Positions 1 to 39,528 of a stretch of 39,528 nt of DNA are shown here, in pieces (the first letter of the stretch is position 1; each line of letters begins with the position of its first letter). The notes under the pieces were generated by a model. The model searched no databases. It was not told the DNA's origin and saw nothing but the letters and a program-made list of their open reading frames with translations. The position numbers and the translations under genes are program-made. Origin of the DNA: Microcaldota archaeon (GTDB lineage: Archaea > Micrarchaeota > Micrarchaeia > Micrarchaeales > CABMGC01); contig DAHUYR010000027.1 in NCBI GenBank assembly GCA_027315135.1, positions 1 to 39,528 on the forward strand, given 5' to 3'.

Positions 1-1
1 G

Positions 2-901
2 ATAAACATTTTAGGAAACGAGGCTCTGCAGGCCATAGCTGCAGGAGGTGCAACTGCAATACCTAATGCAATACTTGCATTTGGCCCATTATTCTTCTCA
101 GTATTAGTCATGCTGGTTAGCATATACGCATACGACATAAATGTGGAGGTGCCTCTCGCATTCAGCCAGCTGCGCGGAGTAGGCGGAAGACTTCCAATAC
201 CATTCCTCTACGTAAGCGTTTTGCCTGTAATACTTGCAACGTCGCTGATACTCAGCCTTACTGTGTGGTTCGGCTTCCTTTCAGGAGTTTCCGGAGGGTT
301 AGCTCCGCTTGCACACTTCATTGCTTATTATCAAAAAGTTCCTTCCTCTAGTGGGGGGCTGACGAACAATCTTGTAGGAGGAATAGTATACTTGATATCT
401 CCTAACTTCCCTCTTCCATACTCGAGCAGCTATGGGGGAATCGGTGGCTACGGGCCCTACTTCTCATACCTTGCAACTGGTGTGAGCCCATTGTACCTAC
501 CGACAGGAGGTCTGATATACGTGCCTGAATGGATACACATCATAACCTACACGTTAGTGCTGATAATTCTCTGCGTCATATTCGGAAGATTCTGGATAGA
601 GATGACCGGGCAGAGCCCGAAGAACGTAGCCGAACAGCTGCAGAGCGTAGGATGGCAGATACCTGGATTCAGAAGGGATCCTAGGATAACAGAGAACGTG
701 CTCAACAAATACATACCTACAATAACAATTCTCGGAAGCATATTCGTAGGCCTTCTCGCAGCAATGGCAACCCTTACTGGCGCCGTAGGAACAGGCATGG
801 GAGTGCTTCTTACAGTCGGAATAATGTACATGCTTTACAAGCAGCTGGAGCAGGATCACTCACTTGAGACTGTACCTGGACTAAACAAAATTCTTTCATA
901 G
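2..901 (+). CDS. secY: Preprotein translocase subunit SecY, C-terminal part (5' truncated by window edge)
   Basis: Open frame extends upstream of the listed ORF to the window start (INILGNEALQAIAAGGATAIPNAILAFGPLFFSVLVM...); SecY C-terminal signature FWIEMTGQSPKNVAEQLQ...GWQIPGFRRDPRITENVLNKYIP...GTGMGVLLTVGIMYMLYKQLEQD. Confidence 0.95.
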   Translation: MNILGNEALQAIAAGGATAIPNAILAFGPLFFSVLVMLVSIYAYDINVEVPLAFSQLRGVGGRLPIPFLYVSVLPVILATSLILSLTVWFGFLSGVSGGLAPLAHFIAYYQKVPSSSGGLTNNLVGGIVYLISPNFPLPYSSSYGGIGGYGPYFSYLATGVSPLYLPTGGLIYVPEWIHIITYTLVLIILCVIFGRFWIEMTGQSPKNVAEQLQSVGWQIPGFRRDPRITENVLNKYIPTITILGSIFVGLLAAMATLTGAVGTGMGVLLTVGIMYMLYKQLEQDHSLETVPGLNKILS

Positions 902-908
902 TAATTTC

Positions 909-1211
909 ATGGACAGGAAGGAAACGATTAGGAAACTTGGAGCTTATAGTCTTACTGATTTTCAGAGGAAGGTCCTGCTCGCAACCTCCTCAATTCCTAA
1001 AGGCCAGACACGAACCTATAAGCAGGTAGCGGAAATGGCCGGCTATCCTGGTGCAGCAAGAGCTGTAGGAGCTGTAATGAAGATGAATCCGCTGGCACCT
1101 GCTATCCCATGCCACAGGGTGATAAAATCAGATGGCAGAATAGGGAAGTATTCTGCTCCTGGAGGAACGAAGAAGAAAATGGCCATGCTCAAGAAAGAGC
1201 ATGCAATATGA
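909..1211 (+). CDS. ogt: Methylated-DNA--[protein]-cysteine S-methyltransferase (MGMT/Ogt, short form)
   Basis: IPCHRVI active-site motif, GYPGAARAVGAVMKMNP wing, 100 aa. Confidence 0.92.
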   Translation: MDRKETIRKLGAYSLTDFQRKVLLATSSIPKGQTRTYKQVAEMAGYPGAARAVGAVMKMNPLAPAIPCHRVIKSDGRIGKYSAPGGTKKKMAMLKKEHAI

Positions 1212-2195
1212 TTAGGTTCCTCTTACGTTTTTGTATTTCAATATCTTTCGCAATTCAATTGCAAGGTTACCAAATCCTATTGCGCCTACTACTATCAGTA
1301 CAAGAACCGTTGCAATTGTTATGGAATCAAGGTTAGGTATGGGATTCCCGGTGCTTAATGCAAAGTTGTCTATCAACGGGAAGAGAATTATCAGCAGGCC
1401 TATGATTGCAAATGCAATACCTCCATAATAGAGTGTCCTTCCTGCTGTCATGCGCCCCACATGCTTTATCTGCTCTTCACTCAGCTTCTTTATCCTTGCA
1501 AGATTAGCAAACAGCGCGCCGAAGATTATCTGCATGATCATCGTGCCTATCCCGAACATCATGCCTACCAGAGGCGCATATATCAGTCCAGGAACCTGTG
1601 GCGCAAGTATGAATGTTATTATCGTAGAATACGCTCCGAATCCCCATCCTGCTATCAGGCCATGTACTACGGCCATTTTAAGCGAAACATTCTTCGGCCC
1701 AGCTTCATGTATGGGTACTCGTTCCGCATGTTCAGTATGGTGCTCTCCGCCCATCAACCGTTTTCCTATATCAAGATGCAGATAGAGTTTCTTGTTCAGT
1801 ATGTAAAAACCTGCCACAGCCATGACTATCCCAACAATGACATACACAGGCCCGTCAAGATTGTATACTTTGTATATGGCAGCAAGCCCTAGGAATCCTA
1901 GAGTGGTGAGTATAGCCCTTTGTATTGTAAAGCCTGCAGAAAAGGCAAAACCTGCCTTCATACCTTTTCTTGTGCTGTAGCTGCCGATTGCATAACTGAA
2001 TGTTATGGGCCAGGTGTGCTCATCAGGAGTAGCACCATGCATTATACCCAGTATCAGCGCAATAACCAGTATTGTACCAAGGGCAAGGTTGTCAGATGGG
2101 TTAAGCACATACTGTATCTCATTTGAGATGGCAGTGCCTGCAGGCGTTATCGTGAAGAGCAGAACTAACAACAGGATGGTTCCTGCCATTGCCAC
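1212..2195 (-). CDS. Multi-pass membrane protein, likely nickel/cobalt (NiCoT/UreH-like) transporter
   Basis: Several TM segments, IMHGATPDEHTWPITFSYAIGSYS motif and His-rich cytoplasmic loop (GEHHTEHAERVPIHEAG); divergent from a NikR-like regulator. Confidence 0.7.
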   Translation of the reverse strand: MAMAGTILLLVLLFTITPAGTAISNEIQYVLNPSDNLALGTILVIALILGIMHGATPDEHTWPITFSYAIGSYSTRKGMKAGFAFSAGFTIQRAILTTLGFLGLAAIYKVYNLDGPVYVIVGIVMAVAGFYILNKKLYLHLDIGKRLMGGEHHTEHAERVPIHEAGPKNVSLKMAVVHGLIAGWGFGAYSTIITFILAPQVPGLIYAPLVGMMFGIGTMIMQIIFGALFANLARIKKLSEEQIKHVGRMTAGRTLYYGGIAFAIIGLLIILFPLIDNFALSTGNPIPNLDSITIATVLVLIVVGAIGFGNLAIELRKILKYKNVRGT

Positions 2196-2254
2196 TGCGA
2201 CATTTCTCCTATCCGTATAATCACACTAAAGAGTGCTAATAGGGCTTATATGTT

Positions 2255-2276
2255 AATAAATATTACGATATTTATT
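2255..2276. promoter_or_regulatory. 22-bp perfect palindrome AATAAATAT-TACG-ATATTTATT between nickel transporter and nikR; candidate operator
   Basis: 9-bp perfect arms, 4-nt spacer, in the divergent intergenic region. Confidence 0.5.
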
Positions 2277-2322
2277 ATTAACTATATCAAAAAAAGATTG
2301 ATACTATTAATAAAGTGGCATC

Positions 2323-2709
2323 ATGGAGATAATGAGCATATCTTTGGACAAGGAAACACTGCAGGAACTGAACGAGATACAGGAGAGCCTTGGCTTCAAA
2401 AGCAGGTCAAAGATGCTGAGATCAACGATAGACCTCCTTCTGAGCGAATACAATGTCTTAGAATCTCTTAAAGGCGAACACAACGTAGTGTTTGTAATAA
2501 CCTATAAGGACACTGAAAAGAACCATGTCTCAAGCATATTGCACGACTTCGAGAATGAGATCAAGGTGACTGTGCATCAGCACAACGGCACGATATGCCT
2601 TGATATGCTGAACATGGCAGCTGACGCGCAGAGGATAAAGAAACTCTTCGCAGAGATGAAGAGGAGCAAATGCATAAGGTCTATGAACTTCACCCTACTC
2701 GGGCGCTAA
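2323..2709 (+). CDS. nikR: NikR-like nickel-responsive ribbon-helix-helix transcriptional regulator
   Basis: N-terminal RHH (MSISLDKETLQELNEIQESLGFKSRSKMLRSTIDLLL) plus ACT-like domain with VTVHQHNGTICLDMLNM (His-x-His...Cys metal-site pattern). Confidence 0.85.
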   Translation: MEIMSISLDKETLQELNEIQESLGFKSRSKMLRSTIDLLLSEYNVLESLKGEHNVVFVITYKDTEKNHVSSILHDFENEIKVTVHQHNGTICLDMLNMAADAQRIKKLFAEMKRSKCIRSMNFTLLGR

Positions 2710-2710
2710 T

Positions 2711-2992
2711 CTAATCAGTCTCTCCTCTTAATGCCAACCCTAGAGTATGCGCAAGCTTGAGCCTATATGCCTTATTCAAGCCCTCCCCGTTCATGTTGAC
2801 ATGGCCCTTCATACCGCTGTCAGGATTCAATACCTGCACACAACCATGATTGTTATTGTTCAATACGACCATTCCAGCATCTCTTAACTCCCTAACGAAG
2901 CCCTTCGGCTTGACAGTTCCGGATCTATTTATTGCCTCTGCAACCTTCTGCACATTAACTCTGTTAGAGTGATTGATATTAATCAGCGTCAT
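2711..2992 (-). CDS. Hypothetical protein (about 93 aa from the internal ATG; track ORF extends to 3106)
   Basis: ORF MTLININHSNRVNVQKVAEAINRSGTVKPKGFVRELRDAGMVVL..., no family recognised; start uncertain. Confidence 0.45.
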   Translation of the reverse strand: MTLININHSNRVNVQKVAEAINRSGTVKPKGFVRELRDAGMVVLNNNNHGCVQVLNPDSGMKGHVNMNGEGLNKAYRLKLAHTLGLALRGETD

Positions 2993-3218
2993 AAAACCAC
3001 AAGATAAACGTGCAAAAACGGTATTTATGTCTTTTCTGCAAACACCTCCATACCTGCAATTCATTTCAACAACAGAATCGGAAATCAAATGCACATGCGC
3101 CAGCATTGCAACAGCTTCTATGTTACCAACAGTTATGGCACGTAATGCAGTAATCCAACACTACTCGCAAGCAGCAAAAGCAGAAGGAGAATAATGCGAG
3201 ACTTCTAAGACCATGCGG

Positions 3219-3770
3219 TTATCTTCTTTTCTTTGCTGACCTGGCAGAGTAGTCTCCGAACTCTGCAAGTTTGTACCACCAGCTTATCTTGCCCTCAAGC
3301 CACTCATCAAGCGAGTATCTACTGATTCCGAATTCAGTATTTATCAGAATAAGTGCCAGAAATACTATAGCATAGATTATGCCTGTGCCTATGTCTGTCG
3401 AGCTTGGGCCGTAAGCTCCTCCGAAGCCTTCTGGCACTGCCCATATTATGAGGCTGAGGAACAATCCGAGAGAATATGCAATCTTTCTCACGAATCCGAA
3501 TATCAGCGCAAGTCCCAGCAAAGTCTCAGATATGGCTATGAGGTAGAACCAGAACTGTGGAGTTTGCCCGACAACGCCTGCCCAGAAATTAAACCATGGC
3601 ATTAGAAATGCAGGCTGTGAGACTCCTGCAGCTTGAACCATCTGTGTAAAAGTGGCAGGGCTGTCGAACAGGAACTTGAAGGCTCCATCAATAAGCCAGA
3701 CTATGCCGAATATTATGCGTATTGCAGTCTTTAGGAAGAGCCTGTTGTTATAGAAAAACCCGCCTTTCAT
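3219..3770 (-). CDS. DoxX/DoxD-like membrane protein
   Basis: Four-TM DoxX/TQO-small-subunit-like pattern (RIIFGIVWLIDGAFKF...; ETLLGLALIFGFVRK). Track ORF start (3893) lies inside a tRNA, so start moved to MKGGFFYNN. Confidence 0.7.
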   Translation of the reverse strand: MKGGFFYNNRLFLKTAIRIIFGIVWLIDGAFKFLFDSPATFTQMVQAAGVSQPAFLMPWFNFWAGVVGQTPQFWFYLIAISETLLGLALIFGFVRKIAYSLGLFLSLIIWAVPEGFGGAYGPSSTDIGTGIIYAIVFLALILINTEFGISRYSLDEWLEGKISWWYKLAEFGDYSARSAKKRR

Positions 3771-3817
3771 TACAACCGTATTAACAAGCATCGGCAAACT
3801 TTTTAACACTAATGTTC

Positions 3818-3891
3818 GGGCATGACGGGATTTGAACCCGTAACCATCTGGTCCGAAGCCAGATGCGCTATCCAAGTTGCGCCACATGCCC
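3818..3891 (-). tRNA. tRNA-Arg(TCG)
   Basis: Folded by eye: acceptor GGGCATG/CATGCCC, anticodon arm TCTGG-CTTCGGA-CCAGA, T-arm ACGGG-TTCAAAT-CCCGT. Confidence 0.95.
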
Positions 3892-3988
3892 AAAAGACTA
3901 TTGCATATCTATACTGTTAAATATAAAGAAGACTGACGTCCAGCAAAAGGTTAATAATATTTAACGTATTATACCTGTACGTGTTTTT

Positions 3989-4387
3989 ATGATAACGGAA
4001 GTAAACATACAAAGAGTAGAAGCCAAAAGAGAGCACAAGGATCTGATAGCGAACATGAAGTTCAATATCAACTTTGATGAAGTGAAAGTTGACAAGGAGA
4101 ACGTCAACGTAGAGTTCACGTTTACTACAGATTACGAAGGCCAGGAAGGCTCAAAGAACATAGGCAGATTAGAGATAAAGGGAAACATAGTCTCCAAGGA
4201 GAGCAAGAAGGATACTGAAGAGATAGTGAGCATGTGGAAGGACAAGAAGACGCTTCCTATAAACTTTGCAGAGGATGTAATAAACATGCTAAACTTCGAG
4301 TGCGGTTCAAGAGGAACGCTTGTTGCATACTCTATGGGCTTTGTAGCTCCGCTACCACTCTCAAGAGCACGCCTTCAGGAAAAATAA
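3989..4387 (+). CDS. Conserved archaeal hypothetical protein, possibly SecB-like fold
   Basis: 132-aa ORF upstream of polB; beta-rich pattern and LPLS C-terminus resemble archaeal SecB-like hypotheticals (weak recognition). Confidence 0.6.
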   Translation: MITEVNIQRVEAKREHKDLIANMKFNINFDEVKVDKENVNVEFTFTTDYEGQEGSKNIGRLEIKGNIVSKESKKDTEEIVSMWKDKKTLPINFAEDVINMLNFECGSRGTLVAYSMGFVAPLPLSRARLQEK

Positions 4388-4439
4388 CCGGCAAATTCAA
4401 CCAGCAGCTTGACAGGAACGGACAGCCGCAGGTGAGGCT

Positions 4440-6860
4440 ATGATGTTACAGGGAGTCCTTATTGATATAGACTATGTTTTATCTGCAGGCAGGAGCATAA
4501 TCCGTCTTACTCTGAAGAACAACGAAGGCGTATACTCCATACTTGACAAGGAATTCTATCCCCACTTCAGGCTTGTTCCGTACAACAGCAACGTCGACAC
4601 TTCTTCTATGGAAAAGATGTCCTTCATGGACAAGCAAGGCAGTAAGATAGCAATACACAAGGTCACAAGAAAGACCATGACTCTTTTAGGAAAGGAAAAG
4701 GCGATACTGGAAGTAGAGGTGAACAACTCCAGGAGCGTTCCGGATATAAGCAGGGTGCTCTCAGAATTCGGCGAGTCATACGAATACGATATTCTCTACT
4801 GGAAGAGATACCTGATAGACAAGCGGCTCAACCCGCTGCACGGAGTCTCCGCAGAGGTCCACGAAGAGGAAGGAGAGCTTGTGCTTGACAGCATAAAGGA
4901 AGCTGAAAAGGAGTACAAGCTAGAAAAAGGGCTTACCTACATGTGCTTCGACATAGAGACCTACAATCCATCGGTGGTCCCAAGGCCTGACAAGGACCCT
5001 GCAATAATGATAAGCTACTATACGGACGGAGAGGCAGCCGTGCTCACCACCAAGAAGATAAACAGGCAGTTCGTGAAGACCTTTGCGAATGAGAAGGAGA
5101 TGATACAGGCTTTTGTAAAGCTGATAAAGGAAAAAGACATCGACATACTGTCTGGATACAACTCCTCAAACTTTGACATCCCGTACCTTATGAAGAGAGC
5201 CGAGAAGAACGGCATAAGCTTCCACATAGGCAGATACGATGAAGATGTGAGGCAGGAGCATCACGGCCTTTTGGAAGCGATACGCATTCCAGGCAGGATA
5301 AACCTTGATGTGTACAATGTAGCTAGGTTTGTCTCAATAGTCGGCGCATCAGAGAAGCTGATTAAGATAAACAGGTTCACATTATCCGAAGTCTACAGGG
5401 CGATAAGCGGCGATACGAAGATAACGGTGGACAAGAGCAACATATGGCAGATATGGGACGGTTCAGATGCTGATCTGGAGGAGCTTGCCGATTATTCTTT
5501 AAGCGATTCTGTGACTCTTAACAAGCTGTATGAGTTTTTCATAAACCTGCAGATAGAGACGTCAAAGGTTTCGAGACTCACTCTTGCCGAGAATGCGGTA
5601 TCGACAACCGGGCAGCTGGTGGAAGCGCTTCTTATGAGATATGCTTCTGACAACAACGAGATTGTGCCGAATAAGCCTTCGCAGTATGAGATAAGCGACC
5701 GCATGTCGAATCCGATAGAGGGCGCATTTGTAAAGACCCCGGAAGCCGGCATATATGATAACATAATAGTATTCGACTTCAGGAGTCTGTACCCGTCAAT
5801 AATAATCTCCCATAATATAGATCCTTCAACCATTGCGGACAAGGCGTATTCAGGAAAGGCGAGCGAATCGCCAAACGGCATAAGATTCATGTCCCAGCCT
5901 GTAGGGATCATACCAAAGGCACTGAAGAAACTTCTTGACGACAGGAAGGACATAAAGACTGCATACAAAAAGGATCCTGATAATCAGACGCTTGCCGCAA
6001 GATCAAGTGCACTGAAGATATTGGCAAACTCGTTTTACGGCTATCTGGGATATGCAAGGTCAAGATGGTATTCCAGGAACTGCGCAGCAAGCGTAACTGC
6101 TTATGGCAGATCCTATATTACCATGACTATAGACGAGGCAGAGAAGGCGGGGTTCAAGGTTCTTTACGGAGATACGGACAGCATCTTCCTGCAGGCGCAG
6201 GCCAAGAGCAAGGAAGAGGCGATGAAATTCCTCAATGACATAAACTCGAAACTGCCTGAAACCATGGAGCTCGAGCTGGAAGATTTTTATGTAAGGGGAG
6301 TATTCGTAGGCAAAAAAGGCAGCGACTCTGCCGGAGCGAAGAAGAAATACGCCCTGCTTTCAGAAGCCGGCAGGGTCAAGATAAAGGGATTCGAGCTTGT
6401 AAGAAGGGATTGGTCAAACGTTGCAAGGACAACTCAGAAGGAGGTGCTGGAAGCTATACTTAAGGAAGGGAGCAAGGAGAAGGCGATACAGATAGTAAAG
6501 GATGTATTGAGCAGGCTGCGTGAAGGAAGAGTAGAATTGAAGGATCTCATAATCTACACTCAGCTCAGGAAAGGCATAGACAAATACGATGCGAAATCTC
6601 CGGAGCTTGCAGCAGCAATCAAGGCAATCCAGAAAGGCGCAAAGACAAAGGAAGAGGTCGAAGGCGCAACCATAGGTTATATAATAACCAGAAGCGGAAA
6701 TACCATATCGGAAAAGGCGGAGATTGATGAGCTGGCAGACTCGTACGACCCTGACTACTACATAAACCACCAAGTGGTTCCTGCAACACTTAAGATACTG
6801 AAGGAATTGGGGTTCAGCGAGGAAGAGCTCAAAGGCGGAGGCGTGCAAAAGAGACTGTGA
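4440..6860 (+). CDS. polB: DNA polymerase family B
   Basis: ExoI DIETYNP, ExoII NSSNFDIPYLMKR, ExoIII YSLSDSVTL, PolA DFRSLYPSII, PolB KILANSFYGYLGY, PolC YGDTDSIF. Confidence 0.98.
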   Translation: MMLQGVLIDIDYVLSAGRSIIRLTLKNNEGVYSILDKEFYPHFRLVPYNSNVDTSSMEKMSFMDKQGSKIAIHKVTRKTMTLLGKEKAILEVEVNNSRSVPDISRVLSEFGESYEYDILYWKRYLIDKRLNPLHGVSAEVHEEEGELVLDSIKEAEKEYKLEKGLTYMCFDIETYNPSVVPRPDKDPAIMISYYTDGEAAVLTTKKINRQFVKTFANEKEMIQAFVKLIKEKDIDILSGYNSSNFDIPYLMKRAEKNGISFHIGRYDEDVRQEHHGLLEAIRIPGRINLDVYNVARFVSIVGASEKLIKINRFTLSEVYRAISGDTKITVDKSNIWQIWDGSDADLEELADYSLSDSVTLNKLYEFFINLQIETSKVSRLTLAENAVSTTGQLVEALLMRYASDNNEIVPNKPSQYEISDRMSNPIEGAFVKTPEAGIYDNIIVFDFRSLYPSIIISHNIDPSTIADKAYSGKASESPNGIRFMSQPVGIIPKALKKLLDDRKDIKTAYKKDPDNQTLAARSSALKILANSFYGYLGYARSRWYSRNCAASVTAYGRSYITMTIDEAEKAGFKVLYGDTDSIFLQAQAKSKEEAMKFLNDINSKLPETMELELEDFYVRGVFVGKKGSDSAGAKKKYALLSEAGRVKIKGFELVRRDWSNVARTTQKEVLEAILKEGSKEKAIQIVKDVLSRLREGRVELKDLIIYTQLRKGIDKYDAKSPELAAAIKAIQKGAKTKEEVEGATIGYIITRSGNTISEKAEIDELADSYDPDYYINHQVVPATLKILKELGFSEEELKGGGVQKRL

Positions 6861-6869
6861 GGTTGTAAA

Positions 6870-7772
6870 ATGGATGACAAAATGATTAATAGCCTGAAGG
6901 ATGCAGGCAAGGCATCGGCAGAGGCTCTTGCACTTGCAAAGAGTATAATCAAGCCAGGTAAGAGCATACTTGAGGCAGCAGAAGAGATAGAGGAGTCGAT
7001 GAAAGCAAAGGGCTTCCAGCTTGCATTTCCTGTAAACCTCTCGATAAACGAGCAAGCAGCGCACTTCACCCCGGAAACAGATGACAAGAGCGTGTTCTCA
7101 GGCAACGACCTGATAAAGGTGGACCTTGGGGCAAGGAAGGGTACTCTGCTCACAGATTGTGCTATAACCATTGACCTGTCAAACAAGCATGCAAAGCTCG
7201 TGGAAGCTGTAGAAGAGGCCCTTTCAAATGCTATATCTGCGGTTAAGGTAGGAAGGCAGCTAAGAGATATAGGCAAAGAGATAGAAAACACGGCGACAAA
7301 GCATGGCTTCAAACCAATAAAGAATCTTGGAGGCCATGGCATAAGCGAGACAGACCTGCATGCCGATATATTTATACCTAATTACGACAACGGAGACAAT
7401 ACGAAGCTGGAAGAGGGGCAGCTGATTGCCATAGAGCCCTTCCTCACGACAGGAAGAGGCCAGGTCGAGGACAGCACCTACACGGCAATATTCCAGAAAA
7501 CGGCCAAATGCCTGACCAGATCGACCGAGGCGCGAATAGTCGACTCGTTTATCGAAGATAATTTCGTCACTTATCCGTTTGCTGCAAGATGGCTTTCAAG
7601 GGCGCTGGAAGAGCTCGATGACTTCAAGATAAGAAGAGGCTTAGCAGAGCTCATCAATGCAGGAGCGTTGGAGCCGTTCCCTGGTCTTATAGAGAAGGGC
7701 AGGGGAATGGTGGTGCAGGCTGAGAAGTCATTGATAGTGCAGAAAGACGGCTGTGAAATAATAACAAAATGA
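6870..7772 (+). CDS. map: Methionine aminopeptidase type II
   Basis: LIKVDLGARKGTLLTDCAITIDL, NLGGHGISETDLH, IAIEPFLTTGRGQVED metal-ligand pattern. Confidence 0.93.
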   Translation: MDDKMINSLKDAGKASAEALALAKSIIKPGKSILEAAEEIEESMKAKGFQLAFPVNLSINEQAAHFTPETDDKSVFSGNDLIKVDLGARKGTLLTDCAITIDLSNKHAKLVEAVEEALSNAISAVKVGRQLRDIGKEIENTATKHGFKPIKNLGGHGISETDLHADIFIPNYDNGDNTKLEEGQLIAIEPFLTTGRGQVEDSTYTAIFQKTAKCLTRSTEARIVDSFIEDNFVTYPFAARWLSRALEELDDFKIRRGLAELINAGALEPFPGLIEKGRGMVVQAEKSLIVQKDGCEIITK

Positions 7773-7776
7773 TCAC

Positions 7777-8265
7777 ATGAGATGCCCTTATTGTGGAAAC
7801 GACAGCACTGAAGTGATCGATTCCAGAGAGGTTCCAAACGAATCGAGCACAAGAAGGAGAAGGCAGTGCACAGACTGCAAGCACAGGTTCACAACTTACG
7901 AAAAGCCGGACTTTGCAGGCGTCACAGTAATAAAAAGAGACAATACAAGGGAATCCTTCAACAGGGACAAGGTGCTGAGCGGAATAATGAAGGCATGCGA
8001 GAAGCGAAAGATAAGCAGGGAGGCTATGGACCGGGTTGTCGATAAGATAGAGGCAAAGATAAACGGCAATGAGATAAAAGAGATAAAGTCTAGCGCCATA
8101 GGGGACATGGTCGTCAAGGAGCTATTCAAGCTTGACTCTGTAGCTTACATACGCTTTGCTAGCGTTTACAAGAATTTTGACTCTCCTGAAGAGTTCATGA
8201 GGGTTGTGCAGCTATTCGAGAAGGGAAAGAAGAAAGAAAAAAAGGAAAAGAAGGAAAAGAAATAG
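7777..8265 (+). CDS. nrdR: Transcriptional repressor NrdR (Zn ribbon + ATP cone) with Lys/Glu C-terminal tail
   Basis: MRCPYCGNDSTEVIDSREVPNESSTRRRRQCTDCKHRFTTYEKP; ATP cone VIKRDNTRESFNRDKVLSGIMKACEKR. Confidence 0.95.
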   Translation: MRCPYCGNDSTEVIDSREVPNESSTRRRRQCTDCKHRFTTYEKPDFAGVTVIKRDNTRESFNRDKVLSGIMKACEKRKISREAMDRVVDKIEAKINGNEIKEIKSSAIGDMVVKELFKLDSVAYIRFASVYKNFDSPEEFMRVVQLFEKGKKKEKKEKKEKK

Positions 8266-8271
8266 GTGCGA

Positions 8272-10650
8272 TTACTCGCACTTCGTGAAGCTGCAGGACT
8301 TGCAGATTATGCAACCATTCTCGTTTACAAGGGTCATCTCGGCGCATGAGGGACACTTCTCCGGCTTTATGCCATGCACATTCTTTATCACATCCTGCCT
8401 GCCGTCTATCATATTTGCAGGTTCGCTTTCCAGAAGCTTCTTCGCAACCGCAGGAGCAGTTATTCCTGCAAGTATCTCTATGCTCTTGGCTATCGCGTCA
8501 GGCACGCTGTATATTTTCATTCCATGATCCCATCCTATGGCTGAGTTGGCTCTTATGCCCTTGAGGCTATCTATTACCTCCCGCACGTCTCCACCCTGCT
8601 GCAGGAACTTGCTTATCAGCCTGCCAATTGCCTCAGCGTAGCTCTTCTCTTCGCTGCCGGTCTTGCCAAGGTTTATGAAGACTTCTCGTATGGAGGTGTT
8701 GTCGAAGTTAGCGGTGAGATACATCGGGCTGCCATTAGGCAACGTTACCTTCATCGTCTGTCCGCTAAGGACCACCTCTCTTCTCCATGCGAGATCCTCG
8801 GCCTGTTTCTGCTCCTTCTTCTGCAGCTCCTGTTCTTTCTTCTTCTGCTGTTCCTCAGTTATGAGAATTCCTTCCCTTGAACCCTCTCTATAAACCGTTA
8901 TTCCTTTGCATCCGGATTCCCATGCCTGCATGTATATCTTTCCTACATCATCTACCGATACATCATTAGGCAGATTCACGGTTGAGGATATGGCGCTGTC
9001 TATATGCTTCTGTATGGTAGCCTGCATCCTTACCCTGAACTCGGCGTCTATCTTGTGCGCGGGAACGAAGAAGTCAGGAAGATTATCCTCATCAGCTATA
9101 TTGTGCAATCGCATGTACTCCATGGCAAGAGGATGATATACTTTATAGTATTCCTGGCTTAAGGACTCAGATCTTCTTGTGTAGCTGAATGCGAATATTG
9201 GTTCTATGCCGCTGGATGTTCCTGCAAGCACCGAGATGCTGCCAGTAGGTGGAACTGTAAGAACAGCAACATTCCTTATTCCATGCTTCTCTATGTTACT
9301 CTTGATATCACTGTTCAATGTCTGTATGAATGGCATTGACAGGTGTTTCTGAGCGTCAAACAACGGGAACGACCCTTTTTCCTTCGCTATCTCCACGCTT
9401 TCCATATATGCTCTATCCTTTATCCTTGTGAACATTTCATCAATAAAGGCAAGCGCTCTTTCACTATCATACCTTATCCTGAGCTTTACGAGCATGTCTC
9501 CAAGTCCGGTTATGCCCAACCCTATTCTTCTGCTGTTCCTTGCAGCTTCCGACTGCTGCTTCAGCGGATGCCTGGAATCGTTGTAGTCAAGAACATCATC
9601 AAGGAATCTTACCCCGTATCTGACTGCCTTGTCCAACTGCTCCCATTCAATCTTTGCATTGTCAGTGAATGCCCCTGAGACAAACGCGGAGAGGTTCAGG
9701 CTGCCTAGGTCACACGCTCCATAAGGCTGCAAAGGCTGCTCTGAGCACGGATTCGTCCCAACGACCTCCATTCCATTGTATTCGCTTGGAGAGTACTTCT
9801 TGACAGTATCCCAGAATATAAGTCCGGGCTCTGCCCAATCCCTGGCTGAATTGACAAGCTCATTCCAAAGCTCCCTTGCCCTTACTGTTCTGGTGACCTT
9901 GCCCACAACTCCGTTCTCATACCTGAGCACGAAGTCCTTATCATCCTTCACAGCCTGCATGAACTCGTCGGTTATCTTAACGCTTATGTTCGCATACCTC
10001 ACATTCGCAAGGTTCCTCTTCACCTGTATGAAAGAAAGTATGTCTGGATGATCAACACTTATCGTTATCATCAGCGCTCCCCTTCTTCCATGCTGACCTA
10101 TCGTATGCGTGGTCTCGCTGAATATGTTCATGAATGAAACAGAGCCTGTTGAAAACACAGCAGAATTGTTTACAGGGCTGTTCCTAGGTCTAAGTATACT
10201 TATGTCAGTGCCTACTCCGCCGCCATAGCTGTATGTTCTTGCAGCTTCTTTGCACCATTCAAATATATCCTCTATAGAATCATTCTTTACCGGTATAACA
10301 TAGCAGTTTAACAAGGTAGATTTCCTCTGCTGCCCTGCTGCAAAGAGTATCCTGCCTCCAGGAAGGAACCTGAAATCCTCAAGAAGCCATTTAAAATTCT
10401 CATACCACTCCGCTCTCTTCTCAGGACTAGCTTCAACCTCAGCTATGACCTTGGAAACTCTTGACCACATCTGGTCAGGGGTCTTCTCAACCATTGCTCC
10501 GTCAAGATCCTTCAAAGCATACTTCTCATAGAATACTCTTGAACGTATCTCATCTCCCTTGAAGAAATCATACGTCTCCTTAGGAATTACAGTAACAGTT
10601 CTCTCCACAGCAGTTTTCTCAACAAAATCAGTTTTCCCTTCTTTTTCCAT
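8272..10650 (-). CDS. nrdJ: Adenosylcobalamin-dependent (class II) ribonucleotide reductase
   Basis: FLPGGRILFAAG, STLLNCYV, NPCSEQPLQPYGACDLGSLNLS, and C-terminal CPSC...CKSC Zn ribbon typical of NrdJ. Confidence 0.95.
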   Translation of the reverse strand: MEKEGKTDFVEKTAVERTVTVIPKETYDFFKGDEIRSRVFYEKYALKDLDGAMVEKTPDQMWSRVSKVIAEVEASPEKRAEWYENFKWLLEDFRFLPGGRILFAAGQQRKSTLLNCYVIPVKNDSIEDIFEWCKEAARTYSYGGGVGTDISILRPRNSPVNNSAVFSTGSVSFMNIFSETTHTIGQHGRRGALMITISVDHPDILSFIQVKRNLANVRYANISVKITDEFMQAVKDDKDFVLRYENGVVGKVTRTVRARELWNELVNSARDWAEPGLIFWDTVKKYSPSEYNGMEVVGTNPCSEQPLQPYGACDLGSLNLSAFVSGAFTDNAKIEWEQLDKAVRYGVRFLDDVLDYNDSRHPLKQQSEAARNSRRIGLGITGLGDMLVKLRIRYDSERALAFIDEMFTRIKDRAYMESVEIAKEKGSFPLFDAQKHLSMPFIQTLNSDIKSNIEKHGIRNVAVLTVPPTGSISVLAGTSSGIEPIFAFSYTRRSESLSQEYYKVYHPLAMEYMRLHNIADEDNLPDFFVPAHKIDAEFRVRMQATIQKHIDSAISSTVNLPNDVSVDDVGKIYMQAWESGCKGITVYREGSREGILITEEQQKKKEQELQKKEQKQAEDLAWRREVVLSGQTMKVTLPNGSPMYLTANFDNTSIREVFINLGKTGSEEKSYAEAIGRLISKFLQQGGDVREVIDSLKGIRANSAIGWDHGMKIYSVPDAIAKSIEILAGITAPAVAKKLLESEPANMIDGRQDVIKNVHGIKPEKCPSCAEMTLVNENGCIICKSCSFTKCE

Positions 10651-10663
10651 GAATTCGCCCCCT

Positions 10664-10679
10664 ATACCACATGTTGTAT
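10664..10679. promoter_or_regulatory. Candidate NrdR box 1 (ATACCACATGTTGTAT)
   Basis: Near-palindrome; 11/16 to the bacterial NrdR-box consensus acaCwAtATaTwGtgt, including all six capitalised positions. Confidence 0.6.
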
Positions 10680-10694
10680 CTTGAAATTACAAGA

Positions 10695-10710
10695 CCACTA
10701 CCTATTGTAT
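10695..10710. promoter_or_regulatory. Candidate NrdR box 2 (CCACTACCTATTGTAT)
   Basis: 31 nt (about three turns) from box 1; 11/16 to consensus, 5/6 capitalised positions; just downstream of TATA-like TTTAAAAA on the nrdJ strand. Confidence 0.55.
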
Positions 10711-10740
10711 CACGGAACCTTTTTAAAGCAAAATCAGAAA

Positions 10741-10781
10741 CTGCTTTTATCGCTAAAGCCGAAAGCAGATAATCGGCTTTA
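10741..10781. other. Two interleaved inverted repeats (alternative hairpins or H-type pseudoknot)
   Basis: CTGCTTT(10741-10747)/AAAGCAG(10762-10768) and TAAAGCCGA(10754-10762)/TCGGCTTTA(10773-10781). Confidence 0.5.
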
Positions 10782-10857
10782 AATAGTTATATGGGCCCAC
10801 AAAGAAATTTCCTCTGCAAAATATCTGTGGATTACGCAAAAATTGCAGAATCAGAAG

Positions 10858-10930
10858 GGCCTAAGCCGGGAATCGAACCCGGTCCTGAGGATCCACAGTC
10901 CTCTATGCTAACCATTACACTACCAAGGCC
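10858..10930 (-). tRNA. tRNA-His(GTG)
   Basis: Anticodon arm GAGGA-CTGTGGA-TCCTC; G-1:C73 present; T-arm CCGGG-TTCGATT-CCCGG. Confidence 0.93.
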
Positions 10931-11021
10931 ATGAAGTAAAAATATAATATCATTTATTATATATAAGCTTTTGATTTAAAGGTACAAAGCTAAATAACTT
11001 TAGCATTCAAATAACTCCGAA

Positions 11022-11141
11022 GGCGGGGTAGCTCAGCCTGGTTAGAGCGCTAGACTCATATGCATAGCATGATGAGTAATGAGCCTTTAGGCTATGACCT
11101 TAGAAATCTAGAGATCGGGTGTTCAAATCTCCCTCCCGCCA
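11022..11141 (+). tRNA. tRNA-Met(CAT), elongator-type (or Ile2), with intron of about 45 nt at 11061..11105 (37/38)
   Basis: GGCGGGG acceptor/TCCCGCC; CTAGA-CTCATA...A-TCTAG anticodon arm interrupted after position 37; GTTCAAATC T-loop. Confidence 0.9.
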
Positions 11142-11425
11142 AACCTCCTTCATCAGAAAAAACGTGTTTAACGCTCTAAGGCATATATTTTGCTGGAATT
11201 TCCACAGCTTGCTGCAACGATACGCAACACCTCGTCTTTGCTTCCCTAGAGCCATAATTTCTCCACATCAAATATATTTTATCATTTGAACCGGAGTTAC
11301 TCATGGTACTAGCTTTCCATCCTGCAGTTACTGCATGTTCAACGACTTTGAAGAAGAGCCCCAGTACTTATTAGTAAGCTTTACGCACTATATGGGCATC
11401 TGAGCACCAAATCTAATTTAATATC

Positions 11426-11435
11426 TTTATATAAG
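11426..11435 (+). promoter_or_regulatory. TATA-box-like element TTTATATAAG
   Basis: Located 39-48 nt upstream of the ATG at 11474. Confidence 0.5.
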
Positions 11436-11473
11436 TTATTAAACATCTTTAAATAAGTCAAATCAATGGTTCA

Positions 11474-12187
11474 ATGAAGATTTCTGCACCGCTTATGGCA
11501 CTGATTCTTGCATCTACAATAGTTCTTGCGCAGTCAAATGTTACGCAAACTCTTGCCAATATGTCAAATACCCACATACAGGAAATAGCTGCGGGAAACA
11601 TTAATGCGACTCTAGGGAGCTACATATCAACCCCTTTCATATTTGTCAATATGAATTACACTAACTTCAGCAATACATATTATGGCCAATCTGGAATAAC
11701 CTCAGCATTGGAAAACGTGACCTCATTTGGCACACCCTACACTTTCTACATAAAAAATTCAAGCACAGTTCGAATAAACGCAACCGTGTACAGCGTCAAC
11801 AGAGACGTATGGTTCGTATCAAGCGACTTGACGCATACTCTCCAGATACCCTACTCAGCCACATATGTCTATACTAATGGGTTATGGCTTATAGAGGCAG
11901 AGTGGTTTGGTACGCAGGCAGACGCAGGCACAGCCCAGACCGGAGTGCAGGTGCCGACAAACTTCACCACCACAACCATTCCAGAAAACGTTACAACAGC
12001 TAACGCCACTACGACTATCGGAACAACCTCGCTTTTATATACAATACCTGGCCAGAACGGCACTCAGAACTCTACAACGACAACAGCTTCAGGGCAAGGA
12101 CAGTTCAATTTTCTAATATTAGTGGCTGCAATACTGATAATTGCAATAGTCATACTCTATATTCTGACAGTGCGTAAAAAAGCGTAA
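11474..12187 (+). CDS. Secreted, C-terminally membrane-anchored protein; NTF2/SnoaL-like ectodomain with Thr-rich stalk (fold inferred)
   Basis: N-terminal signal peptide, many N-x-S/T sequons, TTTT stalk, C-terminal TM FLILVAAILIIAIVILYILTV-RKKA. Confidence 0.65.
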   Translation: MKISAPLMALILASTIVLAQSNVTQTLANMSNTHIQEIAAGNINATLGSYISTPFIFVNMNYTNFSNTYYGQSGITSALENVTSFGTPYTFYIKNSSTVRINATVYSVNRDVWFVSSDLTHTLQIPYSATYVYTNGLWLIEAEWFGTQADAGTAQTGVQVPTNFTTTTIPENVTTANATTTIGTTSLLYTIPGQNGTQNSTTTTASGQGQFNFLILVAAILIIAIVILYILTVRKKA

Positions 12188-12217
12188 TCTGCAGATTAAT
12201 AATCTAGATGTGAAAAA

Positions 12218-12832
12218 ATGTTCCAAACAATTGTACTGATTCAGACAATCTTCAGCACGGCGTATATCAACGGTCTGCTTGCCTCTTACGGCTACTTCGG
12301 CCTTTTCTGGATGATGGTACTTGAAGGAGCTTCGCTTCCAATCCCAAGTGAGATAATAGCCCCTATAGCCGGATATCTCGCTGCAAAAGGAACATTCAAT
12401 TTTTATATAGCTGCCATGGCGATACTCGCAGGCAATATGGTTGGGGTAGTGATAGACTATGTCATAGGATATGTTGTAGGAAAGGACGTAGTATACAAGC
12501 ACCTGCATCTGTTCCATATAAAGAAAGAGAATATTGATGCTTTCGATGACTGGTTCAACAGAAATGGCGGCTTCGCAGTATTCGTCTCAAGGATGATTCC
12601 TGTGCTCAGAGGTCTGATCAGCTTTCCCGCAGGTTTTGCAAGGATGCCTTTCAAAAAATTCTTTATATACTCACTGATCGGGAGTGCAATATGGGACATC
12701 GTCTTAATGCTCTTTGGATATTACCTGTTATCGTCAAGCAACCTGTATATTGCAATGTCTTCGATTGCTCTGCTACTGCTTCTCTTCTACATAATATACA
12801 AAACCGCAATTAAAAAGACAAGGAAAGCTTAG
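12218..12832 (+). CDS. DedA family membrane protein
   Basis: GLFWMMVLEGASLPIPSEIIAPIAGYLAA; FVSRMIPVLRGLISFPAGFARMPFKKFF. Confidence 0.92.
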   Translation: MFQTIVLIQTIFSTAYINGLLASYGYFGLFWMMVLEGASLPIPSEIIAPIAGYLAAKGTFNFYIAAMAILAGNMVGVVIDYVIGYVVGKDVVYKHLHLFHIKKENIDAFDDWFNRNGGFAVFVSRMIPVLRGLISFPAGFARMPFKKFFIYSLIGSAIWDIVLMLFGYYLLSSSNLYIAMSSIALLLLLFYIIYKTAIKKTRKA

Positions 12833-13081
12833 TCATTTGGAACTTACTCTAGAAAGATAGATTGTAACTATCACGGCGATTATGGTAACAGAAACAGCGT
12901 ATCCAAGCATTGCTGCTACTGAACTTGTCTTTCCAAATACAAGCACAAACACACCCTGTATTGCAGTATTCCATGCAAGAGCTGCCACAAGCCCAAATGC
13001 GGATACTATCAAGGTGGTTACCTGCTCCTTGCTCTTCTTGCCAAGATTTGTAAATTCATCCTTTACAACTACCTTTGCCAT
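12833..13081 (-). CDS. DUF5654-like small membrane protein
   Basis: KSKEQVTTLIVSAFGLVAALAWNTAIQ pattern, two TM segments. Confidence 0.75.
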   Translation of the reverse strand: MAKVVVKDEFTNLGKKSKEQVTTLIVSAFGLVAALAWNTAIQGVFVLVFGKTSSVAAMLGYAVSVTIIAVIVTIYLSRVSSK

Positions 13082-13218
13082 AATAAAACCAATATTAACA
13101 CTATGGAAACATTCAAGATATAAACATTATCATACAGGTTTTGACGTATTTATGGCTAACTTCTTAATACCCTAAGTTAATCTATAATAGTTCTAATCAA
13201 GTAACACGAGGCATATGC

Positions 13219-14289
13219 ATGGATAGTTTTGAAGAGTATCTTAAGGAAAATTCAAAGATTGTAAATCAGGAACTTGAAACGTATCTGAAGAAAAAGTCAT
13301 CAAGCAGGTATATCGAAAGCCTTCTGGGCAGAAGCAGCTATGAATACGACCCCGAAGCAATGACAAAAAGCATCCTGGAGCCGGCCTGGTATCTTCTTGA
13401 TCTTGGCGGAAAAAGATGGAGACCTGCGCTAACAATGCTGACCCTAGAGGCGCTTGGCAAGGATCCAAAAGAGTATATAGAGTTCTCGATAATACCTGAA
13501 GTAATACATAATGCAACACTTATCCACGATGACATAGAGGACAATTCCCCAAAAAGGAGAAATGCGGATGCGTTGCACGTGAAGTTCGGCATAGACATAG
13601 CGACAAATCTAGGTGATTTCATGTACTTCTTCCCAATGGTCGCACTGATAGACAGCCCGAAACTCACAATCGACAAGAAAAACAGGGCAGTTTCCATATA
13701 CGTGAAGAATATGACAAGAGTCTCATTGGGCCAGGCGATAGACATAGCATGGCACGGCGGACTTGTAGATCCAAAGACCATAACGGAAGAAAAATACCTG
13801 CAAATGGCTCATGACAAGACTGGCGTCCTATCAAGATTTGCATGTGAACTAGGTTCGGCTCTTGCAGGGGCAGATGACAAGACTGTTGACATAATGGGAA
13901 GATTTGGTGCAACAATAGGCATAGCCTTCCAGATACAGGACGATATACTTAACATAACTGAAGGCAAGCTTTCAGAAGGAAAAGGCGGTGTCGGCGATGA
14001 CATATCAGAGGGAAAAATAACTCTGATGGTTCTGCATGTGATGAAAGAAGCGAGCGAAGCTGACAAGAGCAGGCTTGCAGAGATACTGAAGATGCATACG
14101 AAGGATCATGTTCTAATAAAAGAGGCAATTATGATAATAGACAAGTATGGGTCAAAGGAGTATTCAAGCAAGATTGCCGAGAAACTAATCAAAAAGGCAT
14201 GGGAAGATGTGGACAAACTGCTCCCTGAATCAACTGCAAAAGACAGAATGAAGCAACTAGTTGACTTTTTGGTTCACAGATCAATATGA
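13219..14289 (+). CDS. idsA: Polyprenyl (geranylgeranyl) diphosphate synthase
   Basis: GGKRWRPALTML, LIHDDIEDNSPKRR first Asp-rich region, FQIQDDILNI second region. Confidence 0.93.
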   Translation: MDSFEEYLKENSKIVNQELETYLKKKSSSRYIESLLGRSSYEYDPEAMTKSILEPAWYLLDLGGKRWRPALTMLTLEALGKDPKEYIEFSIIPEVIHNATLIHDDIEDNSPKRRNADALHVKFGIDIATNLGDFMYFFPMVALIDSPKLTIDKKNRAVSIYVKNMTRVSLGQAIDIAWHGGLVDPKTITEEKYLQMAHDKTGVLSRFACELGSALAGADDKTVDIMGRFGATIGIAFQIQDDILNITEGKLSEGKGGVGDDISEGKITLMVLHVMKEASEADKSRLAEILKMHTKDHVLIKEAIMIIDKYGSKEYSSKIAEKLIKKAWEDVDKLLPESTAKDRMKQLVDFLVHRSI

Positions 14290-14326
14290 TACAAAAGAAA
14301 CCGCAGTAAAATATTCATAAAAAGTA

Positions 14327-14373
14327 GGGTGGAATTGCGGGAGAAAAAGAATCTGCAAATTCTCCCTGCCACC
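14327..14373. other. Imperfect long hairpin in convergent intergenic region (GGTG..GGGAGAA / TTCTCCC..CACC)
   Basis: 7-bp perfect inner stem (14339-14345/14360-14366) plus outer complementary segments. Confidence 0.5.
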
Positions 14374-14381
14374 ATAAAGGA

Positions 14382-14398
14382 GCATGGCTTTGCCATGC
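14382..14398. other. Perfect 7-bp hairpin GCATGGC-TTT-GCCATGC
   Basis: Direct inverted repeat in convergent intergenic region. Confidence 0.55.
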
Positions 14399-14418
14399 CT
14401 CTTATCCTAAAAATTAAA

Positions 14419-14691
14419 TCAGTGGACTGTGCCACAATTACCGTCGCAGAACCAGTTGCAAAGAGGTGCACATCTGACTCCCATCATGCCAAACCCTGCA
14501 ACCAGCAAGCCCAATCCTATCACAAAGAAAATGAGTGCTGCTATCAATTGAGGATCTACAAAATATGCAATGAACACTAGGACTATTCCTGCAACCAAGT
14601 ATAGCCAACCAACAGGCCCATGCATTTTTCTGCGAGCATAGCCGGTAGAAACTCCAGCTTTGCTGTTTCTAACATGTTGTCTTTTTGCCAC
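14419..14691 (-). CDS. Small two-TM membrane protein with Cys-rich C-terminal tail
   Basis: 90 aa; two hydrophobic segments and terminal CAPLCNWFCDGNC (C-x3-C-x3-C-x3-C). Confidence 0.7.
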   Translation of the reverse strand: MAKRQHVRNSKAGVSTGYARRKMHGPVGWLYLVAGIVLVFIAYFVDPQLIAALIFFVIGLGLLVAGFGMMGVRCAPLCNWFCDGNCGTVH

Positions 14692-14864
14692 AAAATCACC
14701 ATTATATACTACTAATTAGGCAGAGCAAGATTTTTATTATGAGTATATGCTTCAGAAACAGGCTCAAGTCTCAATTATCTACTATTATCGGTCACTTTCC
14801 ATTCTTCCAGGCCAAAACTCAAACTAAAAGGTTAATGAAAGTTGCCTGATCAAACTTAGTTGGA

Positions 14865-16091
14865 ATGAAAATCTATAAAAGAACCTTGAGCAACGGCATG
14901 CGCGTGCTTATTGCGCCAAAGGAGAGTCTGGAAGCAGTAAGCATAGTCATAGGATTCAACTTTGGTTCAATGGATGCAGGCAGGGATCATGAAGGTCTGG
15001 CCCATTATCTGGAACACATGCTCTTCAAGGGAACAGAGAGAAGGAACTGGTCCCAGATAAACGAGATAACACGAAAGTACAACATCTATTACAATGCAGA
15101 AACAGATTTTGAGACCACCATGTATGAAGCTCAGGTACACAGGCGCTACGTAAAAAATGCGATGGACCTTATCTCAGATATGGTTAAACGGCCAAAGTTC
15201 TCAAGGAAGGAATTCAAGCATGAGCTTGGCACAATTGTCCACGAGATAGCAATGAGGAGAGAAGACCCTAATTCTCTTGTATATGACAACATGCCCCGCG
15301 CTCTGTTCGAGGAAAGACCTTCGATAATTCCTGAAAGCATAAGTTCATTAGAGAACAACATAAGCCTGCAGAACATAAGAGATGCGTATGAAACCCACTA
15401 CAACCCAGGAAACGCTGTCATGGTTATAAGTGGAGGCATAACTGCAGAAACAGGAACAATGCTGGCAAAGGACTACCTTGGCGACTTCGAGCGCGAATTT
15501 AGGAGCCCTAAGAGAGATAGTCTGGTGCTAAACAAACGCACGAAGGGCATAATGATGAAAAGAAAGGACATCGAGAGAGGGGAGGTGGCAATCGGCTTCG
15601 GATGCCACGGTATAAACAAATCAAGGTTAGACGAATATGTGGCAATGCGTGCCGTAGCTAACGTACTAAACAACAGGCTGTATGACCAGATAAGGGAGAT
15701 TCATGGTCTATCCTACGACCCGAGCGTAGAATACAACGCATATGGTACATTCAGCTACCTCTCTGCTTCTGCAGGAGGTCCGCCTGCAAAGCTTGACAGG
15801 ATAAAGAGGATAATGATTGATGAATTTAGGAATCTGAAAGAGAGCAGGATAAGCAGGGAGGAACTTACTACAGTCAAAACAGGCCTTGCCATAAAGTACT
15901 ATATGGACTCTGATGATTCACTAGATACTGCTACGAAGATAACAGACATGGAACTGATGTACGGCGATGGCAGGCAGTACAGTAAGATACCGGCGATGAT
16001 AAGAGGGCTTAACGAAGGAAAGTTGGAGAGGTTCATAGGCAATTATATACACACAGAAAGATACGGCATGATAACATTACGAAAAGAATAG
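14865..16091 (+). CDS. M16 family zinc metallopeptidase (insulinase/processing-peptidase-like)
   Basis: Inverted zinc motif GLAHYLEHMLFKGTE (HxxEH), downstream HELGTIVHEIAMRREDP. Confidence 0.92.
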   Translation: MKIYKRTLSNGMRVLIAPKESLEAVSIVIGFNFGSMDAGRDHEGLAHYLEHMLFKGTERRNWSQINEITRKYNIYYNAETDFETTMYEAQVHRRYVKNAMDLISDMVKRPKFSRKEFKHELGTIVHEIAMRREDPNSLVYDNMPRALFEERPSIIPESISSLENNISLQNIRDAYETHYNPGNAVMVISGGITAETGTMLAKDYLGDFEREFRSPKRDSLVLNKRTKGIMMKRKDIERGEVAIGFGCHGINKSRLDEYVAMRAVANVLNNRLYDQIREIHGLSYDPSVEYNAYGTFSYLSASAGGPPAKLDRIKRIMIDEFRNLKESRISREELTTVKTGLAIKYYMDSDDSLDTATKITDMELMYGDGRQYSKIPAMIRGLNEGKLERFIGNYIHTERYGMITLRKE

Positions 16092-16150
16092 CAGTTCAAT
16101 GACCATGCTTTAGCTGTGGGGATATCACATATATAAAATGAAAGACAGGT

Positions 16151-17287
16151 ATGTTAACAAAGCTTTATCCGGTGATGCTAATTAACACAGACATGATTAC
16201 CCAAACCCGACTCATCAATCAGCGCATATCTGCAGTAAAGAGGAGCATGAATCCGGAAGATACGGTTTTTACGATGGGCGCAATACAGGCGCAGGATTAT
16301 CAGGCAGCTCTCTGGGCAATAGGGCTTCGTTGCAAAGAAGGCACAACAAAATCAGATGTCGAATCTGCAATAGCAAGCAAGAAAATAATCAGAACATGGC
16401 TCATGAGGGGCACTATTCATTTTGCATCTTCATCAGATATACTGCAGATGTTGCAGCTCTTTGGCCCCAGGCTTATAAAAACAGGAAAATTACGCGACAG
16501 TCACCTTGGCCTTTCCCCTGAAATCATAAAAAAAGTAGAATCTCTTTTTTCAAAGGCGCTTGAAGGTGGCAATCAGCTTAAGCGCAGTGAAATGTATAAA
16601 ATAATGGAAAAAGGCGGAGTGCCGCATTCAAATAACATTGGCTATCATATGCTGTACCGCGCAGCATGGGACGGCATAATCTGTTTCGGTCTACATGAAG
16701 GAAAAGAGGCAACATTTTCGCTTCTTGAAGATTCGACTCCCAAACAATACAAATTTGACAGGGAAAAGGCACTCAAAGATCTTGCAATAAGATATTTTAA
16801 CAGCCACGGACCAGCAACGCTTGAGGATTATGTATGGTGGTCTGGACTGAAAGTATCTGATGCAAAGCTAGGGATGGAGATGGTCAAATCCAGATTAAGC
16901 GCAGAGGAAGCCGGAGGCAAAACCTATTACATGCCTAGAGAAACGGCAAAATCAAAAGAAACTGCGCAGTCTCTGTTCCTGCTGCCTGCTTTCGACGAAT
17001 ACATAATCAGTTATAAAGACAGGTCTCAATTGCTGGATAATGCAAACACGCAAAAATTGCTGCGAAGCGGAAAGGTAGCCTTCATTCACAGCAACGGTGT
17101 CTTCCTACCTACTATTGTAATAGAGGGCAAAGTCGTTGGGACATGGAGACGTGAGCTTCGCAAGGGAAAGCTCGAGATTATTCTTAATCAGTTCGCGAAA
17201 ATAAGCCAAGAACACAGGAAACTTATAAGCGATGAAGCTGAACGTTATGGCAGGTTCTTCGAAATAGACGCAAAATTAAAAACCTGA
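16151..17287 (+). CDS. Winged-helix DNA-binding protein, AlkZ-like (HTH_42) DNA glycosylase family; start may be 16193
   Basis: AIQAQDYQAALWAIGLR (QxQ-type motif), RTWLMRGTIHF, LLPAFDEYIISYKDRS. Confidence 0.85.
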   Translation: MLTKLYPVMLINTDMITQTRLINQRISAVKRSMNPEDTVFTMGAIQAQDYQAALWAIGLRCKEGTTKSDVESAIASKKIIRTWLMRGTIHFASSSDILQMLQLFGPRLIKTGKLRDSHLGLSPEIIKKVESLFSKALEGGNQLKRSEMYKIMEKGGVPHSNNIGYHMLYRAAWDGIICFGLHEGKEATFSLLEDSTPKQYKFDREKALKDLAIRYFNSHGPATLEDYVWWSGLKVSDAKLGMEMVKSRLSAEEAGGKTYYMPRETAKSKETAQSLFLLPAFDEYIISYKDRSQLLDNANTQKLLRSGKVAFIHSNGVFLPTIVIEGKVVGTWRRELRKGKLEIILNQFAKISQEHRKLISDEAERYGRFFEIDAKLKT

Positions 17288-17301
17288 TTATCTGGGGTCA
17301 C

Positions 17302-17730
17302 CTAAGCTCTAGATATTTTACCGAGCGAACTTTTAGGAAGCATGTATGCAAGATGCTTTGCAGCGTCCTTCCTTGAAACCCATTTAAATTCACTGTGCTC
17401 AGAACTCAGCTTTAATCTAGAACCGGCAGGTATTTTGCATTGGTAGATCAGGAACATAAGATTTCCTCTGCCATTGTCTATCTTGAAATTTGCCACTGAC
17501 ACATCTAACAGTTTTCCTATACTAAGTCTTCCTATTCCTATCTCTTCACGAACCTCGCGCACAAGAGTGCCTCTTATATCAAGACTCTGCATTTTGCCCC
17601 CAGGAAGATCCCAGTAAGGCTTCCATTTGTCTGAAGGCTTCCGAGGCGCTCCCATCAGTATAAGCACTCTTCCCGCATGGTCAGTTATGAGCGCCTTTAC
17701 TCCTATATAAAATTGCTTATCTCCCTTCAT
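17302..17730 (-). CDS. NUDIX hydrolase
   Basis: Nudix box GGKMQSLDIRGTLVREVREEIGI (Asp in place of the first consensus Glu). Confidence 0.9.
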   Translation of the reverse strand: MKGDKQFYIGVKALITDHAGRVLILMGAPRKPSDKWKPYWDLPGGKMQSLDIRGTLVREVREEIGIGRLSIGKLLDVSVANFKIDNGRGNLMFLIYQCKIPAGSRLKLSSEHSEFKWVSRKDAAKHLAYMLPKSSLGKISRA

Positions 17731-17818
17731 AAACTTATAATCGCGCTACAAGGTTAATGAAAGTTCGGTTCGATTACTGTCTGACCATCTGCACACAAAC
17801 TAAATAAGAAACAGTGCT

Positions 17819-17958
17819 TGGGGTTGCCGGGATTTGAACCCGGACTTGCAGGTTACTTCATATTTATTCGGTACTTCCAGATCCTCATCATTGCCCAAAG
17901 GCTCATTGGATTATAAACATCTGGAGCCTGCCGCGCTGCCAAGTTACACAACAACCCC
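17819..17958 (-). tRNA. tRNA-Trp(CCA) with about 67-nt insertion at 17854..17920 (37/38; exact boundaries uncertain)
   Basis: GGGGTTG/CAACCCC acceptor, GCAGG-CTCCAG...A-CCTGC anticodon arm interrupted, CCGGG-TTCAAAT-CCCGG T-arm, A73. Confidence 0.9.
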
Positions 17959-18023
17959 TGACAAACACATACTATTCGTAAGGGGTATTATATAAATTTG
18001 TTGCAAAGTATCTCTGTGACAAA

Positions 18024-18866
18024 ATGTCTATTATAGACTCGTTAGGCATGCTTATCGCAAGGAAATGGATTGCAGGAGTGGACTTAGGACACGCTATGCG
18101 CGAGGCCAAAAAGTATAACTCCAAAAAGGAAAATGTAATCATGAATTACCTTGGGGAAGATCTAAAAAGCAAAAAACTTGTCGAGCAGAACAAAGGACAG
18201 ATACTTGCGCTGCTGGACAGGATGCACTCAGAAAAGATAAAGGGAAGCATAGCGGTAAAACCAACGCAGATAGGCATTGCAATAAGCAAGAGTTATTTTG
18301 CGGCTAACTACTCTGAAATACTAGAAAAAGCATCAGTATGCGAATTTACTGTATGGCTGGACATGGAGCAGTTCGAATACGTCAAAGGCACAATAGACAT
18401 GTATCTGAGATTCTGCAGAAAGTATGATACAGGCATATGCATTCAGGCGAAATTAAGGCAAAGCCTAAAGGATATACAACGGATAGTGAAGCAAAACGGA
18501 AGGATAAGGCTCGTAAAAGGAGCGTACAAGTATACAAATGCAATCTCATTCCAAGAAAAACAGGAAGTATATTCCAACTATATAAAATGCATGGATTACC
18601 TTTTTGCGCATTCCAAGAAATTCATGATAGCAACACACGACGAACGTATTATAAACATTGCAAGAAACAAGGAGAAGAAGACCGGTAAAAAGATCCAGTT
18701 CGGCATGCTGAAAGGAATAAGGCCGCAATTAGCCGCAAAACTTGCAGAATCAGAGGACATGAACATATACATGCCCTACGGCGAACAGTGGCTGGAGTAT
18801 TCCATGCGCAGGCTTTCCGAATGGGAACATGCAAAGATAATACTAAGGTCAATCATGCAAGGCTGA
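18024..18866 (+). CDS. Proline dehydrogenase-like protein
   Basis: VWLDMEQFEYVKGTIDMYLRF, ICIQAKLRQSLKDIQRIVKQNGRIRLVKGAYKY, FGMLKGIRPQ pattern of ProDH. Confidence 0.88.
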   Translation: MSIIDSLGMLIARKWIAGVDLGHAMREAKKYNSKKENVIMNYLGEDLKSKKLVEQNKGQILALLDRMHSEKIKGSIAVKPTQIGIAISKSYFAANYSEILEKASVCEFTVWLDMEQFEYVKGTIDMYLRFCRKYDTGICIQAKLRQSLKDIQRIVKQNGRIRLVKGAYKYTNAISFQEKQEVYSNYIKCMDYLFAHSKKFMIATHDERIINIARNKEKKTGKKIQFGMLKGIRPQLAAKLAESEDMNIYMPYGEQWLEYSMRRLSEWEHAKIILRSIMQG

Positions 18867-18870
18867 TTCC

Positions 18871-19467
18871 ATGGTAATAAAAGCAGTTGTATTCGATATG
18901 GGCGGAGTGCTTTTAGACGCCGTCAACTACAAATACTTCAGGAAGATGGAAGGGATAACTGATACGGATGAAAAAACCATACGCAAATTCATCAGGTCTC
19001 TGCTCATATACTACGAATCAGGCCGTATGACAAAACACGAATTCGACAGTAAGATAGCAAAGAGATTTGGGATAAAGGAATCCGAAGTAAAATGGCCTAT
19101 TTTCCTTTATGACAACGGCAGAGTGAAGAAGGACATGATTGCACTTGCCAAGGCACTGTCCAAGAAATATAAGGTCGCTTGCATAACAAACGTAGACAAA
19201 TCAAGATACTACTATTCAAAATCCCTTATAGACTTCAGCATATTCAGGTTTGTGCTTTCATCATGCTATTTCGGAGTATCGAAGCCAGACAGGCGCATAT
19301 ACCTGAATGCAATAAAGAGGCTCAGGGTAAAACCAGAGGAAACCCTTTTCATAGACGACATGGAAGAAAATGTAATAGGTGCAAGGAAGGTTGGCATGAA
19401 CGCAGTGCACTTCAAAGGCATCACGGAACTGAAGAAGAGCTTGAAAACATACGGCATTAAAGCGTGA
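18871..19467 (+). CDS. HAD superfamily hydrolase
   Basis: VVFDMGGVLLD, CITNVD, SKPDRRIY, LFIDDMEENVIGARKVGMNAVHF. Confidence 0.92.
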   Translation: MVIKAVVFDMGGVLLDAVNYKYFRKMEGITDTDEKTIRKFIRSLLIYYESGRMTKHEFDSKIAKRFGIKESEVKWPIFLYDNGRVKKDMIALAKALSKKYKVACITNVDKSRYYYSKSLIDFSIFRFVLSSCYFGVSKPDRRIYLNAIKRLRVKPEETLFIDDMEENVIGARKVGMNAVHFKGITELKKSLKTYGIKA

Positions 19468-20919
19468 TCAGTAAGATAGGGCAAAATAGGCGTAGCATTT
19501 CCCGTTTTCATTACAGTATACGCATTCCTTTGCCTTTTCCTGCTCGAAAGGCACTAGCCTTATCGTTGCCCCGGTCTCTTCCTTTATCTTATCTTCGCAT
19601 GAATCCTTGCCGCACCATCCTGCCTTGATGAAGCCCTTCTTGGCATTAAGTGTTTTCTTAAATTCTTCATACGTCGTAACCGTCCTTATGTTATCATCCA
19701 TGAATCTTTTTGCCTTATCAAACATACTTTTCTGCATGCCTGCAATCTCGTCCTTCACTATTCTGTCCAATTCTGATAGTTTAACCTGCTTCTTTTCAGA
19801 GGTATCTCTTCTAACGAGAACTACGGAATCGGCTGCAATATCCTTGGGCCCTATCTCAATCCTCAGCGGAACTCCTTTAGTCTCATGCTCATTAAATTTC
19901 CATCCTGGGGTTCTGTTCTCACGGTTGTCAATTTCCGCTCTGAACCCTGCTGCTTTGAGCCTTTTTACAATTCTATCAGATGCCTCCAGAACTTTGGAAC
20001 GGTCATTATCCTTGTATATCGGAACCACAATCAACTGCACCGGAGCAACCTTGGGAGGCAGGACAACTCCTTTGTCATCTCCATGCACCATTATCAATGC
20101 ACCAAGAAGCCTTGTCGACATTCCCCAGGAGGTCTGCCATGCAAACTGCTTCTGTCCCTGCCCGTCAAGATACTCTATTCCAAAAGCCTTTGCAAAGTGC
20201 TGTCCCAGATTATGCGAAGTGCCAGACTGTACTGCCTTGCCGTCAGGCATCATCGCCTCTATCGTAGTGGTGTAAAGCGCGCCTGCAAATTTCTCCCTCT
20301 CTGATTTCATACCTTCAAGCACTGGTATTGCGAGATACTGCTCAGCTATCTCCTTGTAGAAACCAAGTATCATCCTCACTTCTTTATCTGCATCTTCTTT
20401 AGTTGCATGTACAGTATGTCCTTCCTGCCACAAAAATTCACTTGTCCTTAGGAAGGGTTTAGTTGCCTTTATCTCAGCCCTCAGGACACTGCACCATTGG
20501 TTTAGCAGAAGCGGGAGATCCCTCCAGCTCCTTATCCACTTTGAATAGAACGAGTATATTATGGTCTCGGAAGTTGGCCTGATTGCAAGCTGCTCCCCAA
20601 GCTTACTGTTGCCGCTATGCGTTACCCAGAAGACCTCCGGAGTGAAGCCCTCAAAATGCTCTGCCTCTTTGGTCAGGAATGATTCTGGTATAAGCAGCGG
20701 GAAGTAGGCATTCTTATGCCCTGTTTCCTTTATCATCTTATTGAATGCTTCCTGTATCATCTCCCAGATTTCATAAGCGGTAGGGCGTATCGCCATGGTG
20801 CCCTGTACTGGTCCATAGTCAGCCAAGCCTGCCTTGAGCACTACCTGTATGTACCATTCCGAGAAGTTCTCTTCCTTGCCAACGCTTATGCCTTCTAAAC
20901 TCTTGGACTTTTCAACCAT
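19468..20919 (-). CDS. proS: Prolyl-tRNA synthetase (archaeal/eukaryotic type)
   Basis: FSEWYIQVVLKAGLADYGPVQGTMAIRP; AIRPTSETIIYSFYSKWIRSWRDLPLLLNQWCSVLR; FLRTSEFLWQEGHT. Confidence 0.97.
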   Translation of the reverse strand: MVEKSKSLEGISVGKEENFSEWYIQVVLKAGLADYGPVQGTMAIRPTAYEIWEMIQEAFNKMIKETGHKNAYFPLLIPESFLTKEAEHFEGFTPEVFWVTHSGNSKLGEQLAIRPTSETIIYSFYSKWIRSWRDLPLLLNQWCSVLRAEIKATKPFLRTSEFLWQEGHTVHATKEDADKEVRMILGFYKEIAEQYLAIPVLEGMKSEREKFAGALYTTTIEAMMPDGKAVQSGTSHNLGQHFAKAFGIEYLDGQGQKQFAWQTSWGMSTRLLGALIMVHGDDKGVVLPPKVAPVQLIVVPIYKDNDRSKVLEASDRIVKRLKAAGFRAEIDNRENRTPGWKFNEHETKGVPLRIEIGPKDIAADSVVLVRRDTSEKKQVKLSELDRIVKDEIAGMQKSMFDKAKRFMDDNIRTVTTYEEFKKTLNAKKGFIKAGWCGKDSCEDKIKEETGATIRLVPFEQEKAKECVYCNENGKCYAYFALSY

Positions 20920-21055
20920 AAATTCACTATCGATTGCTGATCATAGTCAGTATCAGAGCAAAATTCCTTAAATCCTCTCTCCATACTCTACAAATGCATA
21001 TTGTTCAGAGACTCTCTTTCATCACCAGTCAGAAATACCTCGTCTCATCATTTGA

Positions 21056-21128
21056 TAGTCCCGGCCAGATTCGAACTGGCGTAAACGGGTCCAAAGCCCG
21101 CTATCCTTGGCCACTAGATGACGGGACT
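21056..21128 (-). tRNA. tRNA-Gln(TTG)
   Basis: AGTCCCG/CGGGACT acceptor; GCGGG-CTTTGGA-CCCGT anticodon arm; GCCAG-TTCGAAT-CTGGC T-arm. Confidence 0.95.
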
Positions 21129-21151
21129 GCGTAACAATATCTCTGCGCACA

Positions 21152-21895
21152 TTATAAAATATCTGCAAGCTCCCTAACGCTGCCGAATTTCACCGCTTCT
21201 GCATAATCTATTCCTGCAACCTGCATATCCATAATATTTATCATGCGCCTGAACACCGGCGTATCATCTATTTTGTTTATGTTTACCTCTATTCCTTCAG
21301 AGAAGTAATTCATTGCCGGGAGTATTATCAGGTTACGCTTGTCTCGCATCTTGCCATACAGGAAGCATTTTACCTTCTCCTTCAGCCCCAGATTGTTGTA
21401 TATGCCGACTGCGGGGTGCAGATGGCCCATGATCAGCAGCTTGCCCTTCTTTAAGTCAGGCAGCTCCTCCCCATGGAAGAAAAGGATATCATCAAGAAGG
21501 AATTCCTGCCTGTATATCTTTATCCCTAAGGGCTTTTCGAACCTGTCTATGAAGTTGTCATGATTGCCTTTTACAAGATGCACCTCTACAATGTCAAGCT
21601 CTTTAAGGAAGTGGACAAACTCGCGGAATTCATTGAATTCCTCCATATGCACCTTTGAGAATTCGTTCTTTATGTCACCGTCTATTATCAGCTTCGTAGC
21701 TCCAGTAATCTCAATACTTCTTTTCAGCATATCCTTTATCTTAATGAGGTTTGTCTTAGGGAGAAATATGCCTTTGTCTGCCATGACTCCTTCGTATCCA
21801 AGATGCAGGTCGGAACACACAAGAGCATTAAGCTTCTTTATGAACAGTACTGGCATGCCTCCGACTATCTCTACTCCTTTGTATAACTCCATCAC
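21152..21895 (-). CDS. Metallophosphoesterase (Lhr-associated archaeal type)
   Basis: SDLHLGYE, DGDIKNEF, VKGNHDNF, FFHGEELP, GHLHPAVGI; ATG overlaps the end of the upstream helicase. Confidence 0.92.
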   Translation of the reverse strand: MMELYKGVEIVGGMPVLFIKKLNALVCSDLHLGYEGVMADKGIFLPKTNLIKIKDMLKRSIEITGATKLIIDGDIKNEFSKVHMEEFNEFREFVHFLKELDIVEVHLVKGNHDNFIDRFEKPLGIKIYRQEFLLDDILFFHGEELPDLKKGKLLIMGHLHPAVGIYNNLGLKEKVKCFLYGKMRDKRNLIILPAMNYFSEGIEVNINKIDDTPVFRRMINIMDMQVAGIDYAEAVKFGSVRELADIL

Positions 21896-24564
21896 TTTGA
21901 CATCTCCTTCAGCTTTGCAAGGACCTGCTTCCTCAGCATCTTCAGGTGCGTTCTCCTATCGCTCATCATTATGACATCTGCCTCTCCAAAGGTCAGCATC
22001 ATGTGCGAGAACGGGGAAGGCATGCTGCTGGATATTACCTTGTAGTCTATCGTCCCATCCGCAAGCTCCTTTATTATTCTAGAAGTCCTTGGCAGGTCCA
22101 TAAGGTCGTCAAATATCTCCCTGTATGTCTCTTTCAATATTGGGAAGTTCGGATCCATCTCCTCAACAGCCTTTAAAATCGCCTGCGAGTTGACATGCTG
22201 CCTCCTGACGCCTATCTTTATTCCTCTATAATTCCTAAGTATCATGAAGCTCCTTGCAGCGCAGTGCCTGAACCTCCTCTTCATCATCTCCGTCCTTCTT
22301 ATGTTTGCCTTAAGCATGGAGTAAAGGTCGGAACTTCCAAGGCTCCGTATAATGCCATGCACATCCTTGCCCGTAATCTTGACATCCTTGGGAGTCATCA
22401 ATACAAAACCGTTATCCGTTATATTTACTCCTACTTCAGTATCGTATTTGTCAGCGATGCATATACCAAAGAGCCTTGACATAGCATCATTTATTCTTCT
22501 CCCGTACAAAGAGTGGAATATTATCAGATTCCTCTTGCCTTCATCATCAACAGTCTGCTCTATCAGCATGAACCTGTCATTGGGCACATATCCTGTGAAT
22601 AGCAGCTGCTCCATGAAGTAGTTGAACATCGAACTCTTTGCATTGTCATCAAGCGGCATCTGGTCAAGTATCCTCTTTGCATCCTTATTCACTTCGAGAG
22701 TGCTCCTTGAGAGCTTGCTTATCATCTTCTTCTCCTTCTTCGCCGACTTGGATACGGCTTCGGCAAACTCTGCCCTGAACCTGCCTATGCTGATTGCAAG
22801 CTCATAAGTCAATGGCAATTGTTCTGAGTACCATGGAGGTATGGTAGGAGCCTGCCCTGACGCATCGCTTACATATGCTTTCATCACTCTTGAATATTCA
22901 AACCTGTATACCCTGCCACCAAGGACAAAGATGTCCCCTGGCTTCAGCCTTGCAAGGAACTCCTCCTCTATGTTCCCTATGTGCCTGTTCTCCTTTGTCA
23001 CCACATCTACAGACACCTCATCAGGTATCGTGCCAAGGTTGAGGTAATATATCAGTTTTGTAAGTTTTCCCCTCCTTCCAAAGACCTTCTCCTTTTCATC
23101 GTACCATATCTTTGCATACACTCTTCTACTTTCCAGGCCGACGTACATCCCAGACAGGTATCTAAGGACGGAGAGGTAATCCTGCTTCTCAAGCGTATGG
23201 TACGGATATGACTGCTTTATCGTTTCATAAGCCTCGTCGACCTCCCACTTCTTGTTCAGTGCCATGCCTACAATATGCTGGCAAAGCACGTCAAGAGCAT
23301 TCTTTGGCGTATTGAAGGAATCAAGATGCCTTTTTATTGCAGAATCGAGCATGACCGAGCACTCCACCAGATCATCCCTATTTGTCACTATCACCTCCCC
23401 TATTGCAGGATTTCCGAAGCCGTGCCCGCTCCTGCCTATCCTCTGCACAACTCTAGCAACGCTCTTCGGGGAACCAAGCTGTATTACATTGTCTATCGAG
23501 CCTATGTCTATCCCAAGCTCAAGGCTTGTCGAGGAAACGACGCATTTTAACTTCCCCTTCTTCAGCATCTCTTCAACGCCGAGCCTTGTCTCCCTAGAAA
23601 GCGAGCCGTGGTGCGCAGCTATATGCTCATTGCCATAGCCGTACCTTTTTGCAAGGTTATACACAACTCTTTCAGTTCCGCTCCTTGTATTGGTAAATAT
23701 CAACGTAGTGGAGTTCTTCTTTATTATCGAGTTCATGGTCGCGTAAAGCGATTTTTCCACGTCTTCATCCTTTGAATTCATGATATCCTTGACAGGGGAC
23801 ATTGCAATGAACTGCAGCTTCTTGTTCCACGTAGCATCAACCACCTCGCAATCCCTCTCGTTGCCTTTCTTATCATATCCAACGAGGAACCTTGCCGCGT
23901 CCTCTATGGGAAACAGGGTAGCCCCCATGCCGATCCTTATAAAATCATGGCCTATAGCTTCCGCCAGCCTTTCCATCGACAATGAGAGATGGACTCCCCT
24001 CTTGTTATTTGCTAGCTCATGCAATTCGTCTATTATGAAGTATTTCAGGTCCTTTAGGTTCTCCATGAATCTAGGTGAATTGAGCAGTATCGCAAGGCTC
24101 TCGGGAGTTGTGACAAGTACATTTGGGGGATGCGCCAAATGCCTCTGCCTCTCCTTAACCGGAGTATCTCCTGTCCGTATGCCAACAGTTATCTTCTTCA
24201 CGTCTATGCTCAAATCTGCGTATATCTCAGACAAAGGCTCGTTAAGATTCCTGTAAATGTCATTGTTGAGCGCCCTTAGCGGGGATACGTATATGCAGTA
24301 GACCTTCTCCTCCAGCTGATTGTTCAGGGACATGTTCATCAGGTCGCTGAGCACCGCCATGAAAGCCGAGAAGGTCTTTCCGCTTCCCGTAGGCGCAGTG
24401 ACAAGCATATTCTTCTTCTCCTTTATCAGTTTGAACGAGTACCTCTGAGGAGGGCTAGGCTCCTTGTACCTTGCAACAAACCACTTCCTGATGAACAGAT
24501 TAAGGCTGTCAAGGCTCTCCTCTACACTAAATTGCTTGTCCAAGACTCGTATCATAAGACGCAC
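21892..24564 (-). CDS. lhr: Lhr-family DEAD/DEAH-box superfamily 2 helicase
   Basis: TAPTGSGKTFSAFMAVLS, VTTPESLAILL, IIDELHEL, ATLFPIEDAARFLVG, SSTSLELGIDIGSID, QRIGRSGH. Confidence 0.95.
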   Translation of the reverse strand: MRLMIRVLDKQFSVEESLDSLNLFIRKWFVARYKEPSPPQRYSFKLIKEKKNMLVTAPTGSGKTFSAFMAVLSDLMNMSLNNQLEEKVYCIYVSPLRALNNDIYRNLNEPLSEIYADLSIDVKKITVGIRTGDTPVKERQRHLAHPPNVLVTTPESLAILLNSPRFMENLKDLKYFIIDELHELANNKRGVHLSLSMERLAEAIGHDFIRIGMGATLFPIEDAARFLVGYDKKGNERDCEVVDATWNKKLQFIAMSPVKDIMNSKDEDVEKSLYATMNSIIKKNSTTLIFTNTRSGTERVVYNLAKRYGYGNEHIAAHHGSLSRETRLGVEEMLKKGKLKCVVSSTSLELGIDIGSIDNVIQLGSPKSVARVVQRIGRSGHGFGNPAIGEVIVTNRDDLVECSVMLDSAIKRHLDSFNTPKNALDVLCQHIVGMALNKKWEVDEAYETIKQSYPYHTLEKQDYLSVLRYLSGMYVGLESRRVYAKIWYDEKEKVFGRRGKLTKLIYYLNLGTIPDEVSVDVVTKENRHIGNIEEEFLARLKPGDIFVLGGRVYRFEYSRVMKAYVSDASGQAPTIPPWYSEQLPLTYELAISIGRFRAEFAEAVSKSAKKEKKMISKLSRSTLEVNKDAKRILDQMPLDDNAKSSMFNYFMEQLLFTGYVPNDRFMLIEQTVDDEGKRNLIIFHSLYGRRINDAMSRLFGICIADKYDTEVGVNITDNGFVLMTPKDVKITGKDVHGIIRSLGSSDLYSMLKANIRRTEMMKRRFRHCAARSFMILRNYRGIKIGVRRQHVNSQAILKAVEEMDPNFPILKETYREIFDDLMDLPRTSRIIKELADGTIDYKVISSSMPSPFSHMMLTFGEADVIMMSDRRTHLKMLRKQVLAKLKEMSK

Positions 24565-24633
24565 TATGGCTATAGAATAAATTTATAAGTATGATGCTCG
24601 CTTAATTGTAAAAGGTTGATTGTTGGGAATATA

Positions 24634-24936
24634 ATGGCCAGAAAGAAAACTAAGAGTAAAAACGCAAGCGGATTTGAGACTTTTAATAAGTCTCAGCAAA
24701 TATATAAGCTTTTGGAAAAGGGTATTATCGAGAGCGAAGCCCTGAGCAGCAGCTCCTCGGACCGACCGGAGCAGGAAGACCATATAGCTGCACTTCTGGG
24801 TTCTCCTGAACCAAAGCCGCAGAATCCAGTGATTAGCAGGCTGGTCTCCGTGAAGCGCAGGCTGATAAAGCCCAAAAAACAGAAAAAGGCAAATCAGAAG
24901 TCTTCCGGAAAATCCAAAAAGCCAAAGCGAAGGTGA
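24634..24936 (+). CDS. Small basic hypothetical protein (Lys-rich C-terminal tail)
   Basis: MARKKTKSKNASGFETFNKSQQIYKLLEKG...; divergent from lhr; start adjusted from 24616. Confidence 0.6.
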   Translation: MARKKTKSKNASGFETFNKSQQIYKLLEKGIIESEALSSSSSDRPEQEDHIAALLGSPEPKPQNPVISRLVSVKRRLIKPKKQKKANQKSSGKSKKPKRR

Positions 24937-26154
24937 CTATTCAGTATCTTTGTCCCGCTTTCCCTTCCCTATAGACAATCTGACCCCGTTTTGATCCCTT
25001 GTTATTATGACATCAAGGTCGTTGCTGCCAAGCATGCGCCTTAATTCCTCATAAGTGTAAGCCCCTATCATATTGTCATTTCTCTTTTCCTTCAGTATCT
25101 CGGAGCGCCTTTCCTTCAGGTCACTTTTCTCTATAGGTGAATAGACAAGCTGAAGCTTTGGCATCTCTGTTCCATAGGTATCCTCTATGCCAAGCTCTAT
25201 GGGCTTGTATCCCTCATTCTGGTAAATGAATGGGAGAACGGAGCTGAATTCAGAAGACATGTTTCCGGCAATCTTTGAAGCCTTGAGCTTATCTCCAGCT
25301 ATGACGAAATCGTCAGCATCAAGGAAGCCTACAAAGACCGAACCTCCTGCTTCCTTTACATTATCCTGAATAAGCTGGGAGACCAGCCTCAGTATGGTTA
25401 TGCCTGCATCCGGCCCGAACCTGCCTGCAAAATCTGCAAGCCCCTCAACCTTAAGCCTGCCTATCTCATAATCATTTGCAGATGCAACTCCCTTTTCCAC
25501 AGCTGCAGATATCTTCTCTTCGTTTGGCAGGTCTATGAGCGGATCAAACTTCTTGCCCTTCTTCTTCAAGAAGATTGTAACAAGATTCCTCAGCTCTGTA
25601 GGGTCGAAAGGCTTCTTTATGTAATAATCAGCTCCGTACTTTATTCCTTTAAACCTGTTAGACGTCGCATCCATGGCGCTCACTATTATTACTGTAGTGC
25701 CATTAAGCGTCGGATTTGTCTTTATGGACTGGCATATCTCAAGGCCATCTGCGCCGGGGAGCATAAGGTCAAGTATGACAAGATCTGGCTTTTCCATTCT
25801 TACCTTTCCCATTGCCTCCTTACCGTCATATATCTGCGTTATGTTGAAGCCCTTTCCCACAGACAGTGCCATAAGCTTGTTGATATTCTTATCATCCTCT
25901 ACAATCATTACCCTGTTCAACACCTGTTCATCCTGCAGCATGTAATACGTGAGTATTCCGCCGCTGCTTCTGGATGCGATTGCATTTGCCTCTTCAAGCT
26001 CCTCAAGCCCTTTCTTCAATAAACTCTCGCTTATCTTAAAGGAAGAAGTAAGTCCCTGCAGCTCATTGTACGTTACCTGCTGCCTGTCATTTATTATCGA
26101 TATTATGTCGGATTTTACAGATTCAACACTATCCATCTGATCGCCAGTATCCAT
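24937..26154 (-). CDS. Response regulator: N-terminal wHTH-like region + REC + degenerate GGDEF-like domain
   Basis: REC RVMIVEDDKNI...PDLVILDLMLPGADG...YYIKKPFDPTEL; then FDPLIDLPNEEKI...GFLDADDFVIAGD resembling a GGDEF domain with altered signature. Confidence 0.85.
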   Translation of the reverse strand: MDTGDQMDSVESVKSDIISIINDRQQVTYNELQGLTSSFKISESLLKKGLEELEEANAIASRSSGGILTYYMLQDEQVLNRVMIVEDDKNINKLMALSVGKGFNITQIYDGKEAMGKVRMEKPDLVILDLMLPGADGLEICQSIKTNPTLNGTTVIIVSAMDATSNRFKGIKYGADYYIKKPFDPTELRNLVTIFLKKKGKKFDPLIDLPNEEKISAAVEKGVASANDYEIGRLKVEGLADFAGRFGPDAGITILRLVSQLIQDNVKEAGGSVFVGFLDADDFVIAGDKLKASKIAGNMSSEFSSVLPFIYQNEGYKPIELGIEDTYGTEMPKLQLVYSPIEKSDLKERRSEILKEKRNDNMIGAYTYEELRRMLGSNDLDVIITRDQNGVRLSIGKGKRDKDTE

Positions 26155-26362
26155 CTGCCATATAAGGTATATATTCTTTCTGTAAGATTTCGTGCAAATA
26201 ACGCTATGGAACGCATTTCAATACTCCAAATCCCAGACAAGTGCAAGACAGTCAGATCTTGGCACGCAACAAAATTCAGGCGCATCGAAATACAAGCATT
26301 GTCACAGTGGCACTCGGTGAAGTTAAGTAAGATATTAAAATACGCGTGTATAAATCTAAAGC

Positions 26363-27334
26363 ATGGGATTTAGCAAGCATCTGCACTCTGCAGCACATCA
26401 TGCATCCAGGAAGATCGACAAGAAACCAATCATGGTTGCAGTGATAGCCATCATAATAATAGTGGCGGCGTATGCCGTTCTGTCATCAGGGGGCGGTGCA
26501 AGGCAGATAGGACAGAATTATACTTTTGCATTGCAGAAAGGGTCTGCGCAGAATCTAATGCTAAATAACGGTACACAGTTTTCAGTATATATGAATTATT
26601 CAACGCCTTTCGCGGCATACCTGTACGTCAGCAGCATACCTATCTTCCAGGGTCAGACAACAAGCATTACGCTCCAGAAAGGACAGGCTGCAAACATAAG
26701 CTTAAGTGATTCACAGTATGCGGACATAGAATTGAAGGTCTTATCATCAAACAATACTGGCGCAGTTCTCTCAGTTGTTCAGATACCTGGTGAGCTTAAG
26801 ATACCTGCAGGCACTTCAGGTGCAGGTACAACTGCACCAACAACAATAACGACTACTGCTTCAGGCACAACCACTGTGGCTACAACTGCACCAACAACAA
26901 CTGTAAACACCAGCGCACTTGCAGTTGCTGCATTCAATACCACATCAATCGGCACGCTCATAAACGGCTACGGCTTTTTATACAAGGCAACTCAGAGCTG
27001 CACCCCGTCTCTATACAATTCAACGTTCATATCAACACAGCACTCAGCCCCTTCAGGGCAGAATACCTACGACAACACAAGCAAAGTAACGCCTTATGAT
27101 ATGGTATACTCGATAGCTGAGGTATCATCAGGAACATACAATATAACGTATACTACTGTATCAAAGACTCTGGGATCAAAGGCGGCTCTCAACGCGCAGT
27201 TTGCGTATCCCTCAAACACTGTAATTACATATACTTTCACAGGAATATTTGCAGGAATGACTGATTCACAGGTGCAGTCTAACTTCAATTCGCAGAATTC
27301 GATAGGAAACGCATGTGCTGCTCTCATTCCTTGA
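26363..27334 (+). CDS. Secreted/N-terminally anchored protein with Thr-rich linker
   Basis: N-terminal TM PIMVAVIAIIIIVAAYAVL, sequon-rich ectodomain, T/A-rich linker TTAPTTITTTASGTTTVATTAPTTTV separating two beta-rich segments. Confidence 0.7.
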   Translation: MGFSKHLHSAAHHASRKIDKKPIMVAVIAIIIIVAAYAVLSSGGGARQIGQNYTFALQKGSAQNLMLNNGTQFSVYMNYSTPFAAYLYVSSIPIFQGQTTSITLQKGQAANISLSDSQYADIELKVLSSNNTGAVLSVVQIPGELKIPAGTSGAGTTAPTTITTTASGTTTVATTAPTTTVNTSALAVAAFNTTSIGTLINGYGFLYKATQSCTPSLYNSTFISTQHSAPSGQNTYDNTSKVTPYDMVYSIAEVSSGTYNITYTTVSKTLGSKAALNAQFAYPSNTVITYTFTGIFAGMTDSQVQSNFNSQNSIGNACAALIP

Positions 27335-29588
27335 TCTTTTCTTTCGGCGCCTGCTTCTTAGTCTTTCTCTTTGTCTTAGGAACAAACGGTATTGTGAACC
27401 AGAATTCACTGCCCTTGCCCTGTTCCGATTCCAGATCAACTCTTCCTCCATGAAGGTTTACTATCTCCTTTGTTATGGATAAACCCAGCCCGGTTCCCGC
27501 TCCCTCCTGCATCTTCATATCCTTCCTATGCACCTGGAAGAACTTCTTGAAGACCTTTTTCTTCTCGTCCTTTGCAATGCCTATTCCAGTATCCTTTACC
27601 GCTATTCTTACGTACTTGCTGGTCTTGGAAGAACGTGTCACTATCACGTCTATGCCTCCTTTTTCAGTAAACTTTACCGCATTGCCTATAAGATTCACAA
27701 GAACCTGTATGAGCCTGTTTGGATCCGCTTCAATTTCAGGCACATCATAATCCACCTTTGTGTTGAAGTACAATCCCTTTCCCTTGCACACCTCCTCAAA
27801 CGCCTTTATGCTCGGGTTGTTCAGAAGCTCGTTCAGGTTGACCTGCTGCAGGTCAAGCGTGACCTTTCCGGAATTGAGCTTTGCCACATCAAGTATCTGC
27901 CCTATGAGAAACATCAGCCTGTCCAGCTCATCCATTATTATGCTAAGATAACCCTTCTGCTCCTCGGTAAGCACTCCGAACTCCCCTTTGTATAACAGCT
28001 TTGAAAAGCCCTTGATATTGGTTATCGGAGTCTTCAGATCGTGAGATATGTTATATATGAACTGGGTCTTGAGGTCGCTCTCGGCCTTGTATTTCTCCAG
28101 TTCGCGTAGCCGTTTCTCAATTTCATCCTGCAACTCATCTGCTCTTATCTTGGTGGCCAGCTCCTTGCCTATTATCAGGAAGTTTATGTTACTGCCGTAT
28201 CCATCATTTATTTTCTTTATGCTAAGCCTGAAAGGCACTGCGGAATCGTTGTTCTTAGCAAGCATATTTGCAAACATGTCGGTTACTACTCCATTCTTCT
28301 TCGCAATCGATATGTATGAGCTCAGCTTCTGACCCGATCCGCCGTCATATATGCTTGTAATCGGCTTTCCCACAATCTCTTCTTGCGTGTATTTTAAGAT
28401 CTTCTCGAAGCTTTTGTTCACCTGAGTTATCATTCCATTTTCATCTATCTTTATCACTGCGTCATTCGATATCCCAACTACCTGGTCAAACGCAGAACTC
28501 AACTCATTGAAATATCTTTCATACTCTTTAGACAGTATGCAGCATATAGAATCCTCTATCTTGTATATATGCGCCTTTACGTCGGCATTCATCCCATTTC
28601 CCGTGCTGAGCCTTATGCTGCCAGAGTAGTTGTTGTTAGCCGAAGAGGCCAACGATGTTTTTAGTGCTGCTCCGTTGTACACAACATCAGCAAAATTTGC
28701 CCCTATTATATCTCTAGGAACAAGTCCAAGTATATCGGCAGCATTGCTGCTCACCCATTTTATTTTGAGATCCTTGTCCATCGAGATGAATATCTCGCTC
28801 CGGCTCTTCTGGGCAAGCTCAACTATATCCTCAAGATTCCTGAATTCCGTCATATTCTGTATGAGTATATGCGTCAGTCTGTCATTAACTGAATTTCCTC
28901 TTATCACAAACAACCTCCCATCAGGAATTCTGGTGGTTATCGGTATTCCTGAGAAAAGTCCCTTTATGCTCTGCTCATCAACGCCAAAATTGCCAATGAA
29001 GCTCTTCCCAAGCGCTTCCTTCACAGAATAATCGAAAAGGTTGGCATATTCTTTATTTGCCTTTACTACATGCCCATTCTTGTCTATGAGCGCCTGCGGG
29101 GAAGATGAGTTGAATGCGGCATCAAAATACTTTGCAAGGTTTACGCTCTTCTCCCTCTCAGATAGGAAGAGAGCCGCGTTTCCTACTGCCTCAACCATCA
29201 CCACAGCATCCGATATGGCACTCCCTCCAAACGCCTCCTCCTGTTTTGACAGGAGTATAAGCAGCCCGAATTTCTTTTCATATGCGCTTATCGGAAGAAC
29301 CATGCAACTCTTATATCCTTTGTTGTAGTATTCTATCAACTCGGGAAAGGCGGAATAGTCACTAAGGCTATTATCCACATAAGGCTTTCTTGTATTGAAT
29401 ATGAATTCCTCAAAATTGCCCACCTTGCTATCAGAGGAACGCTCCTTTATTATGACGCTGTCAACCCCGCTTACGCTCTGCATCTTAACGGAAAATCTCT
29501 TCATAAGTTCTGCAGGGTTACTGGCTTCTTTGTAAAGGCCCATCACTACAGAAAATAAATTATCATAACGGTCGCCATCCATGAACAT
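27324..29588 (-). CDS. PAS-containing sensor histidine kinase with N-terminal GAF-like region
   Basis: HisKA FIYNISHDLKTPITNIKGFSKLL; HATPase NLIGNAVKFTEKGG, VKDTGIGIAKDEKKKVF, GTGLGLSITKEIV; PAS-like repeats. Start set to MFMDGDRYD rather than track start 29630. Confidence 0.93.
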   Translation of the reverse strand: MFMDGDRYDNLFSVVMGLYKEASNPAELMKRFSVKMQSVSGVDSVIIKERSSDSKVGNFEEFIFNTRKPYVDNSLSDYSAFPELIEYYNKGYKSCMVLPISAYEKKFGLLILLSKQEEAFGGSAISDAVVMVEAVGNAALFLSEREKSVNLAKYFDAAFNSSSPQALIDKNGHVVKANKEYANLFDYSVKEALGKSFIGNFGVDEQSIKGLFSGIPITTRIPDGRLFVIRGNSVNDRLTHILIQNMTEFRNLEDIVELAQKSRSEIFISMDKDLKIKWVSSNAADILGLVPRDIIGANFADVVYNGAALKTSLASSANNNYSGSIRLSTGNGMNADVKAHIYKIEDSICCILSKEYERYFNELSSAFDQVVGISNDAVIKIDENGMITQVNKSFEKILKYTQEEIVGKPITSIYDGGSGQKLSSYISIAKKNGVVTDMFANMLAKNNDSAVPFRLSIKKINDGYGSNINFLIIGKELATKIRADELQDEIEKRLRELEKYKAESDLKTQFIYNISHDLKTPITNIKGFSKLLYKGEFGVLTEEQKGYLSIIMDELDRLMFLIGQILDVAKLNSGKVTLDLQQVNLNELLNNPSIKAFEEVCKGKGLYFNTKVDYDVPEIEADPNRLIQVLVNLIGNAVKFTEKGGIDVIVTRSSKTSKYVRIAVKDTGIGIAKDEKKKVFKKFFQVHRKDMKMQEGAGTGLGLSITKEIVNLHGGRVDLESEQGKGSEFWFTIPFVPKTKRKTKKQAPKEKIKE

Positions 29589-29642
29589 AATTTCAATTAA
29601 AAGGATTATAAATGTGCATCGTAAAATCATGTTAGTGTTCTA

Positions 29643-30302
29643 ATGATTGCAAAAGAGACGTTTGAAGGAGTATTCAGGGTCAACGGAAAGCTGGCAACAA
29701 TAAACCTGGCGCCTGGCGAGAAGGTGTACGGAGAGGACCTCATCAAGGCTGACGGAACAGAGTATAGGTTATGGAATCCATACAGATCCAAACTTGCTGC
29801 GGCCATACTAAAAGGAATGAAGCACATGCAGATCAAAAAAGGCAGCAAGGTGCTTTACCTAGGCGCTGCTACCGGGACAACATGCAGCCACATAAGCGAC
29901 ATAATATCTACCGAAGGCGAGCTATACTGCGTAGAGATATCGGAAAGGAGCGTTCGCGACCTGATAAAAGTGTGTGAGAAGAGAGAAAACATGTTACCTA
30001 TACTGGAAAATGCAAGGAACGCTGAGAAGTATGCCGAAGATGTAGGAAAAGCCGACGTATTGTACCAGGACATAGCTGCGCGGGACCAGGCACAGATGCT
30101 GATTGAGAATAGCAGATTCATAAGCAAAGGGAGCTACGCATACGTTGCCATAAAATCGCAAAGCATAAGCGTTTCAAAGAATCCAAAGGTAGTCTACAAG
30201 GAATTTCTGAAATCAGTTTCCAGTACTTTTGAAGTTGTAGAGCTGATTGATATTATGCCGTTTGACAAGATGCACCTGTTCGCAGTCCTAAAAAAATGCT
30301 GA
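29643..30302 (+). CDS. flpA: Fibrillarin-like rRNA/tRNA 2'-O-methyltransferase
   Basis: TEYRLWNPYRSKLAAAILKG, VLYLGAATGTTCSHISDI, DVLYQDIAARDQAQMLIEN. Confidence 0.97.
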   Translation: MIAKETFEGVFRVNGKLATINLAPGEKVYGEDLIKADGTEYRLWNPYRSKLAAAILKGMKHMQIKKGSKVLYLGAATGTTCSHISDIISTEGELYCVEISERSVRDLIKVCEKRENMLPILENARNAEKYAEDVGKADVLYQDIAARDQAQMLIENSRFISKGSYAYVAIKSQSISVSKNPKVVYKEFLKSVSSTFEVVELIDIMPFDKMHLFAVLKKC

Positions 30303-30335
30303 CATATATAAATTGTTTTATGATACAAATTAATT

Positions 30336-31157
30336 ATGAGCCTGTATCATACTGCAAGAACGTTCAAGCTTCCCGAATCAAAAGCCAGATGCACCTATTG
30401 CTCAACAGAGTACATGCGCGTTGAAGGGCAGTATTCAATATGCCCATTATGTGAATCCATCGTTGCTACGGGGGAAAAAAGCCCTCTGGATCCTGCGCTC
30501 CTGTCCAAGCTTGCCGGAATAAAAGTCTCGATAACAAAGGGCTCTTACCTGGAAGCTGCTGAAAATGCAGAAACCCTGGCTACGAGCCAAGATCCTAAAG
30601 TGTTGTACGCTCTTGCATCGCTATACAAGTTGTTATCCGACATAACCTATCTTGATGTGGACTATTCGCTGAAGGCATTCATGGAGAGAAATGCCGACAA
30701 CAAGAATAACGAGACTAAAAGGAACAAGCATAATGCGATGCACCTAGAATCAAGGAACAGAGAATGCCTTCATAAATGCATAGAAATCTTGGAGCTGTCA
30801 GGGGCCTCAGACGAGCAATCAATATTCATCAAGGCAATGGCAGAGATAAAGCTGAAGAGATACGCGCATGCTACAATAATCCTGTCCAAACAGCCTGACA
30901 AGGGTCTTGCATTGATGTATGCTAATATGGTTCTTGCAACCGATTCAAAGGAGAAAACTGCAGAGAAAAGGATAACTGCACTTCTTAAGGCAGGAGAGAC
31001 AAGCGCGATATTTTACGCTGCAAAATACCTCGCCATGAGGAAGGAATTTGATAATGCTGAAAGGTTAATTGATATCATATCTGCGTTCGTAAACCTTCCG
31101 AAGTATGGCATCTACAAGAAGAAAATAAGCAGTGTTGCACAGGCTGCAGGCGTATAA
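30336..31157 (+). CDS. Hypothetical protein: zinc ribbon + TPR-like helical repeats
   Basis: CTYCSTEY...CPLCES; alpha-alpha repeat-like C-terminal region. Confidence 0.65.
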   Translation: MSLYHTARTFKLPESKARCTYCSTEYMRVEGQYSICPLCESIVATGEKSPLDPALLSKLAGIKVSITKGSYLEAAENAETLATSQDPKVLYALASLYKLLSDITYLDVDYSLKAFMERNADNKNNETKRNKHNAMHLESRNRECLHKCIEILELSGASDEQSIFIKAMAEIKLKRYAHATIILSKQPDKGLALMYANMVLATDSKEKTAEKRITALLKAGETSAIFYAAKYLAMRKEFDNAERLIDIISAFVNLPKYGIYKKKISSVAQAAGV

Positions 31158-31165
31158 TCCGATAT

Positions 31166-32605
31166 TTATCCTTTTATAACTGCTATTGGCACGTTCCTTG
31201 AAACCGGAACCGCAAGCTCTGCACCTTTGACAATCCTTATCACTTCATCAATGTCTTTGTAGACCCACTCTGACTCCTCGCTCACGAGCCTCTGGTCATG
31301 GACCCGCAGCTCTATATTTTTGCTCTTCATCGAAGACAGGGTTTTTTCCGCGCCAATCTCGCGTAATGCCTGGTGCCTTGACATGACTCTTCCGGCTCCA
31401 TGGCACGCTGAGCCCAACGTCTCTTTCATGGCTCCTTCAGCCCCAGCAAGGATGTAGCTCGCCGTTCCCATGCTTCCAGGTATCAGCACAGGCTGCCCAC
31501 ACTCCCTGTATGCTTCAGGTATCTCCTTCCTGCCCTTTGCAAAGGCTCTTGTAGCTCCCTTCCTGTGGACATATACTTTCTGCATATGCCCTTCTACCTT
31601 ATGCTCCTCAAGCTTTGCAATATTGTGCGAAAGGTCATAAAGCAGGCTCATGCCAAGTTCATCATGACTCTTGTTAAAGACCTTTGAGAAGCTCTCCCTT
31701 ATCATATGCGTTATCATTTCACGGTTTGCAAAAGCAAAATTGACGCCGCACTTCATCGCCTTCAGGTAATCATCTGCCTCCTTGCTCTTTACATGGGCGT
31801 AGCTAAGTTCAGGATCAACAATCTTTATGCCATTCCTTGCCTGATATTCTGCAAGCGTGCGCAGATAGTCACTACATATCTGGTGACCGAAGCCCCTTGA
31901 GCCGGTATGCACCATTATGACTATCTGTCCCTCGTAAATCCCATATGCTTTTGCAAGCTTTCCGTCAAATATGTTGCCTACTTTCTGTATCTCAAGGAAA
32001 TGGTTGCCAGCTCCAAGAGTGCCAAGCTGGTTCCTTCCCCTAGATTTTGCACGCTGGCTGACTTTGGAGAAATCTGCCCCTTGCATGCAGCCATTCTCCT
32101 CCATATGCTCTATGTCTTCATGAACTCCAAATCCCTTCTCAACAAGGTATGCTGCCCCTTCATGTGCCACCTTCTCAAGATCTGCGGGGTCAAAACCCAT
32201 CTTCAGCCTGCTATCAAGCCCGCTCGGAACGCTGGCGAAGATATGATCGGAGAGCTTCTTAATATTCTTCTTAATATCAGGCTCTTCAAGGTTGGTCCTT
32301 ATCACACGTATCCCGCAGTTAATATCGAATCCTATTGCTCCGGGAGAAATGATTCCCTCATCAGCATCAAAGCCTGCAACTCCTCCCACAGGAAAACCAT
32401 ATCCCTCATGCCCGTCAGGCATGACCATAACATTGCCGCGTATTCCCGGAAGCGTTGCCGCATTTGCAGCCTGCTGCATAGTTCTATCTTGCTTAAGGTT
32501 TTGCATAAGCTTTTCAGAAGAATAGACTGTGACTCCTGTATTCATCCCCAGCGCCTTATCCTTTGCGATTTCGAACCTGAAATCATCAATCCTTTCCACT
32601 TTCAT
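31166..32605 (-). CDS. rtcB: RNA-splicing ligase RtcB (tRNA ligase)
   Basis: MPDGHEGYGFPVGGVAGFD, GFDINCGIRVIRTNL, GTLGAGNHFLEIQ, MVHTGSRGFGHQ, GSACHGAGRVMSR. Confidence 0.97.
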   Translation of the reverse strand: MKVERIDDFRFEIAKDKALGMNTGVTVYSSEKLMQNLKQDRTMQQAANAATLPGIRGNVMVMPDGHEGYGFPVGGVAGFDADEGIISPGAIGFDINCGIRVIRTNLEEPDIKKNIKKLSDHIFASVPSGLDSRLKMGFDPADLEKVAHEGAAYLVEKGFGVHEDIEHMEENGCMQGADFSKVSQRAKSRGRNQLGTLGAGNHFLEIQKVGNIFDGKLAKAYGIYEGQIVIMVHTGSRGFGHQICSDYLRTLAEYQARNGIKIVDPELSYAHVKSKEADDYLKAMKCGVNFAFANREMITHMIRESFSKVFNKSHDELGMSLLYDLSHNIAKLEEHKVEGHMQKVYVHRKGATRAFAKGRKEIPEAYRECGQPVLIPGSMGTASYILAGAEGAMKETLGSACHGAGRVMSRHQALREIGAEKTLSSMKSKNIELRVHDQRLVSEESEWVYKDIDEVIRIVKGAELAVPVSRNVPIAVIKG

Positions 32606-32715
32606 AGCCTAACCTTTAAATATCATGAAAACCGAGGAAATCACACATTTTATCAATGCAAACTTATAAATACTAGATAAGATTATATAATGGCGTATAT
32701 AATTAAATAAGCCGT

Positions 32716-32813
32716 GCAGGGATGGCGGAGCCTGGTCAAACGCGACAGACTCAAGATCTGTTGGCTTAGGCCTACGGGAGTTCAATAACACTGAACAAAT
32801 CTCTCTCCCTGCA
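32716..32813 (+). tRNA. tRNA-Leu(CAA) with 13-nt insert in the T-loop (32786..32798)
   Basis: GCAGGGA/TCCCTGC acceptor, ACAGA-CTCAAGA-TCTGT anticodon arm, long variable arm, GGGAG-TTCAA[TAACACTGAACAA]AT-CTCTC. Confidence 0.92.
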
Positions 32814-32849
32814 CTGTAATTTACTATAAACAACTGCAAATGTGATTAA

Positions 32850-33572
32850 ATGGCGACAACTAAGAAAAAACTCTCAAAAAAAGCTAACCCTATCAAGAAG
32901 TCTTCAAAGACACCTTCCCACTCTAAGAGGGCGAAGCTCAAACCACTGGTAAATTTGGAAGTGCCGCACTATCCTCAAACAGAGGAGTTCACCAGCTCTG
33001 CAGCGTGTGCCATGATGGTCCTAAAATTCATGAATAAAAACTTCAAGCTATCAAAGGATCAGGAATACGGTATATGGCAAGAAGCTGTCAACGGCAGCGT
33101 ATGGCACGGCTCAAAATATGGGATAGCATATGCTCTCGCAAAACGCGGTGCAAGAGTTAAGATAATAAGCAACACAAAGGATGAAGGTTACGACAGGAAG
33201 CTTGCTGTGTATGAAAACGTCAATCTTGACACCTTAACTGCATCATTCAACGAGATAAAAGGCAAGGCAATCTCGATGAAGGTAGATGAGGAGCACTCGA
33301 GCAACATAACTATAAATTCAATAAAGAAGACTCTTTCGTCAAACCAGCTGCCTATCGTACTAATAGATGCCAATGTGATTAATCCTTACATGGAATCCTC
33401 CCCGCACTGGGTAGTGGTGACCGGCTATGACAAGGATGCATTCTTCATAAACGATCCGTACTCTGACAGCACTATGACTCTTGATGCGGAGGTATTCAAG
33501 TCTGCCTTAGGGTATGACAACGCAGAGAAGAATTTCCATATAATAGCTACCGACCTGCGGAAAAGGAAGTAA
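32850..33572 (+). CDS. Peptidase C39-like (C39_2/DUF3335-type) protein, nucleophile position apparently Ser
   Basis: VPHYPQTEEFTSSAACAMMVLKF, PHWVVVTGYDKDAFFINDPYSD. Confidence 0.75.
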   Translation: MATTKKKLSKKANPIKKSSKTPSHSKRAKLKPLVNLEVPHYPQTEEFTSSAACAMMVLKFMNKNFKLSKDQEYGIWQEAVNGSVWHGSKYGIAYALAKRGARVKIISNTKDEGYDRKLAVYENVNLDTLTASFNEIKGKAISMKVDEEHSSNITINSIKKTLSSNQLPIVLIDANVINPYMESSPHWVVVTGYDKDAFFINDPYSDSTMTLDAEVFKSALGYDNAEKNFHIIATDLRKRK

Positions 33573-33575
33573 TCC

Positions 33576-33887
33576 TCAAACCAAGGTCTCCGACAGGAAG
33601 CCCCTTGAAGAGAAGAGCCTGCGGAACCCGTTTCTGTGAGCATTCCTGTTTCTGCTTGCCTTTGTTTTGGTTGCCTTCTTTGTAACATTGTAGCAATCTA
33701 CGCAGAGCAGCCTTTTCCTGACTATTCCGCTCCTGACGTAGAAGTCCCTATCCTGTATGTACGAAGACGGCATCACCTTTATCTCGTCTTTTCCAAATTC
33801 CTTCCTGCAATTCATGCAACTGTTGTTAAGGAACCGGACCAGCGAGTCTTCCCCTCTCCCCTGCATTTCTAGAGCCATTGTATCCAT
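33576..33887 (-). CDS. Small Cys-pair (zinc-finger-like) hypothetical protein
   Basis: CMNCRKEF...LLCVDCYNVTKK two CxxC motifs. Confidence 0.6.
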   Translation of the reverse strand: MDTMALEMQGRGEDSLVRFLNNSCMNCRKEFGKDEIKVMPSSYIQDRDFYVRSGIVRKRLLCVDCYNVTKKATKTKASRNRNAHRNGFRRLFSSRGFLSETLV

Positions 33888-34033
33888 GTTATCCCCAAAC
33901 AGTATCTCTTCTTTCTATCCTATTTAAACATTCCGAAATAGCGGAAGTGCACCTCAGCAAAATTTAAATATCATGATCTGTCTCAAATAAAGGTAAGTTC
34001 TCTACAGGACTCATTCTTGAAAGGTGACCACGT

Positions 34034-34672
34034 ATGGCACTGAAAATCGATAATGCTACTAACAACGCTCAGTACGCAATAACCAAACACAGGGCTGGTT
34101 ATACTGGAGAGGTAGAGCTCAAACCTAAAATCTTCAAAGAGGTCATAAGGGTTGTAAAGGACTCATTTGCTCAGGATCTCTCACAGGGGCATCTTCAAAA
34201 AATGATATACGGGAGCAGTTTATTGCTGGTTGTCTCCAGAGCGGATACGAACGTAAAGGTAGGGGTAGCCTCGCTTAGCTACGAAGATAAGGAATGCTAC
34301 TTTTCATGTGCTGCAATAGTCAAATCTGAACGCGGTAACGGGCTATATTATGTCATGAACAGATTGCGCATAAAGGACGGATTAAGCAGAGGGTACACTG
34401 CCTTCACAGTATTGACGCAGAATCCTAAGGTCGAAAGAAGCATAGATCGAGCAATGGAGACTCTGCGCGAAGAAGGACTGATTGCAGGCCATGATGTTAA
34501 AAGGGAGCTGATAAGGAAATGCTACCGAAGGATGTTAACTGACGAGGTACCGAAGTCATCAGATGAACGCATAAACAATGCGTTCTCAACGATAAACTAC
34601 AAAAAAGGAGATGCCTTCCAAATAACCTTCTCGGTAAAGCCGAGAACATTGAGGAGCTTCTTCAGCTTCTGA
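34034..34672 (+). CDS. Hypothetical protein, possibly GNAT acetyltransferase-like
   Basis: LLLVVSRADTNVKVGVASLSYEDKECYFSCAAIVKSERGNGLYYVMNRLRIKDGLSRGYTAFTVLTQNPKV resembles GNAT beta4-alpha3 region. Confidence 0.6.
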   Translation: MALKIDNATNNAQYAITKHRAGYTGEVELKPKIFKEVIRVVKDSFAQDLSQGHLQKMIYGSSLLLVVSRADTNVKVGVASLSYEDKECYFSCAAIVKSERGNGLYYVMNRLRIKDGLSRGYTAFTVLTQNPKVERSIDRAMETLREEGLIAGHDVKRELIRKCYRRMLTDEVPKSSDERINNAFSTINYKKGDAFQITFSVKPRTLRSFFSF

Positions 34673-35744
34673 CAGTTTCCGCAACAAACGAATAATCTGC
34701 ATCTGTTTTTATCGAGTCCTTCCAGAACTGCGTCTGCGATACTCTGTATCCATGTTCCTCAAGTTTCTGCATAACTACTTTATGTGACACCGAACCTATG
34801 GACAGGGATTTGGTAATCTTAGGCACCGAATAGAAGAAGGGAATATCCAACTCCTTAGATATCGCTTGAATCTGCTTTGCCGCATTTGCATCACCTATCT
34901 TTTCCATAGCCTTTGCAGTATTCTTAACAGCTGTGCCATTGGACATACTGCCAAGCCACATACGCCCCGCAGCAAGCATCTTTGAATTGCATTTGGGACA
35001 CTTGTCTCTAACTGCACATATCCCATAACTGTGTTCAAAGTACCTGCATGACTGGCACTGGCTTGCAATTCCAAGGCTTTTCATCGAGGAGAGTGCCTCT
35101 GCCGCACCGTGAGAGATCCTTGCAAACACCCTGACATAGTGCATGTCTGACACGCACATCATTGGCTCAATCCCGAAGTTGAACTGTGCCGCATTCTTCG
35201 CAATGAATGCAAGCAATATTCTCGCACCGGCTTCCTTGCAAAGCTCTGTATGCATTGGCACAGCTCCATACGTCTTAATGCACGCATTCGCATGCGCTCC
35301 ATGAAGCACTGCCGTATCTGTGGCGGTGACCATGAGCAATGTGCCTCCCTTCGAGATCTTAAAAGCGTCATATATTAACGGTGCAGGACTCCCAAAAGGA
35401 TCAATATCTATTATATCAAACCTTTCCTCCCTCGTATTAGCAAACTCCTGGAAGCTCTTGTTCTCCACTTCAGCATCCACACCATTTGCCTTAACGTTCG
35501 CCAGGGAATTTGCATATGCCTCACTGTTCATATCTATCAATACCTGATCCTTTATTCCGGATTCAAGTGCATATCTTATGCCTCTTATTCCTGTGGCTGA
35601 AGTGGCATCGATAAGTCTGGCATTTTTAGGTGCATTCGCCTTTACAAATGCAGCAGAGATAGAGCGCAATGATTGCATTTTTGGATTGAAGAATACTCCT
35701 TTTTCGACGTTTATCTTGGCTGAGAATTCATTTACCTTCATCAT
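34662..35744 (-). CDS. trm1: tRNA (guanine26-N2)-dimethyltransferase Trm1
   Basis: LIDATSATGIRGIRYALE, FDIIDIDPFGSPAPLIYDAF, TATDTAVLHGAHANACIKTYG, CQSCRYF...CPKCNSK. Confidence 0.96.
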   Translation of the reverse strand: MMKVNEFSAKINVEKGVFFNPKMQSLRSISAAFVKANAPKNARLIDATSATGIRGIRYALESGIKDQVLIDMNSEAYANSLANVKANGVDAEVENKSFQEFANTREERFDIIDIDPFGSPAPLIYDAFKISKGGTLLMVTATDTAVLHGAHANACIKTYGAVPMHTELCKEAGARILLAFIAKNAAQFNFGIEPMMCVSDMHYVRVFARISHGAAEALSSMKSLGIASQCQSCRYFEHSYGICAVRDKCPKCNSKMLAAGRMWLGSMSNGTAVKNTAKAMEKIGDANAAKQIQAISKELDIPFFYSVPKITKSLSIGSVSHKVVMQKLEEHGYRVSQTQFWKDSIKTDADYSFVAETVRS

Positions 35745-35973
35745 AAGCGCCTTTTATTTTAAGTACCGCATCTATCAACCCATGCGCATATGCTATGCTT
35801 GAGAAAGAGGTATACAAATCATTTTTCTTCAGCCATGCATCCGAGTCCTTCGCATACATCTCTGCAAGCTCCACTACATTCCTTTCCTCACCAGTGAGAT
35901 CAAGCCCCGAAGCCTTTTTCATGCTCTCTGAAAAAAGCAGAATATCCTTCCGTATGCGCGCTTCTACCTCCAA
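35728..35973 (-). CDS. DUF357 family protein
   Basis: 81 aa, AEMYAKDSDAWLKKNDLYTSFSSIAYAHGLIDAVLKI. Confidence 0.85.
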   Translation of the reverse strand: MEVEARIRKDILLFSESMKKASGLDLTGEERNVVELAEMYAKDSDAWLKKNDLYTSFSSIAYAHGLIDAVLKIKGAYDEGK

Positions 35974-35984
35974 CTAATTACCAT

Positions 35985-36725
35985 TTAGCTCTCCATGTAC
36001 GGCGCAAGGAAGTATGTTATCTGGGCCTCACCTACTTTGTAGCTGAGCCTCATAGGCTCATTGGATTTAAGGCCTATGCTTATGTAGTTGCCTGCAGGGC
36101 AGGATTTTACCATGTTCTCCAGGAACTGCAGGTTGAAAGTAGCTTCTGCATTCTTCTCCGCTGAAATCTTCTTTATGGCATTGCCGTCGCTCAGATGCTC
36201 CTCGTTTAGCTCGCCAGAGTCTCCTCTGCAATCTATCAAGAACTGCTCCTTCGTTGCCTTAAGTGAGATATACTCAGAGACTATGGTTGCATCCTTGACA
36301 AGCTCCTTAAGAGTCTCTCCATTTATCTCCACATCCGCGTCAAACTGTACATTAGGCTCCTTTTCGACGCTCTTTCTTACGTCTATAAGCTGCGTCTTGA
36401 ACCTTCTCTTTGACAGCCCGGAGAATTCGAGCATAAGTTTGTTATCATGCTCCTTCATTATGAGCGATTCGCCATCCCTGGCCCTTGACATTATCTTGCT
36501 CAAGTTTTCTATGTTCAGTCCAAGGCCCACATTCTTGTCGACCTCGTACTTGGAGAAGGCCTTGCTTGGCATGAAAAACGATATCATACTTATGCTTGAA
36601 GGATCCATCGCCTTAAGCGTAACTCCCTCCTTTGTAACATTGAACACTCCTTCATCAACAAGGTTCACTATAGTATCTATGCACTCTTTCCAATACTTCG
36701 CATTATCTATTCTTAATTCCAACAT
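35985..36725 (-). CDS. pcn: DNA polymerase sliding clamp PCNA
   Basis: VNLVDEGVFNVTKEGVTLKAMDPSSISMISFFMPS...; SNEPMRLSYKVGEAQITYFLAPYMES. Confidence 0.96.
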   Translation of the reverse strand: MLELRIDNAKYWKECIDTIVNLVDEGVFNVTKEGVTLKAMDPSSISMISFFMPSKAFSKYEVDKNVGLGLNIENLSKIMSRARDGESLIMKEHDNKLMLEFSGLSKRRFKTQLIDVRKSVEKEPNVQFDADVEINGETLKELVKDATIVSEYISLKATKEQFLIDCRGDSGELNEEHLSDGNAIKKISAEKNAEATFNLQFLENMVKSCPAGNYISIGLKSNEPMRLSYKVGEAQITYFLAPYMES

Positions 36726-36865
36726 ATCACCTATGCCAGAGCATCAGCAAAAAGCTATACGAATATGCCCACGATAATAATATATAGCTTATCTTGCCCT
36801 TAGGGCAGTTAATTGGAATACAGCATCAAGGTTTATATCTTAAAATCAGCATTTAATGTGTTAGC

Positions 36866-37669
36866 ATGATCTGCATAGCATACTCTGAAAGCGACCCGGT
36901 ATCAAGGCACGCGGCGGAATTCGTTATCAAGGAATATGGCTTCGATGAGGAAGAAGGCCGGCGCCTGCAGGACAATGTGGAACTGTTAAGAGTCGAAGGC
37001 TCTCTAATCAATGCGGAAGCCATAGATAAAAAACATTTCAAAGCCATACTCTTCATGAGCAAGCATCACAGCGCTGCAGGGATCAACTCATTCACAGCAC
37101 ATTCCCTTGGAAACTGGACAGCAAAGGCGGAGTTTGGTGGAATGCCCAGAGCGCTATCAAAATCATCTCCATTGCTGATGCTTGCATGCATGAGCAATCT
37201 TGATTCAAACGCTCCGACAGAGACAAACAAGGTATATGAAGCAACCCATCACGGGCCGTTGCTTGATACTCCATGCACATTCATTGAGTTCGGTGGCAGC
37301 GAAGCTGCTATGGAAGAGCACGCCTCTGCAGAGACGTTAGGCCGTGCAGCTGTCGAATCGGTTAGGGCAATAGCTGACGAAACGCAAGAGCTCTCGCACG
37401 TCGTAATAGGCCTTGGAGGAAACCATTACCCGTTAAAATTCACAAAGCTTGCATTGGAAAAGGGCTATGCATTCGGGCACATAATGCCCAGCCATTCTTT
37501 TATAAAAGATGGCAACATATGGGATACCAGTATGATTGAGGAGGCAATTGCAAGGAGCGACAAGGAAACGGAATTTGCAGTGATAGACTGGAAGAGCTTT
37601 GGGTCAGAGCAGAGAAAAGCCGTTCTAAACAAACTCGAAGAACTCGGGATAGACTATGAAAGGGTATGA
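36866..37669 (+). CDS. dtdA: D-aminoacyl-tRNA deacylase, archaeal type
   Basis: ICIAYSESDPVSRHAAEFV, SKHHSAAGINSFTAHSLGNW, EATHHGPLLDTPCTFIEFGG, IGLGGNHYPLKFTKLALEKGYAFGHIMPSH. Confidence 0.95.
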   Translation: MICIAYSESDPVSRHAAEFVIKEYGFDEEEGRRLQDNVELLRVEGSLINAEAIDKKHFKAILFMSKHHSAAGINSFTAHSLGNWTAKAEFGGMPRALSKSSPLLMLACMSNLDSNAPTETNKVYEATHHGPLLDTPCTFIEFGGSEAAMEEHASAETLGRAAVESVRAIADETQELSHVVIGLGGNHYPLKFTKLALEKGYAFGHIMPSHSFIKDGNIWDTSMIEEAIARSDKETEFAVIDWKSFGSEQRKAVLNKLEELGIDYERV

Positions 37670-39528
37670 AATAGCCACGTTTATGCTGGTTGCATTTACG
37701 CTTATGTACAGTGCAAACGCACAGTACTGGTTCCAATTCGGAGCTACAGGAGGCCAGGTGACTTACTATAACGCTGGCGCAGCAGTTTCCATACAAACGG
37801 TATCACAGCCAGATATAAGTGGAGGTTCCCTAGGCTTCTGGACCGGAGAGACCCTTGCAAACGGTGCGTTTTTGCAGGCCGGATACGTAATCGAGAATCA
37901 GTCGGGAAACTATCCATCATACTGCAATCAGTCTAATTGTACTGCCACAGAATATATCAAAAAAGGGGATGCGGAATGGTTCTATGAATACTTCCCGCCG
38001 AATTCAAACTCAAACAATTTCATGGGTGCTATAGGCCCGGACGGCTCTGCAGGAGTAAATGGCACATTCAATAGATATGCGTTTTATTATTCCGGCGGTA
38101 CATGGCACATACTATTTAACGGAAATCAGATAGGTACAGCCAACCTTGGTACAGGAACATCAGGGAGCAACGCCCCAGTCGCATTCGGGGAGATGGCAAA
38201 CGCTTCTAATGCCGGCACAAACGTTGCGCCTGTAATCTTCTCCAACCTATCTTTCTTTAACTCTGCCGGAACCGGATATCCTGTGCCACATGGATATTCT
38301 TATATAGGATATGGGGTTGGCAGTGACAAGGCGCTGCAGAACCCATACGGCGTTTCGGAGATTGGCTCCAGAGTCAATTACTTTATGGTAGGTTCCGGCC
38401 TTCAACATCCAAGTAACGGGTATGAATTATGGGCTTTTGGATACGGCATAAGCATAACATCAGCATATGGAACTGGCAATTCGACTACTGCGTATCGAGC
38501 ATATTCTATACAATCGATATCAGAGCCGAGATACGTGCAGTTAGGCAACGACAAAAGGGCCGTATTTGAAGGATGGTCTGGATCAGGTGAAGGGAGCTAT
38601 TCTGGAACAAGCAACTCAACAGTAATATCTGTTGCAAGCAACATAACAGAAACAGCAAATTGGGAAATCCAGTACTTAGTAACAATAAACTCCTCTTATG
38701 GCACGACGTCAGGGACAGGATGGTATGCTTCGGGAAGCGAGGTGTACTACTCTGTGCCCAACATAACCTATTACAACAAAACTACAAGATATGTGTTTGA
38801 GAACTGGTCCAACGGAAACAAAAATCCTACAGGAAGCATATCTGCAGACGCACCGTACAGTATTTACGCATCATTCAAAAAAGAGTATTACATTGATGCA
38901 CACTCAGAATATGGCAACATAACAGGAACAGGTTGGTATACAAACGGCACCAACGCCACGATCAAGCTCAGCAACTACACACTGGCAATATCGCATGCCG
39001 AAAGAAAAGCATTCTACGCATGGAATAACGGTTCGTCAACCCCACGCCTTGATTTCATAGTTGTAAAGCCGGTAAACATAAGTGCTGTATTCAAGACACA
39101 GTATCTTGCAGAATTCGAGACCATGGATAAATACGGGAACATGGTGTTCCCTTCAAAGGTATACATAAACGGAATGCCGTACAGCAACAATGCCTTCCTA
39201 TTCCCTGAACAAAACTACACTATTACAGGAGCTTACTACGATAACATGCTGATAAACCTCGCGCAGAGCATAAGCATATCAAGAAACAGCACTGTATTCG
39301 TGAACCTTCCGCTGTATAATATCAATGCAACATTCACGGACCTGTTTGGAAATCCTGTGAACGCTACAGTATCTGTCACATTTGCGAACGGTACATCTCA
39401 AACCCTGTACGCCGACTATGGAAGAGTAGATTTCACTGAGGTTCCATACGGCGCAGTTAACATAACTGCAACCTACATGGGAGTAACGGAGCATGCCTCT
39501 GCGTCAAATGGCAACAGCATAAAGTTAC
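37656..39528 (+). CDS. Large secreted repeat protein (InlB-B-repeat/surface-adhesin-like), truncated by window end; absent from the supplied ORF track
   Basis: Uninterrupted frame (at least 624 codons) from ATG 37656 (MKGYEIATFMLVAFTLMYSANAQYWFQFG...) with signal peptide, many sequons and repeats such as GTTSGTGWYASGSEVYY / GNITGTGWYTNGTNATI. Confidence 0.88.
   Translation, partial: MKGYEIATFMLVAFTLMYSANAQYWFQFGATGGQVTYYNAGAAVSIQTVSQPDISGGSLGFWTGETLANGAFLQAGYVIENQSGNYPSYCNQSNCTATEYIKKGDAEWFYEYFPPNSNSNNFMGAIGPDGSAGVNGTFNRYAFYYSGGTWHILFNGNQIGTANLGTGTSGSNAPVAFGEMANASNAGTNVAPVIFSNLSFFNSAGTGYPVPHGYSYIGYGVGSDKALQNPYGVSEIGSRVNYFMVGSGLQHPSNGYELWAFGYGISITSAYGTGNSTTAYRAYSIQSISEPRYVQLGNDKRAVFEGWSGSGEGSYSGTSNSTVISVASNITETANWEIQYLVTINSSYGTTSGTGWYASGSEVYYSVPNITYYNKTTRYVFENWSNGNKNPTGSISADAPYSIYASFKKEYYIDAHSEYGNITGTGWYTNGTNATIKLSNYTLAISHAERKAFYAWNNGSSTPRLDFIVVKPVNISAVFKTQYLAEFETMDKYGNMVFPSKVYINGMPYSNNAFLFPEQNYTITGAYYDNMLINLAQSISISRNSTVFVNLPLYNINATFTDLFGNPVNATVSVTFANGTSQTLYADYGRVDFTEVPYGAVNITATYMGVTEHASASNGNSIKL

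Follow-up and report, generated by a model that had tools for sequence, protein, structure and literature searches.

Non-canonical introns of the bulge-helix-bulge (BHB) type have been described in archaeal tRNAs at positions 53/54, 56/57, 59/60 and others, mainly in Crenarchaeota/Thermoproteales, Thaumarchaeota and Nanoarchaeota (PMC4090602, PMC6379350). ARMAN-1 and ARMAN-2 are among the archaea with multiple tRNA introns, and splicing endonucleases (EndA) of the epsilon2 type were reported to cut the relaxed motifs BHL and hBH (PMC4033280); both motifs are reported substrates of the ARMAN epsilon2 enzyme (PMC4033280, PMC12397907). Permuted tRNAs of Thermofilum pendens have a BHB-processed junction in the T-loop, at 59/60 (PMC3218864). 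Here, we describe a T-loop insert in a tRNA-Leu(CAA) gene carried by a 39,528-nt stretch of DNA (the window), which is contig C13 of a Micrarchaeota (Micrarchaeaceae) metagenome-assembled genome (MAG; 807 kb, 88% complete). Like the non-canonical introns known from other archaea, this insert is short, of the BHB type and located in the T-loop, and the exon part of its motif comes from the tRNA itself. Its host belongs to the same phylum as ARMAN-1 and ARMAN-2, and its motif is also relaxed. It lies at nearly the same place as the Thermofilum pendens junction; in that organism the tRNA halves are permuted, whereas the window tRNA-Leu(CAA) is in the normal order with a 13-nt intron.

The gene, located at 32716-32813 on the plus strand, encodes a class II tRNA-Leu with the anticodon CAA and a T-loop reading TTCAA-TAACACTGAACAA-AT; it is 98 nt long unspliced and 85 nt spliced. 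A cmscan search matched RF00005 at these positions (43.1 bits, E 4.8e-6), above the Rfam cut-off despite the insert. ARAGORN called three other tRNAs in the window and none at 32716-32813; after in silico excision of 32786-32798 it called tRNA-Leu(caa), and the acceptor, anticodon and T-stem pairs were all intact in the excised form. The initial annotation had proposed a tRNA-Leu(CAA) with a 13-nt insert whose removal restores the loop TTCAAAT. The sequence and coordinates it gave were exact, and both the ARAGORN call and the uninterrupted orthologues, which read TTCAAAT, bear out the restored loop. It had also named another intact tRNA-Leu(CAA) gene in the genome as an observation that would count against its reading; the order-wide pattern described below gave a single match in this 88%-complete MAG, with no second intact copy. 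The divergent neighbour of the tRNA gene is rtcB (31166-32605, minus strand; PF01139, E 1.5e-163), encoding the RNA ligase presumed to join the exons. It is intact within the window, and its product is 83-87% identical to RtcB of the four nearest Candidatus Micrarchaeota MAGs. A gene for a C39-like protein lies downstream of the tRNA, and the order rtcB, tRNA-Leu(CAA), C39-like gene is common to many Micrarchaeaceae loci. Loci L124-L127, from relatives of genus g2, have an intein-like LAGLIDADG insertion in rtcB directly after the DINC motif, which the window rtcB lacks.

The sequence, the minimum free energy (MFE) fold and the relatives all support the same pairs in the precursor. The outer helix is formed by GGGA (32776-32779, tRNA positions 49-52) and TCTC (32800-32803, positions 60-63), and the central helix by the exon strand GTTC (32780-32783, positions 53-56) and the intron strand GAAC (32793-32796). 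These helices are accompanied by a 5' bulge AAT (32784-32786), with a predicted cut AA/T after 32785, and a 3' bulge AAA (32797-32799), with a predicted cut AA/A after 32798, so that the predicted intron TAACACTGAACAA spans 32786-32798. The MFE fold of the precursor has an energy of -34.7 kcal/mol (z -2.67), which 1 of 200 shuffles equalled. It includes the outer helix and, beyond the 3-nt AAA bulge, the central helix lengthened by one pair, and it places the 5' bulge within the terminal loop. The inner helix of the strict hBHBh' motif is absent from both the sequence and the MFE fold, a 6-nt apical loop following directly after the 5' bulge. The motif is therefore a relaxed one (hBH, or bulge-helix-loop). 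An inner helix is a trait of the strict BHB motif only, and the relaxed forms count as archaeal BHB tRNA introns. The motif had initially been described as an ideal BHB at about position 58/59. The outer helix, the 4-bp central helix and the 3-nt bulges of that description stand, and "ideal" does not, given the missing inner helix. Position 58/59 is the one given by the BHB cutting rule; the registers 56/57, 57/58 and 58/59 all restore TTCAAAT and are thus inseparable by sequence alone.

The insert was compared across the order. A pattern covering the D-arm and anticodon-arm detected tRNA-Leu(CAA) in 113/118 genomes, nearly always as a single gene, and a second pattern spanning the T-arm matched in 119/128 genomes, from which 120 sequences were parsed. 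Of these 120 orthologues, 115 had an insert at the same T-loop site; the inserts measured 10-21 nt, most often 13, and comprised 104 distinct sequences. All 115 (that is, all 104 distinct introns) retained the 4-bp central helix with a 3-nt bulge at either end, and the outer helix was present in 114/115. The intron strand of the central helix read GAAC in 83 relatives, GAGC in 11, GAAT in 10, GGAC in 10 and GGGC in 1, each pairing with GTTC. The three bulge bases that the mature tRNA would keep were invariant (115/115): the AA of the 5' bulge and the third A of the 3' bulge. Those predicted to leave were variable, the third base of the 5' bulge being A or T and the intronic bases of the 3' bulge AA, AC or TA. 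Shuffled introns formed the full helix in a mean of 2.2 and a maximum of 8 of 104 cases, compared with 104/104 observed, although shared ancestry among the relatives means that the shuffle counts overstate independence. Sliding the partner strand by 1-3 nt left the central helix in 0 of 104. The apical loop was much more variable than the splicing pairs. Since the exon side of the central helix is invariant in tRNA-Leu, this support consists of pair retention and not of two-sided covariation. Judging from these alignments, the predicted splicing structure, rather than the intron sequence, is the conserved part, and the intron, boundaries and BHB pairs originally proposed for the window are upheld by its relatives.

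The initial annotation had pointed to an ARMAN-like host and to an epsilon2-type EndA gene to be sought in the genome. The host is indeed a Micrarchaeota, and its EndA is close to that of ARMAN-2. The enzyme is encoded by a single ORF of 384 aa at L031:1204-2358 on the minus strand, and its residues 6-384 align with ARMAN-2 EndA (PDB 4fz2, 9w2k; E 4.1e-147). It has the size and architecture of the epsilon2 type, with one three-unit polypeptide in the ~390 aa class and full-length ARMAN-2 homology. The alignment with ARMAN-2 EndA shows conservation of the catalytic residues Y236, H251 and K282, of R275 and W384, which contact the bulges, and of Y160-K161 in the ARMAN-specific loop (ASL); the roles of these residues have been described (PMC6379350, PMC12397907). 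Long EndA ORFs of epsilon2 size (386-417 aa) were also found in members of the class with an uninterrupted tRNA-Leu(CAA), for example G220, G221 and G223. Endonuclease type as the sole cause of the intron was therefore rejected: the enzyme permits the intron and does not explain it.

We consider it very probable that the insert is a true tRNA intron of the non-canonical archaeal kind, removed by the epsilon2 EndA before RtcB joins the exons. On folding, the T-arm of the pre-tRNA would form the outer helix, followed by a 3-nt bulge, the 4-bp central helix and a loop. The endonuclease would then cut both bulges behind their second base (32785 and 32798), freeing a 13-nt RNA, and RtcB would ligate the exons to give the canonical T-loop TTCAAAT. 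The restored T-loop would allow folding of the tRNA elbow, T-loop modification and charging with leucine. We infer cleavage, ligation, the order of maturation and the action of both enzymes on the tRNA-Leu(CAA) precursor; the gene, its structure, its conservation, the uninterrupted orthologues and the two enzyme genes were observed directly.

If the insert were instead kept in the RNA, the product would be a tRNA that functions with an expanded T-loop, a reading with which the Rfam score of the unspliced form, still above the tRNA cut-off, agrees. We regard this as highly improbable: the splicing pairs are constant among inserts whose length (10-21 nt) and sequence (104 kinds) vary freely, the T-loop is normal in several relatives and outgroups, and an unspliced T-loop insert would break the universal tRNA elbow contact. 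The failure of ARAGORN to call the gene might also hint at a pseudogene or an assembly artefact. We give this next to no credence and rejected it, as the same arrangement recurs in well over 100 genomes that were binned independently; in addition, the gene is the sole tRNA-Leu(CAA) match in its genome, and excision leaves its acceptor, anticodon and T-stem pairs intact.

Within the order, an uninterrupted tRNA-Leu(CAA) was found in G006, G086 and G106 (one genus, g2), in G036 and in G038, all reading TTCAAAT, and in G028, which reads TTCGAAT. In the three g2 genomes (loci L125-L127) rtcB and the C39-like gene flank the uninterrupted gene, matching the gene order of the window, and their congener G041 has the intron in tRNA-Leu(CAA) at this locus. 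The same-class outgroups G220-G223 and G229 are also uninterrupted; G220-G223 read GAGAGTTCAAATCTCTC, which is the predicted spliced product of GAGAG-type relatives such as L061. The pattern gave no match in most other families of the class, so that the outgroup picture is drawn from few genomes. T50, which would break the outer helix of the precursor, is confined to uninterrupted copies, which are free of the 50-62 pairing constraint. The intronless loci L125-L127 also have a U50-U64 mismatch in the T-stem. The simplest reading of these sequences is that the ancestor of the order probably had the intron and that a few clean losses followed. The G028 copy, which differs at position 57, may represent a replacement instead of a clean loss.

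T-loop inserts were also present in other tRNAs. In the window genome, tRNA-Arg(UCU) (G000:C40, minus strand, L146) contains a 14-nt insert, TTCAAA-AGACCTTCTGAAAA-T, and tRNA-Ala(GGC) (G000:C25, plus strand, L148) a 30-nt insert. Both use the register adjacent to that of tRNA-Leu, with TTCA/TGAA, a bulge AAT and position 59/60. Order-wide these inserts are patchy (34 parsed tRNA-Ala(GGC) and 15 parsed tRNA-Arg(UCU), with many others lacking one). In tRNA-Ala(GGC), base 57 and its intron partner were A57-T in 23 cases, G57-C in 7, G57-T in 2 and a G57-G mismatch in 2; as read from these sequences, the joint change at base 57 is two-sided support for a splicing helix in such T-loop introns. The window genome's own tRNA-Ala(GGC) intron has one mismatch in the splicing helix. 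In another family of the class (G210; L156:260-443), the T-loop of tRNA-Leu(CAA) holds an insert of roughly 100 nt, which is probably an independent gain. The window itself also encodes tRNA-Trp(CCA) (17819-17958, minus strand) and tRNA-Met(CAT) (11022-11141, plus strand), both with anticodon-loop introns containing a box C-like ATGATGA; we take the tRNA-Trp(CCA) intron to resemble a known archaeal guide-RNA intron.

As an addition to splicing, the intron might be retained as a shield of the T-loop and 3' gene end against site-specific integration, an idea credited in its general form to Randau and Soll in PMC4390854. Tyrosine integrases (PF00589) are common in the order (58/79 genomes), and 24 of 30 integrase loci examined had a tRNA within about 1.5 kb, giving 25 tRNAs in all. 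Most of the tyrosine integrase genes in L178-L207 adjoin a tRNA (Asn, Gly, Thr, Glu and others), which suggests many integrated elements. None of the 25 integrase-adjacent tRNAs was a tRNA-Leu(CAA) or had a T-loop intron, while several had anticodon-loop introns. With two or three T-loop-intron tRNAs per genome, however, we estimate that 0/25 would be expected by chance about 1 time in 5, and no integrase was found beside the uninterrupted tRNA-Leu(CAA) genes examined (L125-L127, L150). The census is consistent with a shield, is not significant, and 25 tRNAs are too few to argue from; we consider retention for this purpose quite unlikely.

The T-loop intron is near-fixed in tRNA-Leu(CAA) across the order, in contrast to the patchy ones of tRNA-Arg(UCU) and tRNA-Ala(GGC). 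A broader and still doubtful reading, which we put forward tentatively, would make the T-loop of Micrarchaeales tRNAs a hotspot for introns, with the tRNA-Leu(CAA) intron kept by selection instead of being a drifting relic. The hotspot would owe its existence to the universal GTTC(R)A, through which each tRNA comes with the exon part of the motif in place. Possible benefits under selection would be, for example, the integration shield or compulsory splicing before the elbow folds.

The literature searched, which did not extend to the Fujishima 2011 survey of ARMAN tRNAs, contained no description of this tRNA-Leu(CAA) intron; an earlier listing is possible. Non-canonical T-loop introns were already known, and the order-wide tRNA-Leu(CAA) micro-intron is a new and well-supported example. 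It differs from those reported previously in being nearly fixed, at 10-21 nt, throughout one Micrarchaeota order in a tRNA with a single gene copy, and it puts T-loop BHB introns of such small size on record for a whole order. The locus also indicates that a standard tRNA finder can overlook an essential gene, as ARAGORN misses tRNA-Leu(CAA) and the Rfam model scores it lower. A single intron site represented in about 50 genera by 104 intron sequences, together with the rare clean losses and the uninterrupted outgroups, provides an uncommon natural series on which theories of tRNA introns can be tested, and the contrast between the near-fixed tRNA-Leu intron and the patchy tRNA-Arg(UCU) and tRNA-Ala(GGC) T-loop introns makes the persistence of tRNA introns testable.
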